Source: Spirochaetae bacterium HGW-Spirochaetae-3
Lineage (GTDB): Bacteria; Spirochaetota; Spirochaetia; Treponematales; UBA12059
Length of the DNA stretch: 64,000 bases
Direction of reading: 5' to 3'
Assembly: GCA_002839315.1 (NCBI GenBank)
Contig: PGXV01000004.1
Coordinates: forward strand, 286,787 to 350,786
This document shows positions 1-64,000 of the stretch, in pieces. Under the pieces are notes generated by a model, which had not been told where the DNA came from, made no database searches, and saw nothing but the letters and a program-made list of their open reading frames with translations. The position numbers and the translations under genes are program-made. Every line of letters starts with the position of its first letter. The stretch's first letter is position 1.

Positions 1-310
1 GACGGGGGCTCTCGAGAAGCTCTGTCGGGTCGTCCGCGCGAAGGCCCTCGAGCCGCAGGTACTTGAACAGGCCCCTGATGCTCGACATGATCCGCGCCAT
101 CGTCCTGGCGGAAAGCCCGGAAGCGCGCCTATAGGCGAGGAATTCGAGGATAGCGGACACGTCAGCCGACTCGAGCGTCTCGCCCCGCTCCGAAAGCCAT
201 GCCGAGAGGCTCCTCGCCTCCCGGACATATGCCTCGAGCGTCAGGGGAGAGCGTCTCCTGGCGGCGAGAAGCCACGCGCCGTAGCGTTCTATCGAGTCCC
301 GTTCGGCCAC
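1..310 (-). CDS. xerD: tyrosine recombinase XerC/XerD, N-terminal part (cut by window edge)
   Basis: The minus-strand frame is open from a GTG at 310 to the window edge, giving about 103 residues. They form the SAM-like core-binding domain of XerC/XerD site-specific recombinases: an early helix with SPLTLEAYVREARSL, then SARTMARIMSSIRGLFKYL and EGLRADDPTELLESPR, which matches the family pattern of a DNA-binding helix followed by 'DNPAELLESPK'. The catalytic R-H-R-Y domain lies outside the window, so activity cannot be judged. The enzyme would resolve chromosome dimers at dif together with a partner. The start lies 4 bases after the ftsZ stop, so it is probably the last gene of the division operon. 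XerC or another family member is possible. Confidence 0.85.
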   Translation of the reverse strand, partial: MAERDSIERYGAWLLAARRRSPLTLEAYVREARSLSAWLSERGETLESADVSAILEFLAYRRASGLSARTMARIMSSIRGLFKYLRLEGLRADDPTELLESPR

Positions 311-314
311 GGGC

Positions 315-1547
315 CTACGCCCCGTTTCGTTCCGCCGCGGGCCTGCGCTCGCGGAGTACCGTGGGAATGTCCAGCTCGTCGGCGTCGTTGCGCCCCATCA
401 GGTAACCCTTGGTCTTGGGTTCGACGATGGTCCGCCACTCGTCCGCGGAAAGGAAATCGTCTATCTCGCGAGCGGTTTCCTTGCGGGCCGGCGCGCTCGG
501 AGCCTTCGGCTTGATAGAGCGGTCGAAGCCCGTGGCGATGACGGTCACGCTCACCTCGTCCTGCGCGTCCGGATCGTTGACGATGCCGGCGATCACGAGC
601 GCGTCCGGATCGGCGTTGCGCGTTATGATGCCGACGATCTCCTCGTACTCGTTGAGGGTGAAGCTCTCTCCGCCGGTCACGTTGATCAGAATATTCTTGG
701 CGCCGTCGATGCGGGCGTCCTCGAGCAAGGGGTTCGATACGGCCTTCTCGGCGGCCTCTACGGCTCGATTGTCGCCGCGAGCGTTGCCTATGCCCATCAG
801 CGCGTCGCCCTGTCCGCTCATCACCGTACTGACGTCGGCGAAGTCTATATTGATATCGCCCGCCACGGTTATCAGGTCGGATATGCCCTGAACGCCCTGT
901 CGCAGCACGTCGTCCGCCAGCTTGAACGCCTCGCGGATGGGCGTGCGCTTCTCGACGACCTTGAGCAGGTGCTGGTTGGGGATGACTATCAGCGTATCAA
1001 CGGCCATCCGGAGTTTCTCAATGCCTTCCTCGGCGAGGCGCATCTTGACCTTTCCCTCGAAGTCGAAGGGTTTGGTGACGACCGCGACGGTCAGCGCTCC
1101 CAGCTCCCTGGCGACCTCGGCGATGACCGGGGCCGCACCGGTTCCGGTGCCGCCGCCCATCCCGGCGGTTATGAAGACCATGTCGGCGCCACGGAGGGCC
1201 TCGGCCAGCAGGGCCTTGTCCTCCATCGCGGCTTTCTCCCCGATCTCCGGCTTGCCGCCCGCGCCGAGGCCATGAGTGACCTTGGCTCCGAGCCCCAGCT
1301 TTATCTCCGCCTCGGAGCGTCCGAGCGCCTGCAGGTCGGTGTTGGCGACGATGAACTCGACGTTGCGAAGCCCCGCCTCGATCATCCTGTTGACGGCGTT
1401 GGATCCGCCGCCGCCCGCGCCGATTACCTTTATGACCGTCGAGTTGCTCTGGTACCCGTCTTCGACGACTTTCTCGGCTACAGCCGATTCCGTCCCGGCC
1501 TCGGCCCGACGGTACGCACCGATCTCGTCAACCACCCGTAGCGTCAT
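315..1547 (-). CDS. ftsZ: cell division GTPase FtsZ
   Basis: This is the tubulin-like GTPase that polymerises into the cytoplasmic Z ring. The protein of 410 residues has a 35-residue N-terminal extension, then the nucleotide-binding start [16 protein letters not shown], the tubulin signature [12 protein letters not shown] near residue 130, and the T7 synergy region NIDFADV. The C-terminal conserved peptide [11 protein letters not shown], which binds FtsA, is present after a linker. Length and motifs are those of a normal bacterial FtsZ. It follows ftsA after an 85-base gap and precedes xerD by 4 bases. The ATG is preceded at only three bases by a run of eight G (1551-1558), which serves as the ribosome-binding site. 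Confidence 0.98.
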
Positions 1548-1550
1548 ATT

Positions 1551-1558
1551 CCCCCCCC
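1551..1558 (-). promoter_or_regulatory. G8 homopolymer acting as ftsZ ribosome-binding site
   Basis: On the coding strand eight consecutive G precede the ftsZ ATG with a three-base spacer. No other purine-rich Shine-Dalgarno sequence is visible in the 85-base ftsA-ftsZ gap. Runs of this length slip during replication, so spacing between the anti-SD pairing site and the ATG could vary between cells. That effect is an inference. Confidence 0.5.
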
Positions 1559-1632
1559 GTACGTTCGTTTACCTAATTAGATCGCTATCCGAACCTCGGA
1601 ACGTGTCAGCGCTCCGTGGTCCGGGTCGGTTA

Positions 1633-2931
1633 CTAGAAAAATTCCTTAAGCCAGTCCCCGAGACGTCTCAGTGTCGAGTCGGACCTGGCCTTGGACTGCT
1701 TGACCTTGTCGTTCCCGCCCCTGGCGCCGGATACGCCCTGCCCTCCGCCTAAGGCCTTGCCGCGAGAGTCCGGTTCGGGAGCCCCGCCCGAGCGCTCGGC
1801 GCCGAGTAGCACGAGCCCGACGGCGGTGGAGTACGCCGGATTCCGGTACGCGTCGACCAGGCCGCCGAAAGAGGACGGCGCTCCGGTCCTGACCGGTACG
1901 CCGAACACCTCGTACGCGAGGTCCGCCGCTCCCGGCATCAGCGCTCCGCCGCCGGTCAACACGACGCCGCCCTTGACGCGATGCCAGAACCCTGGCTGCT
2001 CGACCTTGTCGCGCACCAGCCTGAATATCTCTTCCATCCTCGGCTGGATGACGCTCGCCACCCTGGCCCTGGATATTTCCTGCGGGGGCCTGCCGCCGAC
2101 GCCCGGGACGACGATGCTCTCACCGTCCTCCACGTGGGGCAGGTAGCACGAGCCCGACTCGCGCTTTATACGCTCGGCCGCGTCCATAGGTACGTTGAGA
2201 ATTATCGAGAGGTCGTTCGTCACCTGGGCTCCGCCGGCCCCGACGCTCGCGCTGAAGTACGGTGCGCCCTCGGAGAACATCAGCACGTCGGTGGTGCCGC
2301 CGCCCAGGTCGACGAGGAGGCATCCCAATTCCTTCTCGTCGGGCGTGAGAACGGCGCGCGACGCGGCGAGGCTCTGGAGTATAAGCCCGTCCGCCTTGAA
2401 GCCGGCGCGGTTGACGCAGCGCACCAGGTTCTGCGCGGTCGTAACCGACCCGGTGATGATATGCACCTCGGCCTCTAGCCTGACGCCTATCATGTCCAGC
2501 GGATCGCGTATACCCTTCTGGTCGTCGACGATGAAGGTCTGCGGTATGACGTGCAGGACCTCGCGGTCCATCGGTATCACGATGGCCCGCGCCGCCTCGA
2601 TCACCCGCTCGACGTCCGACTGGCATATCTCGCGCCCCTTGCCGGTAACCGCGACCACGCCGCGGGAGTTGATGCCCTCCACGTTGGCGCCGGCGACGCC
2701 GACGTAGCAGTCCTTGACCTCGCGGCCCGACATCAGCTCGGCGGCCTCGACGGCCTTGGTAACGGATTGCAGCGTCGCCTCGATGTTGACGACGACGCCC
2801 TTCCGGAGCCCCGTGCTCGGCGCGACGCCTACGCCCGTTATCTCGAGTACGCCATTATCATTGTATTCGCCGATCACCGCGCACGTCTTGGACGTGCCGA
2901 TATCCAGCCCGACTATCAGATTGTCACCCAG
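1633..2931 (-). CDS. ftsA: cell division protein FtsA (probable CTG start)
   Basis: Actin-like ATPase that ties FtsZ filaments to the membrane. The first ATG/GTG/TTG in frame (GTG at 2877) would remove the phosphate-1 loop DIGTSK. The frame stays open upstream and encodes NLIVGLDIGTSKTCAVIGEY, the normal FtsA beginning. The only sensible start there is CTG at 2931, six bases after a perfect AGGAGG. This gives 432 residues, the usual length. Other family features are LLVDLGGGTTDVLMF (phosphate 2), VVLTGGGALMPG (adenosine motif) and a C-terminal amphipathic helix LGDWLKEFF for membrane binding. The start overlaps the 3' end of ftsQ by 8 bases, which suggests translational coupling. Confidence 0.93.
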   Translation of the reverse strand: MGDNLIVGLDIGTSKTCAVIGEYNDNGVLEITGVGVAPSTGLRKGVVVNIEATLQSVTKAVEAAELMSGREVKDCYVGVAGANVEGINSRGVVAVTGKGREICQSDVERVIEAARAIVIPMDREVLHVIPQTFIVDDQKGIRDPLDMIGVRLEAEVHIITGSVTTAQNLVRCVNRAGFKADGLILQSLAASRAVLTPDEKELGCLLVDLGGGTTDVLMFSEGAPYFSASVGAGGAQVTNDLSIILNVPMDAAERIKRESGSCYLPHVEDGESIVVPGVGGRPPQEISRARVASVIQPRMEEIFRLVRDKVEQPGFWHRVKGGVVLTGGGALMPGAADLAYEVFGVPVRTGAPSSFGGLVDAYRNPAYSTAVGLVLLGAERSGGAPEPDSRGKALGGGQGVSGARGGNDKVKQSKARSDSTLRRLGDWLKEFF

Positions 2932-3805
2932 AGACGGCCTCCTTTGTCCGGTATACGAACGTGTCGGTCCGCAAGTCGAGCTCGCGGATTGACGGGGACA
3001 GACCCTCCCCGTCGACGACGTCCAGGACGAGCATCATAGACTTGAGAAGCCCGGCGTTCAATACGGGTCGCATCCTGACGGGCACGAGGTAACGGGCCGG
3101 ATAGACGAGCAATTCGGCCGGCATACCGTCCCTGGACACGAGCCTGAACTCGGAGATAGCCGAGACGAGGGCGGGATCGGTTTCGCCGAGAGCCTCGAGC
3201 GAGGCCATCAGGTCAAGGCATGCCCCCTCGAGCCTTAGGCCGTAGCGAAGGCCGCGAATTTCCAGTCCGGATAGCACCGGCAACGCGGCGGCCCCTGCGT
3301 ACGCGGACGCCGGCGCGAATACGAATCCCTGGCCGTCGACGCAATGAGCCTCGGTACGACCGGACTGGCCCTTCGCGTACACGACGGCGACCGGGACGCG
3401 TTCAACGACGGTGGCGACGAGCGAATCGGGGAAACGGCGCTCGACCGAGACACCGGCTACGCGCGGATGGGCGGCGATGCTAGCCTCGATGGCGGCGCAA
3501 TCTACCGAGAACCAATGCGCGCGGGCGGGAAGCCCGGACCAGGCCGAAAGCTCGGACGGGTCGATGGTCACGGCCCCGGTTACGGTCATCCGCCGTATCT
3601 CGGTCGCGGGCAGCAGGACGAAAGCGACAAGCGCCGTAATAGCCGCGAACGCGAGCATGGTCGCGACGGCGACTCCGGCCACCCGCGCCCGATCCTTGGC
3701 GGGTAGCTCGGGCCGGGGCCGCGCGGTCGGACCGACGTCCGAATACTCCCGCGGATACGACCTGGGAGGCGCGTAGTCGCGACTCGTCATGGCTACTTCA
3801 GACAT
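2924..3805 (-). CDS. ftsQ: cell division protein FtsQ/DivIB
   Basis: Bitopic divisome protein of 293 residues. A Pro/Arg-rich cytoplasmic tail of about 45 residues is followed by one transmembrane segment (VAGVAVATMLAFAAITALVA) and an extracytoplasmic POTRA domain beginning IRRMTVTGAVTIDPSEL and including HPRVAGVSVERRFPDSLVA, the FtsQ-type signature. In the family this domain recruits FtsL/FtsB and later division proteins. The gene overlaps ftsW by 8 bases upstream and ftsA by 8 bases downstream, so all three are probably co-translated. Confidence 0.93.
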   Translation of the reverse strand: MSEVAMTSRDYAPPRSYPREYSDVGPTARPRPELPAKDRARVAGVAVATMLAFAAITALVAFVLLPATEIRRMTVTGAVTIDPSELSAWSGLPARAHWFSVDCAAIEASIAAHPRVAGVSVERRFPDSLVATVVERVPVAVVYAKGQSGRTEAHCVDGQGFVFAPASAYAGAAALPVLSGLEIRGLRYGLRLEGACLDLMASLEALGETDPALVSAISEFRLVSRDGMPAELLVYPARYLVPVRMRPVLNAGLLKSMMLVLDVVDGEGLSPSIRELDLRTDTFVYRTKEAVSG

Positions 3806-4970
3806 GGCGTTCCGCCCTCTCTCCGCCGGGCGCGCCGACGGCGGCCCTCGAGACCGCGCTCCGCGATACGTTGAAGAGGAGTCCCGAGGCCAAGGCCACG
3901 GAGATAAGCGACGAGCCGCCGGACGAGAAGAACGGCAGCGGGATGCCCGTCGCGGGAGCGGCGCCGGAGACTACCATCACGTTTATCAGCGTCTGGATAG
4001 CGAGGTAGCAGGCCAGCCCGAAGGCCAGGTGGCTCCGGAATGCGTCCGGCGCCGAGAAAGCCGCCCTGAAGGCGCGCCACAGGAAGAACGTCCATAGGGC
4101 AGTGAACGCTAGAATGCCGGCGAAGCCGGTCTCTTCCGCCCATGCCGAGAACACGAAATCGGATTGCACCTCGGGGATGCTCCGGATCTTGAGGGTTCCC
4201 TGACCCAGTCCCTTGCCCCATACGCCCCCGGAGCGTATAGCGCGAAGGGAACCGTTCACCTGGTACGACAGGTCCGCGGGGTCGTAACCGGGCGCCAGGA
4301 ACCCAAGCACGCGCCTGAGACGGTAATCGCTCGTCAGAACCGACAGCGATATCAGCGGCACGCCTATCGACGCCAGCGCCGCGAAGAACACGAGGGGCAC
4401 GTCGGCTATCCAGAACATGATCACGGCCAGGATGACGAGGAGTAGCGCCGTAGAGAAATCGTTCTGGGCCAATACGATGAGCACGCCGGCAGCCGAGAGC
4501 AACAGCGGCGGTATGACGCCGTTGACGACGTCGCCGAGCCGCTCGGCTTTCTTGGACAAAATATGGGCCAGGTACAGCACCAGCACGGGCTTGAACAGCT
4601 CGGAGGGCTGGAACATCTGCCCGGCGAACCCGAACCACCGAGGCGCGCCGTTCTTCGATATGCCTATCACGGGAGCGAACGGCAACAGCAGCAACAGCAT
4701 GGAGCCGAGCACAACGAAGCCTATCGCTCGCTGGACGTAGTCGAGCGAGGCGAAGGCGCCTACGCAGAAGATGCACGCGGCGGGAATGAGCCAGACGCAC
4801 TGCCTGACGGCGAAATACGCGGCGGGCTTGCCGAGCGACATCGCGTAGCCGTACGAGGCGGAATAGAGGCTGGCCAGCCCGACGCCGACTATGAGCAACA
4901 GCGCCCCGAGCAGCGAGGGATCGCCGCCTATCCGCCCCGAGGGACGCTCCATCGCGAATCCGCCGTTCAT
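3798..4970 (-). CDS. ftsW: FtsW, SEDS-family septal glycosyltransferase
   Basis: Polytopic SEDS protein of 390 residues with about ten membrane helices. Landmarks are the early LYSASYGYA, the extracellular NGAPRWFGFAGQMFQPSEL loop typical of FtsW/RodA, AQNDFSTALLL with the conserved Asp region, the GGVWGKGLGQGTLK loop and the final IPLPFFSSGGSSLIS. In the family it polymerises septal glycan strands from lipid II with a class B penicillin-binding protein. That partner (FtsI) is not encoded here. RodA is the main alternative, but the position between mraY and ftsQ favours FtsW. It ends 8 bases inside ftsQ and begins 9 bases after mraY. Confidence 0.93.
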   Translation of the reverse strand: MNGGFAMERPSGRIGGDPSLLGALLLIVGVGLASLYSASYGYAMSLGKPAAYFAVRQCVWLIPAACIFCVGAFASLDYVQRAIGFVVLGSMLLLLLPFAPVIGISKNGAPRWFGFAGQMFQPSELFKPVLVLYLAHILSKKAERLGDVVNGVIPPLLLSAAGVLIVLAQNDFSTALLLVILAVIMFWIADVPLVFFAALASIGVPLISLSVLTSDYRLRRVLGFLAPGYDPADLSYQVNGSLRAIRSGGVWGKGLGQGTLKIRSIPEVQSDFVFSAWAEETGFAGILAFTALWTFFLWRAFRAAFSAPDAFRSHLAFGLACYLAIQTLINVMVVSGAAPATGIPLPFFSSGGSSLISVALASGLLFNVSRSAVSRAAVGAPGGERAERHV

Positions 4971-4979
4971 ACCCGTCGC

Positions 4980-6062
4980 CTACTGTATCTTCAACGTGGA
5001 CAGGGCGATGATCGCGAACAATCCGCCCAGTATCCAGAAGCGCGTTACTACCTTGGTCTCCTGCCACCCGGAAAGCTCGAAATGGTGGTGGAGCGGCGCC
5101 ATGCGGAAGATCCGCTTGCCCTTGGTAGCCTTGAAGTAGAGTACCTGGAGGGCTACCGAACCCTCCTCGAGTATGAATACGCCGCCTATTATAAAAAGCA
5201 GCAGTTCCTTCTTGACGACGAGAGCCAGGACGGCGAGCACGCCTCCCAGGCTCAGCGATCCGACGTCTCCCATGAAGACCTCGGCGGGATGGGCGTTGAA
5301 CCACAGGAAGCCGACGCAGGCGCCGAGCAGGGCCAGACAGAACACGGTCAGCTCGCCTGAACCGCGGATGAACGGGATACCCAGGTACTCCGACCAATCC
5401 GCGCGCCCGGTAAGGTAGGTAAGGATGGAGAAGGCGATCACCGCCATGATGACGAGCCCGGTCGCCAGTCCGTCCAGGCCGTCAGACAGGTTGACCGCGT
5501 TCGACCAGCCGACGACGTACACGACGGCTATCGGGATCCAGAACGCGCCGAGGTCTACGACGGGGTTCTTGAAGAACGGCACGTACAGCAGGGTCATCTG
5601 AGTCGAGGGATCGAAGTACAGGAACAGCACGGCGACCAGCGCGACGGCGCCCTGCCCCGCCAGCTTGGCCTTCGCGGAGATACCGTCGGAATTCTTCTTC
5701 TTTATCTTGAGCCAGTCGTCTATGAAGCCGAGCGCCCCGAAGCCGAGCATGGAGCCGATGCATATCCATATGTAGCGATTGGACAGGTCGACCCACAACA
5801 GGGTCGCGGCGGCGGCCGCGGCGATGATGAGCAGGCCGCCCATCGTCGGCGTGCCCGTCTTCACCAGGTGCGACTGCGGTCCGTCGAGACGTATCGACTG
5901 GCCGAACTTGATCTTCCGGAGCTTCTCGATAATCACCGGGCCGAACAAGAACGCCACGAGCAGGGCGGTCACGGCCGCGTAGGCGGACCGGAACGTGAGA
6001 TAGCGGAAGACGTTAAGCGGCGTAAAGTACTTAACGAGCGGATATATCCATTCAAGGAACAT
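4980..6062 (-). CDS. mraY: phospho-N-acetylmuramoyl-pentapeptide transferase MraY
   Basis: Membrane enzyme that transfers phospho-MurNAc-pentapeptide from UDP to undecaprenyl phosphate, making lipid I. The 360 residues contain about ten membrane helices with the family motifs KTGTPTMGG, the double Asp FIDDWLKIKKKNSDGIS, NAVNLSDGLDGLA with catalytic Asp, GDVGSLSLGG and the cytoplasmic APLHHHFE histidine cluster. All of the conserved acidic and His residues expected are visible. The ATG lies 11 bases inside murF, so translation is probably coupled. No murD, murE or murG is adjacent, unlike in many bacteria. Confidence 0.97.
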   Translation of the reverse strand: MFLEWIYPLVKYFTPLNVFRYLTFRSAYAAVTALLVAFLFGPVIIEKLRKIKFGQSIRLDGPQSHLVKTGTPTMGGLLIIAAAAAATLLWVDLSNRYIWICIGSMLGFGALGFIDDWLKIKKKNSDGISAKAKLAGQGAVALVAVLFLYFDPSTQMTLLYVPFFKNPVVDLGAFWIPIAVVYVVGWSNAVNLSDGLDGLATGLVIMAVIAFSILTYLTGRADWSEYLGIPFIRGSGELTVFCLALLGACVGFLWFNAHPAEVFMGDVGSLSLGGVLAVLALVVKKELLLFIIGGVFILEEGSVALQVLYFKATKGKRIFRMAPLHHHFELSGWQETKVVTRFWILGGLFAIIALSTLKIQ

Positions 6063-7461
6063 GGTGCCCTCCGGTACCGGTCAATCGTTCCACGAGGCGC
6101 TCCAGGGCCATGGACCGGCTCGCCTTTACCAGCACGAGATCGCCGTCCCGTACGGTAGCCTCGATATCCCTCTCGAGGAGCGCGTAATCGTCGAACCAGC
6201 GGACATCCTTGCCGTTTCCCGCCGCCTTCGCGGCGAGGTACGCGTCGCGAGCCTCTTCGCCGAAGAAGGCCAGGACATCCGCTCCGGACGCCGCGGCCGA
6301 GGCGCCGACGCGGCGATGCGAGGCGGCGCTCTCGTCTCCGAGCTCCTTCATGGAGCCGAGTACGTAGATCCGGCGCCCGGACGCCTCGACTGCGTCGCAG
6401 AAGCCTATCGCGGCTATGGAACTCTCGGCGTTGGCGTTGTAGCAGTCGTCGACGACCGTAAAGGCGCCCCGGACGATACGGGTCCTGCCCGATAGAGGCT
6501 CGACGGAATCGAGGCCGGCCGCGATGTCCGCCGCGCTCGCGCCGAACAGCGATGCGGCGCGTATAGCGCCGAGCGCGTTGAGCAGGTTATGCGCGCCCGG
6601 GAGCCGGAGCCGCGCCTCGACCCCGCGGTAGCGTATGACCCAGCCGTCCAGGCCGAGGTCCCTGGCGCCTTCGAAGCCGTCGGTGGAACGCGGACCGAAC
6701 GTCTCGCCGCGGCCCCGGACGCCCGACAGGAGCGCGTCGCGGTAGTCGTCGTCCTCCCAGACCACGAGGGTCTGGCTGCCGTCGAACTTCGAGCATATGC
6801 GTTTCTTCTCGGCGGCTATCGCGTCGCGCGTCCCGCCGAGCACGCCGACGTGGGCGGTACCGACGTTGGTGACGAGCGCGCAGTCGGGCTCGTAGACGCC
6901 GGCGAGGATATCCATCTCGCCGGGGCGGTTGATACCCATCTCGAATACGGCGGCCTCGTGCTCCGGGCGGATGAGGAACATCGACGCGGGAAGGCCTATA
7001 TCGGAATTGAGGTTTCCTGGATTCTTTACGGTAGCGCGGGAGGCGCCTACGATGGCGGCGAGCAGCTCCTTGGCGCTGGTCTTCCCCGCCGAACCGGTAA
7101 CGCCGAAGCGTAGCAGCGACGGAAAACACCTCCTGTAGGCCGTGGCGGCCTGCTGGAGGGCCTGGAGCGTATCGGGAACGACGATGACGGGACAGATGGA
7201 ACCGGCGAACGCCGAGCGCCCGGGGCCGGACCACCACGAGGCCGAGACGAGCACCGCCGAGGCCCCCGCGTCCGCCGCCTTGCGCGCGTAATCGTGGCCG
7301 TCGCTACGCTCGCCCTCGAGCGCGACGAAGAGCGATCCCGGGCCGGAAGAACGCGAATCGGTATCCACGCGCTCGATAGCGGCGCCGGATCCGTTCGGCA
7401 GTTCCCCTCCGGCCTCGATCGCGAACCACGCCGCGTCGCAGGCCCCGTGCTTCTCACCCAT
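6052..7461 (-). CDS. murF: UDP-MurNAc-tripeptide--D-Ala-D-Ala ligase MurF
   Basis: Cytoplasmic Mur ligase of 469 residues that adds D-Ala-D-Ala to the muropeptide precursor. The N-terminal domain contains DSRSSGPGSLFVALEGERSD, a MurF/MurE UDP-binding signature. The central ATPase has the P-loop GVTGSAGKTS and the NPGNLNSDIGLP segment characteristic of MurF. The C-terminal domain has SGRTRIV and VVDDCYNANAESS, another MurF hallmark. It overlaps ftsL by 8 bases and mraY by 11, in line with a single polycistronic message. murE is not in the cluster. Confidence 0.96.
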   Translation of the reverse strand: MGEKHGACDAAWFAIEAGGELPNGSGAAIERVDTDSRSSGPGSLFVALEGERSDGHDYARKAADAGASAVLVSASWWSGPGRSAFAGSICPVIVVPDTLQALQQAATAYRRCFPSLLRFGVTGSAGKTSAKELLAAIVGASRATVKNPGNLNSDIGLPASMFLIRPEHEAAVFEMGINRPGEMDILAGVYEPDCALVTNVGTAHVGVLGGTRDAIAAEKKRICSKFDGSQTLVVWEDDDYRDALLSGVRGRGETFGPRSTDGFEGARDLGLDGWVIRYRGVEARLRLPGAHNLLNALGAIRAASLFGASAADIAAGLDSVEPLSGRTRIVRGAFTVVDDCYNANAESSIAAIGFCDAVEASGRRIYVLGSMKELGDESAASHRRVGASAAASGADVLAFFGEEARDAYLAAKAAGNGKDVRWFDDYALLERDIEATVRDGDLVLVKASRSMALERLVERLTGTGGHHVP

Positions 7462-7744
7462 CCCGTTTCTCCATCCCGGGCCCGACCCGGATACGCAACG
7501 TAGTCTTGGGGCTGACCATACGGTAGCCCTCCGCGCCGGCCATAGTCGCGTCCACCCTGGAACGCGCCTTGGCGACGGCGATATTAGCGAGTAAGCGCCG
7601 GTTCTCCTCTACCCAATCCGCCTGGACCGATTCCAAGCGGTGCATTTCCACCGTCGCCGCGTAGAACCGGGCGCTCTGAGCCGCGGTCAACGCCAGCATG
7701 AACGGTATGGACAGGATAACGAGGGCTTGCGATAGCTTTTTCAA
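7454..7744 (-). CDS. ftsL: FtsL-like septum protein (TTG start)
   Basis: Small bitopic protein of 96 residues with a single N-terminal membrane helix (ALVILSIPFMLALTAAQSARF) followed by a periplasmic coiled coil (MHRLESVQADWVEENRRLLANIAVAKARSRV) and a short tail with MVSPKTTLRIRV. Topology, size and location between rsmH and murF are those of FtsL, which links FtsB and FtsQ to the septal synthase. FtsL sequences are poorly conserved, so the assignment rests mainly on topology and synteny. The start is TTG, with AGGGAAGG about seven bases upstream. The usual downstream neighbour ftsI is missing. Confidence 0.75.
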   Translation of the reverse strand: MKKLSQALVILSIPFMLALTAAQSARFYAATVEMHRLESVQADWVEENRRLLANIAVAKARSRVDATMAGAEGYRMVSPKTTLRIRVGPGMEKRDG

Positions 7745-7842
7745 CGTACGGCCTTCCCTGGCGTCGCTGGGACGAAAGGATCAGCATCGCGGAGGCGACG
7801 AGCGAAGAGGCGCCAGTCGCGGCGATGGCGATCTCGGCGAGG

Positions 7843-8847
7843 CTAGTCGCGTCGATCATGATCATTCCCTCCTACGGCTCTCGCGACCCTGAGCTTGGCG
7901 CTCCGGGACGCGGGATTGGCCGCAACCTCGTCATCCGCCGGTTCCACCGGCTTCTTGGTAAGGACGACGAGACCGCGCTCCGCCTCTCCTAGAGGTATCG
8001 GCGAAACCGGGGCGTCCTTGAAGTACGCACGCTCGCGTTTTACCGCTAGCGCGCGGAAAGCTAGCTTCACGATCCTGTCCTCCAGCGAATGGAAGCTGAT
8101 GCAACCGATGAGCCCGCCCGGCGCCAGACAGCGTATAGCGGCCGAAAGGCCTCGCTCTATGCGCCCGAGCTCGTCGTTGACCGCGATACGAAGCGCCTGG
8201 AACGTCCTCGTAGCCGGGTGGATGCGCCCGTAGCGCGCCTTGGCCGGCACCGAGCCGCGCACGATATCGGCGAGGCGGGCCGTCGAGTCGATCCTGCACG
8301 CGCCGCGCTCGCGAACGATAGCCCTGGCGATGTTGAACGCGAACGGCTCCTCGCCGTACGTGGAGATGATCCTTAGCAGCTCACGCTCGTCGAGCTCGTT
8401 GACGAGGTCGGCGGCGGTACGGGGAGCGGACGCGCCGAGCCGCATATCGAGGGCCTCGTCGCCCTGGAGGCTGAAGCCCCTGCCCGATTCCCTGAAGTGG
8501 TACATCGACACGCCGAAGTCGAAGAGCACGACGCCGGGCCGCTCGGCCGCGCCCGAAGCCGCGTCGTCGGCGTATCGCATGAAGAAATCGTCGAAGTACT
8601 CGTTGACGAACCGGACCCGGTCGCCGTACGGCTGGAGCCGCGCTCGCGCTATCGCCTGGACCTCGGCGTCGGCGTCTACGCCGATGAGCCGCAGACCTTC
8701 GTGGGCCGACAGGAACGCGCTCGAATGTCCGGCCAACCCGAGCGTCCCGTCTATCATCAGGCAGTCGGGCGACGGAGGCACCAGGTACTCGAGCGTCTCG
8801 CGGAGCATCACGGGAACGTGCCCGAAGGTCGGCTTTGGGTCGCTCAT
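7843..8847 (-). CDS. rsmH: 16S rRNA m4C1402 methyltransferase RsmH (MraW)
   Basis: S-adenosylmethionine-dependent enzyme that methylates N4 of C1402 in the decoding centre of 16S rRNA. The product of 334 residues starts MSDPKPTFGHVPVML, the standard RsmH opening, followed by the SAM-binding MIDGTLGLAGHSSAFL and LIGVDADAEV. Further family motifs are VLFDFGVSMYHFRESGRGFSL, FQALRIAVNDEL and CISFHSLEDRIVK. A longer upstream frame exists, but it runs through mraZ. The ATG at 8847 overlaps the mraZ stop as ATGA and is the natural start. Confidence 0.97.
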   Translation of the reverse strand: MSDPKPTFGHVPVMLRETLEYLVPPSPDCLMIDGTLGLAGHSSAFLSAHEGLRLIGVDADAEVQAIARARLQPYGDRVRFVNEYFDDFFMRYADDAASGAAERPGVVLFDFGVSMYHFRESGRGFSLQGDEALDMRLGASAPRTAADLVNELDERELLRIISTYGEEPFAFNIARAIVRERGACRIDSTARLADIVRGSVPAKARYGRIHPATRTFQALRIAVNDELGRIERGLSAAIRCLAPGGLIGCISFHSLEDRIVKLAFRALAVKRERAYFKDAPVSPIPLGEAERGLVVLTKKPVEPADDEVAANPASRSAKLRVARAVGGNDHDRRD

Positions 8848-9287
8848 AGGTTCTGTATATCCAGCGCCTCGGAGGCCGCGGCGAATTCCGCCTCCGTAGC
8901 GTCGATCCAGGCCCTGTACGCTTCGGCGTCCCAGATCTCCAGCCTCTTGGTAATACCGAGGACTACGCAGTCTTTCGATAATCCGGCGTATTCGCGTAAC
9001 GATTGCGGGATGGCGATGCGGCCCGCCTTGTCGATCTCGACCTCCTGGGCCGGCGCTATGATGCGGCGCTGGATGATGCGCGCCTGTTGATGGAAGAGGC
9101 TCGTGGTAGCGAATAGCTGTTCGGAAAGCGCGTTCCAGCGCTCGGGAGTGAATAGCCACAGGCAGGAGTCCATCCCTTGCGTAACGACGAGGACGTTCTC
9201 CGGCAGTCCGGCGCGTAGCTTCGCCGGGAGAGAGAGTCGCCCTTTATCGTCTAGGGTGTTCCTGAACTCGCCAGTTACCAATTCCAT
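8844..9287 (-). CDS. mraZ: MraZ transcriptional regulator
   Basis: Protein of 147 residues with two AbrB-like swapped-hairpin domains, each with the DxxxR core: LDDKGRLSLPAKLRAGL in the first half and IDKAGRIAIPQSLREYAGL in the second. In the family it forms ring oligomers that bind TGGGN repeats upstream of its own gene and repress the division cluster. Four such repeats at exact 10-bp spacing lie directly before the ATG here (9287-9321), so autoregulation of this operon is very likely. Confidence 0.97.
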   Translation of the reverse strand: MELVTGEFRNTLDDKGRLSLPAKLRAGLPENVLVVTQGMDSCLWLFTPERWNALSEQLFATTSLFHQQARIIQRRIIAPAQEVEIDKAGRIAIPQSLREYAGLSKDCVVLGITKRLEIWDAEAYRAWIDATEAEFAAASEALDIQNL

Positions 9288-9321
9288 TCCACTGATTCCC
9301 TTTTTCTCCCACTTTTTCCCA
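9287..9321 (-). promoter_or_regulatory. MraZ operator: four TGGGA-like repeats
   Basis: On the coding strand TGGGA (9317-9321), TGGGA (9307-9311), AGGGA (9297-9301) and TGGAA (9287-9291) follow each other with a period of exactly ten bases. This is the arrangement of MraZ boxes known from other bacteria (TGGGN separated by 5-base spacers). The array lies between the predicted -10 box and the mraZ start codon. Confidence 0.85.
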
Positions 9322-9330
9322 CAATTCTCC

Positions 9331-9361
9331 TATATACTACCGTACGTACAACTAATGTCAA
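9331..9361 (-). promoter_or_regulatory. promoter of the mraZ division cluster
   Basis: TTGACA (9356-9361) and TATATA (9331-9336) are separated by 19 bases. A 17-base reading with AGTATA is also possible. The predicted transcription start lies just upstream of the MraZ repeats, so bound MraZ would block elongation or initiation. Confidence 0.7.
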
Positions 9362-9412
9362 CGAAATCATCACGAAAGGATTACTAGACAGAATTATTTT
9401 TAGTAAAAAGCG

Positions 9413-9428
9413 CTATACGCGCGTATAG
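9413..9428. repeat. 16-bp perfect palindrome CTATACGCGCGTATAG
   Basis: A perfect self-complementary 16-mer sits in the AT-rich gap between the divergent mraZ operon and the small gene at 9546. It has the size and symmetry of a dimeric-repressor operator. The cognate protein is unknown. Confidence 0.55.
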
Positions 9429-9510
9429 TGGTCAGTAAGCATTTTAATTATAATCTCTAATATCGCTAATCAAGTCGGCCGATGAACCTGCCGATACTGC
9501 GTCGCCTCGC

Positions 9511-9539
9511 TTGTCTCGGTCGTTCCGTACGGGTAGAAT
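9511..9539 (+). promoter_or_regulatory. promoter for the 9546 gene, leaderless geometry
   Basis: TTGTCT (9511-9516), 17 bases, TAGAAT (9534-9539), then only six bases to the ATG at 9546. Transcription would begin at or next to the A of the start codon. No Shine-Dalgarno sequence precedes the ATG. Confidence 0.6.
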
Positions 9540-9545
9540 CCGACC

Positions 9546-9788
9546 ATGACCATAGAAACCCGCTGGCTCGTCTATCCCGACGGAGATCGCCAAGAGACGC
9601 AGAGGACGCTTCGTGTAGACGAGGTGGTGGATATGAACGGCTTTCCGATACCGATGCCGCCGCCGAGCGCGCGGATGATAGCGTACAGGGTTTACAAGAT
9701 CAGGCGGGTCGAAGAGCGCGGGGAACTCGACGTGCTTCAGTACCTGGAACTCGTCCCCGCGTCCGAGCTCCAGGCGTTTCGCTATTGA
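9546..9788 (+). CDS. small hypothetical protein, 80 residues
   Basis: I do not recognise a named family. The protein starts MTIETRWLVYPDGDRQETQ, has a short Pro-rich turn (MNGFPIPMPPPSARMIAY) and a basic beta-rich segment YRVYKIRRVEERGELDVLQYLELV. It has no membrane segment or signal peptide, so it is probably cytosolic. Support for a real gene is the good promoter six bases before the ATG and the GC-rich third-position pattern shared with its neighbours. It runs convergent to the ComFB-like gene, with nine bases between the stops. Confidence 0.65.
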   Translation: MTIETRWLVYPDGDRQETQRTLRVDEVVDMNGFPIPMPPPSARMIAYRVYKIRRVEERGELDVLQYLELVPASELQAFRY

Positions 9789-9797
9789 TCCGTCGCC

Positions 9798-10493
9798 CTA
9801 CTTGGCGAAGACGTACAGATCCTGGAGGCGGTGGGCCGTCTGCATAGAGAACTGGCATAACGCCTTGGCCTCGGAAACCACCTCGAATTCCATATAATGG
9901 GAAAAGGCCTCGAAGCCCTCGGGCTCCGCGGTGATCGTATAGGCGAATCGTCTCCGCTCCCCCACCTTCTTGCACGGTACCGGGAACGGCCAGAACGTGA
10001 ACATACCGTTGGTATTCTTGGCGAGCGGATAGGGATTGGTCCAGTTCGAGTCCATCATCTTGACGAGCCCCCCGTCATCGGCGAGCGAGACCTGCGCATC
10101 GATGATAGGCTCGAACGTGCCGCCGTTGAATAGTCGGCCCATGATGGGGCGTACGTTGAATACCGGACCCGACGGCACGTCCTTGCATTCGTCCTCCCGC
10201 ATGCAGTCGTGGTTGGGCCTGGGAGCGGCGTTTATCCTGGCCCAGCCCTCCTTGACGAGCGACGCGACGTCGGCTCCCCGCTGGAGCTTCTCGCCGTAAT
10301 CGGTCTCGGAGTAAGCCACTCCTCGCCCGGATAGCACGTACTCGGGCTTGAGCCTGTTGAGCACGAAGCACGCGACGTCCATGCGGCACTGCTTGCAGGT
10401 ACACCATAGCCCGGTGGAACCCTTGGCCTCGGAGTCGAATAGTTCGTCTACGGTCTTTATGACGAGGTCTTCCATCAGGTTATGGATATCCAT
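9798..10493 (-). CDS. ComFB-family protein with extra C-terminal beta domain
   Basis: The first ~95 residues match the ComFB (late competence) family: MDIHNLMEDLVIKTVDELF, then a cysteine-rich CTCKQCRMDVACFVLNRLKP and YVLSGRGVAYSE. ComFB proteins have been described as cyclic-di-nucleotide binding proteins; whether this one binds is not known. Residues ~105-231 are additional and look like a Cna-B/transthyretin-type beta sandwich: GGTFEPIIDAQVSLAD followed by NTNGMFTFWPFPVP. Two further Cys (HDCMREDEC) lie between the parts. It has no signal peptide. It overlaps the TtcA-like gene by 19 bases, so the two are probably one operon. Confidence 0.78.
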   Translation of the reverse strand: MDIHNLMEDLVIKTVDELFDSEAKGSTGLWCTCKQCRMDVACFVLNRLKPEYVLSGRGVAYSETDYGEKLQRGADVASLVKEGWARINAAPRPNHDCMREDECKDVPSGPVFNVRPIMGRLFNGGTFEPIIDAQVSLADDGGLVKMMDSNWTNPYPLAKNTNGMFTFWPFPVPCKKVGERRRFAYTITAEPEGFEAFSHYMEFEVVSEAKALCQFSMQTAHRLQDLYVFAK

Positions 10494-11254
10494 GGCTCTT
10501 CCTCCGACGGCGTCGTCGCTTTGATAATGTTCTCACGTACCAGTGTATCGATTTTGGCGAGTTCCGCAAGCACCGCCTTGTATCGTCCGCGTTGGGCCGT
10601 CGCCTCGAGCGGGCAGGTATTCCTGACGACGGGGAGCCCAAGCCTATCGGCGAGCGTCTTCAGCGCCGATTCCCTGACCATGCAGAGCGGCCTGACGAGC
10701 CTGAACGTACCGAAGAACGTCGCCGACGGCCGCATCTGGTCGATCCGGCCGTGCTTGCACAGGTTCATCAGCGCCGTCTCGGCGAAATCGTCGAGGTGGT
10801 GCCCCAGGGCGACGACGCCGCAGCCGAGGCGCTCGGCCGACTCAAGGAGCGCCTTGCGCCGTTCCCTGGAGCAAAGATAGCATGACAGGCCTCGCTCCGC
10901 TATCGCCGCTGGGATGGGCCCGGTCTCAACGGAGAACGGTACGCCGAGGTAGCCGCAGAAAGCTGCGAGCGCGTCCAGCTCGGCGGGATCGCTCGGCCAA
11001 CCGTCCCACTCGACGCGGACGGCCCTAAGCGTATACGCGTCCTTGACCCTGCGGCGCCGCAGCTCGAGGAACAGGAGCAACGCGACCGAGTCCTTGCCGC
11101 CTGACAGGCCGACGAGGACGTCGTCGCCGTCGCGAACGAGGCTATGCCGGTGCAAGCCGGCTCCCGCCGCGGCCATGAAGCGCTTGACGTAGCCGGGATA
11201 TCGACCTGCCACGATCTCGGAGAGAGCATCTCCGGCCTCCCAGGCATCCTTCAT
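10475..11254 (-). CDS. PP-loop ATPase of the TtcA family (tRNA 2-thiolation)
   Basis: Protein of 259 residues with the PP-loop VLVGLSGGKDSVALLLF near residue 45, the ATP-pyrophosphatase signature that adenylates a target before sulfur transfer. A CYLC pair (GLSCYLCSRERR, about residue 125) and a later NTCPLEA cysteine match the TtcA pattern, in which these Cys hold an iron-sulfur cluster and the substrate is cytidine 32 of tRNA. GHHLDDFAETALMNL is another TtcA/TilS motif. It is shorter than E. coli TtcA. The start overlaps the HD gene by 4 bases. A TtcA paralogue with another tRNA target cannot be excluded. Confidence 0.82.
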   Translation of the reverse strand: MKDAWEAGDALSEIVAGRYPGYVKRFMAAAGAGLHRHSLVRDGDDVLVGLSGGKDSVALLLFLELRRRRVKDAYTLRAVRVEWDGWPSDPAELDALAAFCGYLGVPFSVETGPIPAAIAERGLSCYLCSRERRKALLESAERLGCGVVALGHHLDDFAETALMNLCKHGRIDQMRPSATFFGTFRLVRPLCMVRESALKTLADRLGLPVVRNTCPLEATAQRGRYKAVLAELAKIDTLVRENIIKATTPSEEEPWISIT

Positions 11255-12486
11255 CGACGACCCAGGAGTTCTCCCGCAGACTCGGCGACTCGGCCTTCGG
11301 CATCGGAGAACACGCGCATCACGCGGAGCGATCGGGCGAACGAGTCGACGACCTCTGGCCGGAATACCGTAGACGATGCGGAGAAACCGGCTCCCGAGCC
11401 TATGATCGGAAGGTCCGACTCGAACGATATAGGCTCCGGCACGTCGACGACGACCTCGGATACGCCTCCGAGCCGTGCGATCTCCGCCTCGAGCGAGGGA
11501 CGGGAGCCGAGGTCGGCGGCGCGGCGATGGGCCGGGTCGTTCGGGTCGAAGGCTATCTCCAGGCGGGGCTTCATCACGGAACCGTCAAAGACGGCCTTGA
11601 TCAATCCGAGCCCGTCGCGGCCCTTCCTGGCGGCCATCAGCGCGTAGAAGCCCTGGTCGTCCAGCCCGTACAGATCGTCGGGGGCGAGGTTCCCCGATTC
11701 CAGCGCCATGACGACGGCCTTCTTGATCATCGCGGTCGCGGCCCTCACCGACTTATGCCAATAGACCGCGCGGTACATCTGGTATTTTGAGAACAGTACC
11801 GCTTCCACGGCCATGATGCCTCGCTCCGATATGCCGGGACGCCCGGTTTCATCGAGCCCGAGGTGCTGGAGGGTAAAGTCGACGTCCTGGAGGCCGTAAG
11901 GCACGCCGCAGGCCCACGCGTCCCGGTTGAGGTAATCGAGCTTGTCCGGATCGAGCACGCCGGACAGGAGCGACCGGTACAGCCCGAGCGACGGGCCGGC
12001 GGCAGGCGGCGCCGGCAGCTCTTGATCAACGATGGCCGCGACGGTCTCGGGATCGGCCCCCGCCCCGAGTACGGCTGTACGCAAGGGGCCGCGAACGACG
12101 TCGGCCGTCAGGCTCTCGTGGTCGCGAAGCGGTAGTTCCTTGAGCGAATGCGCGTAGGGGAAATGCCCGAGATCGTGGCACAACGCCGCGACGAGGAAGC
12201 TGCGCCCGCCGACGGCGTCTACCGTCTCGAGGTCCGAACGGGACGCCAACGCCGCCAACGAGCGTTTTGCCAGCTCGAATACCCCAAGGGAATGCGCCCG
12301 GCGCGTATGCGTGGCCCCGGGGTAGACGATCTGCGTCGGTCCGAGCTGCAGGATACGAGACAGCTTCATGAACTCGGGACTCTCGACGACGCCCGAGAAT
12401 TCCCGCGGAACCATGATATTCCGCCACAGCGGATCCCGTACCGGCTCGTCGAACGCGATGCCTAAGCGCACCCAAAGATCCTTCAT
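11251..12486 (-). CDS. HD-superfamily phosphohydrolase (COG1078-like)
   Basis: Protein of 411 residues. The opening PVRDPLWRNIMVPREF, the PGATHTRRAHSLGVFELAKR segment and HDLGHFPYAHSLKELPLRDHE place it among HD-domain phosphohydrolases related to dGTPases. The metal ligands H...HD...D can be followed (H in RRAHS, HD in ALCHDLGHFP, D in NRDAW). The true substrate in this subfamily is generally unassigned; nucleotides are plausible. A GGAGG five bases before the ATG supports the start. The TtcA-like and ComFB-like genes follow with overlaps, making a three-gene operon divergent from the lipoprotein at 12544. Confidence 0.85.
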   Translation of the reverse strand: MKDLWVRLGIAFDEPVRDPLWRNIMVPREFSGVVESPEFMKLSRILQLGPTQIVYPGATHTRRAHSLGVFELAKRSLAALASRSDLETVDAVGGRSFLVAALCHDLGHFPYAHSLKELPLRDHESLTADVVRGPLRTAVLGAGADPETVAAIVDQELPAPPAAGPSLGLYRSLLSGVLDPDKLDYLNRDAWACGVPYGLQDVDFTLQHLGLDETGRPGISERGIMAVEAVLFSKYQMYRAVYWHKSVRAATAMIKKAVVMALESGNLAPDDLYGLDDQGFYALMAARKGRDGLGLIKAVFDGSVMKPRLEIAFDPNDPAHRRAADLGSRPSLEAEIARLGGVSEVVVDVPEPISFESDLPIIGSGAGFSASSTVFRPEVVDSFARSLRVMRVFSDAEGRVAESAGELLGRR

Positions 12487-12506
12487 CTAGGCCTCCGTCG
12501 CGCCGG

Positions 12507-12537
12507 TTGATCGTCCGGCGCCATCCGTAGATACTAT
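12507..12537 (+). promoter_or_regulatory. promoter for the 12544 lipoprotein, leaderless geometry
   Basis: TTGATC (12507-12512) is followed after 17 bases by GATACT or after 19 by TACTAT (12532-12537). The ATG at 12544 comes six bases after TACTAT and has no Shine-Dalgarno sequence. The complementary strand reads TATAGT (12533-12538), a fitting -10 box for the divergent HD operon, so the -10 element may serve both directions. Confidence 0.55.
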
Positions 12538-12543
12538 AGCACG

Positions 12544-13269
12544 ATGCAGCGCGGACGATCTCTCCGAACCTATGCACTCATGCTCGCCGTCGTAGCGGCA
12601 TCATGCTCCCGCCCTCCGGCTCCGCCCCCGGGAATCTCCGGATCGGCCCCCGCGAGCAGACCGGGCTTAGCGCCGGACGCGAAGCCGATTCCTGTTCCCG
12701 GATCGCTCCCTCCCTCCGATCTTCCGCCCGAAGAGGCGCCGGTCACTATGGAATCGACGCCGAAAGCCAAGAGAACCGCGGCGGCGCCACGCCCTTCATC
12801 GAGTCTGGGCGGCCTTGACCGACACCTCGTGCAGCGGCCTCTCGATCCGGTGACGGCTGCGGACTTCGAGCTCGGCGATCTCGTCTCGGGAGGCGAGGCG
12901 CCCGAACTGCTCGAGGCGCTAGGGTCTATCGCGGCAGGACTTGCCGAGGGGCGTCTCCCGTATGATCGCTTCTCCGCGGCGGCCGCCGAGATAGCGCGAG
13001 TGCGCTACGGCGAAAAGGCCTTCGAAGGGAGCTATGCCGCTCGCGTCTCGGCCCCCACGCTCGAGCGCGACGGCACGGCGAGCGCCCGGCTACGCGTCTT
13101 CGCCACGCGATCCGGCGTCGGCAGCTCCGCGCTCGGTCTCGCCATCCTGTCCCGGGGCGAAACCGGCGAGTGGATCGTCGAACACTTCGAGCTGGATACG
13201 GATGCGCTGAACAACCCGGAAACGCGGCCAGGAACGTGGGATCCGTACGCGACGCCGCTTTCATATTAA
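12544..13269 (+). CDS. predicted lipoprotein of unknown function
   Basis: A basic start (MQRGRSLR), hydrophobic stretch TYALMLAVVAAS and Cys in VAASC form a lipoprotein signal peptide with a spirochaete-like lipobox. A long Pro/Ala-rich linker of about 75 residues follows. The C-terminal folded part (from about residue 95) includes SIAAGLAEGRLPYDRFSAAAAEIARVRYG and an apparent beta domain TASARLRVFATRSG...GEWIVEHFELD, which resembles NTF2-like or accessory periplasmic folds but is not diagnostic. The protein is probably anchored in the cytoplasmic or outer membrane facing the periplasm. It is monocistronic, with the next promoter at 13307. Confidence 0.8.
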   Translation: MQRGRSLRTYALMLAVVAASCSRPPAPPPGISGSAPASRPGLAPDAKPIPVPGSLPPSDLPPEEAPVTMESTPKAKRTAAAPRPSSSLGGLDRHLVQRPLDPVTAADFELGDLVSGGEAPELLEALGSIAAGLAEGRLPYDRFSAAAAEIARVRYGEKAFEGSYAARVSAPTLERDGTASARLRVFATRSGVGSSALGLAILSRGETGEWIVEHFELDTDALNNPETRPGTWDPYATPLSY

Positions 13270-13306
13270 GTAGATGTAAAAAAAGCTTCATACTTCGACG
13301 AAAACG

Positions 13307-13335
13307 TTGAACAAAGTCCGCGCCTGAGGCACAAT
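13307..13335 (+). promoter_or_regulatory. promoter for the PilZ gene
   Basis: TTGAAC (13307-13312), 17 bases, CACAAT (13330-13335). An AGGAGG (13341-13346) lies nine bases before the ATG at 13356, so this gene has a short leader, unlike several of its neighbours. Confidence 0.6.
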
Positions 13336-13355
13336 GTCTTAGGAGGCTCCTCTCG

Positions 13356-14600
13356 ATGGCAATACTGGTCAAGAGCATCGAACGCGAATTCCTATTGTCC
13401 ACGGCGATGCGCGAGCGCTCGCCTATAACGATGAACGCGGGAGGCGGCGAGTGGACGGTCAAGATCATCGCCGTCGACAGGGACAAGATAACGTTCAACC
13501 ACGAACTACCGCTCGCGATGCTCAAGAAGGGCCGAGCCTACGACTTCCGGTACAACGTCCGGGGGCAGACCATCGCCTTCAAGGCGACGATGCTCGAACC
13601 CGGGGAGAAGCGCTTCGGCGCGTCGATGCCCGAGAAGGTCTACAAGAACCTGAGCCGCCGTTTTATCCGCCTGCCGCCTCCCGGAGATCTCGCGGCCTCC
13701 TTCGCGTTCGAGGGCGAACGCTACGACCTGGATTTCCCTTCCAGCGCGGGCTATAACCCGTCTAAGGAACCGGAGCCGTCACGAGACTTCGATCCGGCCG
13801 ATCTCCGCGGACTGATGGCGGAATTCGAGCGCAAGGCGCTCGCCATAGCCAGCGATCGCGGCATCGTCATGTTCAAGGACCGTAAGCCCGAGAGCGCCCC
13901 TGAGCGCCTGGCCGCGGCCACGGGACGATGCTTCTATCTGCCGACGGCGATCGCCGGGCTTCCGAAGAGCGACCCGTTCGCCGAGCGAACGATACTGACG
14001 CGCGATGATTTCCTGCAGTACTTCATCGATTCCGGCATGGAACCGGAGTTCGCCGAAGACGAGGTAACGAGGCTGGAACGGTCCAAACGGTCGTCGAGCG
14101 TGCTGTCCGAGCTGATCGTGCCCATACTGTTCCAGGATTACGCCATAGGCTACGCCACCATCGTCAACAAGCAGGCGGGCAAGCCGCCGTTCGACCTTGG
14201 TTCCGTGGAGACGTTCCTCGCCTTCGCCAGGGTATTCTCGTGGTCGCTGAAGATCCACGGCTATTTCAAGGACGCTCCCAGGCTCGACGACGATTATAAG
14301 ACCCAGGTCGTCGACGTATCGGCGGGGGGCTTGCTGTTCGCCTGCCACGATTCGCGGTTGATACAGGCGCTCAAGGAAGGCACCTCGGTCTCCGTCAGGT
14401 TGAACGCCAAGAAACGCGTCGTCGACGCCGGCGGCACGATACGCCGCCACTACGCCGGCTCGGGCGAAGGGTTCTTCGGCATCGAATTCAACGTGATGGC
14501 ACCCGAGGACTTCAGGTTCCTGTTCGAATATCTCTACGGCAGGCCCTTCACCGACGAGGACGCCGATTCGGTGGAGGGCATACGCATAGTCAATCCATAG
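13356..14600 (+). CDS. PilZ-domain protein with a large internal insertion
   Basis: Protein of 414 residues. The N-terminal ~100 residues form a YcgR-like beta domain ending in RRFIRLPPP (R101xxxR105), the arginine pair that binds cyclic di-GMP in PilZ proteins. The matching DxSxxG motif (DVSAGGL) comes only near residue 320, followed by the PilZ barrel LKEGTSVSVRLN and GEGFFGIEFNVMAPEDFRFLFEYLYG. Between them are ~200 residues with a GAF-like pattern (SELIVPILFQDYAIGYATIVN, DLGSVETFLAFARVFSWSL). In family terms it would be a cyclic di-GMP effector, perhaps for motility. It has no membrane segment. It is convergent with the partner-switch operon, with a hairpin between them. Confidence 0.85.
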   Translation: MAILVKSIEREFLLSTAMRERSPITMNAGGGEWTVKIIAVDRDKITFNHELPLAMLKKGRAYDFRYNVRGQTIAFKATMLEPGEKRFGASMPEKVYKNLSRRFIRLPPPGDLAASFAFEGERYDLDFPSSAGYNPSKEPEPSRDFDPADLRGLMAEFERKALAIASDRGIVMFKDRKPESAPERLAAATGRCFYLPTAIAGLPKSDPFAERTILTRDDFLQYFIDSGMEPEFAEDEVTRLERSKRSSSVLSELIVPILFQDYAIGYATIVNKQAGKPPFDLGSVETFLAFARVFSWSLKIHGYFKDAPRLDDDYKTQVVDVSAGGLLFACHDSRLIQALKEGTSVSVRLNAKKRVVDAGGTIRRHYAGSGEGFFGIEFNVMAPEDFRFLFEYLYGRPFTDEDADSVEGIRIVNP

Positions 14601-14602
14601 GG

Positions 14603-14625
14603 GCCTGCGGGGAAGCCCCGCAGGC
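14603..14625. terminator. bidirectional terminator-like hairpin
   Basis: GCCTGCGGGG and CCCCGCAGGC form a perfect 10-bp stem with a three-base loop between the convergent PilZ and HATPase genes. There is no clear U-run on either side, so termination may be weak or need help. Confidence 0.6.
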
Positions 14626-14627
14626 GA

Positions 14628-15185
14628 TTATCCTATCGCGTGCTTCTTCTGAGGGAAGCTCTTCAGCATCGCGACGGCGTTCCTCGAGTCATTGAAGACG
14701 AATCCGCCGTTCCAGTATTCCAGCGCCGCGAAGAGCGCGTTGCCGCCGTCGTTGTCGTCGCTCTTCTGCGTCCGGAACGATACGAAATCGGCCAGGCTCT
14801 CGAAATCCTGGGCCGATAGTATCTCGAGGCGCTTGCGGTTGAACTCGTTCCATTTCTCGAGGTCCTTGAACCCCTCGCCCTCGTCCTGCACGATCAGGTG
14901 CGCGTGCGTGGAATCGAACGAATACCAGACGCGGACCTTCTTGCCTACGGCGCACTGGTTACCGTGCTTGACGGCGTTCTTGATGACCTCGCTGATCTGT
15001 TGCTCGAGCAAGTTTATTTCCTTTATCTCGAGCGGCGCGGACTGGACGATCAATAGGGTGAAGTATCGGATCTGGCGATAATCGGAAGGGAATTCCTTAT
15101 ATAGCATCCCCGTCTTGTCGAATAAAGGGTTGTTCTCGTCGACGCGGATCTCTTTAATCTCGCTCAGGTATGTCTTGTCTGCCAT
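14628..15185 (-). CDS. HATPase anti-sigma factor / serine kinase (RsbW-like)
   Basis: Protein of 185 residues with a GHKL ATPase core: N-box LEQQISEVIKNAVKHGN, G1 box VQDEGEGF and a G2-like DGGNALFAALEY. This matches RsbW/SpoIIAB-type kinases that phosphorylate a STAS antagonist and bind a target such as a sigma factor. It follows the STAS gene by 12 bases and the RsbU-like phosphatase, completing a partner-switching module. The final target is not encoded in the window. The C-terminal 50 residues are longer than in RsbW. A GGAG precedes the ATG. Confidence 0.85.
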   Translation of the reverse strand: MADKTYLSEIKEIRVDENNPLFDKTGMLYKEFPSDYRQIRYFTLLIVQSAPLEIKEINLLEQQISEVIKNAVKHGNQCAVGKKVRVWYSFDSTHAHLIVQDEGEGFKDLEKWNEFNRKRLEILSAQDFESLADFVSFRTQKSDDNDGGNALFAALEYWNGGFVFNDSRNAVAMLKSFPQKKHAIG

Positions 15186-15197
15186 GTGACGCGGCTC

Positions 15198-15536
15198 CTA
15201 CTCTTCCATCTGCATGATCGCTTCCTCGATACTGTTGGTTATCGGGAAGTACCCCATGAGTTTCGTCAGTTCGATGACTTTCTTCACCGATCCGTGGATA
15301 TTGGTGATGATGAGCTGGAGGCTCATCTTCTTGATCGTCGAGCAGATATAGATCAGCGCGCCGATACCGCTCGAATCGATATAATCAACGTTCTCCAGGT
15401 TGATGATGAAGCGTTCGACCTTCTTCTCCAGCATCTTCATGACGAGCTCCTTGAGCTTGTATGAATTGTAGAGATCCATCTCGCCGTTGACGTCTATTAT
15501 ATAGTTATTGCCGTTCTTCCGGATCTTGAGCTCCAT
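15198..15536 (-). CDS. STAS-domain anti-sigma factor antagonist (RsbV-like)
   Basis: Protein of 112 residues. The STAS fold is evident from MELKIRKNGNNYIIDVNGEMDLYNS and the phosphorylation loop YIDSSGIGALIYI, with the acceptor serine in DSSGIG. In partner switching the kinase phosphorylates this serine and the RsbU-type phosphatase removes the phosphate, freeing or capturing the regulated target. Both partners flank it in the same operon. Its base composition is less GC-rich and Lys/Ile-rich compared with neighbours, though the fold is complete. Confidence 0.92.
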   Translation of the reverse strand: MELKIRKNGNNYIIDVNGEMDLYNSYKLKELVMKMLEKKVERFIINLENVDYIDSSGIGALIYICSTIKKMSLQLIITNIHGSVKKVIELTKLMGYFPITNSIEEAIMQMEE

Positions 15537-15554
15537 TGCGTCGGCCCCTTTCCC

Positions 15555-17504
15555 CTATAGTTTCATCTTGAAAATGAGAATAGTCTGGTCGTCGTGCTGC
15601 CGAGCCCCGCCGATGAACGAAGCCAGCTCGGCCCTTATCTTCCCCGCGATATCCTTGGGAGCCAAGTCCCGATGCCCGGCGATGACCTGGCCCAGGCTCT
15701 TGCGCCCGAACTGCTTGCCCTGGTCGTTCATCGCCTCGACGATGCCGTCGGTATATAGCGCGGCAATATCGCCGTCGCCCAATCGCAGGGCCTTCCGTTG
15801 GTATTCGGTCGCGCGCTCTACTCCTATAGGAACGCTCTTGATGTCTATCGTCTCTATAGTATCGGTCGCGCGCCTGTAGACGAGTAATGGTTGATGGGAC
15901 GCGTTCGCGTATTCAAGCTCGCCCGTGGCGATATTGACCGCGACGACGCCGAGGGTCGCGTAATGATCCATATCGATCTTGCCGGTAATTCCCCGGTTAA
16001 CCCAGTCGAGGACCGTCGCTATGTCCTTATTGGTATTGGTGATCAGATGCAGTATGGAACGTATCATGACCATGATGAGCGCCGCCTGCACGCCCTTGCC
16101 GGCGACGTCGCCTATCACGCCCACGATCCTGTCCTCGCGGGTCCGGATAACGTCGTAATAATCGCCGGAAACGCCGCGGGCGGGCGCGGTAAACGCGCCT
16201 ATCGACAGCGAAGGGAATTGGGGTAGCTTCTTGGGTATGATGGTTCGCTGTATCTCGGCCGCTATGCCCGCGGAGCGCTCTATACCGCTACGCTCGTTGG
16301 CCTCGAGGAACGAGAAGAAATTGCTTACCGCCAGGGTACCGAAGTTCGCGAGCAACTTGAAGCGATCGAAGGCGGCTTCGCCGAACGGCTCTCCATTGCC
16401 GACCTTGGCCATGGCGGACACGCCGATGATCTTGTCCTCCACCATCAGCGGCACGGCCATGAACGACGAGAGGCGAAGGAATTCCTCGTCGCCGTTTATC
16501 GCGAAGCGGCCGTCGACGGAAACGTCGGGCGCGAATATGTTCTTGCCGGTCTTCGCGACGTCGCCGAGTATGGTCTCGCCTAGCCTGAATTGGGCGTGCT
16601 TCATATAGGATTCGACCCGGGCGGGCTTCCTGGGAAGGCTCTCCGGCAACGCGAAAGGAGGCGGGAAGGTTCCTGAATAGGCCTTGGCGACGATTATATC
16701 GTCGAATTCGTCTACAAGGTATATCGAGCCTCCGTCTGCTCCCGTCTCGGAGATCATCACCTCGTTCATGCTACCGAGCACGTCCTCGGTCGAGAAGCTG
16801 CCCTTGAGCACGGTCCCGACCCGGAACGACAGGTTGTACAGCGAATCGATGGACTCTTCGTAGTACGATATCGCCGCGAGCTTCTCGTCATCGTGGATTC
16901 GAAGGTCTATGAGACCGACCATGATGAGCCATCCGTAGGATAGCGGCGCGACGACGCGGGAGAACAGCGCGTTTTCGCCGCCGAGCGTCATATAGCATAC
17001 GGTGTAGACCGCCATGATCATGGATATGGGCAACCACGTCTTCGAGACGAGCCGCCGAGAGCCGTCTTCGTTGTCGCGCCCGTTGGCTATACCGGAGAAC
17101 GCCATCGCGATGACGTCGACGGCGAAGACGATACCGAACGCCGAGTCGGGAACGAAAACCGCGAAAACGCCGAACGCGCGAACCGCGTAGAGTCCGAATA
17201 CCGCGGTGTTGATAGCGAGCGTAGCGACGAGCCACGTCCGGAAACCTTCGTACGGCGCCATGACGAGGAAGGCGACGAACCCGAAATATACGACGTCGGA
17301 AAGAAAAGCGACGGCGGGGATAGGCATGACGGCGAGGAAAACGTCCCTGACTGCGAGAAAGGCTACCGCGACTATGAACGATCTGGCCTGGCCTTCGGCG
17401 TCTTTCTTGCGCAGGGCCAAGAATACGGCCCCGGCGCACGCGAGCACGGCGAGCTTCGACAGAATCGGCGATAGTATAACCTGGCTGAACGAATTGATGA
17501 TCAT
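15555..17504 (-). CDS. membrane-bound SpoIIE/RsbU-type PP2C phosphatase with GAF domain
   Basis: Protein of 649 residues. Residues 1-205 contain about seven membrane helices (from SKLAVLACAGAVFLALRK to SYGWLIMVGLIDL). A GAF domain follows at about 225-400 (STEDVLGSMNEVMISETGADGG, SSFMAVPLMVEDKIIGVSAM). The catalytic PP2C/SpoIIE domain spans 410-649, with the entry AAEIQRTIIPKKLP, SGDYYDVI and VIGDVAGKGVQAAL metal-binding Asp residues, LYTDGIVEAMN and a terminal HDDQTILIF. It would dephosphorylate the STAS protein encoded 18 bases downstream in response to a membrane or ligand signal. Its promoter is TTGACG-N18-TACACT (17560-17589). Confidence 0.93.
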   Translation of the reverse strand: MIINSFSQVILSPILSKLAVLACAGAVFLALRKKDAEGQARSFIVAVAFLAVRDVFLAVMPIPAVAFLSDVVYFGFVAFLVMAPYEGFRTWLVATLAINTAVFGLYAVRAFGVFAVFVPDSAFGIVFAVDVIAMAFSGIANGRDNEDGSRRLVSKTWLPISMIMAVYTVCYMTLGGENALFSRVVAPLSYGWLIMVGLIDLRIHDDEKLAAISYYEESIDSLYNLSFRVGTVLKGSFSTEDVLGSMNEVMISETGADGGSIYLVDEFDDIIVAKAYSGTFPPPFALPESLPRKPARVESYMKHAQFRLGETILGDVAKTGKNIFAPDVSVDGRFAINGDEEFLRLSSFMAVPLMVEDKIIGVSAMAKVGNGEPFGEAAFDRFKLLANFGTLAVSNFFSFLEANERSGIERSAGIAAEIQRTIIPKKLPQFPSLSIGAFTAPARGVSGDYYDVIRTREDRIVGVIGDVAGKGVQAALIMVMIRSILHLITNTNKDIATVLDWVNRGITGKIDMDHYATLGVVAVNIATGELEYANASHQPLLVYRRATDTIETIDIKSVPIGVERATEYQRKALRLGDGDIAALYTDGIVEAMNDQGKQFGRKSLGQVIAGHRDLAPKDIAGKIRAELASFIGGARQHDDQTILIFKMKL

Positions 17505-17559
17505 AGGTTTCCCTTGAGGTTATGCTTTGACCGAAAGGCCATGGGACCGCTAGGGCGCA

Positions 17560-17589
17560 AGTGTAGCACAGTCCAAAAAATACCGTCAA
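17560..17589 (-). promoter_or_regulatory. promoter of the partner-switch operon
   Basis: On the minus strand TTGACG (17584-17589), 18 bases, TACACT (17560-17565). The rsbU-like start at 17504 is preceded by AAGGGA, so the message would have a leader of about 50 bases. Confidence 0.6.
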
Positions 17590-17626
17590 GGTAAAAAGGG
17601 CGACGAGAAGGCGAAGCGAAGCCCGC

Positions 17627-17655
17627 TTCCCGATCGTAAGCGCATGGATTATACT
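17627..17655 (+). promoter_or_regulatory. promoter for the 927-residue gene
   Basis: TTCCCG (17627-17632), 17 bases, TATACT (17650-17655). A GGAGG at 17677-17681 and the 12-bp palindrome GGACTATAGTCC (17680-17691) lie just before the ATG at 17694. The palindrome overlaps the ribosome-binding site and could control access to it. Confidence 0.45.
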
Positions 17656-17693
17656 CGAATCGATATGAAAACGTATGGAGGACTATAGTCCGG

Positions 17694-20477
17694 ATGATAT
17701 ATTGTTGCGTTTCTATCGATTACCTATCGCAGCTGGAACGTTCCGGCGTGCGCGAGGTGTCCGACATGACGGGCCGGCTATACGCCGTCGCCGCAGATTT
17801 CGGCGCCGTGGTAGGCTCCAGGAAAGAACCTCTCGTCATCGCGTTCCCGACCGGAGGCATGTTCGACGGTATCCAGGTCGCGGAGGCGCTACTACGGATT
17901 GTCGATGCGATCGATCGATACAAACCGTTCCTCAGGGGCGCGAGCCTCGTCGTGCACGATACGGAGGCGGGCGAAGACGCGCTCGCGTTCGCTCAGTCGA
18001 CGCGGTACAGGGACCTCGAACCCTACTCCTATACGTTCAGCCCGGAGGCGGCCGAGACCCTTTCGGATTACTTTCGCCTCGACGACGGTTTGTGGAAACC
18101 TCCCGTTCACAGTTCCACCCTGCATGACGCCGACGCGGCCCTCTTGTTCGAGCGCCCGCAACTCGCTGCTACCCTGGCCAAGGCCGCGGCCCTGGCCAAG
18201 CGGTTCGGCCCTCGGCTCGTTCAGCTGGAAGCCGGCCCCGGCGTCCGTTCGATCGAGACGCTGGCGCTATCCTTGGGCATGCCGACCGACCGCATGCTTA
18301 TCCTCGACGGCGCCAGGACCAGGCCCCTGCCCTTCTCTCCCCTCGTCGAGGTCATCGCGGCCAAGGACGAGCAGGCGGAGCCGGTACCGCTTCCGGACGA
18401 CGTCATGGCGTTCCGCTTCATCGCGTCGTCATCCTTCTCGGGCGGAGCGCCGGAATCGGTGTCAAAAGGATGCGCCGCGTATATCGATCGATGGCTGGAT
18501 CGATTCGGGGCCGAAGAAGGGATCGTCCTATGCGACGATCCCGGGCGTTTCTCGCCCGAGGCGCTCGAACTCATAGCCCATAGACTGTCGGCGGGACGAG
18601 GTTCCGAGCGATATCTCTCCGTATCCGACGCCGGTCTCGTAGCGTCTCTATCCGGATCCTGGGCCGCGCGGGTTCCCACCGGCGCGGCCGACGCGGACGA
18701 CAAGAACGCTTCTATAGGACGTGCCCTGGGCGCTACCGAGGGATCGATCCGCTCCGCCCTGACCGATCGCTTTAATGCTATCTCGGATAGGGGCGCCGAA
18801 ACGGGCGCCGAAACGGGCGCCGGCTCCAGCCTCAAGCGCGTGCTCCATATACTGCCGCGAGAAGCCTCTTTGTACCTCTACGCCCTCGCGATAGTGGAAA
18901 ACGAGCTATCGCCCTCAGAGCTGTCCGAATTCGTCGAAAGCCTCGGACTCAAGCCCGAGGGAGAGACTCTGCTACGGCGCCTCCTCTCGCGTACCGGTCT
19001 CGTCGAACCGCTCGCCTCGAGAACGCTGATAAGGCCGATGGACCCTGGAGCCGTCGTCCGCGCGATAGGGGCCGCCGCGGCCGAGACGATCCAGGAGCGG
19101 CTCTCGGGCTACCTTATCGGGCTCTACCGAGCAGGAAGAATACGGCCCAGCCTGGGGTTCCTGAGACGCGTCGGAGAACGCCCCGAAGAGGAACGGCTAC
19201 TCTATGACTGCCTCTTCGCCGAGGTCATGAGACCGGACAGGCCTCCTCTCGCCGATCCGTCGTTCCTGTCGCAATCCTCGGCGTCGGCGTACCGTTACTG
19301 GGCGGCGATGACGATCCGGGACCGCTACGCCAGCGAGGCCGCGGCCGCGGCCGCCGAAGAGAAGATATCGGGCCCGAGGGCGCAAGCCGTACGCGCCCTC
19401 GTCCGCTCGGAGCTGGCGTATTCCGGCGGAGACCCGGAACGCTCATCGAAAGGGGCGCGCGAGGCGATGCTCGCGCTCGGGAAGGGAGCGCCGCCCAAGC
19501 TCGAGGCCAGGTCGCAACGCATGATGGGACTCTCGGCGCTGGCCCTCGACAGGCACACCGAAGCGATCGACTACCTGACCAACGCGCAGGAGCTTTCCGA
19601 GACGGCCGGCGACGATTACGAACGGATGATGGCGGCATACGCCAAGGCGATAGTCGAATTCCTTTCCGGCGCGCTCGGCAGGTCGCTTAAGGCGTTGAGA
19701 TGCTCCGATGAATCAGCGGCCCGCCTCTTCAGGATGGACGCCCGCGCGGCCATCGAAGCGCTCAGGGGCCGGATAGACATGGAACTCGGAGCGTATGACG
19801 ATTCCGCGCGTCGATTCGCCGCGCTCGTCGAGCTCGCCGCCGAATACGCCGTACCGGAGGCCGGACGAAGGGCCGCGATATGGCGGGCCAGGGCGCTGGC
19901 TTATACCGGAGAATACGATGAAGCGGCCTCCATACTCGACGAGGAGCGGGACGACCCCGAGGCTCGGACCTTCAGGGGCGAGATGGAGATACTCCGGGGA
20001 AGGCCGCATGACGCCGGGCCGTGGCTCGAGGCCTCGGAGGAGCCGGCTATACGACTCTTCGATCCACCGGACGCCTTCGACTGGACGAGCCTCTTCTCCG
20101 AGATCGAAGGAAGAGGCCTCGGCTTCGATTCCGCGAACGCGCCGCTCGCCGAATTCCGGACGGCTCTGTCGCTCTTCGCGCGAGGCCTCGAAGAGCGTGA
20201 CCCCGGGTGCGCGTCACGGCTTCACGCGCTGACGCGCGCGGAGAGGGTCTCGAAGAATAACCCCGGCATGGGGAACTATAGCTTCTTCTGTTTCCTGCTG
20301 GAGGAGCGGTTGCAGGAGCCGCCGGTGGACAAGCAGACCGTGCTCTCGCGCGCGTTCAAGATACTGCAGCAGCGCGCCGGTCGTATCGAGGATAGGGCGC
20401 AACGAGCGCTGTATATGGAAAAGAACGCATGGAACAAGCGCCTGATCGAGGCCGCGAGGACGCATAAATTCATATGA
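17694..20477 (+). CDS. large cytosolic protein of unknown function with TPR-like helical C-terminal half
   Basis: Protein of 927 residues that I do not recognise. There is no signal peptide or membrane helix. Residues 1-140 form an alpha/beta unit (YCCVSIDYLSQLERSGV, LVIAFPTGGMFDGIQVAEALLRIV) reminiscent of the start of cyclase or SatD-like folds. Residues 140-370 could be a degenerate AAA/STAND region (LVQLEAGPGVRSIETLALSL), but no true Walker A is present. From residue ~500 the helices repeat in a TPR-like way (YRYWAAMTIRDRYASEAA, LSALALDRHTEAIDYLTNAQ, AIWRARALAYTGEYDEAASIL). The end KNAWNKRLIEAARTHKFI is well defined. It overlaps the RlmM-like gene by 4 bases, so they are co-translated. 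Confidence 0.8.
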   Translation: MIYCCVSIDYLSQLERSGVREVSDMTGRLYAVAADFGAVVGSRKEPLVIAFPTGGMFDGIQVAEALLRIVDAIDRYKPFLRGASLVVHDTEAGEDALAFAQSTRYRDLEPYSYTFSPEAAETLSDYFRLDDGLWKPPVHSSTLHDADAALLFERPQLAATLAKAAALAKRFGPRLVQLEAGPGVRSIETLALSLGMPTDRMLILDGARTRPLPFSPLVEVIAAKDEQAEPVPLPDDVMAFRFIASSSFSGGAPESVSKGCAAYIDRWLDRFGAEEGIVLCDDPGRFSPEALELIAHRLSAGRGSERYLSVSDAGLVASLSGSWAARVPTGAADADDKNASIGRALGATEGSIRSALTDRFNAISDRGAETGAETGAGSSLKRVLHILPREASLYLYALAIVENELSPSELSEFVESLGLKPEGETLLRRLLSRTGLVEPLASRTLIRPMDPGAVVRAIGAAAAETIQERLSGYLIGLYRAGRIRPSLGFLRRVGERPEEERLLYDCLFAEVMRPDRPPLADPSFLSQSSASAYRYWAAMTIRDRYASEAAAAAAEEKISGPRAQAVRALVRSELAYSGGDPERSSKGAREAMLALGKGAPPKLEARSQRMMGLSALALDRHTEAIDYLTNAQELSETAGDDYERMMAAYAKAIVEFLSGALGRSLKALRCSDESAARLFRMDARAAIEALRGRIDMELGAYDDSARRFAALVELAAEYAVPEAGRRAAIWRARALAYTGEYDEAASILDEERDDPEARTFRGEMEILRGRPHDAGPWLEASEEPAIRLFDPPDAFDWTSLFSEIEGRGLGFDSANAPLAEFRTALSLFARGLEERDPGCASRLHALTRAERVSKNNPGMGNYSFFCFLLEERLQEPPVDKQTVLSRAFKILQQRAGRIEDRAQRALYMEKNAWNKRLIEAARTHKFI
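18791..18821 (+). repeat. 12-bp in-frame tandem repeat inside the 927-residue gene
   Basis: The unit GGGCGCCGAAAC occurs twice and then partly a third time, encoding GAETGAETGAG. Because the unit is a multiple of three, slippage would change length without breaking the frame. Confidence 0.7.
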
Positions 20478-21436
20478 GCGACGAACTACGGTACCTTGAC
20501 GCGGCCTGCTACCACGCGGCGCCCGGCTTCACGCATCACCTCGAGGGCGAGCTGGCCGAGCCCTATCGTCGAGACGGAGACCTCCTGACCGTCATGGGAC
20601 CGGAGCGGCAGGCGTACTGGGCCAGGAATGTCTGGAAGAAACCGTTCACGGCTGAATTCGGTTCCATATCGGAGGCCGCGAAGATACTCAGGGGCCTGCA
20701 GCGGAACTGGGCGCCCTACCCCACGCGGCTGGCCAGGCGTACGACGCTGATCGCGGAGGCCTTGCCTCCGTTGCCGAGCAAGCCCAAGGCCTTCCCGTTT
20801 ACCGCGCCGGCATCGCCGATGGGATCGTTCACGCTGCTGGACGAGCACACGCTCATGGCCTCGGCCGAATGCTCGAGCCCGTGGCCGAACGGCGAGCTCG
20901 ATTTCGCCGAGGACAAGGAAGGGCCGCCGAGCCGCGCGTACCGTAAGCTCTGGGAAGCCTTCGTGATGGCCGGGGCCATGCCCGGCCCCGGACAGCGCTG
21001 CGTAGACGCGGGAGCCTGCCCGGGAGGCTGGACATGGGCCATCGCGCGCCTCGGGGCCGAAGTCGTCGCCATAGACCGCGCGCCTATAGACGAAGGCGTC
21101 GCGGCGATGCCGGGAGTCAGCTTCCTCAAGCACAACGCGTTCACGCTAAAGCCGGAGGACATCGGTCCCGTGGATTGGTTCTGCTCGGACGTCATCTGCT
21201 ACCCTCCGGCATTATTCGACTGGGTTACGCTCTGGCTCGAATCCGGTCTGGCCAGGAATTTCGTATGCACGATCAAGATGCAGGGCAAGGACTGGGACAG
21301 GCCGACGGTAGAACGCTTCGCGGCGATTCCCGGCTCCCGGGTAATGCATCTCTGGCACAACAAGCATGAACTGACGTGGATGCTCGTCCGAGACGCGGTA
21401 GCCCCCGCGCCGAAGTCATATACGCCGGTCGCTTGA
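20474..21436 (+). CDS. RlmM/FtsJ-like ribose 2'-O-methyltransferase
   Basis: Protein of 320 residues. The C-terminal Rossmann domain has CVDAGACPGGWTWAIARLGAEVVAID (SAM site), a catalytic Lys in YRKLWEAF, DWFCSDVICYPP (catalytic Asp) and CTIKMQG with the second Lys and an ELTWML end, giving the K-D-K-E tetrad of RrmJ-fold enzymes. SPWPNGELDFAEDKEGPPSRAYRKL is typical of the RlmM group, which modifies C2498 of 23S rRNA. The N-terminal 110 residues would be the RNA-binding part. The exact target is not certain. The ATG overlaps the preceding stop (ATGA). Confidence 0.82.
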   Translation: MSDELRYLDAACYHAAPGFTHHLEGELAEPYRRDGDLLTVMGPERQAYWARNVWKKPFTAEFGSISEAAKILRGLQRNWAPYPTRLARRTTLIAEALPPLPSKPKAFPFTAPASPMGSFTLLDEHTLMASAECSSPWPNGELDFAEDKEGPPSRAYRKLWEAFVMAGAMPGPGQRCVDAGACPGGWTWAIARLGAEVVAIDRAPIDEGVAAMPGVSFLKHNAFTLKPEDIGPVDWFCSDVICYPPALFDWVTLWLESGLARNFVCTIKMQGKDWDRPTVERFAAIPGSRVMHLWHNKHELTWMLVRDAVAPAPKSYTPVA

Positions 21437-21461
21437 CTTTTAGCGGCGACGACGCTACACC
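21433..21461 (+). promoter_or_regulatory. promoter for the GH20 gene, leaderless geometry
   Basis: TTGACT (21433-21438), 17 bases, TACACC (21456-21461), then seven bases to the ATG at 21469. The -35 box overlaps the stop codon of the preceding methyltransferase gene. No Shine-Dalgarno sequence is visible. Confidence 0.55.
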
Positions 21462-21468
21462 GGGTCGC

Positions 21469-22974
21469 ATGACTCTATCACGACATACCGAGGTACCGGA
21501 CGCGGGCCTCGTTCCGCGCCCCTGCGGCTTCTCGTACCTACCCGGCGCGTTCAAGCCGCGGACCGGGGCGACTATCTCGACCGATCCGTCCTTCGCTTCC
21601 GAGGGAGCATGGGCGGCGACAGCCCTCGAAACCGCGTTCACGGTCAAATTCGCGCCGGAGGCGCCGGGCAAGGGCACCGTCCGCGTAACCCGGGTCGCCG
21701 GGCTCGGCGCCGAGGGATACCGGCTGGAGATAAAGCCGACGGGCGTCCGGGCCGAAGCGTCGGAACCAGCGGGCGCCTTCTACGCGCTTCAGACGCTACG
21801 GGCCCTGGCGCTGATATACGGAGACAGGGCTCCGGCCTGCCGTATAGAGGACGAACCGCGCTTCCCGTGGCGCGGCTATATGCTGGACACGGTCCGCAAC
21901 TACTTCGAGCCCGCCTTCATCAAGCGCCTTATCGACCTGGCGGCCCTCCATAAGCTCAACCGCTTCCACTGGCACCTGACCGACGACCAAGGTTGGCGGA
22001 TGCCCGTCCGGTCGCATCCGGAGCTCGCCGATACGGCCGCCAAGAAGGTGGACCGCCGCTACCTGCCCCATGTGGAGCGCACGCTCGTATACAGCGAGGC
22101 GGCGATAGCCGACGTACTCGCCTACGCCGCCGTTCGCCACGTACTCGTGATTCCGGAAATAGAGATGCCCGGTCACGTGACGGCCCTCCTGTCGGCGCAT
22201 CCCGAATTCTCGTGCACGGGGGGTACGTTCGAGCCGGAGGATCGCTTCGGGGTCTTCTCAGACGTCCTGTGCGCGGGTAGCGACGAGACGTTCGAGTTCA
22301 TCGGAGACGTGCTGTCCGAGACGGCGCGACTCTTCCCCGGTCCGTTCGTCCACTTCGGCGGCGACGAGGTGCCCATCGAACGCTGGGCGTCCTGCCCGCG
22401 CTGCGGCGCGCGCGTCGAGGCTGAAGGCCTATCGGACGCCGCGGCGCTCCGCGGCTGGTTCACGAGGAAGGCCGTCGCCATGCTCGCGGAGCGGGGCAAG
22501 CGCGCCGTAGGCTGGGACGAGGTCGTCGAGGGGGCGGTGCCGGCGGACGTGGTCGTGATGGCATGGAGGAGCGCCGAGCGAGGCGTCGAGGCGGCTCGCG
22601 CGGGGCACGACGTAGTCATGTGCCCCGGGACGAAGGCCTGCTACCTCGACCACAAGCACCTCGACTCGCCAGACGAGCCCGGGCACCTCGGCGTCAGCAC
22701 GGTCCGCGACTCGTACGCCTTCGAGCCGCTGGCGGGCTTCGACGCCGAGTCCGCCAAGAAAGTCCTCGGGGTGCAGGGCAACCTCTGGACCGAGATCATG
22801 TACTTCGGCCGACAGGTGGAGTACATGGCCTTCCCGAGGCTGTCGGCGCTCGCCGAGACGGGATGGACGCCGCGGGACGGGAAGAATTTCGAGGGATTCT
22901 CGACGCGGCTCCGACACTGGGGCCTCGCGCTCGACCGGTACGACGTGGCCAGGTATCGCGGGCCGCTGGAATGA
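21469..22974 (+). CDS. GH20 beta-N-acetylhexosaminidase
   Basis: Glycoside hydrolase of 501 residues that removes terminal GlcNAc/GalNAc from chitooligosaccharides or glycoconjugates through a substrate-assisted mechanism. The N-terminal GH20b domain ends in AGAFYALQTLRALA. The catalytic barrel has RGYMLDTVRNYF, KLNRFHWHLTDDQGWR, and the catalytic Asp-Glu pair in VHFGGDEVP, then WDEVVEG and LGVQGNLWTE. The frame is open further upstream inside rlmM, but the ATG at 21469 fits both the end of the preceding gene and the promoter. There is no signal peptide, so the enzyme appears cytosolic and would act on imported sugars or recycled wall fragments. Confidence 0.92.
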   Translation: MTLSRHTEVPDAGLVPRPCGFSYLPGAFKPRTGATISTDPSFASEGAWAATALETAFTVKFAPEAPGKGTVRVTRVAGLGAEGYRLEIKPTGVRAEASEPAGAFYALQTLRALALIYGDRAPACRIEDEPRFPWRGYMLDTVRNYFEPAFIKRLIDLAALHKLNRFHWHLTDDQGWRMPVRSHPELADTAAKKVDRRYLPHVERTLVYSEAAIADVLAYAAVRHVLVIPEIEMPGHVTALLSAHPEFSCTGGTFEPEDRFGVFSDVLCAGSDETFEFIGDVLSETARLFPGPFVHFGGDEVPIERWASCPRCGARVEAEGLSDAAALRGWFTRKAVAMLAERGKRAVGWDEVVEGAVPADVVVMAWRSAERGVEAARAGHDVVMCPGTKACYLDHKHLDSPDEPGHLGVSTVRDSYAFEPLAGFDAESAKKVLGVQGNLWTEIMYFGRQVEYMAFPRLSALAETGWTPRDGKNFEGFSTRLRHWGLALDRYDVARYRGPLE

Positions 22975-23053
22975 CGCATTCCCGGCGCCGGGCGTCGATT
23001 ACGCTTTATTCGCCCGGGGACGAAGGCGACGGCGGCGGCATGCGAAACGCCGG

Positions 23054-23088
23054 CCGGCTAGGTAACGGCGATATACGCTACTAGCCGG
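23054..23088. repeat. inverted repeat in the GH20-lipoprotein gap
   Basis: CCGGCTAG (23054-23061) and CTAGCCGG (23081-23088) flank a 19-base loop. No T-run follows. The surrounding gap (22975-23169) holds no gene I can support and no convincing promoter. Confidence 0.4.
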
Positions 23089-23169
23089 AACGGCGAGCAC
23101 GCCTTCGTAGCGCCGATGTTCGATAACACCTATTTCGCGTAGTTAGATTCTATTGAATCGGGGTTCGGC

Positions 23170-23781
23170 TTGAGGAATTCGATTTCAATATTGGGCTTTC
23201 TTGTAATCTTGTCGTCCGCGCCGTATCTCACGGGGTGTACCACGATGAAAAGCGCTGATTCCGTCGAGACGGCATCCGTTCCGGACGGGTACAAGCGCAT
23301 CGCGCTCGAGGCGATAGGCGTTTCCCTGTCCGTTCCTGCTGACTGGCGGGTACTCACGGCCGCGAGGCCCGGAGGAACGAGTTACTTCATAGGGACGATC
23401 CCGGAATATCTCGAATTCGACGAATCCGCGGTCCCGATGTATACCGAGTTCTACGACGAGCCCGGGTCGGTGCACGGCGTCAGGATACAGAAAATAGACG
23501 GTAGCGAGGAGAACGTCGAGCGCGAGCTCGCGGCCAACGCGCCTCGCTATCCCGTGGTCTCGCGGGAAGACTTCTCGAACGGCGGCGTAACGCGCATGAT
23601 CGTCCTTATGAAGGACGACTATCGCGGCTACTACCTCTACTACGGCGGGACTCCCGACCATCGGTCCGGGCTAGGACCGGTCGGGAGCATCCTCGCTCGG
23701 CGCGAACATCTTGTGTACGCTGGCCCAGACGTCGACCTGCTCGTCCTCGGTCAGCGGCGCTTCTTCCTCGCGCCAGCATAG
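23170..23781 (+). CDS. predicted lipoprotein (TTG start), overlapping the helicase gene tail to tail
   Basis: A TTG start gives a textbook lipoprotein signal: MRNS, hydrophobic ISILGFLVILSSAPY and lipobox LTGC. The ~180-residue mature part contains YKRIALEAIGVSLSVPADWRVL and a YLYYGG end, a pattern common in small lipoproteins of the PsbP/'surface-associated' type, but no specific function can be named. The last ~37 residues are encoded antisense to the 3' end of the helicase gene (111-base convergent overlap) and look unlike a natural C-terminus, which suggests that an earlier stop may have been lost. The only ribosome-binding candidate is a weak GGGG six bases upstream. Confidence 0.72.
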   Translation: MRNSISILGFLVILSSAPYLTGCTTMKSADSVETASVPDGYKRIALEAIGVSLSVPADWRVLTAARPGGTSYFIGTIPEYLEFDESAVPMYTEFYDEPGSVHGVRIQKIDGSEENVERELAANAPRYPVVSREDFSNGGVTRMIVLMKDDYRGYYLYYGGTPDHRSGLGPVGSILARREHLVYAGPDVDLLVLGQRRFFLAPA

Positions 23782-25689
23782 CAGCTCCTCGGGGATCTCG
23801 GCGAGGAACGGCGACGGGACGCAGTCCACCGGCATGGCGTTTCGGCGCCGTTGCTTGCAGGCGGTAATGAGCAGCCGCTTGCGGGCCCTCGTAATCGCCA
23901 CGTAGAACAGCCGGCGCTCCTCCTCGACGTTGCCGTCCCCTTCCTCGAGGGCCCGGGCGTGGGGGATGAGGCCGTCCTCGCAGCCGGCTACGAAGACGAC
24001 GTCGAATTCGAGCCCCTTGGCGGCGTGGATCGTCATCAGGTTGACCTTGCCCGAGTCGTCCTCGTCCTTGTCGTCGCGCGTTATGAGGGATATGCGATTG
24101 AGCCAGGTGAACAGGCTCGGGTCGAGGTTGTCGGGGTCCTTCTCCCAGGTCTCTATCCCCTTGATGAGGCTCTCGACGTTGAGGAATTTCCACTTGGCCG
24201 CCTTGTCGTTCTGCTGGTTCTCCGAGACGAGGTACCCCCAGTAATCGATGGTATCGACGAGCTTGCGGACCTTCGCCCCGAGGTTCCGGCGTCCCAGGAG
24301 CTCCTCGCGCTCGTACTCGAGAAGGGTCAGGAACGAGTCTATGTCCTGCCGGAGGCGCTCGGGGAAGTCTATCGAATGGTCGGTACGGACGAGTTGCATC
24401 GCTCCCCGCGTGGAGCAACCGTGCCGCTTCGCGATGACGGAAAGCATCTCCATCGCGCGCCTGCCGATGCCTCGCCGCGGCACGTTGACGATGCGTATCA
24501 GGTTGATGTCGTCATCGGGATTGGCTATGACGCGGAGATACGAGATGACGTCCTTGATCTCCTTGCGTTGGAAGAAGCTCGTGCCGCCCGTCACCTTGTA
24601 CGGGAGGTCGGCGGCCAGGAAGGCCTCCTCGAGATGGCGGGACAGGTTGTTCGTCCTGATAAGCACCCCGAACTGGTCGTACTTGAGGCGCTCCTTGAGC
24701 TTGATCTCCTTGATGGCGCGGGCGATGAACTCGCCCTCCTCGATCTCGCTCTCGGGCGCGAAGACCTCTATCTGGGCGCCGCCCTCGTTGGGGCTCTCCA
24801 GGTCCTTCTCCTTGCGGTTCGTGTTGTTCTGGATGACGCTGTTGGCCGCGTCCAGGATGGTCGTCGTTGACCGGTAGTTGCGGTAGAGCGTTATCTCCTT
24901 GCGCGCCGGCCAGTCGCGCTCGAAGTTGGTTATGTTCTCGAAGTTGGCTCCGCGCCACGAGTATATCGACTGGTCGTCGTCGCCCACCACGCATATGTTG
25001 TCGCGCGACAGGAGCTCCATCAGCCGGTACTGCTGCAGGCTGGTATCCTGGAACTCGTCGATCATGATGTAGCGGTAGTGGTCGCGGTACTCCTCGCGGG
25101 CTTCGGGGAAGTCCTCGAACACGGCGATGGGCAGGCCGATGAGGTCGTCGAAGTCGACGGCGTTATAGGCCTTGAGGGCGGCCTGGTACTCGTCGAACAC
25201 CTTCTCGTAGCCGTCGTCGACGCCCTCCCAGTTCTTGCGGCCCGTCTTGACGTCGGAGAACACGAGTCCGGCCTTCTGCGCGTCGAAGGCCTCCTGCTTG
25301 AAGCCGACCTCGCGGGCGCAGTCCTTGATCAGCTGGGTACGATCCACCTCGTCGTATATGGAGAAATTGTCGCGCCATCCGAGGCGGTGTATCTCCTTGC
25401 GCAGTATCTTTACGCCGAACGAGTGGAAGGTGCTGACGGTCAGGTTCTGGAGCTTCTTGCCCGTCACCGCGCGCACGCGCTCGGACATCTCCTTGGCGGC
25501 CTTGTTGGTAAAAGTCAACGCGAGGATCGCCGACTGCGGGATGCCGCGTTCGAGCATGTACGCGGCCCGGTAGGTGATCACGCGGGTCTTGCCCGAGCCG
25601 GCGCCGGCTATGATCAGCACGGGGCCCTCTATCGCCGTGACGGCCTCGTACTGTTCCGGGTTGAGTTCTGATTCGTAGTCGAGGTGCAT
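23671..25689 (-). CDS. UvrD/Rep/PcrA-type DNA helicase
   Basis: Superfamily 1A 3'-5' helicase of 672 residues. Motifs in order are the Q motif LNPEQYEAV, Walker A IIAGAGSGKTRV, Ia TFTNKAAKEM, Ib TFHSFG, II IMIDEFQDT, III VGDDDQSIYSWRGA, IV TLYRNYRS, V VNLMTIHAAKGLEFDVVF and VI RRLFYVAITRARKRL. Size, domain order and the short C-terminus are closest to Rep, and it lacks a long Tudor-like PcrA tail. In the family it removes proteins ahead of forks and takes part in repair. The exporter gene lies 9 bases upstream in the same direction. Confidence 0.93.
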   Translation of the reverse strand: MHLDYESELNPEQYEAVTAIEGPVLIIAGAGSGKTRVITYRAAYMLERGIPQSAILALTFTNKAAKEMSERVRAVTGKKLQNLTVSTFHSFGVKILRKEIHRLGWRDNFSIYDEVDRTQLIKDCAREVGFKQEAFDAQKAGLVFSDVKTGRKNWEGVDDGYEKVFDEYQAALKAYNAVDFDDLIGLPIAVFEDFPEAREEYRDHYRYIMIDEFQDTSLQQYRLMELLSRDNICVVGDDDQSIYSWRGANFENITNFERDWPARKEITLYRNYRSTTTILDAANSVIQNNTNRKEKDLESPNEGGAQIEVFAPESEIEEGEFIARAIKEIKLKERLKYDQFGVLIRTNNLSRHLEEAFLAADLPYKVTGGTSFFQRKEIKDVISYLRVIANPDDDINLIRIVNVPRRGIGRRAMEMLSVIAKRHGCSTRGAMQLVRTDHSIDFPERLRQDIDSFLTLLEYEREELLGRRNLGAKVRKLVDTIDYWGYLVSENQQNDKAAKWKFLNVESLIKGIETWEKDPDNLDPSLFTWLNRISLITRDDKDEDDSGKVNLMTIHAAKGLEFDVVFVAGCEDGLIPHARALEEGDGNVEEERRLFYVAITRARKRLLITACKQRRRNAMPVDCVPSPFLAEIPEELLCWREEEAPLTEDEQVDVWASVHKMFAPSEDAPDRS

Positions 25690-25698
25690 GGGGGAGCG

Positions 25699-26178
25699 CT
25701 AGACGGTCTTCGTGAAGACGGACAGGGCCTCGACGCCGAGCCCTACGACAAGCGATACGACGGTCCCGGCGACCGCGACGCCGGCCGCGACGGCCAGCAT
25801 GGTCTTCTTCCTGTCCATGCCGAGTATCCAGGCGCCGAGGGTTCCGGTCCATGCGCCGGTCACCGGCAACGGTATAGCGACGAACAGCATAATGCCGAGA
25901 TAGCCGTATCTTTCTACCTTCTCGTGCACCTTGGCCCTGGCCTTGGCGACGAAGCGGTCGAAGGTACGGGCATAGAATGCCCAGCGATACAGTAGCTTAT
26001 GGAAGGTCTCGAGGAACGCGAAGGCCACCGGGGCGACGAGGGCGTTGCAGGCCGTGGCGACGAGCGCCGCCTCCAGGAGCGGCACGCCGCGCGCGACCGC
26101 GAACGGTATGGCGCCGCGGAGCTCGGAGATCGGGAGAAACGAGAGGCCTACGGTGACGAGCGCTGTGGTGGGATCCAT
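25699..26178 (-). CDS. small multidrug-export-like membrane protein (PF06695 type)
   Basis: Protein of 159 residues starting MDPTTALVTVGLSFLPISEL. The hallmark SELRGAIPFAVARGVP and four to five membrane helices match the 'putative small multi-drug export' family, whose true role is not established. The chosen ATG is where homology begins; the frame continues upstream with unrelated Arg-rich sequence. TTGCTC-N18-TATACT ends eight bases before this ATG, which favours a leaderless message and confirms the start. The helicase gene follows after 9 bases. Confidence 0.82.
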   Translation of the reverse strand: MDPTTALVTVGLSFLPISELRGAIPFAVARGVPLLEAALVATACNALVAPVAFAFLETFHKLLYRWAFYARTFDRFVAKARAKVHEKVERYGYLGIMLFVAIPLPVTGAWTGTLGAWILGMDRKKTMLAVAAGVAVAGTVVSLVVGLGVEALSVFTKTV

Positions 26179-26186
26179 GTGGCCGG

Positions 26187-26216
26187 AGTATAACCGGAAG
26201 CCGTACCGCCGAGCAA
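26187..26216 (-). promoter_or_regulatory. promoter of exporter-helicase operon, leaderless geometry
   Basis: Minus strand TTGCTC (26211-26216), 18 bases, TATACT (26187-26192), then eight bases to the ATG at 26178. No Shine-Dalgarno sequence is present. Confidence 0.55.
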
Positions 26217-26233
26217 GCGCCAGGAGTCCGGGC

Positions 26234-26262
26234 TTGAGCGCCCTTCGCCCATGGCGTACTAT
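26234..26262 (+). promoter_or_regulatory. promoter of lhr, leaderless geometry
   Basis: TTGAGC (26234-26239), 17 bases, TACTAT (26257-26262), then six bases to the ATG at 26269. An ATG at 26251 would lie upstream of the -10 box, so it is unlikely to be used. Confidence 0.6.
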
Positions 26263-26268
26263 GGGCGC

Positions 26269-29200
26269 ATGATCGATTCCACGCCCGGAGCCTTCCCGGG
26301 GTCCTTCCATCCCCTCGTCTCGTCATGGTTCGCCGCGCGCTACGGCGACCCGACGCCGGTACAGGCGGCCGCGTGGCCCGTCATAGCGTCGGGCGCCCAT
26401 ATGCTCGCCTCGGCGCCGACCGGGTCCGGAAAGACGTTGACCGCGTTCCTTGGCGCCCTGTCGCGCTTCGCGACGGGAGAATATCCGCCCGAGGGCCTGT
26501 CGGTGCTGTATATATCGCCGCTCAAGGCCCTCAACGAGGACGTGAGGCTCAACCTCGTCGCGCCGTCGCACGAGTTATCTACATGGTTCTCGTCCCGGGG
26601 GGAGACCTTCCCCAAGATACGTATAGCGTCGCGGTCCGGCGATACGCCTCAGTCCGAACGGCGGAGCATGCTGTCGAAGCCGCCAGCGATCCTGTGCACG
26701 ACGCCAGAGAGCCTGGCGATCATGCTGTCGTCGCGATCGGGTCTGGGCCTCCTGTCGACCGTGCGATTGCTTATTCTGGACGAGGTGCACGCGGTGCTCG
26801 GCACGAAGCGCGGATCGACGCTCGCCTGCTCGGCCGGGCGGCTGGCCCTACTCGCGGGCGAGTTCCAGCGAGTGGCGCTGTCGGCGACGGTGAGGCCCTT
26901 CGAGGAGGCCGCGCGCTTCGTGGGCGGCGCCCGCCTTACGCGCTCGCCCGACGGAACGGCGTCATACGAGCCGCGGCCGGTATGCGTCGTAGCGCCACCC
27001 GCCGACAAGCGGTACGAGCTATCGGTCGCGTGGCCCGCGGCGCCTATCGGGATACGTCCGCCAACGGCGGGGCCCGACGACCGCGAGGCGGACGAGCCGG
27101 CCGGCCGTTACGACGCCGTCGTCGGCGACCTGGCCGAGCGGATCGCCCACGAGCGTTCCACGATCGTGTTCGCCGACTCGAGGCGCCGGACCGAGCGGCT
27201 CGCCGCGATGCTCAACGAGCGATCCGGGGAAGGCACGGCGTGGGCGCACCACGGGTCCCTGTCCAAGGACGTGCGCAAGGCGGTGGAGACGCGGCTGAAG
27301 GAAGGCCGGCTCCGCTGCGTCGTCGCGACGGGCACGCTGGAGCTGGGCATAGACGTCGGAGCCGTCGACCTCGTGGCGATGGCGGGCGCCCCGTCGAGGG
27401 CCGACCAGCTGCTCCAGAGGGCCGGCCGGGCGGGCCACGGCGTCGGGCTATCGAGCCGGGCCGTCGTCTACCCCTTCCACGGGCTCGACCTGCTCGCCGC
27501 GGCGGCGGCCGTCGGCGCGGCTCTCGAGCGGGACATCGACCCGGTCCGTCCGCCGCGCTGTCCCCTCGACGTGCTCGCCCAGACGCTCCTCTCCATGGCG
27601 CTGTTCGAGGAACGCCGCCTGGACGACCTATACGACGATGTACGGTCATTCCGCCCGTTCGAGGGGCTACCGAGACGGTCCTTCGACGCCGTGGTCGGCA
27701 TGCTGTCGGGACGATTCGCCGGGTCGCGGCTCAAGGAGCTGGCGGGCAGGGTCTACCTCGACGCCGAGCGCGGCACGATACGCGCCAAGGAAGGCGCGGC
27801 GATGCTCCTGTACTCCTCCGGCGGTTCGATCCCGGACCGCGGCTACTACGCGATGAGGATGGCCGACGGGGGCGCCAGGATAGGCGAGCTCGACGAGGAG
27901 TTCGTGTTCGAGCGTCGCGTCGGCAACAGCTTCAGCTTCGGTTCGCAGGCCTGGCGCATCGTATCGATAGGCGACGAGGCGGTGACGGTAGCCCCGCTCG
28001 ACCGGGACGCCGACTTCATGCCGTTCTGGAAGGCCGACAAGGCTCCCCGCGGCGCGTCGGTGTCGCGTCGGATGCTGTCGGCCTGCGCCGAGTACGAGTC
28101 GTTCCCCGAGGGATTCGCCGCCGGGCTCCGCGCCGGGCTCGGGTTCTCGGGCGACGCGGCGGACGCGCTCTCGGCCTTCCTCGCGTCGCAGGCGCGGGCC
28201 CAAGGCGGAGCCCCGTTACCGTCCGAAACGGTCGTCCCCGTCGAGCTCTTCGCCGACCCGGGCAGGAAGGCCGGCTCGACGACGCTCGTCATCCATACCC
28301 TGCGCGGCGCCGCCGTCAACGAGCCGCTCGGGATAGCGCTCGCGGCGGCCGTAGGCGGCAGGCTCGGCCTCGTCGTCGACAGGCTTTCCGACGACGACGC
28401 CGTGTCGCTCGCGCTGCCGCTCGCCGACTCGATCGAGACGGAAGCGGCCGTACGCGCCGCGTTCGCGGAATTCGCCGATCCAGCGAGGCTAGCCGCGCTC
28501 ATCCGCGACGGACTGCCGGAGACCGCGGTCTTCGGCGCCTCGTTCAGGGAGAACGCCGGGCGGGCGCTCCTCCTGCCGCGGTCCGGGTTCGGCAAGCGCA
28601 CGCCGCTGTGGGTAACGCGGCTGCGAGCCAAGCGCCTGTACGAGAGGACCATCCAGTACGAGGATTTCCCCGTCGTCGAGGAGACGTGGAAGAGCGTCCT
28701 CGAGGGGCGCTTCGACCTGGGGGCCCTCGAGGACCTGTGCCGCGGCATCGTCGACGGGACGACGCGGCTCGCGTTCTTCCGTTCCCGCGCGCCTAGCCCC
28801 TTCGCCAGGCAGTCCGGCTGGGCCGAGACGAACCGCTACCTTTACGAAGGCGACGGTATGCCGGGCGCGGGCGGGCGGGCGGCGGGAGCCTCGGCTTCTC
28901 CGTCCGACGCGGCGATAGAGGATGCTCTGCGCGCGATGGCCGATCACGACGGCGCCGCGCGCCCGCGCGTACGGCCCGCGCTCGCGGCCGAGTACGGGCG
29001 CAAGCTCAGGCGAGAGCTGCCGGGATGGGCGCCCGAATCCGCCGACGCGCTCGCGGATTGGGTAGACGAGCGCGTCGCGTTGCCGCTGGACGAGTGGGAG
29101 GCGCTGCTCGAGGCCTGCCCGGGAGAACTCGCCGCGGCCGCGCGCCTGGCCGTAGCCTCGCCCGGGACAGCCGACGGGCTACTCGGAAGGCTCGTCGCGG

Positions 29201-30780
29201 GCCGCGTACCCGGAGCGTCGACGAACGCAGTGCTACGGCGCGAACGGCTGGCGGGCGCTGATACGGCGATGCCGCCTGAGGATCGCGCCCGTCTCGCAGC
29301 GGAATGGCTCAAGTCCACCGGCCCGACGCCGCTCTCCGTCATCCGGGCGCTCTTCGGCCTCGTCCCGACCGGCGGCGAAAGCCCGTCCGCCCTCCTCGAG
29401 GCGACGGGCAGCGTCATCGCAGGCGATCTCGGGTTCATGGGCGGCCCCGACGGCGTCGCGGGAGCCTGCGACAGGGACGTCCTCGAGTCGCTGCTTCGCC
29501 AATCCCGCAAGGCCGCGAGGCTCGCCGTGCACGCCTTGCCGGCAAGCTCCCTCCCGGCGTTCATAGCCGGAATGCAAGGCGTGCGGGATAGGCTCGGTTC
29601 CACGGATCCGGTAGGCTCGGCCGACGGTATCGCCGCGACGCGGCGCGCGCTATCGCCCCTCTCGGGCTACCCAGCCCCCGCCGCATTGTGGGAGACGGAG
29701 ATCCTGCCCGCCCGGGTCGGCGCGTATCGTCCCGAATACCTCGACGCGTTGCTCGCGAGCGGTGAATTCCTGTGGTTCGGCGCGGGCAAGGAGACGGTCG
29801 CCTTCGTTACGGCCGACGATTTCGAGGCTTTCTCGCCCGAGGTCGAAAGCCTCCTCGTCGGCACCGGAGAGCCTCCTATGGACGCGTGGGCCATCAAAGA
29901 CAGGATGGGCCTGTCCATAGCCGAGCTCGAGGAGCGGATATGGGGCGATATATGGTCGGGGGCGATTAGTTCGACCGATTTTACGGCGGTCAGGCAGGCC
30001 GCCGCCGCGGGATTCAGGCGGGTATCCGTCTCGGGAGATGACGCCGCGAAGGCTACGGGGCGCCCGGCCGCTGGGCGCAGAGGGCGTATCCCCCTGGCGC
30101 TGAGCCGCCGCTGGAAGACGGGGGCCCCGGTCGCGGGATCCTGGTTCTCGCTGGCGCTGGAGGACGCAGGGCGCGACGAGGCGGACAGGCTCGAGCTCGC
30201 CGTCGCCGCCGTCCGCGCGATCGCGCGGCGCTACGGGCTCGTATGCAAGGCGACGATCGACCGGGAGCTACCGGCCATTACGTGGTCGTACCTGTCCCGC
30301 GCCGTCCGGAAGCTTGAGTTGGCCGGGGAGCTCTCGTGGGGAAAGTTCTTCGAGGGCGTCGACGGGCCTCAGTTCATGAGCGCCGAGGGCCTCCGCGCGT
30401 TCAGGGCGGGCGGCTTCGACGATCGCCTCTGGTCCGTCAACGCCTGCGACCCCGCGAGCCCGGCGGGACTCGCTATCGACGGGCTCCCCGCCGGCATTCC
30501 GTCCCGGCTTCCGGTCAACAGGCTATCGATGCGCGCGGGCATGCCTATCTGCGCCTCGAGGCGATCGTGGCGCGACCTCGAGATACACGCGCCTCCGGAG
30601 GATCCCGCCGTCGGCCCCGCGCTCGCCTTCCTCGTCGAGGCGAGACGGCGCGCCGTCGCCCCGGAGCGTCGCGTGGCCATAGCGTCGATCAACGGCGATA
30701 GCGCCGCCGCCTCGCCGTACGCCGACATGCTGCTCGGGATGGGATTCGACGCGGACAGGGGAACGCTGACGCTCTGGTGA
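26269..30780 (+). CDS. lhr: long-form Lhr helicase
   Basis: Superfamily 2 ATPase of 1503 residues. Motifs are DPTPVQAAAW, Walker A ASAPTGSGKTLTAF, SPLKALNEDV, TTPESLAIML, DEVH, LSATVRPFEEAA, IVFADSRRRTERL, WAHHGSLS, VATGTLELGIDVGAVD and LLQRAGRAGH. After the RecA-like pair (to ~residue 420) come the Lhr winged-helix and beta domains and the ~600-residue C-terminal region found only in long Lhr proteins. In other bacteria Lhr translocates 3'-5' on single-stranded DNA and unwinds RNA:DNA hybrids in repair. The start was chosen from the promoter six bases upstream; an ATG at 26251 is also in frame. Confidence 0.94.
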   Translation: MIDSTPGAFPGSFHPLVSSWFAARYGDPTPVQAAAWPVIASGAHMLASAPTGSGKTLTAFLGALSRFATGEYPPEGLSVLYISPLKALNEDVRLNLVAPSHELSTWFSSRGETFPKIRIASRSGDTPQSERRSMLSKPPAILCTTPESLAIMLSSRSGLGLLSTVRLLILDEVHAVLGTKRGSTLACSAGRLALLAGEFQRVALSATVRPFEEAARFVGGARLTRSPDGTASYEPRPVCVVAPPADKRYELSVAWPAAPIGIRPPTAGPDDREADEPAGRYDAVVGDLAERIAHERSTIVFADSRRRTERLAAMLNERSGEGTAWAHHGSLSKDVRKAVETRLKEGRLRCVVATGTLELGIDVGAVDLVAMAGAPSRADQLLQRAGRAGHGVGLSSRAVVYPFHGLDLLAAAAAVGAALERDIDPVRPPRCPLDVLAQTLLSMALFEERRLDDLYDDVRSFRPFEGLPRRSFDAVVGMLSGRFAGSRLKELAGRVYLDAERGTIRAKEGAAMLLYSSGGSIPDRGYYAMRMADGGARIGELDEEFVFERRVGNSFSFGSQAWRIVSIGDEAVTVAPLDRDADFMPFWKADKAPRGASVSRRMLSACAEYESFPEGFAAGLRAGLGFSGDAADALSAFLASQARAQGGAPLPSETVVPVELFADPGRKAGSTTLVIHTLRGAAVNEPLGIALAAAVGGRLGLVVDRLSDDDAVSLALPLADSIETEAAVRAAFAEFADPARLAALIRDGLPETAVFGASFRENAGRALLLPRSGFGKRTPLWVTRLRAKRLYERTIQYEDFPVVEETWKSVLEGRFDLGALEDLCRGIVDGTTRLAFFRSRAPSPFARQSGWAETNRYLYEGDGMPGAGGRAAGASASPSDAAIEDALRAMADHDGAARPRVRPALAAEYGRKLRRELPGWAPESADALADWVDERVALPLDEWEALLEACPGELAAAARLAVASPGTADGLLGRLVAGRVPGASTNAVLRRERLAGADTAMPPEDRARLAAEWLKSTGPTPLSVIRALFGLVPTGGESPSALLEATGSVIAGDLGFMGGPDGVAGACDRDVLESLLRQSRKAARLAVHALPASSLPAFIAGMQGVRDRLGSTDPVGSADGIAATRRALSPLSGYPAPAALWETEILPARVGAYRPEYLDALLASGEFLWFGAGKETVAFVTADDFEAFSPEVESLLVGTGEPPMDAWAIKDRMGLSIAELEERIWGDIWSGAISSTDFTAVRQAAAAGFRRVSVSGDDAAKATGRPAAGRRGRIPLALSRRWKTGAPVAGSWFSLALEDAGRDEADRLELAVAAVRAIARRYGLVCKATIDRELPAITWSYLSRAVRKLELAGELSWGKFFEGVDGPQFMSAEGLRAFRAGGFDDRLWSVNACDPASPAGLAIDGLPAGIPSRLPVNRLSMRAGMPICASRRSWRDLEIHAPPEDPAVGPALAFLVEARRRAVAPERRVAIASINGDSAAASPYADMLLGMGFDADRGTLTLW

Positions 30781-30928
30781 ACGCGTCGATGTTCGCCGTG
30801 ACGAAAGTTACTCGCGAAAATGACTAAAGACTCGCGGAATACCATCGTTCGGCACGAGGCCGAGCCCTTGGCGGAATGCTAGTATCCCTCTTGGCGATGG
30901 CCCTTCGAGCGATCGTCGAGGAGGACTA

Positions 30929-32437
30929 ATGAACAGGATTACGCCCATTATCGCGCTGTCGCTGATGACGCTCGGCTGCGCGGCCCTTCCCGGGAATCGG
31001 ATACTGGACCTCGCGGCCTCCGCCATGACCGAGGACCTGGCGGGACGGACTACGTCGGCGGGCGCGGCGGGACATGATCGATCGAAGAAGGCCGTTCCGA
31101 CGAAAGAGACCGTAGTCGCCGCGGTCAAGGCCTACGACATGGAAGCCCTGACGGGGCTCCTGGATTCGGTTGACGACGTCCGGCCTATCGTCGGCCCCGA
31201 CGTACCGCTCCTGCACCTCGCGGAAGAGGCGATGGGTTACGGCGAGGCGGCTAACCCCATGGTCGAGTATCTCGTATCGAAGAAGGCCTATACCCTGCAA
31301 TACGACGACGCGGGGAGAAGCCTGGAACGGGTCATCATCTCCATGGAGATAGGCGATTCGCCGCGCATGGACTACGTACAGGCATTGGTCGGGGACAAGC
31401 TGGCCCGATACGCGGGCGCCCTCAAGACGGACGACCGCAGGGAGTTCGAGGCCTTGCTGGAGTATATGCCCCTCCGCCCGGCGCTGCTCCTGGAAGCGGC
31501 CAAGTACAAGGCCGCCCGTATCTCCTCCATGCTGCTTTCAAGGGACATTCCCGCGGCAACCGTCGATCCGAAGACCGGAGAGACCGCCTTGCATAAGGCC
31601 TGCGATAGTTATCCCTACGATCTTCGCTTCGATAGCCGGGCCTCGCTCGTCAAGCTATTCCTGGACAACGGCGCGCCCGTTGACGCGAAGGACGGAGCGG
31701 GGCGTTCGCCCCTGCTAACGCTCCTTGCGTCGGCCAGGTCTGACGGCGCGCGGAAGCTCGGTAGCCCCGAATCCTTGGCGGCCCTCCTCCTGGAACGCGG
31801 CGCCGACCCGAGCGCCAAGGACGGACAAGGCTCGTCGGCGCTGTTCCTCGCCGCGGAGATGAAGTTGGCCGATACGGTCTCCCTGCTCCTCGATAGGGGT
31901 GCGGCCCTGGATGAGAAGGCCATCGGCTCGTATAACCAGAGCGTCGCCATAATGGGCGTTTTCATGGACCATGGCGCCGATCCGGCCCTGTTCATCAACC
32001 CTCTCGGCGTACTGGGCGAAGGCGAGCAACGAGAGCTTATCGACCTGTTGCTGGCCAAGGGCGTGCCCGTCGCGAGTATCGACCCGCAGAAGGTATACGC
32101 CAACTTCGAGAACGTGCGGTACCTCGTAGAACGCGGGGCCGAATTGAAGGATAGCAATATACTGTTCAACGCCTTGACGCAATCCGCCGGGGTCGACCGG
32201 ATCCGGTACCTCCTCGACCATGGCGCCGACGTGAACAGGACCTATTTCAAGGGCATGACCATACTCCACTACGCCGTCAAGAACAGCGACCTGGAAGCCG
32301 CCCGGGTCTTCCTTGAAAAGGGCGCGAGCGTAAACGCCAAGGACGACGACGGGAAGACGCCCTTGGACTACTGCTTCCCGAGCCGCACGGAACTGATAAG
32401 GACGCTTAAGGCGGCAGGGGCCGTAAGCGGCTCGTGA
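30929..32437 (+). CDS. ankyrin-repeat lipoprotein
   Basis: Protein of 502 residues. The signal MNRITPIIALSLMTLGCAAL has the lipobox LGC. After a linker and a helical region, ankyrin repeats are clear: GETALHKACDS...LVKLFLDNGAPVDAKDGAGRSPL, LLLERGADPSAKDGQGSSALFLAAE, VSLLLDRGAALDEK, YLLDHGADVNRTYFKGMTILHYAVKN and FLEKGASVNAKDDDGKTPLDYC. About eight units can be traced, some degenerate. Ankyrin arrays mediate protein contacts; the partner is unknown and lies in the periplasm or at the surface. GAGGAGG lies before the ATG. The 3' end faces the EF-G-like gene. Confidence 0.9.
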   Translation: MNRITPIIALSLMTLGCAALPGNRILDLAASAMTEDLAGRTTSAGAAGHDRSKKAVPTKETVVAAVKAYDMEALTGLLDSVDDVRPIVGPDVPLLHLAEEAMGYGEAANPMVEYLVSKKAYTLQYDDAGRSLERVIISMEIGDSPRMDYVQALVGDKLARYAGALKTDDRREFEALLEYMPLRPALLLEAAKYKAARISSMLLSRDIPAATVDPKTGETALHKACDSYPYDLRFDSRASLVKLFLDNGAPVDAKDGAGRSPLLTLLASARSDGARKLGSPESLAALLLERGADPSAKDGQGSSALFLAAEMKLADTVSLLLDRGAALDEKAIGSYNQSVAIMGVFMDHGADPALFINPLGVLGEGEQRELIDLLLAKGVPVASIDPQKVYANFENVRYLVERGAELKDSNILFNALTQSAGVDRIRYLLDHGADVNRTYFKGMTILHYAVKNSDLEAARVFLEKGASVNAKDDDGKTPLDYCFPSRTELIRTLKAAGAVSGS

Positions 32438-32493
32438 GGTAGCCGATCTAGCGCTACGTCCCCGGCGATCCCGGGGCGTTCGGCGACGAAAAA

Positions 32494-32517
32494 AGGGCCG
32501 CCCCTAAGGGCGGCCCT
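32494..32517 (-). terminator. intrinsic terminator of the EF-G-like gene
   Basis: AGGGCCGCCC and GGGCGGCCCT form a perfect 10-bp stem with a four-base loop. On the minus strand the stem is followed directly by a run of T, so it terminates the EF-G-like message. It could also stop the ankyrin gene from the other side, where the U-run is absent. Confidence 0.85.
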
Positions 32518-32545
32518 CGTCATGCCTGCATCTACGCTTCGGCCC

Positions 32546-34642
32546 TTAGTCTTCCTCGGCTTCCTGTATGCGGAACGCCGCGGCGGCCTTGGCCACGTCA
32601 TCGGCTATCTTGCCCGATATCGGCGCGTAGTGGTCGAACTCGACCTCGAATCCGCCGGTACCGCTGGTCATGGCCTTGAGGTCTATCGAGTATCGTAGCA
32701 ACTCGGCCTGCGGCACCTCAGCCTTGATATCGACTATCCCGCCGCCCATCGGCTCCTGGCCGGAGATCCGGCCGCGCCTGCCAGAGAGGTCAGACATCAC
32801 GTCGCCCAGGTACTTCTCGTCGACGAATACCATAAGCCTCATGACGGGCTCGAGCAGGGTGGCGCCGGCGTTCTTGCACGCATCGCGGAACGCGCCGCGG
32901 GCGGCGATCTTGAACGCCATCTCGGAGGAGTCCACGGGGTGCTCCTTGCCGTCGGTCAGTATCGACTTTACGTCGACGACCGGGTAGCCCGCGATGGTAC
33001 CGAACTCCATAGCCTGGTGTATGCCCTTCTCGATACCGGGGATGAAGCCCTTGGAAACCGCCCCGCCGAATACCTTGTTCTCGAACTGGTACCCCGTCCC
33101 TCGCGGCAACGGTTCGACCTCCATGACGACGCGCGCGTACTGGCCGTGGCCGCCGGTCTGCTTCTTGTGCGTATGCTCGCCGCCTGAATGCTTGGAGATA
33201 GTCTCGCGGTACGCGATACGCGGAAGGCGGGTCTCTACCTCTATCTTCTGAGAATGGCGCACCTTATCGAGGAGGATATTAAGGTGCAGCTCGCCCATGC
33301 CGGCTATGACCGTCTCCTTGGTCTCTCCGTCGAAGTGTATGGTAAAGGTCTTGTCCTCCTCGGCGGCCTTGTGGAGGAGCTCCGATAGCTTATCCTCTTC
33401 CTTCTTCGATACCGCGCTGATGGCGACGGCGTGGATCGGCTGCGGCAGGTGTAGCGGAAGGAACGACAGCGGCGTATCGGGAGCGGTGATGGATTCGTTG
33501 GTCTTCAGCGACGCGCTCTTGGTAAGAATGCCTATATCGCCGGCGCGAAGGTCATGGACCTCCTCGAGCTTCTTGCCCTGAGCCGTATATAGCTTGCCTA
33601 CCTTCTCCTTCTTGTTCTCCTGTACGTTGAGTATCTCCATGTCCACGGATAGCACTCCGTGCACGACCTTGACGTAGGAGAGGCGACCGGAGAACTGGTC
33701 TATCTGTGTCTTGATGACGAGGGCCGCGAGCGGCGCGTTCTCGTCGACCGAGAGGACGGACTCGGTTCCGTCGGCCGCGGTCACCCTCTCGGTGGAGAGC
33801 TGCGACGGCGCTGGCGCTATCATCGCCAGGAAATCGAGTAGCGCGGCCATGCCCGAGTTCATGATGGCGGCTCCGGCGAACGCCGGTACTACGTGATTGG
33901 ACGCGAGCGCCTCCGAGAGCCCCTTGACGATCTCGGCCTGCGATAACGTCCCCTCGGACAGGTATTTCTCCATCAGCTCATCGTCGCCGTCGGCGGCGGC
34001 CTCTGACAGCACGGCCCTGGCTTCGGTCACAGCGTTGGCGAATTCGGCCGGAACCGGCGAGGCGACCTCCTTCTGATCATGAGAGGCCGGCAGTAAGTAC
34101 GCCTTCTGGTTCAATACGTCGATGACGCCCTTATACTCGGCGCCCTCGCCCATGGGTATGGTAATAGCCGCTGGGGCCAGCTTGAATTTCTCTTTAATAT
34201 CGTCGAGGGTGCCCTGAAATGATGAGCGATCCTCGTCGAGCTTGTTGACGAATACCATCCGCGGCTTGACGCGGGATTCCAGGTTACGCCAGATCTTTAT
34301 CGTCTCTATCTGCACTCCGGCTCGAGCGTCCACCAACACCAGGGCGGATTCGCATGAGCGCAAGGCCAGGATGACGTCACCGATAAAATCCGAGGAACCG
34401 GGAGTATCGATGAAGTTGATCTTCTTCTCGCCAATACACGCGTGCGCGAGCGAGGCGTGTACCGAAATTTTCCGCTCGATCTCCTCTTCCGCGTAGTCGC
34501 TCACCGTCTTGCCGAACTCTATGGTCTCTGGCTTCTGGATGGCGCCCGCACTGAAGAGGAGATGTTCGAGCAGGCTTGTTTTACCCGTGCTACCGTGGCC
34601 CGCAAGGGCCACGTTCCTAATGAGATCGGTCGTGTAGGTCAT
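32546..34642 (-). CDS. EF-G-like translational GTPase (second EF-G type)
   Basis: Protein of 698 residues with the full EF-G domain order. G1 reads AGHGSTGKTSLLEHLLF instead of the canonical AHIDAGKT, the G2 region is ERKISVHASLA, G3 is FIDTPGSSDFIGDV and G4 is VNKLDED. Domains III-V show VIAGMGELHLNILLDKV, KQTGGHGQYARVVMEVEPL and RRGRISGQEPMGG. These deviations are typical of FusA2-type paralogues, which work in ribosome recycling or remain undefined, rather than of the main elongation factor. It is monocistronic, with AAGGAG eight bases before the ATG and an intrinsic terminator. Confidence 0.9.
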   Translation of the reverse strand: MTYTTDLIRNVALAGHGSTGKTSLLEHLLFSAGAIQKPETIEFGKTVSDYAEEEIERKISVHASLAHACIGEKKINFIDTPGSSDFIGDVILALRSCESALVLVDARAGVQIETIKIWRNLESRVKPRMVFVNKLDEDRSSFQGTLDDIKEKFKLAPAAITIPMGEGAEYKGVIDVLNQKAYLLPASHDQKEVASPVPAEFANAVTEARAVLSEAAADGDDELMEKYLSEGTLSQAEIVKGLSEALASNHVVPAFAGAAIMNSGMAALLDFLAMIAPAPSQLSTERVTAADGTESVLSVDENAPLAALVIKTQIDQFSGRLSYVKVVHGVLSVDMEILNVQENKKEKVGKLYTAQGKKLEEVHDLRAGDIGILTKSASLKTNESITAPDTPLSFLPLHLPQPIHAVAISAVSKKEEDKLSELLHKAAEEDKTFTIHFDGETKETVIAGMGELHLNILLDKVRHSQKIEVETRLPRIAYRETISKHSGGEHTHKKQTGGHGQYARVVMEVEPLPRGTGYQFENKVFGGAVSKGFIPGIEKGIHQAMEFGTIAGYPVVDVKSILTDGKEHPVDSSEMAFKIAARGAFRDACKNAGATLLEPVMRLMVFVDEKYLGDVMSDLSGRRGRISGQEPMGGGIVDIKAEVPQAELLRYSIDLKAMTSGTGGFEVEFDHYAPISGKIADDVAKAAAAFRIQEAEED

Positions 34643-34813
34643 TGACGCGCTCCTTAAGGAAGTTTCGAGGTCCGTCGCGCCGAGTACTATCCGGAGCCGG
34701 GCCTCCTGACGGAACAGTAGAACCGTTTCGTACTGATTTTCGAATGATGGAACCTATTTATCGAGTTGTCAAGAAAAAGCAGGCTACGCGGAAGGGAAGG
34801 ATGGACGGATCGA

Positions 34814-34843
34814 TTGACAAAGGCTGATATCGCGGCTTATACA
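34814..34843 (+). promoter_or_regulatory. tRNA promoter
   Basis: TTGACA (34814-34819), 18 bases, TATACA (34838-34843). The -10 ends 11 bases before the mature 5' end of tRNA-Pro, so transcription starts a few bases upstream of it. Confidence 0.75.
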
Positions 34844-34854
34844 ATAGCACTATT

Positions 34855-34927
34855 CGGGACGTAGCCTAGCGGCTAAGGCGCCAGCTTTGGGAGCTGGATA
34901 CCGGGGGTTCGAATCCCCCCGTCCCGA
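34855..34927 (+). tRNA. tRNA-Pro (anticodon TGG)
   Basis: A 73-base cloverleaf. The acceptor stem pairs CGGGACG with CGTCCCG, the anticodon arm is CCAGC-TTTGGGA-GCTGG with anticodon TGG, and the T arm is GGGGG-TTCGAAT-CCCCC. The discriminator is A and CCA is not encoded. Confidence 0.95.
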
Positions 34928-34931
34928 CGAC

Positions 34932-35005
34932 GGGATCATAGCTCATCTGGATAGAGCAACGGCCTTCTAAGCCGTAGGTGGTGGGTTCGAGCCCCGCTGG
35001 TCCCA
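34932..35005 (+). tRNA. tRNA-Arg (anticodon TCT)
   Basis: A 74-base cloverleaf four bases after tRNA-Pro. The acceptor pairs GGGATCA with TGGTCCC including one G-U pair, the anticodon arm is ACGGC-CTTCTAA-GCCGT with anticodon TCT (reads AGA/AGG), and the T arm is GTGGG-TTCGAGC-CCCGC. CCA is not encoded. The two tRNAs are probably one transcript. Confidence 0.95.
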
Positions 35006-35013
35006 ATTTTCCT

Positions 35014-35643
35014 TTATCTGCGATCGCGTTTCAGCCGCTTGACGCCGAGGATGGCCGCTCCCGCGACGTAGAGCGCCGACAGTATCGCTCCGAGCCATTC
35101 CATCCGCATGAAGAAGAGCGCGACTCCTAACGCCGCGACGATGAAGCACGCGATGGCGATGGCAAGGTACTTCATGGCGCCAGGCATGCCGTCCTTGACG
35201 GCCTCTTCAAGCAGGACAGGATAGGCGACGGCGCTGGCGGCCAGCATGGCCGGTATCAGCAGAGCATAGACGCGGTTAGAATCGCCCCACGACAGCACGG
35301 TATGGGCCAATCCGAAGACAGAAAGCGACCCGGCCATGAACGAGACCAGTCGCTCGTATTCCATGCCCCGCGCGAGGCCGTTGAATCCGACGGCCACGTA
35401 ATACGTCGCGGTGCTCAGACCGAAGGGCAGCAGCCAATAGCGGGCGAAGAAAGATAAGACCAGGAGCGGAGAGCCCCACGTCGGCGCCAATATCGGCCGG
35501 AACAGGAGCCAGACGAGAACGGCTGGGATTCCGAATAGCAAGCCCCTGGCGAAGGGACGTCCCCGCCATTCACCCGACCGAAAGGTCCAGGCGGCGACCG
35601 TGAAAAAGCATAGCGGCATCGATAGCAGTGAAAAAGCATACAT
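35014..35643 (-). CDS. polytopic membrane protein of unknown function
   Basis: Protein of 209 residues with about six hydrophobic helices (YAFSLLSMPLCFFTVAAW, GLLFGIPAVLVWLLF, PLLVLSFFARYWLLPFGL, LLIPAMLAASAVAYPVLLEEA, YLAIAIACFIVAALGVALFF, LGAILSALYVAGAAILGV) and a basic C-terminus LKRLKRDRR expected inside the cell. I do not recognise a family. Its 3' end stops 8 bases from the tRNA-Arg end. A weak promoter (TTGCCT-N17-TAGCCT) ends nine bases before the ATG. Confidence 0.7.
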   Translation of the reverse strand: MYAFSLLSMPLCFFTVAAWTFRSGEWRGRPFARGLLFGIPAVLVWLLFRPILAPTWGSPLLVLSFFARYWLLPFGLSTATYYVAVGFNGLARGMEYERLVSFMAGSLSVFGLAHTVLSWGDSNRVYALLIPAMLAASAVAYPVLLEEAVKDGMPGAMKYLAIAIACFIVAALGVALFFMRMEWLGAILSALYVAGAAILGVKRLKRDRR

Positions 35644-35711
35644 AAGGCCATAAGGCTACCACGGCGGAGCCGCCGAGGCAAGAGAGGGGCGAGGATCGGA
35701 GAGTCTCGCCG

Positions 35712-36113
35712 CTAGAACATCGAGAGCAGGTCGATATGATCCTGGGCCCAGCTGGCGAATTTCCTGCTCGCGTCGGCCAAGGCCTTGACCGTCTGCTTCG
35801 GTTCCTCGTCCTGTATGGACTCCGAGAACGCGTCCAGCGACGCGGCGAAGGCCCTTTCATGGGAGACGAGGGCCTGAAGCAATTCTTCCGGTCCGGACCC
35901 GGCCGCAATCTCAATGCGCGGGACGACGCCCGTATAAAGCGCGTCGAGGGGGCGCAATACCACGATATGCTCGATCTTCTGTCGTAGTACCGACTCGATA
36001 ACCTTACGTATGGCAGGAGCCTGTACGGCCTTTCCCGATTCTCGGTACGCTAGCACGGCCTCTTCGCAGACAGCGGATAGAGTCGAAGAAGCGGATTGGA
36101 CTTTTTCATTCAT
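35712..36113 (-). CDS. small all-helical hypothetical protein
   Basis: Protein of 133 residues, soluble and almost entirely helical by pattern (NEKVQSASSTLSAVCEEAVLAY, LVSHERAFAASLDAFSESIQ, TVKALADASRKFASWAQDHIDLL). It could be a small helical bundle but no ligand residues are diagnostic, and I assign no function. It has a strong promoter (TTGACA-N17-TATCGT) ending six bases before the ATG and no Shine-Dalgarno sequence. It is divergent from infC. Confidence 0.7.
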   Translation of the reverse strand: MNEKVQSASSTLSAVCEEAVLAYRESGKAVQAPAIRKVIESVLRQKIEHIVVLRPLDALYTGVVPRIEIAAGSGPEELLQALVSHERAFAASLDAFSESIQDEEPKQTVKALADASRKFASWAQDHIDLLSMF

Positions 36114-36119
36114 AATGTA

Positions 36120-36148
36120 ACGATAGTATTAACATTCGCGCATGTCAA
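36120..36148 (-). promoter_or_regulatory. promoter for the 36113 gene, leaderless geometry
   Basis: Minus strand TTGACA (36143-36148), 17 bases, TATCGT (36120-36125), then six bases to the ATG at 36113. TACTAT also occurs nearby but with too short a spacer. Confidence 0.55.
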
Positions 36149-36177
36149 ACATGATTTAAGATAGATCGTACGACCCT

Positions 36178-36207
36178 TTGACGCGACGATGGTCCCTATG
36201 CTAGAAT
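36178..36207 (+). promoter_or_regulatory. infC operon promoter
   Basis: TTGACG (36178-36183), 18 bases, TAGAAT (36202-36207). The leader to infC is about 38 bases and ends in the strong Shine-Dalgarno AAGGAGGT (36241-36248). Confidence 0.7.
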
Positions 36208-36251
36208 GACCGCAACAATAGAAATTTGCAGGGTAAACCGAAGGAGGTCCA

Positions 36252-36830
36252 TTGGCGGACAACAAGAATCTGCGGACCAATGATCAGATCAGGGTCCGTG
36301 AAGTGCGATTAATTGACGATGCCGGAGAGCAGAAGGGCGTATTACCCACGGCGGAGGCCCTTCGCATGGCCAAGGAGCTTGGCCTCGACCTCGTCGAGAT
36401 AGCGCCGCAATCGATTCCGCCGGTGTGCAAGATCCTCGACTACGGTAAATTCAAGTTCGAGCAAGAGAAGAAGCTGAAAGACAACCGGAAGCACCAGAAG
36501 ATCGTCAAGATTAAGGAAGTCCGGATGCAGCCGAAGATCGACGATCACGACCTGGACTTCAAGTCCAAGCACGTGCGCGGGTTCCTCCTCGAAGGGAACA
36601 AGGTCAAGGTTACCATACGCTTCAGGGGCCGCGAGTTGGCCCATACCGAGATCGGCGAGGAAGTGCTCAAGAGCGTCCTCACCAAGATCGAAGGACTTTA
36701 CGTCATGGAGAGCCCCCCGAGGATGGAAGGGCGATTCATGTCGATGATGCTTATACCCAAGGCTCCGGTTATCAAGAAACCGGAAGCACCGCGGCCCCAA
36801 GCGGACGCCGCGCCAGAGACTACAGCCTGA
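36252..36830 (+). CDS. infC: translation initiation factor IF-3 (TTG start)
   Basis: Protein of 192 residues. The N-terminal domain has [28 protein letters not shown] and the [26 protein letters not shown] linker region, and the C-terminal domain has [31 protein letters not shown] and the [17 protein letters not shown] end. IF-3 keeps 30S subunits free and checks start codons. The only in-frame start after AAGGAGG is TTG. Rare start codons on infC are a known autoregulatory device, usually AUU/AUC elsewhere. rpmI follows after 13 bases and rplT later, the classical order. Confidence 0.97.
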
Positions 36831-36843
36831 AGGATGGATTGTA

Positions 36844-37044
36844 ATGCCTAAGATGAAGACGAAGCGGGCGGCCGCTAAACGCTTTACGCTAACTGCGGAC
36901 GGCAAGGTCAAGTACAAGAAGATGAATACTCGTCATATCCTTACCAAGAAGACGTCGAAGCGCAAGCGCCATCTCCGTAAGGCCGGTTTCGTAGCGGCCG
37001 GACCGGTGCACATGATCAAGAAAAAGCTCCTTCCGTACGGTTAA
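36844..37044 (+). CDS. rpmI: 50S ribosomal protein L35
   Basis: A basic protein of 66 residues with the L35 pattern [37 protein letters not shown] and the end IKKKLLPYG. It lies between infC and rplT as in most bacteria. Confidence 0.97.
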
Positions 37045-37056
37045 GACCGCAAGCGG

Positions 37057-37159
37057 CTCTTCGCCCCGTTAGGGCCGCCTGAAGGATAGCCGAAGAGGAC
37101 GTACAGCGCCCGAACGGGCGTGTTGGCGGCGGTATTCGTATACCGTCGCCTGAGTTTTT
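37057..37159 (+). promoter_or_regulatory. structured rpmI-rplT leader with terminator-like hairpin
   Basis: The unusually long 136-base gap before rplT contains three pairings: CTCTTCG (37057-37063) with CGAAGAG (37091-37097), CGCCC/GGGCG around a GAAC loop (37107-37120), and an 11-bp stem 37125-37135/37140-37150 followed by TGAG and five T (37155-37159). The last element looks like an attenuator. In other bacteria L20 represses this operon by binding structured RNA, so an L20-responsive leader is plausible here. Confidence 0.5.
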
Positions 37160-37180
37160 ATACTATCAAGGAGATTTATC

Positions 37181-37543
37181 ATGCCCAGAGCAGTAGACGG
37201 CACCAGGCGAAAGGATCATCGCAAGAAGATCCTCAAGCTGGCCAAGGGATACTACGGACGCAGGTCCACCAACCATAAGACCGCCAAGGACGCCGTTGCC
37301 AAGGCGCTGATGTACGCGTATCGCGATCGCCGCGACAAGAAGCCGACCTTCCGCGCCCTCTGGATCACGCGTATCAACGCCGCGTGCAGGGCCGAGGGTA
37401 TCAGCTACAGCCGCTTTATCGAAGGCGCCGCCAAGATCAACATGACCATCGACCGCAAGGTCCTCTCCGATATCGCCATCCGCGACCCCGCCGCCTTCAA
37501 GGCGATAGTCGAGCAGGTCAAGGCGACGACGGTCAAGGCCTGA
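37181..37543 (+). CDS. rplT: 50S ribosomal protein L20
   Basis: Protein of 120 residues with [47 protein letters not shown] and [23 protein letters not shown], all L20 signatures. It binds 23S rRNA early in assembly and in many bacteria represses its own operon. AAGGAG precedes the ATG. The coiled-coil gene begins 4 bases after the stop, so the division genes downstream may share the message. Confidence 0.98.
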
Positions 37544-37547
37544 CGGA

Positions 37548-37937
37548 ATGATAAGCCTCGAGCAGGTACGCGCCCTTGAATCGCGCGTCGAGAAAGCCGT
37601 AACGCTGATCGCGTCCCTCCGCGCGGAGAACGCCTCTATGCGTTCCGGACTCGCCGCCGCCGAAACGCGCGTCGCCGAGCTCGAGGGCCTCGTCGCAGAC
37701 TTCCAGAAGGACCAGGCGAGGATAGAGGAAAGCATCGTCGAAGCGCTCCACAAGCTCGATTCTTTCGAGGACGCGGTGCACGAAGCTTCGACGAAGCCCT
37801 TACCCCCTCCCGTCAAGCCGGAGGCGCCCGTAAAGAAGCCGGACGCGATAGAGCCGGTAGCCCAAGAGGAAGACCTGGCCGCCCTGGAAGAGCAGACGCG
37901 TCCCGACGAGCCGTCGGACGCCCTCGATATATTCTAG
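37548..37937 (+). CDS. coiled-coil protein next to zapA (ZapB-like candidate)
   Basis: Protein of 129 residues. Residues 3-75 form a continuous coiled coil (LEQVRALESRVEKAVTLIASLRAE, VAELEGLVADFQKDQARIEES), followed by a Pro/Lys/Glu-rich flexible tail and a short acidic end PSDALDIF. No catalytic motif exists. ZapB in other bacteria is a small coiled-coil partner of ZapA, and the next gene here is zapA after one base, which suggests a division role. Homology to ZapB itself cannot be shown from coiled-coil sequence alone. Confidence 0.75.
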   Translation: MISLEQVRALESRVEKAVTLIASLRAENASMRSGLAAAETRVAELEGLVADFQKDQARIEESIVEALHKLDSFEDAVHEASTKPLPPPVKPEAPVKKPDAIEPVAQEEDLAALEEQTRPDEPSDALDIF

Positions 37938-37938
37938 G

Positions 37939-38289
37939 ATGGCCATCGAGACCGTGCGCGTAGAGCTGCTCGGAACCTCGTTCGTCATCCAGACCGATGA
38001 GAGCAGGGAATACGTCGAGTCTCTACTGGCGTACCTGGGATCAAAGATCGAGACCGTGAAGGCGTCATCCAAGGTGGACGATCCTTTGAAGGCTTCAATC
38101 CTGGCAGGCGTCTTCCTGGTAGATGAGCTGTACAGGGAACGGGTAGACGCGTCGGTCCGTTCCGGCTTATCGACCCCCGATATAGACGTCGGGGCCGTGG
38201 CCGAGCGGCTTATCACCAGGATCGACGATACGCTGCGAGAAGCTCCGGCGCAGGATAGCCCGAAAGACCGAATCGGAGGGGAACAATGA
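37939..38289 (+). CDS. zapA: ZapA-family cell division protein
   Basis: Protein of 116 residues starting VRVELLGTSFVIQTDESREYVESLLAYL, the ZapA N-terminal beta-alpha unit, followed by a long helix (DDPLKASILAGVFLVDELYRE) that in the family makes the antiparallel tetramer. ZapA crosslinks FtsZ protofilaments. The C-terminus is extended and polar. It overlaps the rpoZ start by 4 bases. Confidence 0.85.
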   Translation: MAIETVRVELLGTSFVIQTDESREYVESLLAYLGSKIETVKASSKVDDPLKASILAGVFLVDELYRERVDASVRSGLSTPDIDVGAVAERLITRIDDTLREAPAQDSPKDRIGGEQ

Positions 38290-38474
38290 GCATGCCGCTA
38301 GAGGATCTTTTCGAGTACGACGGCAACGCGTACGAATTCACCGTCGCCGTAAACAGGCGCGCCTACCAATTGGCCGTTCTCAAGACCCCCGAGGTCGAGA
38401 AGAACAACGGCAAGGTAGTATCCCTGGCGATGCGCCAAGTTTTCAGCAAGCAGATTGAGTACCGCTTCGAATAA
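38286..38474 (+). CDS. rpoZ: RNA polymerase omega subunit, short form
   Basis: Protein of 62 residues: MPLEDLFEYDGNAYEFTVAVNRRAYQLAV, then NNGKVVSLAMRQVFSKQIEYRFE. The pattern 'E..GN.YE.T.A..RRA.QL' and 'NGKVVS.A..Q....K..YR' fits omega, which helps fold the beta' subunit. Position before miaA supports this. It overlaps zapA by 4 bases and miaA by 20. Confidence 0.82.
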   Translation: MSMPLEDLFEYDGNAYEFTVAVNRRAYQLAVLKTPEVEKNNGKVVSLAMRQVFSKQIEYRFE

Positions 38475-39399
38475 GGTACTGATACTCTTCGGCCCGACCG
38501 CCGTCGGCAAGACGGCGACCGTGGAACGACTCGATGCGGACGACCGGCTTCCCAGGAGGCCGGTCGTCGTCGTATCGGCCGATTCGGTCCAGGTCTATCG
38601 CGGCCTGGACATAGGCTCGGCCAAGCCGAGCACGGCCGAACGCGCGAGAATACACCATGAGCTCATAGACATACTCGATCCGTCGGAGCCGTTCTCCGTA
38701 GGGGACTTCGTGCGCCTGGCGGACGGGGCATGCGAGAGCGCCGCGGCGACGGGCGCCCTACCCGTCCTGTCGGGCGGTACGGCGTACTATGTACGGGCGT
38801 TCCTGTACGGCCCTCCTCCCGCGCCTCCGTCGGATCCTGCCGTCAGGGCCGCGGTACAGTCGGAGCTGGAATCGCGCGGCCCCGACGCGCTGAGGGCGGA
38901 ACTAGCGCGCGTCGATCCGGATAGCGCCGCTCGTATAGCGCCGGCCGACCTGTACAGGACGGCGAGGGCGATCGAGGTGTACCGCTGTTCAGGCAGGCCG
39001 CTGTCATCCTTCACGCCTCATGCAAGGCCGCGTACGCGCTGGGACAGCCTCGTGATCGGCCTGGACAGGCCGCGCGCCGAGCTGTACGCGCGCATAGACG
39101 CCCGCGTCGACGCGATGCTGTCGGCGGGACTCCATCGCGAGGTCGAGGCGTTGGTCGCCGCCGGCTTCGGTCCTAACGACCCTGGGATGAGGGCGATAGG
39201 CTACGCTGAATTCCTGGACGCGGATTCGGACGAGGACGCGGTTCGCGCGGCCATTCAGATGCATACGAGACGATACGCCAAGCGCCAGCTTACCTTCATG
39301 CGCGGCATTCCCGGCGTCCGGTGGTTCGACGCCGACGATTACGAAGGCGTCCTCGGGACGACGGCCGCGTGGCTCAACGAAGGCATTACAGCCCCCTGA
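38455..39399 (+). CDS. miaA: tRNA dimethylallyltransferase MiaA (TTG start)
   Basis: Protein of 314 residues that attaches a dimethylallyl group to A37 of tRNAs reading UNN codons. It shows the P-loop LILFGPTAVGKTATVE, the DSVQVYRGLDIGSAKPS substrate loop, HHELIDILDP, LPVLSGGTAYYVRAFLYG and YRTARAIEVYRCSGRPLS, then TRRYAKRQLTFMR near the end. The start is TTG, 20 bases inside rpoZ, with the first residues STASNK. The 3' end overlaps nrdG tail to tail by 14 bases. Confidence 0.96.
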   Translation: MSTASNKVLILFGPTAVGKTATVERLDADDRLPRRPVVVVSADSVQVYRGLDIGSAKPSTAERARIHHELIDILDPSEPFSVGDFVRLADGACESAAATGALPVLSGGTAYYVRAFLYGPPPAPPSDPAVRAAVQSELESRGPDALRAELARVDPDSAARIAPADLYRTARAIEVYRCSGRPLSSFTPHARPRTRWDSLVIGLDRPRAELYARIDARVDAMLSAGLHREVEALVAAGFGPNDPGMRAIGYAEFLDADSDEDAVRAAIQMHTRRYAKRQLTFMRGIPGVRWFDADDYEGVLGTTAAWLNEGITAP

Positions 39400-40081
39400 T
39401 CCTCGCCTGCGGCGCCTTGCGGCGGATTATCCCGAGCAAACCACCTAGTCGATCCTCGGTATACGGCGACGCGCCCGATGCCCAGTCAGGATCGAGCACG
39501 CGACCGGGGCGGTACCGTTGCAGGAATACCGGGTCCTCGGGCTCGAGCAACCCGGCCATCTCCTCCGCGTCCTCCTCGGTGAATAGGCCCGGCGCGCATG
39601 TTATCCTGAATTCGTACTCGGCGCCCGAAGCCCTTACCGCGGCGACGGAGCGACGTATCCGATCGGCCGCGTCCGAGGGAGCGCCCGGCCATAGTTCGGC
39701 ATACCGCGCCGGAGACGTCTTCAGATCCATCGCTATGTAGTCGGCCCCGACGGGAGCGATGCGCTCGGGCAAGGTGCCGTTGGTATCGAGCTTGACCAGG
39801 TAGCCGAGACTCCGGATCTCGCCGGCCAGGGCCGGCAGGTCGGGATGCAGGGTCGGCTCGCCGCCCGACAGGACGACTCCCGACAGCAAGCGGCGCCTCC
39901 GCTCGAGGAACAGCAACGCGTCCTCGACGGACGACAGGCCGTGGTCGTACTCGCCCGACGCGTCTACGAGATCCGGATTATGGCAATACGGACAGCGCAT
40001 ATCGCACCCCGCCGTGAAAAGCACGGCGGATACGCGCCCCGGGTAGTCGACGAGGCTGGTCTTCTGGATGCCGAGGCGCAC
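39386..40081 (-). CDS. nrdG: anaerobic ribonucleotide reductase activase, NrdG2 type
   Basis: Radical-SAM enzyme of 231 residues. It starts at GTG and reads RLGIQKTSLVDYPGRVSAVLF, then the cluster motif CDMRCPYC (Cx3Cx2C), SGGEPTLHPDLPAL and KLDTNGTLPE. It uses a 4Fe-4S cluster and S-adenosylmethionine to put a glycyl radical on NrdD; here the target glycine lies in the gene immediately upstream, one base away. The opening and length match the NrdG2 subtype paired with redoxin-dependent class III reductases. It is the last gene of the nrdR operon. Confidence 0.92.
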   Translation of the reverse strand: MRLGIQKTSLVDYPGRVSAVLFTAGCDMRCPYCHNPDLVDASGEYDHGLSSVEDALLFLERRRRLLSGVVLSGGEPTLHPDLPALAGEIRSLGYLVKLDTNGTLPERIAPVGADYIAMDLKTSPARYAELWPGAPSDAADRIRRSVAAVRASGAEYEFRITCAPGLFTEEDAEEMAGLLEPEDPVFLQRYRPGRVLDPDWASGASPYTEDRLGGLLGIIRRKAPQARIRGL

Positions 40082-40082
40082 G

Positions 40083-40562
40083 TTATGCTATCGAGGCCTC
40101 GAGCGCGCCCTTGACAACCGGCTGGATGAGCGGCTCGAGCTGTCGGCGGGAATGAGCGCGCGACACCTGCGATCCGTCCGCGCCGAGCAGGATGGCGGTC
40201 GGGGTAGACAGCACCTCGTAGCGCCTGGCGAGATCGAGCCCCTCGTCGGTATCGACGTCAACGACGACGCCCGGCAGGCCGCTCGCTCCAAGATACTCCT
40301 TGACGGGCGGGCAGTTGGGACAGGCCGCTCGCGAGAAGAGCATATACGAGACCGTATCCCGCGTCTCCGCGGCGCGGGCGGTCGACGGGAACGAAAATTC
40401 CTTGCGCTTGCCGAATTCCTCGCGCTTACCGGCGTTCCAGTTCCTGACGGACCGGTAATAGCCGACGATACGGCTATAGACCTCGGTCGGCGTTCCCTCG
40501 ACCGTCAACAGCTCGGCCTTGAGCTGCGCCAACCTCGCCTCTTTCGATTCAATCGCTATCAT
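40083..40562 (-). CDS. detached NrdD glycyl-radical domain fused to a thioredoxin-like domain
   Basis: Protein of 159 residues. Residues 1-22 form an amphipathic helix (ESKEARLAQLKAELL). Residues 25-56 read TEVYSRIVGYYRSVRNWNAG followed by a KREEF...RKEF stretch, the exact C-terminal glycyl-radical loop of class III ribonucleotide reductases, with Gly34 as the expected radical residue. Residues ~70-159 form a thioredoxin-like fold with the redox motif CPNC (81-84), PVKEYLGASG, a cis-Pro STPTAILL and a C-terminal helix. The ATG has GGGAGGA three bases upstream. It lies between nrdD, which lacks this loop, and nrdG. I infer that it supplies the radical and possibly the electrons in trans. Confidence 0.88.
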   Translation of the reverse strand: MIAIESKEARLAQLKAELLTVEGTPTEVYSRIVGYYRSVRNWNAGKREEFGKRKEFSFPSTARAAETRDTVSYMLFSRAACPNCPPVKEYLGASGLPGVVVDVDTDEGLDLARRYEVLSTPTAILLGADGSQVSRAHSRRQLEPLIQPVVKGALEASIA

Positions 40563-40638
40563 CGTTCCTCCCCTGGATTTTAGTTCTGCGGTCCCGTACT
40601 CGTTGGCCCGGCACGTATCGGTCCCGTTCAGGATATTC

Positions 40639-42732
40639 CTATTCGGTCCCCGCCAATTCGTTTTCAAGAGCGACGATCTCGTCCCGTATCCTGGCTTCCT
40701 TCTCGGCCTTGCACTTGGGGCACGAGAAATGCTCGCCCGACACGTAGCCGTGCACGGGGCAGACGGAGAACGTAGGCGATATCGTGTAGTACGGGATGCG
40801 ATACCGACCCGCCAGGGTCCTTACGAGATCGCGCAAGGCCCGCCAGTCGTCCACGGCCTCGCCCAGGAACACGTGGAAGACGGTCCCGCCCGTATACTTG
40901 GACTGTAGCGACTCCTGATGATCGAGAGCGTCGAACAGGTCCTCGGTATAGTCGACCGGCAGCTGGGTAGAATTGGTATAGTACGGCTCGCCCGAACCCG
41001 CCGATATGATATCGGGGTACCGCTTGCGATCGTGCTTGGCGAGGCGATACGAGGTACTCTCGGCCGGCGTCGCCTCGAGGTTGAACAACTCGCCCGTAGC
41101 CACCTGGTATTCCTGGAGCCGCGCGCGCATGTGGTCGAGCACCTCCTCCGCGAAGGCCTTGCCTTCGGGGTCCGCTATGCTCTTTCCCATGAAGTTGAGG
41201 CAGCACTCGTTCATGCCGACGAGGCCTATCGTCGAGAAATGATTATCGAAGGTCCGCAGGTAGCGCTTGGTATACGGGAAGAGTCCGCCGTCGAGCAGCC
41301 GCGAGCATACCTTGCGCTTCATGGAGAGGCTCCGCGAGGCAAGGTCCATCAGGCGGTCCAGCCTACGGTAGAACTCGCCCTTGCTATCGGAGAGGTAGCC
41401 GATGCGCGGCATGTTGAGCGTTACGACGCCGATCGATCCGGTAAGCTCGTCGGAACCGAAGAGTCCGCCGCCGCGCTTGCGGAGCTCGCGCTTGTCGAGC
41501 TGAAGCCTGCAGCACATAGAGCGGACGTCTCCGGGATCGAGATCGGAATTGACGAAATTCTGGAAATACGGAGTACCGTACTTGGCGGTCATCTCGAAGA
41601 GGAGCCTGGCGTTATCCGATTCCCAGTCGAAGTCCCGGGTGATGTTGTAGGTCGGTATGGGATAATGGAAACCGCGGCCGTCGGCGTCCCCGCCGAGCAT
41701 CAGCTCTATGAACACGCGGTTTATCATGTCCATCTCGCGCTGGCAATCGCCGTAGGTAAAGCCCTGGTCCTTGCCGCCGACGACGGCGGGCCGGTCGCGG
41801 AGATCCGCGGGGCAGGTCCAGTCGAGCGTGATATTGGTGAAGGGGGCCTGGCTTCCCCATCGGCTGGGCGTATTCACGCCGAATATGAAGCTCTGGATGC
41901 ACTGCTTGACGGACTCGTCGCCCATGCCGTCGATCCTGACGAAGGGGGCGAGATACGTGTCGAAGCTGGAGAAGGCCTGCGCGCCCGCCCATTCGTTCTG
42001 CAGTATGCCCATGAAGTTGACCATCTGCTGGACGAGCGTCGAAAGGTGCTTGGCCGGGGAGCTCGTGATCTTGTCGGGAACGCCGCCCAGACCTTCGGCG
42101 ATCAGCTGACGCAAGGACCAGCCGGCGCAGTAGCCCGAGAACATCGACAGGTCGTGAATATGGAAATCCGCGTCGCGGTGGGCCTCGGCTATCTCCTCGG
42201 GATAGATATTCTTGAGCCAGTAATTAGCGGTTACCGTGCCCGAGTTGTGCAGCACGAGCCCGCCGAGCGAATAGTTTACGTTCGCGTTCTCCTTGACCCG
42301 CCAGTCCACCTGGGCCAGGTAGCCGTTCATCGTCGTATTGATGTCGAGCATCAACCGCTGGGCGTCCCTGACCGCCTCGCGCTTGGCGCGATAGAGTATG
42401 TAGGCCCGGGCGACCTGCGCCTCCCTGGCCTCGATGAGGGCGGTCTCGACGAGGTCCTGGATCTCCTCGATGGCGGGTATGGAATTCGGGTGGCGGCCCG
42501 AGAGCAGGAGCTCCAGGCGCGACTCGACGTCGGCCGCGATGCGTTGTACCTGATCCTTGTCGGCGACGCCCTTGACGGCCTTGAAGGCCTTGTCGACGGC
42601 CGATTCTATACGGTTCCGATCATAGCGCTCGACGCTGCCGGAGCGCTTGGCGACGAAACGCCCCGGACCCTCCTCGGTACCGAGGAAATTACTCCATTCG
42701 GGAAAGACCTGCTGGGTTTCCGCCATTCTCAT
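40639..42732 (-). CDS. nrdD: class III ribonucleoside-triphosphate reductase NrdD lacking its glycyl-radical loop
   Basis: Catalytic subunit of 697 residues for oxygen-free deoxynucleotide synthesis. An ATP-cone (about 25-110: RSGSVERYDRNRIESAVDKA) is followed by the barrel with ENANVNYSLGGLVLHNSGT, YPEEIAEAHRDADFHIHDL, TPSRWGSQAPFTNITLDW and the double Cys DVRSMCCRLQLD. The zinc site CPVHGYVSGEHFSCPKC is at 658-674. Family members normally continue into TEVYSRVVGYYRPV; here the protein ends 23 residues later in a charged helix. The glycine loop is on the next gene. It overlaps nrdR by 4 bases (ATGA) and sits under NrdR control. Confidence 0.95.
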   Translation of the reverse strand: MRMAETQQVFPEWSNFLGTEEGPGRFVAKRSGSVERYDRNRIESAVDKAFKAVKGVADKDQVQRIAADVESRLELLLSGRHPNSIPAIEEIQDLVETALIEAREAQVARAYILYRAKREAVRDAQRLMLDINTTMNGYLAQVDWRVKENANVNYSLGGLVLHNSGTVTANYWLKNIYPEEIAEAHRDADFHIHDLSMFSGYCAGWSLRQLIAEGLGGVPDKITSSPAKHLSTLVQQMVNFMGILQNEWAGAQAFSSFDTYLAPFVRIDGMGDESVKQCIQSFIFGVNTPSRWGSQAPFTNITLDWTCPADLRDRPAVVGGKDQGFTYGDCQREMDMINRVFIELMLGGDADGRGFHYPIPTYNITRDFDWESDNARLLFEMTAKYGTPYFQNFVNSDLDPGDVRSMCCRLQLDKRELRKRGGGLFGSDELTGSIGVVTLNMPRIGYLSDSKGEFYRRLDRLMDLASRSLSMKRKVCSRLLDGGLFPYTKRYLRTFDNHFSTIGLVGMNECCLNFMGKSIADPEGKAFAEEVLDHMRARLQEYQVATGELFNLEATPAESTSYRLAKHDRKRYPDIISAGSGEPYYTNSTQLPVDYTEDLFDALDHQESLQSKYTGGTVFHVFLGEAVDDWRALRDLVRTLAGRYRIPYYTISPTFSVCPVHGYVSGEHFSCPKCKAEKEARIRDEIVALENELAGTE

Positions 42733-43199
42733 TCTCCCTCGCGAGCGTTCTCTAGGCGCTCGATTTCTTGCATGAACTCGTCCATGGATTCGAATTTCCT
42801 ATAGACGCTCGCGAAGCGGATATACGCGACTTTATCCAGTGCGTACAGCTTGTGCAGCGTCATCTCCCCGAGCGACGAGCTCTGGACCTCGTTACCGCCC
42901 TTGCCTAGCATCGCGGCGTCGTCCTCTATCTCGTTGAGGATGTTCTCGATCGTCATCTGGGAGACGGGTCGCTTCTCGAGCGCGCGTTGCAGGCCACGCT
43001 CGAGCTTCTGCCTATCGAACGGCTCCCGCCGGTCGTCGCGCTTGACGACCATCAGCGGCTTCTCTTCTATGCGTTCGTAGCTCGTGAAACGAAACCCGCA
43101 CGACAGGCATTCGCGACGACGCCTTATGCTCTCGCCATTCGCGAGCGTCCGTGAATCGGTCACGCGATCATCCATCGAGCCGCAATGAGGGCATCTCAT
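42729..43199 (-). CDS. nrdR: NrdR transcriptional repressor
   Basis: Protein of 156 residues. The zinc ribbon MRCPHCGSMDDRVTDSR...RRRRECLSCGFRFTSYER is followed by an ATP-cone (VVKRDDRREPFDRQKLERGL to YIRFASVYRKF). NrdR senses ATP/dATP and represses nrd operons at paired 16-bp boxes. It heads the operon nrdR-nrdD-radical/Trx gene-nrdG, and NrdR-box-like sequences overlap its own promoter (43275-43324). GGAGG lies before the ATG. Confidence 0.97.
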   Translation of the reverse strand: MRCPHCGSMDDRVTDSRTLANGESIRRRRECLSCGFRFTSYERIEEKPLMVVKRDDRREPFDRQKLERGLQRALEKRPVSQMTIENILNEIEDDAAMLGKGGNEVQSSSLGEMTLHKLYALDKVAYIRFASVYRKFESMDEFMQEIERLENAREGE

Positions 43200-43274
43200 T
43201 TTTTAAAAACCTCCAAAGAATCGGCAGGAAGAAAAGAAGGCGGAGCACAACTTGGTACGATTAGTGCAAAGCCA

Positions 43275-43344
43275 CATATACTAGTTGTTGTATCAAGTAT
43301 AAATACGACGACTAGATATAGTGCCCTCTGATTACTTTGTCAAG
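43275..43344 (-). promoter_or_regulatory. nrdR operon promoter with two NrdR-box-like operators
   Basis: Minus strand TTGACA (43339-43344), 17 bases, TATATC (43316-43321). The -10 box lies inside CACTATATCTAGTCGT (43309-43324), close to the NrdR consensus aCACwATATaTwGTGt. A second, weaker copy is ACAACTAGTATATG within 43275-43290. The two are about three helical turns apart (34 bases), as is usual for NrdR pairs. Confidence 0.65.
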
Positions 43345-43436
43345 ATATCACATGATCCAATATTCGTCATTGCTTTTTTTATGGATAGAGACGATTTTCT
43401 ATATTACCATTACTCATCTACATGGAGGACAAGACA

Positions 43437-43778
43437 ATGACGTTTTCCGAAAAAATGAAGAACCTCGTCGACCAGGGTATCAGGTCGTCCAAAGACATCG
43501 TCAAGCAGGCGGGCGACAAGGCCCAGCAATGGGGAGAGATGGGCGTTCTCAAGCTCGAAGTAGTCCAGCTCCGGAACCAGGCCGAGAAGCTTACGGCCAG
43601 GCTCGGCGCCGAGGTCTACGAGGTGCTCGTAGAGAAGGGCCAGAAGACCGTAGGCAAGGACTCGCCGGCGGTGCGCGAGACGATCGACGGCATCGAGGAG
43701 CTACAGCGCCAGATCGAGGAGAAGGAAGCGGCCTTCAAGAAGGCGGGCGGCAAGGAAGAGGACCTCAACCAGCAGTAG
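43437..43778 (+). CDS. small coiled-coil protein of unknown function
   Basis: Protein of 113 residues without signal peptide. The first part is amphipathic (MTFSEKMKNLVDQGIRSSKDI, VKQAGDKAQQWGEMG), followed by a heptad-rich helix VLKLEVVQLRNQAEKLTARLG and IDGIEELQRQIEEKEAAFKKAG. The pattern recalls YtxH-like or phasin-like helical proteins, but no family is certain. The start at 43437 is chosen because GGAGG (43424-43428) lies eight bases upstream; an ATG at 43422 overlaps that site. It is convergent with the methyltransferase gene (14-base overlap). Confidence 0.75.
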   Translation: MTFSEKMKNLVDQGIRSSKDIVKQAGDKAQQWGEMGVLKLEVVQLRNQAEKLTARLGAEVYEVLVEKGQKTVGKDSPAVRETIDGIEELQRQIEEKEAAFKKAGGKEEDLNQQ

Positions 43779-44547
43779 GGCGCTTGGTTACGCGGGCCAC
43801 GTAGAGAGGTCCGGCTCCGGCCGCGCGGTCGGGCAAGTAATGGACGCCGTATACGGTCCGCTCCGCTCCGTCAGCGTCCGGTAGCGGGTCCAACAGGGCG
43901 TCGTCGCCGTACTTTTCGAACAGGCGCCGCACGGGACTGTCATTCTCCTCCGGAGACAGAGCGCAGGTCGCGTATACGAGGGAGCCGCCGGGCGCGAGTA
44001 GCAGGAATGCGCTCGACAGCAGCGACCATTGCCGGCGCGACAGGAATTTTATCCTCGCCGGCATCCACGCGCCGAGCGCGGAGGCGTCCTTGAGCACGTG
44101 GCGCTCGCTGGAGCACGGCGCGTCGAGCAGGATCGCGGCGAAGCGGCCGCGCTCGCAGACGCGCCCGCCCGCCGCGGCCGCGTCGAAGCCGGAGACCGTC
44201 ACCCGAGACCTCGTCCCGGGCGACAGGTGACGGTCGAGGACGTCGGACAGGCGCCTCCGCCTATCGCTCGACAATTCGTTGCACAGCATCCGCGTTCCTT
44301 GGCCCATCCTCGAGCCGATCACCAGGCTCTTGCCGCCGGGCGCGGCGCATGCGTCGAGTATCTCGCCGGACTCCGGTAGCCGGAGCGCCTTCGCGGCTAC
44401 GACGGACGCGGAATCGAGCCGATACGGTTCCAGGAGGCCATCGCCGAAGTCGACCGAATCGCCCGGCTCCAGGAGCGCGGCCCGCAAGCCAGGCCAGCGC
44501 TCGCCGAACAGGCCCGCGAAACGCTCGTCGAATTCACGCTCTCCCAT
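43765..44547 (-). CDS. RNA m5C methyltransferase (RsmB/RsmF/NSUN family)
   Basis: Protein of 260 residues. The SAM site ILDACAAPGGKSLVIGSRM, the catalytic motif ILLDAPCSSERHVLKD with the release cysteine PCSS, and the second cysteine VYATCALSPEENDSPV with the nucleophile TC are complete. Members methylate C5 of cytosine in rRNA or tRNA. The N-terminal RNA-binding region is short, about 50 residues, so the target cannot be named. It is divergent from the HAD phosphatase. Confidence 0.88.
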   Translation of the reverse strand: MGEREFDERFAGLFGERWPGLRAALLEPGDSVDFGDGLLEPYRLDSASVVAAKALRLPESGEILDACAAPGGKSLVIGSRMGQGTRMLCNELSSDRRRRLSDVLDRHLSPGTRSRVTVSGFDAAAAGGRVCERGRFAAILLDAPCSSERHVLKDASALGAWMPARIKFLSRRQWSLLSSAFLLLAPGGSLVYATCALSPEENDSPVRRLFEKYGDDALLDPLPDADGAERTVYGVHYLPDRAAGAGPLYVARVTKRPTAG

Positions 44548-44576
44548 GATCTTGCCGCCTTTCAGGACTCGCTCGG

Positions 44577-44606
44577 TTGACCCGCCGCCCGACTTATTCG
44601 TACTCT
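44577..44606 (+). promoter_or_regulatory. promoter of the HAD phosphatase gene
   Basis: TTGACC (44577-44582), 18 bases, TACTCT (44601-44606). The leader is about 27 bases and contains AAGGA ten bases before the ATG. Confidence 0.5.
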
Positions 44607-44639
44607 AGCCATACACCTCATGACAAGGATACCACAGCT

Positions 44640-45302
44640 ATGATCAAGGCCTTCCTATTTGACCTCGACGGCACGCTCGTCGATACACTCGGCGACATCG
44701 GGTCGATAATGAACCAGTTCCTGCGTTCTAAAGGCTGGCCGGAGCATTCGTTGGAGGCGTACCGGACCATGGTCGGTAGCGGCTTCCTGAACCTTATCAA
44801 GGCGGCCGTGCCGCCGTCCGAATCGCGGAGGGCAGACGAGCTGTATCCCGAAGCCTACGCGCTATACGAGTCCAAGGGAACGGGAGACTCTAAGCCGTAT
44901 CCAGGCGCGGAAGAGGCGCTCCGGGCCCTGGCCGCCGCCGGAGCCGGGCTCGCGGTCGTGTCGAACAAGCCGGACGCCATCGCCGTAAAGATGGTACGCG
45001 GCCTCTTCAGCGGAATTCCGTTCGCCCTCGTAAGCGGCGCGCGGGACGGGGCGCCTCGCAAGCCGGATCCGGCCGTCGCGCTGGAGGCGGCCCGGGCCTG
45101 CGGCGCCGAACCGCGCGAATGCGCCTTCGTCGGCGACTCGGACGTCGACATGAGGACCGCTATAGCCGCGGGCATGCTCCCGGTCGGCGCGGCGTGGGGC
45201 TTCAGGGGCGAGGCTGAACTAGCGGCCGCTGGCGCCCGCGTGATGGCGGCGTCGATAGCCGACGTTCCTCCCCTCTTCGGATCGTCGCCGGATCGGGAAT
45301 GA
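44640..45302 (+). CDS. HAD-superfamily phosphatase (phosphoglycolate phosphatase-like)
   Basis: Protein of 220 residues starting MIKAFLFDLDGTLVDT. The four HAD motifs are present: DLDGT with the nucleophile Asp, VVSNKPD, KPDP with the Lys, and FVGDSDVDMRTAIAAGM. The cap of about 70 helical residues is the C1 type of Gph/phosphoglucomutase-like enzymes, and VGAAWGFRGEAEL is typical of phosphoglycolate phosphatase. Substrate identity is inferred only. An open upstream extension was rejected because homology starts at this ATG. Confidence 0.87.
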   Translation: MIKAFLFDLDGTLVDTLGDIGSIMNQFLRSKGWPEHSLEAYRTMVGSGFLNLIKAAVPPSESRRADELYPEAYALYESKGTGDSKPYPGAEEALRALAAAGAGLAVVSNKPDAIAVKMVRGLFSGIPFALVSGARDGAPRKPDPAVALEAARACGAEPRECAFVGDSDVDMRTAIAAGMLPVGAAWGFRGEAELAAAGARVMAASIADVPPLFGSSPDRE

Positions 45303-45311
45303 CGCGTAGGC

Positions 45312-45340
45312 TTCACTTCCGTCATCCAAGCCGATATACT
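45312..45340 (+). promoter_or_regulatory. promoter of the phosphohexomutase gene
   Basis: TTCACT (45312-45317), 17 bases, TATACT (45335-45340). AAGGAGG lies before the ATG at 45367. Confidence 0.6.
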
Positions 45341-45366
45341 GGAACCATTGAATCAAGGAGGTTTTC

Positions 45367-47115
45367 ATGGACAAGCACGATATTCTGGAGCGCGCCCGCG
45401 ATTATATAGCCAAGGAAAGCGACCCCGCGTTCAAGTCGGAGGTCGAAGCGCTCATAGAGGCCGACGACATGAAGGAGCTCGAGGATCGTTTCTACCGAGA
45501 CCTCGAATTCGGCACCGGCGGCCTTCGCGGCGTCATCGGCGGCGGATACAACCGGATGAATTCCTACGTCGTCCGCCGCGCCACCCAGGGTATGTGCGAC
45601 TACCTGAAAGCCAACGTAACGGGCAAGAGCCTGTCGGCCTGCGTCGCCTACGATTCCAGGCACTATTCCGACGTGTTCTCGCTCGATACGGCGCTTATCT
45701 TCGCGGCCAACGGCATCAAGGCGTACCTGTTCACGTCGCTCCGCCCTACCCCCGAGCTTTCCTACGCCATCAGGAGGCTCGGCGCCGATACCGGCGTCGT
45801 GGTCACCGCGAGCCACAATCCGCCCGCCTACAACGGATACAAGGCCTACTGGAACGACGGATCCCAGGTCACCGAGCCCCATGACGCGGGCATCATCGAC
45901 AGGGTCAACGCCGTCAGGCTCATCAAGTCGATGCCCAAGGACGAGGCGATAGCCAAGGGGCTCCTCGTGATGATCGATAAGGATATAGACGATGCGTACG
46001 TAGCGATGGTCAAATCGAAGCTGTTCAGACCGGACCTGATAAAGGCGATGGCCAAGGACGTCAAGGTCGTCTACACCCCGCTGCACGGTACCGGCGCCAT
46101 GCCGTTCGAGCGCGTCATGGGCGAGCTCGGCCTGACCGTCGTCACCGTACCGGAGCAGCGCGAGCCGGACGGTGATTTTCCGACCGTATCGTACCCCAAT
46201 CCCGAGGAGGCCGCCGCGCTCAAGATGGCGCTGGAACTAGGCGCCGAGGTCAAGGCCGACGTCGTGATGGCGACCGACCCCGACGCCGATAGGCTCGGCA
46301 TCGCGGTCCCCGACGGCTCCGGCGCCTATACGCTCATATCGGGCAACCAGCTCGGCGCCCTTCACGCCGACTACATCCTCCTGTCTCTCAAGGAACTCGG
46401 GCGTATGCCTAAACGCCCCGGGCTCATAAAGAGCGTCGTCACCACTGAGCTTCAGTCGCGCATCGCGAAAGCGTACGGCGCCGAGTGCTTCGATTGCCTG
46501 ACCGGCTTCAAGTGGATAGCCGATACCATGCGCGGCTTCGAGCGCGACGGCGTCGACTTCGTCTACGCCACCGAGGAAAGCTACGGCTACCTCGTCGAGG
46601 ACGAGGTGCGCGACAAGGACGGCATATCCGCGGCCGCGATGACCGCCGAGATGACGATGTACTGGCGCTCCAAGGGCAAGAGCCTCCTACAGCGTCTCGA
46701 CGAACTCTTCGCGGAGCACGGCTTCCACGAGGAGCGCGGGGTCAACAAGTATTTTCAGGGTCCGACCGGCATGGACGTGATGCGCGGCATCATGGACGCC
46801 TACCGCGAGAATCAGCCCGCGACGCTCGGCGGCATCGCGGTAGAACGCATACGCGACATAAAGACCGGCAAGTCCTGGCGCATCGCGTCTCCCGGAGCCG
46901 CTTCGAGCGTCGACCTGCCCGCGAGCGACGTCATCCAGTGGTACCTGAGCGACGGGACCCTGGTGACGGTACGGCCGAGCGGCACGGAACCGAAGATAAA
47001 ATACTACGTGCTGGCCAGGACCGAGGTCGGCGCCGGAGGTCTGGACGCCGCGAGGAAGGCGAGCTCGGCCAAGGTCGACGCCATCCTCGCCGATATAAAG
47101 AAAGTCATCGGGTGA
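45367..47115 (+). CDS. phosphoglucomutase/phosphomannomutase
   Basis: Alpha-D-phosphohexomutase of 582 residues that interconverts hexose-1- and 6-phosphates. Signatures are EFGTGGLRGVIGGGYNRMN, the phosphoserine loop VVVTASHNPPAYNGYK, the magnesium loop ATDPDADRLGIAV, the sugar-specificity loop YATEESYGYLV and the phosphate-binding VRPSGTEPKIKYY. The long form and YATEESYGY favour a PgcA-type phosphoglucomutase over a bacterial phosphomannomutase. The downstream exonuclease overlaps it by 4 bases. Confidence 0.94.
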   Translation: MDKHDILERARDYIAKESDPAFKSEVEALIEADDMKELEDRFYRDLEFGTGGLRGVIGGGYNRMNSYVVRRATQGMCDYLKANVTGKSLSACVAYDSRHYSDVFSLDTALIFAANGIKAYLFTSLRPTPELSYAIRRLGADTGVVVTASHNPPAYNGYKAYWNDGSQVTEPHDAGIIDRVNAVRLIKSMPKDEAIAKGLLVMIDKDIDDAYVAMVKSKLFRPDLIKAMAKDVKVVYTPLHGTGAMPFERVMGELGLTVVTVPEQREPDGDFPTVSYPNPEEAAALKMALELGAEVKADVVMATDPDADRLGIAVPDGSGAYTLISGNQLGALHADYILLSLKELGRMPKRPGLIKSVVTTELQSRIAKAYGAECFDCLTGFKWIADTMRGFERDGVDFVYATEESYGYLVEDEVRDKDGISAAAMTAEMTMYWRSKGKSLLQRLDELFAEHGFHEERGVNKYFQGPTGMDVMRGIMDAYRENQPATLGGIAVERIRDIKTGKSWRIASPGAASSVDLPASDVIQWYLSDGTLVTVRPSGTEPKIKYYVLARTEVGAGGLDAARKASSAKVDAILADIKKVIG

Positions 47116-47834
47116 GCCGCGACGGCGGTCCGTTCGGATCGGGATACGGCCCCGGCGAGCGCCGCGCTTACGGTCGACGCCGCGGCGCCGGCGCCCGATC
47201 CGGCGGGAGCGCGCCCTCCCGGCCCGGTTACGGCGGCCCCAGGGCGGCGAGGCTCGGCCCCGACGAGATAGACGCGCTCTTGTCCGTCGTTGACCGCGTC
47301 AGGTTCGTAGCGTTCGACTTCGAGACGACGGGCCTGTCGGCGGACCGCGACCGCGTTGTGGAGATCGGCGCAGTGGCGTTCCGCGTCCGCAAGGACGATG
47401 GAGGATGGGTCGGCGTGGCGGATGGCGCCTATGAGACCCTCATCAATCCGGGGCGTCCCATTCCGGCCGCGGTCAGCGCCATCCATGGCATAGACGACCT
47501 GGCCGTCTCTTCGGCGCCGACTTTCGCCGAGGCCGCGGGTGAACTGATCGCGTTCATCGACGGTTCGATACTCGTAGCCCATAACGCTCCCTTCGACATG
47601 GGCTTCCTGCGCCTGGAAACCGCACGCGCGGGCCTTGAAAATCCACCCAATCCGGCGTATGATACTATCGCTATAGCGAAGACCGCCATATCCGGCCTTC
47701 CGAGCTATTCGCTCAAATCATTGGCTTCTTGCTTCGGCATCGTTCAGAACGCCGCCCACCGTGGTGGAGATGATGCCAAAGTCTGCATGGAATTGTTCAT
47801 TAAGTGCATAAATCTAATCGACACAAACAAATAA
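47112..47834 (+). CDS. DnaQ-like 3'-5' exonuclease with Gly/Arg-rich N-terminal tail
   Basis: Protein of 240 residues from a GTG that overlaps the mutase stop (GTGA). The exonuclease core starts near residue 60: VAFDFETTGLSADRDRVVEIGAV (Exo I, DxE), LVAHNAPFDMGFL (Exo II) and HRGGDDAKVCMELF (Exo III, HxxxD with the preceding His/Asp), the DEDDh set of PolC-type proofreading or RNase T-like enzymes. The first ~50 residues are low complexity and Gly/Arg/Tyr-rich, an RGG-like disordered tail that would bind nucleic acid. An intrinsic terminator follows at 47882. Confidence 0.88.
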   Translation: MSRDGGPFGSGYGPGERRAYGRRRGAGARSGGSAPSRPGYGGPRAARLGPDEIDALLSVVDRVRFVAFDFETTGLSADRDRVVEIGAVAFRVRKDDGGWVGVADGAYETLINPGRPIPAAVSAIHGIDDLAVSSAPTFAEAAGELIAFIDGSILVAHNAPFDMGFLRLETARAGLENPPNPAYDTIAIAKTAISGLPSYSLKSLASCFGIVQNAAHRGGDDAKVCMELFIKCINLIDTNK

Positions 47835-47840
47835 ACTAAT

Positions 47841-47968
47841 TCGACAAATATGTCGACTCGACAAATTTGTCGAATATTTAAACACGCGCCATTGTCGGGG
47901 CGTGTTTTTTTTGATTTTTTTTGCTCAAAAAATAATTGTATAGATCGCCATTATTGTCGATATCGACA
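47841..47968. repeat. cluster of six TCGACA/TGTCGA half-sites in three palindromes
   Basis: TCGACA-AATA-TGTCGA (47841-47856), perfect TCGACAAATTTGTCGA (47858-47873) and perfect TGTCGATATCGACA (47955-47968). The first two start 17 bases apart and the third is in the reverse half-site order. The third overlaps the -35 box of the giant lipoprotein promoter. This looks like an operator array for an unknown dimeric regulator. Confidence 0.65.
47882..47912 (+). terminator. intrinsic terminator after the exonuclease gene
   Basis: ACACGCGCC pairs with GGGGCGTGT with one internal mismatch over a six-base loop (47882-47905) and is followed by eight T. A second T-run comes right after. Confidence 0.8.
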
Positions 47969-47991
47969 TTTTAGTCGCAGTGTGATATATT
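47963..47991 (+). promoter_or_regulatory. promoter of the giant lipoprotein gene
   Basis: TCGACA (47963-47968), 17 bases, TATATT (47986-47991). The -35 box is one half of the third palindrome, so a bound regulator would block RNA polymerase. The leader is about 90 bases and ends in GGGAG before the ATG. Confidence 0.55.
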
Positions 47992-48088
47992 CAAGTACAT
48001 AGATGTTGCCTTATCATCATAAGTATTCCCTTTTCCGATAATGAAACGGGCGCATCCGCGCCGAGACTGAGCCTCGAGGGAGCACTAT

Positions 48089-51000
48089 ATGACGATCGAG
48101 TCGAAGAAGCTGACTACCCTGCTCGCTCTGTGTACAATCGCGGCGAGCGCGCTCGCCTTCTCTTGCAAGAGCCCGTTATTCGGGCTCGGCGGCCAGGTGG
48201 ACACCGCGATCCCCGGGATTTCCGTTTCGGAGCTGGAAGAAGGCGGAACGCCCAGGGCGCTTATCAACGGCGACTACGTAAGGGGATCCATAATCCTGCG
48301 CGGTAGCGTCAGCGACGACCTGGGCATCGCCTCCGTCTCGTTGACTTTCTTGGATAGCGGCTCGACCATCACGATCGATGCCGCTCTCGACGCCAAGGCC
48401 CAAAGCTGGGAAGCCACGATAGAAACGGCGGATTTCATCGACGGCAGCAAGGATTTCGTCGTTACCGTAACCGACACGGTGGGCAAGACGTCCACGACGC
48501 GGTTCGTCCTCTACTTCGACAACAAGCCGCCGACGGTACTCCTTACCGTCCCGGCCGCCGACGAAGGCCTGGCATCGGACTCCCTCTACGGCACCGTCGC
48601 GATCAAGGGTAGCGCCGCCGACCAGTTCGGTATACGCAAGGTTCGGGTATTCCTATATAACGAGGCCGGAGCGCTGCTCTACGCCTCGCCAGACGACGCC
48701 TCCATCGGCACCAACTCCTTCGCGCTGCAGCTCGACACCAGCTCGCTGATCGGCAAGACCGGCAGCGAGCGAGGCTACGTCTACGTACGCGCCTGGGATC
48801 GCTCCGGCAATACCAATACCCAGTTCTACCGCCTCGACGAGATCAAGGCGCTCAACGCCAACCTCGGCGCCACCGTAGAAGAGCTCCACGCGCTGGAAAC
48901 GGGAACGTCATCGACGATCAACGACCTGACGCTGGCCGCGCTCGTCGGCACCAGGCGCTATGAGCCGGGCACCGGGTACGACGACGATCACCTGATATCC
49001 TACTATTTCGACCAGAACTCCAATCTGCCCATCATCACGATATCCAACCCCGAAGAAGGCAAGACGGCGAGCCAGAACCTCCTGTCGACGAACGCCAAGG
49101 CCATGGGCCTCGTCCAGGACGCCAACGGCGTCGACCTGGTAGAGATACAGTTCAGGCTCGTGGATTCCACCGAGACCGATTGGTACTACGATGCCCATCC
49201 CGCCGACGACAGCGCAGGCGACGATATAGAGGCGAGCGGTACCGGGCGCGTCGTCAATTGGTATACGAAGCCGCTCTTCGAGAATTACGGCGGCCTTATC
49301 GCCGACGTACAGAACATCCGCGTCCGGGCCACCGATTCCGACGGCAACGTCCGGACTTCGGAATGGGTTCCCTTCACCATCGACGCTAACGTCCCGGACG
49401 TCACGATAACGAGCCCGTTGCCCGGCGATTACCTGAACGGCGATCCGATCACCATAGAGGGGACGGCGAGATCCTACGGTACGGCGACCATCGGCAGGGT
49501 CGATCTATCGGTCGACGGCCAGTTCGACTACGCGGAGGCCAGTATTACTTCCGGCGCCGGCACGCAGAACGTAGAATGGAGCTTCAGCATATCGAGCGCG
49601 CTCGTGCCGACCGACGGCACCTACACGATAAAGGCCCGCGTCACCGACTCCCCCGGCAACAAGCAGGCGCTTTATAACATAGTCGCGACCATAGACCGGA
49701 CGGCCCCCCACAGCCTCGCGTTCATATCGCCGTCCAACGGAGCGAGCGTCAACGGCTATCCGACGATCATGGGGCAGGCCAAGGATAACGTGCTGCTCAA
49801 GGAAGTCTACCTGGTCTTCGAGAAAAGCGGAGAAGAGCAGAAGCTCGCCGACGCATACAATTGGACGTATAACCTCGACGCCGGGATGTCGGCTAATACT
49901 ACCGACGGATACGACATGGGCAACAACATATTCCGCGTGCCGTTCCGGATAAAGGCCGTCGACCAGGCTAACAATATCGCCCTCAGCCCGGCCTTCGGTA
50001 CGGATCCGGACGATCCCGGCGTAGGCTCGTACTATCTCGACGTCGACCTGGACGGAGACAAGCCGGAGATCACGAACATAGTCTCCCCGGGAGCCGAGAA
50101 CGTTATCGGAACTCCATACGTTATCACCGGTTCTATCAAGGTCCAGGGCACGGCGACCGACGACGACAGACTGCACTCCATCGAGATGGCGCTGATAGCG
50201 ATATCGGGCGCGACCGAGAGCTGGCGCAGCCTCGACGGCGCGACGGCGGTCGCCGAGGGGACGTTCTACCCGGTAAACGGATTGACCCTGTGGAGCTACG
50301 TCCTCAACGACTTGGGCAACCTCTACGCGCTGTCCGATCTAGCTGGACACGCGGGGGACTTCAGGATCATCGTCAGGGCCGTCGACACCAAGGACCTCGT
50401 TTCGACAACGCCAGTAGCCGACGTCACCGGCGACGAGCATACCGTCTACGTACGCTTCGACAACACGCTTCCCGGCGTCATCGACCTATCGCCCGAAGAG
50501 GGCACGATGCAGAGCGGCACGTTCCCGCTGACGTTCACCGCGCAGGATAATTTCAGCGTCGTGCTCGCGCAGATCAGCTATAATAACGGGTCGAGCTATG
50601 CCACCTTGCCGATCACGGCGGGCTCGTCCGTCCCGCTTAGCGTCAGCGTCAATACCAAGACCGTCAACGCCGGGGCACTGGCCTCCGTGTCCGGCACGCT
50701 CTACATGCGCATACGGCTCAAGGACGACGGCGACAACATAACGGAGAAGAGCTTCAAGTACCTGATCGATAACATCGCGCCCGTCGACGTCACGGCGCCG
50801 TCCGCCGTAACGATGTCGGCTATCAGCAACCGTATGTATACCGAAGCCGGAGCCAGCCTCGCGGAGATACTCGGCGTCGTCAACGACACGGGTACCGTCC
50901 GAGGCATAGACCGGGTCGAGGTATACTTCGAGCGCGGCGGCGCCATCTATAGGTTGAACCCGGACAAGGCGGCGTCGAGCGTAGCCGGCAAGAGCTATAC

Positions 51001-54000
51001 CTTCTCTAACGGCGTGACCGCGCTATACCCCTACGATACCGAGCCGGACGATCTCGACGACTATAAGGTAATCGTCGATAAGGCGGAGAATTACGTAGAC
51101 GGCGACGCGGACGGATACCAGGAAAGCCTTACCCAGGGCTCGACCGGATATACCTGGGGGGCCCGCTACGATTCTACCAAGATTTACGACGGCGACGTCA
51201 CGGTGCACTACGTCGCATGGGACGACGCGGGCAATTCGTCGCATTTCCAGGCGGCCGGGATAATCACGAACAATCCGCCCGTCCTCGCCGCGATGACGCT
51301 CGGCACGAGCCTGAACGGGGATACGGACGCTACCGACGACGGCGAGCGCGTGAGGCTGACGAGGCAGGCCGACGGCACGTGGCGGGGATACACGCTCAAG
51401 GCCGACGGCAGCCAGTTAGGCGCGGAACGGGTCTACGACCTGGCGGATCCCGTCCTGACGATAAGGAACAACCTGTTCACCTTCAGCGCCGCGGTATCGG
51501 GCGGTAACGCGCCCCTGTCGTATAACGCGCTCGCTCCCGACGGCTCTACGCCTCTGCTCGGATGGGACGCCGCGTCCGCGTACGCGGTCACGGCCTTCGG
51601 GACGGCGGGATGGGTCGAGGACTCCGTCAATACGCTGACGATCCATGCCAGGGACACCGCCTACGGCACGCCGCTGGCGACCGCGGCGCTATCGTTCAAG
51701 GTACGGGTGGACAATACCGACGGCACCGCCCCTGAGATCGGCCTGGCTCCGGTCGGGTCCCGCTACGCGGCCCCTGAAGACGGGCTATCCCTGTCGTACT
51801 CGGCGCGCGCGGAGGAGGCGGTCGAGGGCTATTCAGACAACCTGCTCTGGATCGACGAGGACTTAAACGGCGACTGCTCCTGGGACGAGCGGCTCGGCCA
51901 CGTCGAGCTACCGGCCGACAGCCTCCACGACGGGCTCGACGCCGACGTCTCCGGCGTCGTCAAGATGCGAGGCAAGGTCTACGACGACCAGCGCGTCTCC
52001 AAGCTCACCGTCTCGTTCAGCGTCGGATTCGACACGAACGGCTCGGCAGCCGGCGGCGCCGTGGCGGCCGGGAACGAGATCGATCTGGCCCTTTTCAGCT
52101 CGGGCAACCTGTCCGTCGTCGCGGAGCGCCAGGCCGCCATGGACGCCGCGTCCAACGCGCTGTCGTTCGCGCTCGACGGGAAGAACACGCCGGAGCTAAG
52201 CGACGAGCTCGGACACGCGATGGGTTACGAACTGACATGGAACACCGCGTTCATCACCGGCGTCGCGTCCGACAACGTCATCGTCACCGTCAAGGCGTAC
52301 AACGCCGACGGAACGCTCTCCAGCTCGGCGACACAGACCGTCGACGTGGTGCCGTACATCACCTCCATCGCGCGGAGCGGCGATTATAACACTATCCGCT
52401 CCAGGCACGGGCGATACGCCGCCTCGCTCGGCGAGACGATCACGATCTACGGCTTCAATATCCGGAATTCAGCCTCGGACACGATATCGTTCGGGACCTC
52501 GGCGCCGGTCGCGATATCGTCCGGTGGCATCTCGTCGTTCGGGATCGCGATCCCCGCCTCCGCGAAGAGCGGCCAGGTCACGGTGACGGTAAGCGGTATC
52601 GACTCGATAAACAACGTCAACGCCGACGCCGACTATTCAAGCGAGGCGAGCGCGGCCGCGTCGCTCGACGGCTCCACGCTCTGGGGCGACGATAGGTCCA
52701 TGCATCTATGGAGGTCGGACGACGCCCAGGCAGGCTCGGACCGGGGGTACTTCACCGGCAGCGCCGATCCCGAGTACCCGGCCATGAGCATGGATCCGGC
52801 CACCGGCGTCCTCTACGCCAGCTGGAACAACTACGCGCTTTCCCGCATCTACTGGGGCACGAGCGCCGGAGCCTACTCGACCATATTCACCGGATACGAC
52901 CCGTCCGAGCACACGGATATCCACTACGGCAGCAGGCCGACGGTCGTCTGGAACGCGAACCTCTACGGCAACAATACGTGGAATTCGACCGGCGCCGGCG
53001 GCGTCTACGTCTGGGATCAGTACGCGAACTCGGCGCTGACGGGCACCGGCAACGCCTACGAGTCGGAGCTGCTGTACCACGACCAGAAGCTGATGCAGTT
53101 CATCAACCAGCGCGTCGTGACCTCGGGGTCCGACATCCATATCAGCTACTACGACACCGATACGAAGGCGCTAAAGTACTGGCACCATACGAGCAACACC
53201 AACCCGGCGTACGCGATGGACTGGATCAACGTCGACGGCGGCATGGACGAGCACGATGGCAATTCAACCACCACTATCACCTACGCTAGCGCTACCGCCA
53301 CAAACGTAACGCACCAAGCGCCGTCTAACGGCGTTACCGTTGCAAGTCACAATGTCGTTCTTGGGCAAAAAGTAGCCAGTGGCACGATATTGGTAACATT
53401 GTCGAACGCCACGCAAATAACAGCGACGCAGAACGGTTACGTTTCATACCTATTGGATATAGGGGATGCAGTTTCACGCTGGTCAGCAACCACGGTAGCA
53501 ACGCTTGCTTCACATAGCGTGTACTCAAGCTCTACGAATGTCGGAGAAGCTGTTGTAACCGCGCCCACGGCTACGGTTCTATTGACGCTAACAGACTACG
53601 CAGGGACAAATACAAATATTACAGCAAGCGTAGCTGGACTTATTAGCTACCGCAGCCCCGTAGGAACACCAGTCACCGGAACCACGACTCTCGCTAGCAT
53701 AATGACCGATTATTCGCGCATCGTCTCTGCCAACCGTTCAGCCTCCGCGGGCGAATTCAGCGCCATCGACACCAACCCCTCCGGGTACCCGGTCATCGCG
53801 TACTACGATATGTCCAACCAGACGGTAAAGATAGCCAGGGCGAGCGCGGTCAATCCGAGCGGCGCCCAATGGGCCCTCCAGACAGCGATGGTGGTCACGC
53901 CATGGAAAGACACCAACTTCAAGTACTCAGGCAAGTACATCACGATGAGGATCGACGAGGCCGGCTACCTGCACATGGCGTTCTACCGTAACTCGACGGG

Positions 54001-54472
54001 CGACCTCCTCTATATGAAGTCGACCAACAAACCGTCCGACGGGACGACAGCCTACGCCTTCGGCCCGAGCGTGATCGTCGACGACCTGGGCTCGGTAGGA
54101 GTCTGGGCCGACCTGGCGATATACGAACCGACGCCCGGCTCGACCGCCGAGGACGACGCCAGGCCGTACGTCTCGTACCTGGACTCGTCCCTGGCGAACA
54201 CCTTCGACGGTATCAAGGTAGCCTATTGGGACCCTGGCCTGGAGCGCTCGTCCGACGGCCTGCCGTCGGGAGGCATCGATTCTGACAGTCAGCCGGACTC
54301 CCCGGACGGCTGGGAGACGATCAACGCCCCGATGCTCTACGAGGTAGAGAACGTACGCACCGGCGTCGAGTATTATAATGACGCCGGGGCTCCCCCCGAT
54401 TCCGACTACTCGATCAGGATAGGCTATTCATCGACCGATTATTACCGCGTCGGCTACTACGTCAAGGAATAG
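48089..54472 (+). CDS. giant multidomain surface lipoprotein, 2127 residues
   Basis: MTIESKKLTTLLALCTIAASALAFSCK is a signal peptide with a loose lipobox (AFSC). From residue ~55 to ~1430 come about eight Ig/cadherin-like beta domains with repeated patterns such as VDLVEIQFRLVD, RVRATDSDGNVRTSEW, VTDSPGNKQALYN and PPTVLL/VPDVTITSPLPGDYLNGD. Residues ~1430-1535 form an IPT/TIG-like domain (PYITSIARSG, ETITIYGFNIRNSASDTISF). The C-terminal part is propeller-like with SGYPVIAYYDMSNQTVKIA and LHMAFYRNSTGDLLYMKS motifs. It is interrupted near residues 1725-1883 by a lower-GC insertion. The function may be adhesion or substrate binding; this is inference. It is followed by the M23-type and barrel genes. 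Confidence 0.88.
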   Translation: MTIESKKLTTLLALCTIAASALAFSCKSPLFGLGGQVDTAIPGISVSELEEGGTPRALINGDYVRGSIILRGSVSDDLGIASVSLTFLDSGSTITIDAALDAKAQSWEATIETADFIDGSKDFVVTVTDTVGKTSTTRFVLYFDNKPPTVLLTVPAADEGLASDSLYGTVAIKGSAADQFGIRKVRVFLYNEAGALLYASPDDASIGTNSFALQLDTSSLIGKTGSERGYVYVRAWDRSGNTNTQFYRLDEIKALNANLGATVEELHALETGTSSTINDLTLAALVGTRRYEPGTGYDDDHLISYYFDQNSNLPIITISNPEEGKTASQNLLSTNAKAMGLVQDANGVDLVEIQFRLVDSTETDWYYDAHPADDSAGDDIEASGTGRVVNWYTKPLFENYGGLIADVQNIRVRATDSDGNVRTSEWVPFTIDANVPDVTITSPLPGDYLNGDPITIEGTARSYGTATIGRVDLSVDGQFDYAEASITSGAGTQNVEWSFSISSALVPTDGTYTIKARVTDSPGNKQALYNIVATIDRTAPHSLAFISPSNGASVNGYPTIMGQAKDNVLLKEVYLVFEKSGEEQKLADAYNWTYNLDAGMSANTTDGYDMGNNIFRVPFRIKAVDQANNIALSPAFGTDPDDPGVGSYYLDVDLDGDKPEITNIVSPGAENVIGTPYVITGSIKVQGTATDDDRLHSIEMALIAISGATESWRSLDGATAVAEGTFYPVNGLTLWSYVLNDLGNLYALSDLAGHAGDFRIIVRAVDTKDLVSTTPVADVTGDEHTVYVRFDNTLPGVIDLSPEEGTMQSGTFPLTFTAQDNFSVVLAQISYNNGSSYATLPITAGSSVPLSVSVNTKTVNAGALASVSGTLYMRIRLKDDGDNITEKSFKYLIDNIAPVDVTAPSAVTMSAISNRMYTEAGASLAEILGVVNDTGTVRGIDRVEVYFERGGAIYRLNPDKAASSVAGKSYTFSNGVTALYPYDTEPDDLDDYKVIVDKAENYVDGDADGYQESLTQGSTGYTWGARYDSTKIYDGDVTVHYVAWDDAGNSSHFQAAGIITNNPPVLAAMTLGTSLNGDTDATDDGERVRLTRQADGTWRGYTLKADGSQLGAERVYDLADPVLTIRNNLFTFSAAVSGGNAPLSYNALAPDGSTPLLGWDAASAYAVTAFGTAGWVEDSVNTLTIHARDTAYGTPLATAALSFKVRVDNTDGTAPEIGLAPVGSRYAAPEDGLSLSYSARAEEAVEGYSDNLLWIDEDLNGDCSWDERLGHVELPADSLHDGLDADVSGVVKMRGKVYDDQRVSKLTVSFSVGFDTNGSAAGGAVAAGNEIDLALFSSGNLSVVAERQAAMDAASNALSFALDGKNTPELSDELGHAMGYELTWNTAFITGVASDNVIVTVKAYNADGTLSSSATQTVDVVPYITSIARSGDYNTIRSRHGRYAASLGETITIYGFNIRNSASDTISFGTSAPVAISSGGISSFGIAIPASAKSGQVTVTVSGIDSINNVNADADYSSEASAAASLDGSTLWGDDRSMHLWRSDDAQAGSDRGYFTGSADPEYPAMSMDPATGVLYASWNNYALSRIYWGTSAGAYSTIFTGYDPSEHTDIHYGSRPTVVWNANLYGNNTWNSTGAGGVYVWDQYANSALTGTGNAYESELLYHDQKLMQFINQRVVTSGSDIHISYYDTDTKALKYWHHTSNTNPAYAMDWINVDGGMDEHDGNSTTTITYASATATNVTHQAPSNGVTVASHNVVLGQKVASGTILVTLSNATQITATQNGYVSYLLDIGDAVSRWSATTVATLASHSVYSSSTNVGEAVVTAPTATVLLTLTDYAGTNTNITASVAGLISYRSPVGTPVTGTTTLASIMTDYSRIVSANRSASAGEFSAIDTNPSGYPVIAYYDMSNQTVKIARASAVNPSGAQWALQTAMVVTPWKDTNFKYSGKYITMRIDEAGYLHMAFYRNSTGDLLYMKSTNKPSDGTTAYAFGPSVIVDDLGSVGVWADLAIYEPTPGSTAEDDARPYVSYLDSSLANTFDGIKVAYWDPGLERSSDGLPSGGIDSDSQPDSPDGWETINAPMLYEVENVRTGVEYYNDAGAPPDSDYSIRIGYSSTDYYRVGYYVKE
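53260..53735 (+). other. lower-GC in-frame insertion encoding two barrel-sandwich-like repeats
   Basis: Base composition and codon choice change abruptly (many ACA, GTT, CAA, ATA, TCA codons) against very GC-rich flanks. The encoded ~160 residues contain two related units: NGVTVASHNVVLGQKVASGT...ITATQNGYVSYLLDIGDAV and ITASVAGLISYRSPVGTPV, which follow the biotinyl-lipoyl/HlyD barrel-sandwich pattern without a modifiable lysine. The flanking propeller sequence would join smoothly if it were removed. Both edges carry AATTCA (near 53258 and 53753). Confidence 0.6.
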
Positions 54473-54479
54473 CCCTCGC

Positions 54480-54509
54480 TTGACCCCCCCGCCCCCGCCC
54501 CGCTAGACT
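54480..54509 (+). promoter_or_regulatory. promoter of the M23-type gene with C7 tract in its spacer
   Basis: TTGACC (54480-54485), 18 bases, TAGACT (54504-54509). The spacer is almost pure C, beginning with an uninterrupted C7 run (54484-54490). A change in run length would alter the -35/-10 spacing. Confidence 0.5.
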
Positions 54510-54563
54510 GATCGTCCCGGCGGCGCCGGGAGCCTCGGGGCGGCCGGGAGAAAGGGGGAGCGT

Positions 54564-55619
54564 ATCGGGAAGCGCGCGTTCTATACGACGGTCATCATCG
54601 CCGCGTGCTGGCTCCTCGTCTTCGCCGCGGTCGCGCTGGCTATCGGCCCCGACAGGGCCAGGGCCGGACGCGGGGCGGCCGTCGCCGGGGGCCTCTCGCT
54701 CGTCGATCCTGGCAGTACGACCCCCCTTACGACAGCCTCTACAACGCTCGCCGAGACCTCGGTCCGCGGCCTGAGCGGTCTGGAGCGCATACGTTTCTCG
54801 TCGGCCGTCCTGTCGCCTAAGGCCCTGATCGGCGTCGAACCCGAACTCGCCAAGCAACGCGCCATCGACTGGGTAGACGCCGTAACGTCGGAAGGCGGTT
54901 CCCCCATCGACGCGATAGGGGAAATCCTGCCGCCCTCGCTGTGGTTCCAGGCCCGCCTCGTTACGAAGCGCGACGAATCCGACCTCGCCGCCGACGCGAA
55001 GGCCGAAGGAGAATACGGCAAGGCCTATGCCGCCCTGTCGGGCGCGCTAGCCGGCACCAAGTCCGCCTCAGGCGCGCTGGAAGCGGCTATCGACGAGATA
55101 TGGCGCCGTTCAGGGGTAGCTGCCCGGCTTAAGCGCGGCCCCGCGACTCCGCTCAAGCGTTCGGACCGATGGATCCCCGCCGCGTCCGCCCTCAAGTCGT
55201 CCCACCAATACGCCCTCGACATATTCTTCACCGGCTTCAAGCGCCATGGCGCCTCCGAGGTAGGTCCCGTCATCCATAGCATGAGCTCGGGAGTCGTCGT
55301 CTCGGTATCAGCGGACTGGTCGGGCGGCGACAGGCCGTCCCAGTACCGTTCCGGCGGTTTATCGCCCAAGGCCGGCAACGGTGCCGTCGTCTATTCCCCC
55401 GACGAACGACGATACTACGCGTACTTCCATATGAACGACGTAGACGTGCGCGCGGGGCAGATCGTCGAGGCCGGACAATCGCTTGGGCGCGGCGGCAATA
55501 CCGGCGTCAACGCGCGCAAGAGAGGCCACGGCGGCCATGTCCACGTGGAAATCCACGACGCGGACGGCAGCGCGCTGACATCGTACGCCATCCGCGACCT
55601 AATTTTGTCCATTCGCTGA
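54564..55619 (+). CDS. membrane-anchored M23/LytM-type peptidase-like protein (probable ATC start)
   Basis: The LytM-like domain is clear at the C-terminus: YAYFHMNDVDVRAGQIVEAG, SLGRGGNTGVNARKRGHGGH and the HVH metal motif. The first ATG in frame (55281) would leave 112 residues. The frame is open back to a stop at 54504 and encodes a membrane anchor (FYTTVIIAACWLLVFAAVAL), a linker and a helical region, so the real protein is longer. The only start candidate after GGGGGAG is ATC at 54564, giving 351 residues. The usual HxxxD zinc motif reads HGASE (HxxxE), so hydrolase activity is uncertain. It lies behind a promoter and before an outer-membrane barrel gene. Confidence 0.75.
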   Translation: MGKRAFYTTVIIAACWLLVFAAVALAIGPDRARAGRGAAVAGGLSLVDPGSTTPLTTASTTLAETSVRGLSGLERIRFSSAVLSPKALIGVEPELAKQRAIDWVDAVTSEGGSPIDAIGEILPPSLWFQARLVTKRDESDLAADAKAEGEYGKAYAALSGALAGTKSASGALEAAIDEIWRRSGVAARLKRGPATPLKRSDRWIPAASALKSSHQYALDIFFTGFKRHGASEVGPVIHSMSSGVVVSVSADWSGGDRPSQYRSGGLSPKAGNGAVVYSPDERRYYAYFHMNDVDVRAGQIVEAGQSLGRGGNTGVNARKRGHGGHVHVEIHDADGSALTSYAIRDLILSIR

Positions 55620-55628
55620 ACAACTATA

Positions 55629-55656
55629 TTGTTTTCCGCTCCGCAAGCGTTATACT
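55629..55656 (+). promoter_or_regulatory. promoter of the outer-membrane barrel gene
   Basis: TTGTTT (55629-55634), 16 bases, TATACT (55651-55656). GGAGG lies before the ATG at 55714. Confidence 0.6.
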
Positions 55657-55713
55657 TCTTACGAGGGAAGCGGAAGAATACGTTCTCCGCCTTCTTTTAA
55701 CGCAGGAGGTACC

Positions 55714-56736
55714 ATGAAACGTTTCATACTCATATCTATGATGGCTCTCGTCGCGGTCGGCGCGTGGGGTCAGGATCTGGCTACATTCCAGACGGGGTTC
55801 ACGACGTTCTCGGCCGACATGGCCAGCACCCTGTCGTACAACGCGACCGTAGGCAACAACTGGTCCGACGCCTACCTCGGCTCGTTCCCCCACTTCGGCG
55901 TCGGGCTCGCTGGCGGCGTCACCGCAGTGCCATCCGCTAGCCTCGAGGCGCTCTTCACGTCCATGGGCGTGACTATGCCCTCCTCCGTCAAGGATTTCGG
56001 CCTGCCCGTGCCTGCGGCGGCCCTGAGCGCCAAGATAGGCGGGCTGTTCCTGCCCTTCGACGTCGGCGTCAAGGCTATGATACTGCCCGAGGCCGTCGCC
56101 TCGTCGCTGTCGGCGTCAGGCATCACCGCCGACTACCAGCTCTTCGGCGGCAATGTACGCTTCGGACTCGTCAAGGAAGGATTGCTATTCCCCGACGTTT
56201 CCGTAGGCGCCGGCTATAATAGGCTGAGCGGCTCCATATCCATGCCGCTTGACACAGCAACCCAGACTTATACGTTTAACGATGGATCGACCGATCAGTC
56301 CCTAACGGTAACCGATCCAGACCTGAGCATGGAGTGGACGACCGACAGCTTCGACTTTACGCTCCAGGTCTCCAAGAAGTTCCTGTTCATACGCCCCTAT
56401 CTCGGCACGGGCCTTTCCGTAGGGAAGTCTACGGTCAAGGGCGGTATGGCTGCATCGATGGTGTATGACCCTGATACAGCTACAGCGAGCGATGAATACA
56501 TACTTACCGATGCAAATCTCGCAGCTATCAAACAATCATTAGCCGACGCCGGACTCGACGTACCCGACATCAGCGCCGACGGCTTCATGTTCGGCTCCGA
56601 GAACTCCGACCCGGTCATCCGCCTCTACGGCGGCTTCTCGCTGGAGTTGCTGATCCTCAGCCTCGACCTGCAGGGCACCTACGTACCGTCGACGAAGAGC
56701 CTCGGCGCGTCGGCTATGGTGCGCGTAGAGCTGTAA
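55714..56736 (+). CDS. predicted outer-membrane beta-barrel protein
   Basis: Protein of 340 residues with a cleavable signal peptide (MKRFILISMMALVAVGAWG, cleavage before QDL). The mature part alternates amphipathic strands ending in aromatic or glycine-rich turns (FGVGLAGGVTAVP, KIGGLFLPFDVGVKAMIL, VRFGLVKEGLLFPDVSVGAGYN, FLFIRPYLGTGLSVGKS, IRLYGGFSLELLILSLDLQGTYV) and ends MVRVEL. This matches spirochaete barrel proteins of about 12 strands with no named substrate. Two loops (about 178-205 and 245-278) are polar, DTATQTY- and DTATASDEY-like, and encoded by lower-GC DNA. An intrinsic terminator follows. Confidence 0.8.
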   Translation: MKRFILISMMALVAVGAWGQDLATFQTGFTTFSADMASTLSYNATVGNNWSDAYLGSFPHFGVGLAGGVTAVPSASLEALFTSMGVTMPSSVKDFGLPVPAAALSAKIGGLFLPFDVGVKAMILPEAVASSLSASGITADYQLFGGNVRFGLVKEGLLFPDVSVGAGYNRLSGSISMPLDTATQTYTFNDGSTDQSLTVTDPDLSMEWTTDSFDFTLQVSKKFLFIRPYLGTGLSVGKSTVKGGMAASMVYDPDTATASDEYILTDANLAAIKQSLADAGLDVPDISADGFMFGSENSDPVIRLYGGFSLELLILSLDLQGTYVPSTKSLGASAMVRVEL

Positions 56737-56761
56737 CCGTATCGCCCGCGCTTCTACACAG

Positions 56762-56789
56762 GCCCGCCGGCTCGCCCGGCGGGCTTTTT
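56762..56789 (+). terminator. intrinsic terminator after the barrel gene
   Basis: GCCCGCCGG and CCGGCGGGC form a perfect 9-bp stem over a five-base loop, followed directly by five T. Confidence 0.9.
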
Positions 56790-56812
56790 CTATAGCATGC
56801 GGCATCGTTCCC

Positions 56813-56841
56813 TTGCCGTCGACGCCGCCATCGAGTATTTT
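56813..56841 (+). promoter_or_regulatory. promoter of the ZIP transporter gene
   Basis: TTGCCG (56813-56818), 17 bases, TATTTT (56836-56841). The leader ends in AAAGGA eight bases before the ATG at 56881. Confidence 0.5.
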
Positions 56842-56880
56842 TATCGCTACCCCATGCGGGGCGCTGAAAGGATACTTACC

Positions 56881-57693
56881 ATGTATACGTGGTTCTCCAG
56901 CCTCGACCATACTATGCAGGCCCTGCTCGCTACGCTATTCACCTGGGGCGTCACCGCGCTCGGCGCCGGCATGGTGCTGTTCTTCAAGACCATCAATCGT
57001 AAGGTCCTCGACGCGATGCTCGGTTTCGCCGGCGGCGTCATGATAGCGGCGAGCTTCTGGTCGCTCTTGGCGCCGAGTATCGAGATGGCCGAGTCCATGG
57101 GCCTGCCCGGCTGGCTACCGGCGGTCGTAGGCTTCCTCGCGGGAGGAGGGTTCCTGAAGATAGTCGACAAGGTGACGCCTCACCTGCATATCGGCATGAA
57201 GACCGAGGACGCGGAGGGCCCCAAGACGACATGGAAGCGCAGCATCCTGCTCGTGCTGGCCATAACGCTGCATAATATACCCGAAGGGCTGGCCGTCGGC
57301 GTCGCGTTCGGCGCCATCGGGGCGGGACTGGGTTCGGCGACGCTCGCAGGCGCCATCGCGCTGGCCCTCGGTATCGGCCTGCAGAACTTCCCGGAAGGCG
57401 CGGCGGTATCCATACCGCTACGGCGGGAAGGGCTTTCGCGCGGCAAGAGCTTCTGGTACGGCCAGCTTTCCGGTATCGTCGAGCCTATAGCCGGCGTCAT
57501 CGGCGCGCTGCTCGTCGTCTCCATGAGGCCGCTCCTGCCCTACGCGCTGGCGTTCGCCGCCGGCGCCATGATCTACGTAGTCGTGGAGGAAGTCATCCCC
57601 GAGTCTCAGGGCTCCGGCAATTCGGACATATCGACGCTGGGGGCGCTCGGCGGCTTCGCGCTGATGATGTTCATGGACGTCGCCCTCGGCTAG
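56881..57693 (+). CDS. ZIP-family divalent metal transporter
   Basis: Protein of 270 residues with eight membrane helices. Helix IV carries [15 protein letters not shown] and helix [14 protein letters not shown], the paired metal-binding motifs HNxPEG and xNxPEG of ZIP proteins, usually for zinc. A short His/Glu loop ([15 protein letters not shown]) lies between helices III and IV, inside the cell. The C-terminal EEVIPES motif is also conserved. An open upstream extension is rejected because AAAGGA and the family start fit the ATG at 56881. Confidence 0.93.
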
Positions 57694-57724
57694 ACCGCCG
57701 GAGCCGTCCGGCGCTGGCTCGCGC

Positions 57725-57753
57725 TTGACAGCTGGGGCGGCTCGGCATAGTAT
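57725..57753 (+). promoter_or_regulatory. promoter of the flavodoxin-like gene, leaderless geometry
   Basis: TTGACA (57725-57730), 17 bases, TAGTAT (57748-57753), then eight bases to the GTG at 57762. This is one of the best consensus matches in the window, and no Shine-Dalgarno sequence follows. Confidence 0.65.
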
Positions 57754-57761
57754 TCATTACC

Positions 57762-58160
57762 GTGAAGAACGAAAAAACCAAAGTACTGGTGGTCTTCGAG
57801 GACGGTCGCGCGTCACTCGAGGCCATCGCCAAACGCATGAAGACGTCACTGGTCGACGAGGCCGCGATCAAGACGCGTTGCGCGTCGGAAGTCGCCGTCG
57901 CCGAGATACTCGCGGCCGACGCGTACGCGTTCGGCGTAAACGACGCCTCAGCCCCGGCCTGGACCGAGATAAAGCGCCTGTTCCAGGGCATGAACCTGGC
58001 GGGCCGCAAGGCGGGATTCTTTTCGGAGAAGAGTAAACAGGCCGACGGCCTTAAGGCTTCGTTCGCCCCGACAGAGCTCACCGTTCATGGCGATGACCTC
58101 GTCGCCGCCGGAGCAGACGTAGCCGCGGCTTGGGTTCATGCGCTCATCGCCGCGAAGTAG
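57762..58160 (+). CDS. flavodoxin-like protein (GTG start)
   Basis: Protein of 132 residues with a flavodoxin-type alpha/beta order: strand TKVLVVFEDGRASLEAIAKRM, EILAADAYAFGVNDASAPAWTEIKRLF and LAGRKAGFFSEKSKQADGLKASF. The phosphate loop typical of flavodoxins (T/SxTGxT) is not seen; FEDGRAS takes its place, so FMN binding is doubtful. It may be a regulatory or degenerate relative. The gene starts at GTG behind a strong promoter and may be leaderless; apt follows after 38 bases. Confidence 0.72.
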   Translation: MKNEKTKVLVVFEDGRASLEAIAKRMKTSLVDEAAIKTRCASEVAVAEILAADAYAFGVNDASAPAWTEIKRLFQGMNLAGRKAGFFSEKSKQADGLKASFAPTELTVHGDDLVAAGADVAAAWVHALIAAK

Positions 58161-58198
58161 CGGCGAACCTTCACCAACATCGACGATACGAGGTGCTT

Positions 58199-58732
58199 AT
58201 GTCCGCAGGTTTCAACCTAGACGACGCCATCAGGAAGGTGCCGGATTTTCCCAAGCCCGGCATCCTGTTCTATGATATTACCAGCGTCCTGACCAAGCCG
58301 GCAGCGTTCCGCTATTGCGTCGACGCCATGGTCAAGCTATACAAGTCCGCCGACCTCGACGCCATAGCGGCCATCGAGTCGCGCGGCTTCCTGTTCGCGG
58401 CCCCGCTGGCCGACAGGCTTGGTATACCGCTCATCCTCGTACGCAAGAAGGGCAAGCTGCCCGGGAAGACCATCAGCCGCAGCTACTGCCTGGAATACGG
58501 CACCGCCGAGATAGAGATACACGAGGCCGATATACCCAAGGGAGGCAAGGTGCTCCTCGTCGACGACCTCATAGCCACGGGAGGCACCCTCCGGGCGGCC
58601 GCCGACGTACTGATACAGGGCGGCGCAGAACCGACCGGCGTATTCGGCGTCATCGGCCTGCCCTTCCTCCATTACGAAGAGGCGCTGCGCGGCCTCGAAG
58701 TCCGGACGCTCATCGAGTACTTCGGAGAATAA
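58199..58732 (+). CDS. apt: adenine phosphoribosyltransferase
   Basis: Protein of 177 residues. It starts with LDDAIRKVPDFPKPGILFYDIT, the Apt signature. IAAIESRGFLFAAPLADRLG, the flexible loop, LVRKKGKLPGKTISRSYCLEYG and the PRPP-binding VLLVDDLIATGGTLRAA are all present. It salvages adenine with PRPP to AMP. gpmI follows after 9 bases. The start is the ATG at 58199, preceded by GAGGTG; seven of its fifteen Ile codons are ATA. Confidence 0.97.
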   Translation: MSAGFNLDDAIRKVPDFPKPGILFYDITSVLTKPAAFRYCVDAMVKLYKSADLDAIAAIESRGFLFAAPLADRLGIPLILVRKKGKLPGKTISRSYCLEYGTAEIEIHEADIPKGGKVLLVDDLIATGGTLRAAADVLIQGGAEPTGVFGVIGLPFLHYEEALRGLEVRTLIEYFGE

Positions 58733-58741
58733 GGAGCCCAC

Positions 58742-60403
58742 ATGTCCATTTCCCTCGTTAAGAACAACGCCTGGCACCCCAGGCGAGGCCCCGTCGTGCT
58801 CGTTATCATGGACGGCGTCGGATACGGCAAGTACAAGGAAGGCGACGCCGCCGCGGACGCCGACATGAGGCATCTCCGCTCCATGGAGAAATCCTGCCCC
58901 TCTACGAGGCTCAAGGCCCACGGCAAGGCGGTAGGCCTGCCGTCCGACGACGATATGGGCAACAGCGAAGTGGGACATAACGCTATAGGCTGCGGACGGG
59001 TCTTCGCTCAGGGCGCCAAGCTCGTATCAGCGTCCATAGAGTCGGGCGCGATGTTCCGCGGCGACACGTGGAAGAAGCTCGTATCGAACGTCAACGCGGG
59101 CGACGGCCGCGCGCTTCACTTCCTCGGCCTGTTCTCGGACGGCAACGTGCACTCGCATATAGACCACCTGAAGGCGATGATATCCCGCGCCAAGGAAGAC
59201 GGCGTCAGGCGCGTCCGCGTCCACGTCCTCCTGGACGGTCGCGACGTCGGCGAGCAGAGCGCCCTCGAGTATCTGGAGCCCTTCGAGTCCTTCCTGTCAG
59301 GGCTTTCCGGTGGCGGCTACGATTACCGCATAGCGTCCGGCGGCGGGAGGCAGTACATAACGATGGACCGCTACGGCGCCGACTGGTCGATGGTGGATCG
59401 CGGTTGGAAGGCCCACGTGCTGGGCCAGGGCGCCCGCTTCAAGAGCGCCAAGGAAGCCGTGCTCAGCTACCGCGCGGAGAAGCCGTCGCTGATCGACCAG
59501 GACATGCACGAGTTCGTCATCGAGGAGAACGGGACGCCTATCGGAACCGTCGAGGACGGCGATTCGTTCGTCTACTTCAACTTCCGAGGCGACCGGGCGC
59601 TCGAGATAACGGCCGCGTTCGAGGACGACGACTTCGACCATTTCGACAGGATACGCCGACCGAGGATAGCCTACGCCGGCATGATGGAGTACGACGGCGA
59701 CCTGCACGTGCCCTCCGCGTACCTCGTCAGCCCGCCCTCCATAGACAGGACCGCCGGCGAGTACCTGGCCGGGTCCGGCGTACCGATGCTCGCGATTTCG
59801 GAGACGCAGAAATACGGCCACGTCACCTATTTCTTCAACGGCAACCGACAGGGCAAGTTCGACGAGAAGCTGGAGGACTACGTAGAGATAAAGAGCGACG
59901 TCGTCCCGTTCGAGCAACGGCCGTGGATGAAAACCGCCGAGATAACCGATACCGTACTCGCGGCGATAGAGAGCGGGAAGTACCGTTTCATCCGCCTGAA
60001 CTATCCTAACGGCGACATGGTCGGCCACACCGGCGTCTATCAGGCGGTCGTCTGCGGCCTCGAGGGCATGGACCTGCAGCTAGAGCGGCTCAGGCTGGCC
60101 GTGCTTAAGGCCGGCGGCGTGCTTATCCTGACCGCCGACCACGGCAACTCCGACGACATGTTCGAGCACGACAAGAAGACCGGCGCGGTCACGATCAAGG
60201 CCGACGGCGAGCCCCGCGCCAAGACGAGCCATTCGCTCAATCCGGTGCCATGCGTCGTATACGACCCCGAGTGCGGGGGCGAGTACGAGAGCGCCCTCCG
60301 CGAAGGCCTCGGCATCAGCTCGATCGCCGCGACCTTCATAGAGATGCTCGGGTTCGAGGCTCCTGAAGGCTACGACCCGTCCGTGCTCGTCCCCAGGAAA
60401 TGA
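58742..60403 (+). CDS. gpmI: cofactor-independent phosphoglycerate mutase
   Basis: Alkaline-phosphatase-fold enzyme of 553 residues interconverting 3- and 2-phosphoglycerate. Metal and phospho sites are visible: VLVIMDGVGYG, the nucleophile serine in DDDMGNSEVGHNAIG, VHVLLDGRDVGEQSALEY, FFNGNRQ and ILTADHGNSDDM with TSHSLNPVP near the end. It has about 30-40 residues more than typical GpmI, mainly insertions in the phosphotransferase domain (KYKEGDAAADADMRHLRS). It is co-oriented with apt and the CYTH gene. Confidence 0.96.
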   Translation: MSISLVKNNAWHPRRGPVVLVIMDGVGYGKYKEGDAAADADMRHLRSMEKSCPSTRLKAHGKAVGLPSDDDMGNSEVGHNAIGCGRVFAQGAKLVSASIESGAMFRGDTWKKLVSNVNAGDGRALHFLGLFSDGNVHSHIDHLKAMISRAKEDGVRRVRVHVLLDGRDVGEQSALEYLEPFESFLSGLSGGGYDYRIASGGGRQYITMDRYGADWSMVDRGWKAHVLGQGARFKSAKEAVLSYRAEKPSLIDQDMHEFVIEENGTPIGTVEDGDSFVYFNFRGDRALEITAAFEDDDFDHFDRIRRPRIAYAGMMEYDGDLHVPSAYLVSPPSIDRTAGEYLAGSGVPMLAISETQKYGHVTYFFNGNRQGKFDEKLEDYVEIKSDVVPFEQRPWMKTAEITDTVLAAIESGKYRFIRLNYPNGDMVGHTGVYQAVVCGLEGMDLQLERLRLAVLKAGGVLILTADHGNSDDMFEHDKKTGAVTIKADGEPRAKTSHSLNPVPCVVYDPECGGEYESALREGLGISSIAATFIEMLGFEAPEGYDPSVLVPRK

Positions 60404-60416
60404 CGCGGCGACGCCC

Positions 60417-60980
60417 ATGATGGAGATAGAGCTGAAGGCCAGGGTACGAGATCCGGTAGCCGTCGAGGCCAAGGTCGGATCGTTCGCCCGATTCGTCAGG
60501 AGCTTCGATAAGGCCGACGAGTACTGGCACGGCCCCGAGTGGCGCTTCGCGCGGGGGACAAAAGGCTTCAGGCTCCGCATGGACGACGGCAAGGCCGTCG
60601 TCACCTTCAAGCAGAAGCGTAACGACGGCGGCATCGAAGTGAACCGGGAGACCGAGTTCGAGGTCTCCGACGCCGCGGCCTTCACGGCGCTCGTGGAACG
60701 CATCGGCTGCGAGCCGTTCTACCGAAAGCGCAAGCGCGGCAACGCCTACGAGCACGACGGCTGTACGATAGAGATGGTCCGCGTCGACGGCCTAGGGGAC
60801 TTCATAGAGATAGAGAACCTGCTGGAACGGGACGACCCCGCGGCGATCGCGCTGGCGCAGGGGACCATACGGACCATCCTCGCCATGGCAGGAGTGCCCG
60901 ACGGCGAGATAGAAGGCCGCAGCTACTCGGAACTCGTGCTCGGAGACGCCGCGCCGGGTCGGTCGCCGAGCTCGATATAG
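60417..60980 (+). CDS. CYTH-domain protein (CyaB/thiamine-triphosphatase type)
   Basis: Protein of 187 residues starting MMEIELKARV, the ExExK signature of CYTH tunnel enzymes that hydrolyse or cyclise triphosphates. Further strands carry FRLRMDDGKAVVTFKQKR, EVNRETEFEV, KRKRGNAYEHDGCTIEMVRVDGLGDFIEIE. The activity may be class IV adenylate cyclase, thiamine triphosphatase or inorganic triphosphatase; sequence alone cannot decide. Its 3' end overlaps plsC tail to tail by 58 bases. Confidence 0.87.
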   Translation: MMEIELKARVRDPVAVEAKVGSFARFVRSFDKADEYWHGPEWRFARGTKGFRLRMDDGKAVVTFKQKRNDGGIEVNRETEFEVSDAAAFTALVERIGCEPFYRKRKRGNAYEHDGCTIEMVRVDGLGDFIEIENLLERDDPAAIALAQGTIRTILAMAGVPDGEIEGRSYSELVLGDAAPGRSPSSI

Positions 60981-61642
60981 CGCATCGACGCGGCCTCCGG
61001 CTCGGGATAGGCCCCCCGCTGGCGATCCGGCAGCAGTAACGCGAGCCGGTTCATGACCGCGTCTGTCATCTCGGTGCGTACGCTGCGGGGAACGCTACGC
61101 CCTCCCCCCTCCGGAGGGACGAGCCTGAAGACCGGCCCCACCCTCACCGTAAAGCGCGTACGCCGGCACGACTTGAAGTTCTTCCAGAAACGCTCGCCTC
61201 CAGAATGCGCTACCGGCATGATGGGAGCGCCGCTCCTCAAGGCGAGCTGCACGACGCCGCCATGCCCCCTCTGTAGCCTGCCGTGGCCGCTTCTCGTACC
61301 TTCCGGCGCGACCATCAGTATGCCGCCCCTATCGAGTACGTCCAGCGCCTTCCTCATCGCCGATATGTCCACGCCGTCGCGGTCGATCGCGATGGCCTCC
61401 CAGGAATCGGCCAGCGCCCCGAGCACGGGATTATCCCAGGTCTCGCGCTTCACGAGGCCTACTGCGTAGCGCGGGTAGAGAAACGCGTAGATCAGCGGAA
61501 CCTCGAGGAAGTTGACGTGGTTGAGCACGACGATAAGCGGTCCGGCGTCCGGGATGCGCTTCATGTCGACGGCGTCGATCCGGCAGATCATCGAGAGGAT
61601 GAACCTGATGACGGGGGTCACGATCCTGGACGAGGTCGTCAT
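60923..61642 (-). CDS. plsC: 1-acyl-glycerol-3-phosphate acyltransferase (PlsC-like)
   Basis: Protein of 239 residues with an N-terminal membrane segment. The catalytic block reads NHVNFLEVP, so the usual NHx4D has Glu in place of Asp. VAPEGTRS is the EGTRS motif and IMPVAHSGGERFWK the IPV block. It makes phosphatidic acid from lysophosphatidic acid. It is the second gene of an operon with the DAG-kinase-like gene, one base apart, which supports a shared role in phospholipid metabolism. The acyl donor cannot be read from sequence. Confidence 0.85.
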   Translation of the reverse strand: MTTSSRIVTPVIRFILSMICRIDAVDMKRIPDAGPLIVVLNHVNFLEVPLIYAFLYPRYAVGLVKRETWDNPVLGALADSWEAIAIDRDGVDISAMRKALDVLDRGGILMVAPEGTRSGHGRLQRGHGGVVQLALRSGAPIMPVAHSGGERFWKNFKSCRRTRFTVRVGPVFRLVPPEGGGRSVPRSVRTEMTDAVMNRLALLLPDRQRGAYPEPEAASMRYIELGDRPGAASPSTSSE

Positions 61643-61643
61643 G

Positions 61644-62609
61644 CTATCGACGAGGCGCCTTCAGGCGAGCGACCCGCCCGGGATCGCAGATAATGGTCAG
61701 GGCGCCCGCAAGGCATTCCACCTCGAGGGAGCGGCCGTCGACGCATACGGTCTCGCCGTCGGCGTGAACGATCAGCCCGCCGTCGGGGGCGGTAATCGTC
61801 AGGCTGGACGCGCTCATCATCGTTATCTTCGCATGGCCGGCCTGGGTACCCTTCGTATAACGCACCATCAGGTCGATCATCTCCCGCCTATTAAGCCTCT
61901 CGGCCACGCACAGCTCGAACCGGCCGTCATGGTTCTCGGCGTCGGGCGCCATGAAGAAGGTACCGCCCATGCGCTTGCCGTTCATGATCGATACCTGCGT
62001 GCTACGCTGCTCTACCGCCTGGCCGTCGTAGACGAGGCGGATGAACGGAGCGTCCGGGAATATCAGGAAGGTCTTGAGCGCGCCAAGCACGTAGGCCATG
62101 AAGCCGTGCACGCGCTTCATCTTGGCCGCTTCCAGACCTACGATCGTGTCGAATCCGACGCCGATCCCGTTGGCGAAGTACTTACCGCCGGGATAGTCGC
62201 CGCCCTTGACGAGGCCTACGTCCATGACCCTGCGCTCGCCGGCTACGAGTACCGCTACGCACTCTTCCAGCGTCCCCGGGAGGTCGGCGCCGTAGGCGAA
62301 ATCGTTGCCCCTGCCGACGCTGAAAGCCGCGAGCACCGGGACGGGACGGCCAGTCGATCGCGCGGCCATCAGGCCGTTGACGACCTCGTTGACCGTTCCG
62401 TCGCCGCCTGCGGCGATAACGACGTCGTAGCCTGCGGCTCCGGCCCCCGCCGCTATCTCCGTCGCGTGGCCGACCCTCTCGGTCAGGCTAATGTCGAAGG
62501 CTAGTCCCGAGGCGCTCATCAACCGCTCTATCTCGGGTAAGCGTTCGCCGGCCGTGCCTTTGCCGGCGACGGGATTGAGAATAACCAGTATCCTGTCTTT
62601 TTCATTCAT
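61644..62609 (-). CDS. diacylglycerol/lipid kinase (DagK/YegS family)
   Basis: Protein of 321 residues. The N-terminal kinase domain has ILVILNPVAGKGTA, IAAGGDGTVNEVVNGL (the GGDGT ATP-binding motif) and VLAAFSVGRGNDFAY. The C-terminal beta domain has YFANGIGVGFDTIV and DGRFELCV. Family members phosphorylate diacylglycerol or related lipids, feeding phosphatidic acid pools; plsC follows directly. A TATAGT lies nine bases before the ATG, but no good -35 box is visible. Confidence 0.9.
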   Translation of the reverse strand: MNEKDRILVILNPVAGKGTAGERLPEIERLMSASGLAFDISLTERVGHATEIAAGAGAAGYDVVIAAGGDGTVNEVVNGLMAARSTGRPVPVLAAFSVGRGNDFAYGADLPGTLEECVAVLVAGERRVMDVGLVKGGDYPGGKYFANGIGVGFDTIVGLEAAKMKRVHGFMAYVLGALKTFLIFPDAPFIRLVYDGQAVEQRSTQVSIMNGKRMGGTFFMAPDAENHDGRFELCVAERLNRREMIDLMVRYTKGTQAGHAKITMMSASSLTITAPDGGLIVHADGETVCVDGRSLEVECLAGALTIICDPGRVARLKAPRR

Positions 62610-62681
62610 ATTGATATTACTATAAACCGTTACGCGTGCCGGCGCCAGACGTAAAACGGTGGGGGCGCTCGCATTGGATGG

Positions 62682-64000
62682 CTACGGGTGCCGGTCCAGG
62701 TAGTCCAGGAAGACCGCGACCCGCTCGTGGACGAAGAAGTCCCGCGCCCGCGGCCGAGTCCTGAGTACGAGGCCCTCGAGCTTCGTGACGCGTGAGATGG
62801 CGACATACGCTTGTCCGGCCGCGAAGGCGCCTCGCGAGAGGTCGACGAAGACCCGCTCGAGCGTTCTGCCCTGGGCCCGGTGTATCGTCAGGGCCCAGCC
62901 GGGCTGAAGCGGTAGTTGGCCGTACTGGTCGGTCGCCTCCTCCTCTATACGCTCGCCTCGAAGTACGTACCGAACCCGCCGCCAGACGTGGAACCCGACC
63001 CTGAACTCTCCCGAATCGTCTCGGAGCGTAGCGCCCGCCTCGTCGAGCCCGGTAACGATAGCCAGGGCCCCGTTGGCCCAGCGCCCGCCAGGGTCGTTGG
63101 CGGTGAGGAGAACCCTCGCGCCTACCTTAAGCTCGAGATCGCGCGGCACGGGCAGTTCGTCTTCGTCAATATCCTTCGCGAAGCGGCCGTCCGCGCTCGC
63201 GGCGTAGATGCGCGACGGCCCCGGTAAGGCCGCGAGCCTGTACGCGTTGATCCGCTGCGCCTCGGCCCGGGTGGAAGTAAGCACGAGGTGATCGGGAGGC
63301 GGCTTCCTTCCCTCGGGGAGGACTCGGGATGCCAGGAGCCGAAGGTCGCCGTCGGAAACGTCGCCCGAGCGGCATCGGTCAAGGGTCGAGAGGAATTCCG
63401 CCTCGCTCTGCCTGAAGACCCGCGTGAAATCAACCCGCTTCATCGTCCGGGAACGCGTCCGCAGGACCTTCGACGAGAAGAAGAACGGGCTCTTGTAACG
63501 CTCCTCGAAGAGAGCGCCCGCCCTGCTCGCCTCGTCGGGCTCGACGGGAGGCAGCTGGTACGGATCCCCGAATATAATCAAGCGAGCGCCGCCGAAGGGC
63601 AGCCTCGCCGCGCGCTTCGCCGCGCGCTTCGCCCCGCGCATCCGCCGGTCGATCTCGTCGAGGAGGTCGGCGCGGACCATGGATATCTCGTCGATGACGA
63701 GCGTCTCGACCGTGGCGAGGAGAGGATAGAGACGCCTCTCCCGTTCGGCGTCGAGCTTCGTCTCCAGGTAGACCGGCGCTCGTGGGTCTATCCAGAAGAA
63801 GCTGTGAATCGTCTGCCCTCCTATCGAGAGCGCCGCCACGCCAGTCGGCGCAAGGTAGACCGCGTTCCTCGGCTTCAGCTCGGTCTTGAGATGGGCGAGG
63901 AAGGTCGACTTGCCCGTTCCCGCACGCCCGGATATCCAGACCAGGCGTTCACTCTCGTCGGCGATCAAGGATATCGCCGCCTTCATTTCGTCCGTAAGCA
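62682..64000 (-). CDS. Pif1/RecD-like DNA helicase, N-terminus cut by window edge
   Basis: Superfamily 1B helicase. The visible part has Walker A WISGRAGTGKSTFLAHLK, APTGVAALSIGGQTIHSFF, Walker B LVIDEISMVRADLLDEIDRR, IIFGDPYQLPPVEP, FTRVFRQSEAEF, and the C-terminal LTIHRAQGRTLERV and AGQAYVAISRVTKLEGL motifs. These match Pif1-like 5'-3' helicases, which unwind G-rich structures and hybrids. An ATG at 63986 exists, but the frame stays open to the window edge with LTDEM, a typical Q-motif start, so the true start lies outside. Confidence 0.9.
   Translation of the reverse strand, partial: LTDEMKAAISLIADESERLVWISGRAGTGKSTFLAHLKTELKPRNAVYLAPTGVAALSIGGQTIHSFFWIDPRAPVYLETKLDAERERRLYPLLATVETLVIDEISMVRADLLDEIDRRMRGAKRAAKRAARLPFGGARLIIFGDPYQLPPVEPDEASRAGALFEERYKSPFFFSSKVLRTRSRTMKRVDFTRVFRQSEAEFLSTLDRCRSGDVSDGDLRLLASRVLPEGRKPPPDHLVLTSTRAEAQRINAYRLAALPGPSRIYAASADGRFAKDIDEDELPVPRDLELKVGARVLLTANDPGGRWANGALAIVTGLDEAGATLRDDSGEFRVGFHVWRRVRYVLRGERIEEEATDQYGQLPLQPGWALTIHRAQGRTLERVFVDLSRGAFAAGQAYVAISRVTKLEGLVLRTRPRARDFFVHERVAVFLDYLDRHP

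What the first reader, a model, noticed from the sequence alone, without database searches (positions are those of the whole stretch)
53260..53735. Foreign-looking domain insertion in the giant lipoprotein
A 160-codon, lower-GC block is inserted in frame in a propeller loop and encodes two tandem barrel-sandwich-like repeats lacking the modifiable lysine. Edges share AATTCA. This looks like recent cassette acquisition into a surface protein, perhaps for antigenic change or new ligand binding.
Basis: partly seen in the sequence, partly recalled or inferred. Interest (0 to 1): 0.66.

Follow-up and report, generated by a model that had tools for sequence, protein, structure and literature searches.

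The report
Swappable domain slot in spirochaete lipoprotein
A large spirochaete lipoprotein carries, in one loop of its propeller-shaped tip, a 160-residue pair of small biotin-domain-like folds that look imported, and in related spirochaetes the same loop holds nothing, one, two or about three such folds, so the loop behaves like a socket for changeable domains.

Summary
Window 53255-53740 is an in-frame, sharply bounded block (GC3 0.48 against 0.86 in the same gene, synonymous-level z -14) inside a 2127-aa Ig-stalk lipoprotein. AlphaFold places it between strand D of one blade and strand A of the next in a seven-bladed propeller resembling PLL lectins. Alone it folds as two barrel-sandwich hybrids (BSH) lacking the modifiable lysine.

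The interpretation needs widening. The empty site exists in relatives, with an 11-residue loop in G028. A 55% identical two-repeat block sits at the same site in another genus, G019, with composition nearly matching its gene. Across Spirochaetales the loop holds 0, 1, 2 or about 3 BSH repeats, or unrelated inserts. It is by far the most length-variable loop of the aligned region. BSH carriers do not form a clade on the flank tree. All 13 inserts of 82 aa or more have lower GC3 than their gene predicts; nine are the lowest window held.

Best reading: a recurrent domain-insertion slot on the propeller's presumed ligand face, with cassette replacement from a lower-GC relative in this genome. The shared AATTCA is chance. 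Antigenic change is untested. No donor or mobile element was found.

The parts
48089..54472 (+). Giant lipoprotein gene, 2127 aa: signal peptide with lipobox-like ALAFSC (Cys26), Ig-like repeats, C-terminal seven-bladed propeller
   Evidence: Open frame and translation; Pfam Big_7 repeats; lipobox read from sequence; propeller by model
52697..54469 (+). Seven-bladed beta-propeller domain (model residues 100-690), interrupted by the block
   Evidence: AlphaFold model pLDDT 80.9, pTM 0.74; VIA-align Z 27 to PLL/PHL lectins and CylK
53255..53740 (+). Low-GC3 block (slot content), about 160 codons
   Evidence: Maximum-scoring GC3 segment; synonymous-level deviation
53261..53713 (+). Net insertion relative to the empty orthologous slot of G028 (HDG|TRVVDAGGTSRSASAGEF), approximate edges
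   Evidence: Slot comparison
53297..53509 (+). Barrel-sandwich repeat 1 (block-model residues 15-85)
   Evidence: Block-alone model; Z about 11 to BCCP/HlyD-type domains, rmsd 1.4 over 66-67 residues; repeat alignment
53510..53704 (+). Barrel-sandwich repeat 2 (block-model residues 86-150)
   Evidence: Model; similarity to repeat 1 z 4.3 and to the Brucepastera repeat z 6.9
53225..53260 (+). Left conserved anchor INVDGGMDEHDG, end of the blade before the slot
   Evidence: Alignment A5
53735..53767 (+). Right conserved anchor RSASAGEFSAI, start of the next blade
   Evidence: Alignments A3, A5

Best explanation
The block is a domain insertion at a recurrent insertion slot: the loop from outer strand D of one propeller blade to inner strand A of the next, in the propeller head of an Ig-stalked lipoprotein of Spirochaetales. 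The slot accepts 0 to about 3 unmodifiable barrel-sandwich (biotinyl/lipoyl-like) domains or other inserts without disturbing the propeller. In this genome the present two-domain cassette most likely replaced or filled the slot by transfer from a lower-GC relative of the same protein family, because its codon usage is foreign while its protein sequence has diverged from the G019 cassette about as much as the flanks have. The likely role is to vary or extend what the propeller face binds outside the cell. Shown: block, predicted fold, site, empty and filled relatives, composition. Inferred: transfer, donor type, surface exposure, ligand role.
For: Sharp composition edges coinciding with the slot and a synonymous-level effect. 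Empty slot in G028, Zod_Metabat.700, Zod_Metabat.41 and G034; homologous block in G019; one, two or about three repeats in Brucepastera, SZUA-438, G194, G139/Treponema Emb289, G093, G012 and G068. No other loop of the aligned region varies by more than 23 residues, against up to 160 within the slot. BSH carriers as one clade rejected, p 1.5e-15. Block identity to G019 55%, flanks 56-59%, so protein-level constraint is not visibly relaxed. Block codons fit mid-GC spirochaete genes up to 70 log units better than its own gene. Slot GC3 is below expectation in 23 of 24 loci examined. Fold and site.
Against: No donor copy was found in the own genome, two partly overlapping sets of about 395 order and class genomes, phages, plasmids or viral contigs. 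The flank tree does not reject focal plus G019 as sisters (p 0.28 with 9 rows, 0.08 with 26), so vertical inheritance of the block with a later composition change remains possible. No terminal repeat or target duplication, and none of the neighbouring genes scanned is a mobile-element gene. The general low GC3 of slots could come from local mutation or recombination effects rather than import.
Confidence: 0.62

Rival explanations
1. Vertical inheritance: the two-repeat block was in the common ancestor of the focal genome and G019, was lost in G028 and Zod_Metabat.700, and the focal copy drifted to lower GC3 because a heterologous loop escapes the GC-raising force (selection or GC-biased gene conversion) acting on the rest of the gene.
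For: Focal plus G019 as sisters not rejected; repeats 1-1 and 2-2 are the best matches, so the cassette is collinear; slots are generally GC3-poor in many genomes; bacterial mutation is AT-biased in general (PMC2936535).
Against: G019's block, of the same age in this scenario, stayed at GC3 0.83; the block's protein identity equals the flanks', so constraint is not visibly relaxed; the rest of the gene stretch held keeps high GC3; edges are abrupt.
Confidence: 0.25
2. Recent first-time gain of a foreign cassette by an ancestor with an empty slot, by illegitimate recombination, with no earlier slot content.
For: Empty slots exist in close gene relatives; foreign composition.
Against: The homologous cassette at exactly the same site in G019 makes an independent first gain less likely than replacement or inheritance; no target duplication or terminal-repeat traces.
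Confidence: 0.1
3. Dedicated antigenic-variation or diversity-generating system (silent cassettes or a retroelement) rewriting this loop within the organism.
For: The slot is hypervariable between species.
Against: No second copy of the block or of the propeller gene in the own genome; the differences are whole domains between species, not point changes.
Confidence: 0.03

Closest known systems
Barrel-sandwich hybrid domains: Biotin_lipoyl (PF00364), HlyD/CusB-type membrane-fusion lipoyl domains
   Same: Predicted fold (Z about 11, rmsd 1.4-1.7 over 66-72 residues) and the G..V..G..L....I.A...G.V motif; inserts of G019, G012 and G093 pass the Pfam cut-off
   Different: No modifiable lysine in the hairpin; placed as tandem repeats in a propeller loop of a lipoprotein, not in a carboxylase, dehydrogenase or efflux adaptor; the focal copy itself is below the Pfam cut-off
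PLL/PHL seven-bladed propeller lectins of Photorhabdus (PMC6943638, PMC5584973)
   Same: Seven-bladed propeller fold, Z 26-27 over about 300 residues
   Different: About 9% identity; head of a giant lipoprotein rather than a free-standing lectin; sugar-binding residues not checked; lectins in the list are about 340-350 residues, leaving no room for a domain-sized interblade insert
Integrin alpha I (A) domain inserted in a propeller loop between two blades
   Same: Works alike in architecture: a separate domain inserted between two blades of a seven-bladed propeller (integrin propeller heads appear in the fold list; I-domain placement from general knowledge)
   Different: Unrelated inserted fold (no Rossmann/MIDAS domain); bacterial; analogy only
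Polymorphic-toxin type cassette exchange, a conserved scaffold with swapped modules (PMC3482391, abstract)
   Same: Conserved scaffold with an exchanged module
   Different: Module is internal, not C-terminal; no standalone cassettes in the genome; no toxin domain

Membership tests
Biotin_lipoyl / barrel-sandwich hybrid | Barrel-sandwich fold | tested here: met
   Block-alone model pLDDT 88.6; VIA-align Z 11 to BCCP and HlyD
Biotin_lipoyl / barrel-sandwich hybrid | Profile match above curated cut-off | tested here: inconclusive
   Focal 16.1 bits against 22.1 (not reached); inserts at the same site G019 22.3, G012 23.9, G093 22.8 (reached)
Biotinylated or lipoylated carrier domain | Modifiable lysine in the beta-hairpin | tested here: not met
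   Hairpins read SNATQ and TDYAGTNTN; no Lys; also absent from the hairpins of G019, G012, Brucepastera and SZUA-438
PLL-type propeller lectin | Seven-bladed propeller | tested here: met
   Model and Z 27
PLL-type propeller lectin | Conserved sugar-binding residues between blades | not tested
   Model coordinates were not inspected at residue level
Spirochaetal surface lipoprotein | Signal peptide with lipobox | tested here: inconclusive
   MTIESKKLTTLLALCTIAASALAFSC read by eye from the sequence; no signal-peptide program was run
Spirochaetal surface lipoprotein | Exposure on the cell surface | not testable with these tools
   Needs an experiment
Diversity-generating retroelement target | Template repeat elsewhere in the genome | tested here: not met
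   Protein search of the own genome to E 10 found only the block itself
Transposon or mobile-cassette insertion | Terminal repeats or target-site duplication at the edges | tested here: not met
   No edge repeats beyond chance

The most novel reading that the evidence does not exclude
The D-A loop is an evolved exchange slot: Spirochaetales propeller lipoproteins repeatedly swap whole ligand-binding cassettes (mostly unmodifiable barrel-sandwich repeats) between species by recombination, leaving a persistent GC3-poor signature, in an architecture parallel to integrin I-domain insertion.
Probability: 0.25. Interest if true: 0.7.

Novelty: new variant of a known kind. Interest (0 to 1): 0.5.

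Why it matters
It gives a concrete, repeated case of intragenic domain exchange in bacteria, with empty and filled sites and a composition record. It also shows biotin-domain-like folds used as unmodified decorations on a propeller that is probably outside the cell. The pattern that slot inserts are poorer in GC3 than their own gene in many genomes makes it testable whether inserts are imported or whether non-homologous loops escape the force that keeps GC high.

Tried and rejected
AATTCA as a duplication or recombination mark: rejected, 55% of random 50-base pairs share a 6-mer and the right copy is inside the conserved flank. Donor search in own genome, family, order and class genomes, phages, plasmids and viral contigs: only G019 clear. 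Other low-GC3 islands in the genome sample: the ones inspected were ORF over-extensions, not domains. Flank tree as proof of transfer between the focal and G019 lineages: not decisive, AU p 0.28 and 0.08. Relatives of the block in the PDB by sequence: none. Viral structure library: best matches are lipoyl-domain proteins of giant viruses, weak. Literature searches for a described barrel-sandwich insertion in a propeller or for such a slot in spirochaetes found nothing that describes it in the open-access library held.

Full report
What is there. The window gene 48089-54472 (+) encodes a 2127-aa protein with a lipoprotein-type signal peptide (Cys26, read by eye), Ig-like repeats and a C-terminal region. 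A maximum-scoring segment on third-position GC, with no prior on place, returns 53255-53740 as the strongest anomalous stretch: GC3 0.48 inside against about 0.86 around it. The effect is synonymous: the same amino acids written in the gene's own codon usage would give 0.85, and none of 720 control windows in the stretch of the gene held is close. In 417 kb of sampled ORFs of the same genome, the other low-GC3 segments that I inspected were ORFs running out of frame into or across neighbours, so an internal island of this kind is rare here.

Fold and place. A 26-sequence alignment of relatives gave a 690-aa model with pLDDT 80.9 and pTM 0.74. The flanks form a seven-bladed propeller that matches PLL/PHL lectins and CylK at Z 27. 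By strand count the block lies between strand 276-279, the last of one blade, and strand 450-458, the first of the next; that is the D-to-A interblade loop, which by general knowledge of propellers lies on the usual ligand-binding face. The block modelled alone (pLDDT 88.6) gives two barrel-sandwich hybrids, Z about 11 to biotin carboxyl carrier proteins and HlyD-type adaptors. The matches that run from residues 1-5 to about 150 with only some 70 residues aligned hint that the first strand of the second barrel precedes the first barrel, so the first may be nested in the second; this is inference from the aligned ranges. Neither hairpin has a lysine, so biotinylation or lipoylation is not expected.

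The site in relatives. Flank searches recover orthologues across Spirochaetales. The same loop is short in G028 (11 residues: GTRVVDAGGTS), Zod_Metabat.700 and Zod_Metabat.41. It holds one barrel-sandwich repeat in Brucepastera parasyntrophica, SZUA-438, G194, Treponema Emb289P3bin37 and G093 (and probably G042). It holds two repeats in the focal genome and G019, and two clear repeats plus a degenerate third in G012 and G068. A few have unrelated inserts (L045, L022, L049). Within the aligned 690 residues the largest length range of any other loop is 23 residues; within this slot it is up to 160.

History. The G019 block is 55% identical and collinear, repeat 1 to repeat 1 and 2 to 2, about the same identity as the flanks (56-59%). 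Barrel-sandwich carriers as a group do not form a clade on the flank tree (p 1.5e-15), so the state of the slot has changed several times. Whether focal and G019 share the block by descent or by transfer is open: the tree prefers G019 with the empty G028 and Zod_Metabat.700 (98/94), but a focal-G019 pairing is not rejected (p 0.28 and 0.08). The case for replacement in the focal genome rests on composition: the DNA of the same cassette in G019 has GC3 0.83, the block's protein constraint is not visibly relaxed, and its codons fit mid-GC spirochaete genes up to 70 log units better than its own gene.

A wider pattern. Comparing each slot with its own gene's codon usage, 23 of 24 slots are below expectation; all 13 inserts of at least 82 residues are, and nine slots, all among these, are the lowest window of the gene stretch held. 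This was noticed after the focal result, the sequences are not independent, and the genomes were not chosen at random, so it is a lead and not a test. It fits repeated import of lower-GC cassettes, or a force that keeps GC high in homologous DNA and misses loops without a homologous partner. AT-biased mutation in bacteria is documented (PMC2936535).

Function. The most likely reading is an extracellular binding head whose specificity or reach is altered by the loop cassette, as integrin I domains do by analogy. No ligand evidence exists here. Antigenic variation within the organism is unlikely: one gene, no silent copies.

Limits. No donor was found. The genome background is a sample. Structures are predictions. 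GC3 of each slot depends on where its edges were cut by the flank alignments.

Noticed in passing
window 54507-55619 (+): M23 peptidase ORF (Pfam E 2e-9) directly downstream has no ATG/GTG/TTG in frame before 55281, well into the open frame; a purine-rich AAAGGGGGAGC stretch precedes an ATC codon, so it may use a rare start codon or hold a sequencing error.
   Followed up: partly
L022 289-684: A related propeller gene fragment (G017) carries an insert resembling phage-tail or adhesin repeats (HGLAVDTPVIF...AGLVAGQEYYVV) in about the same region.
   Followed up: no
L003, L027, L028, L029, L030: Orthologues have much larger open frames (about 3,700 to 6,200 aa) than the focal 2127 aa; the focal protein appears to have a shorter stalk.
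   Followed up: no
L037: The G028 gene is itself uneven in composition: first 630 codons held GC3 0.80, flanks near the slot 0.66.
   Followed up: no
slots of 24 loci: Slot DNA is GC3-poor relative to its own gene in nearly all relatives examined, not only in the focal one.
   Followed up: partly
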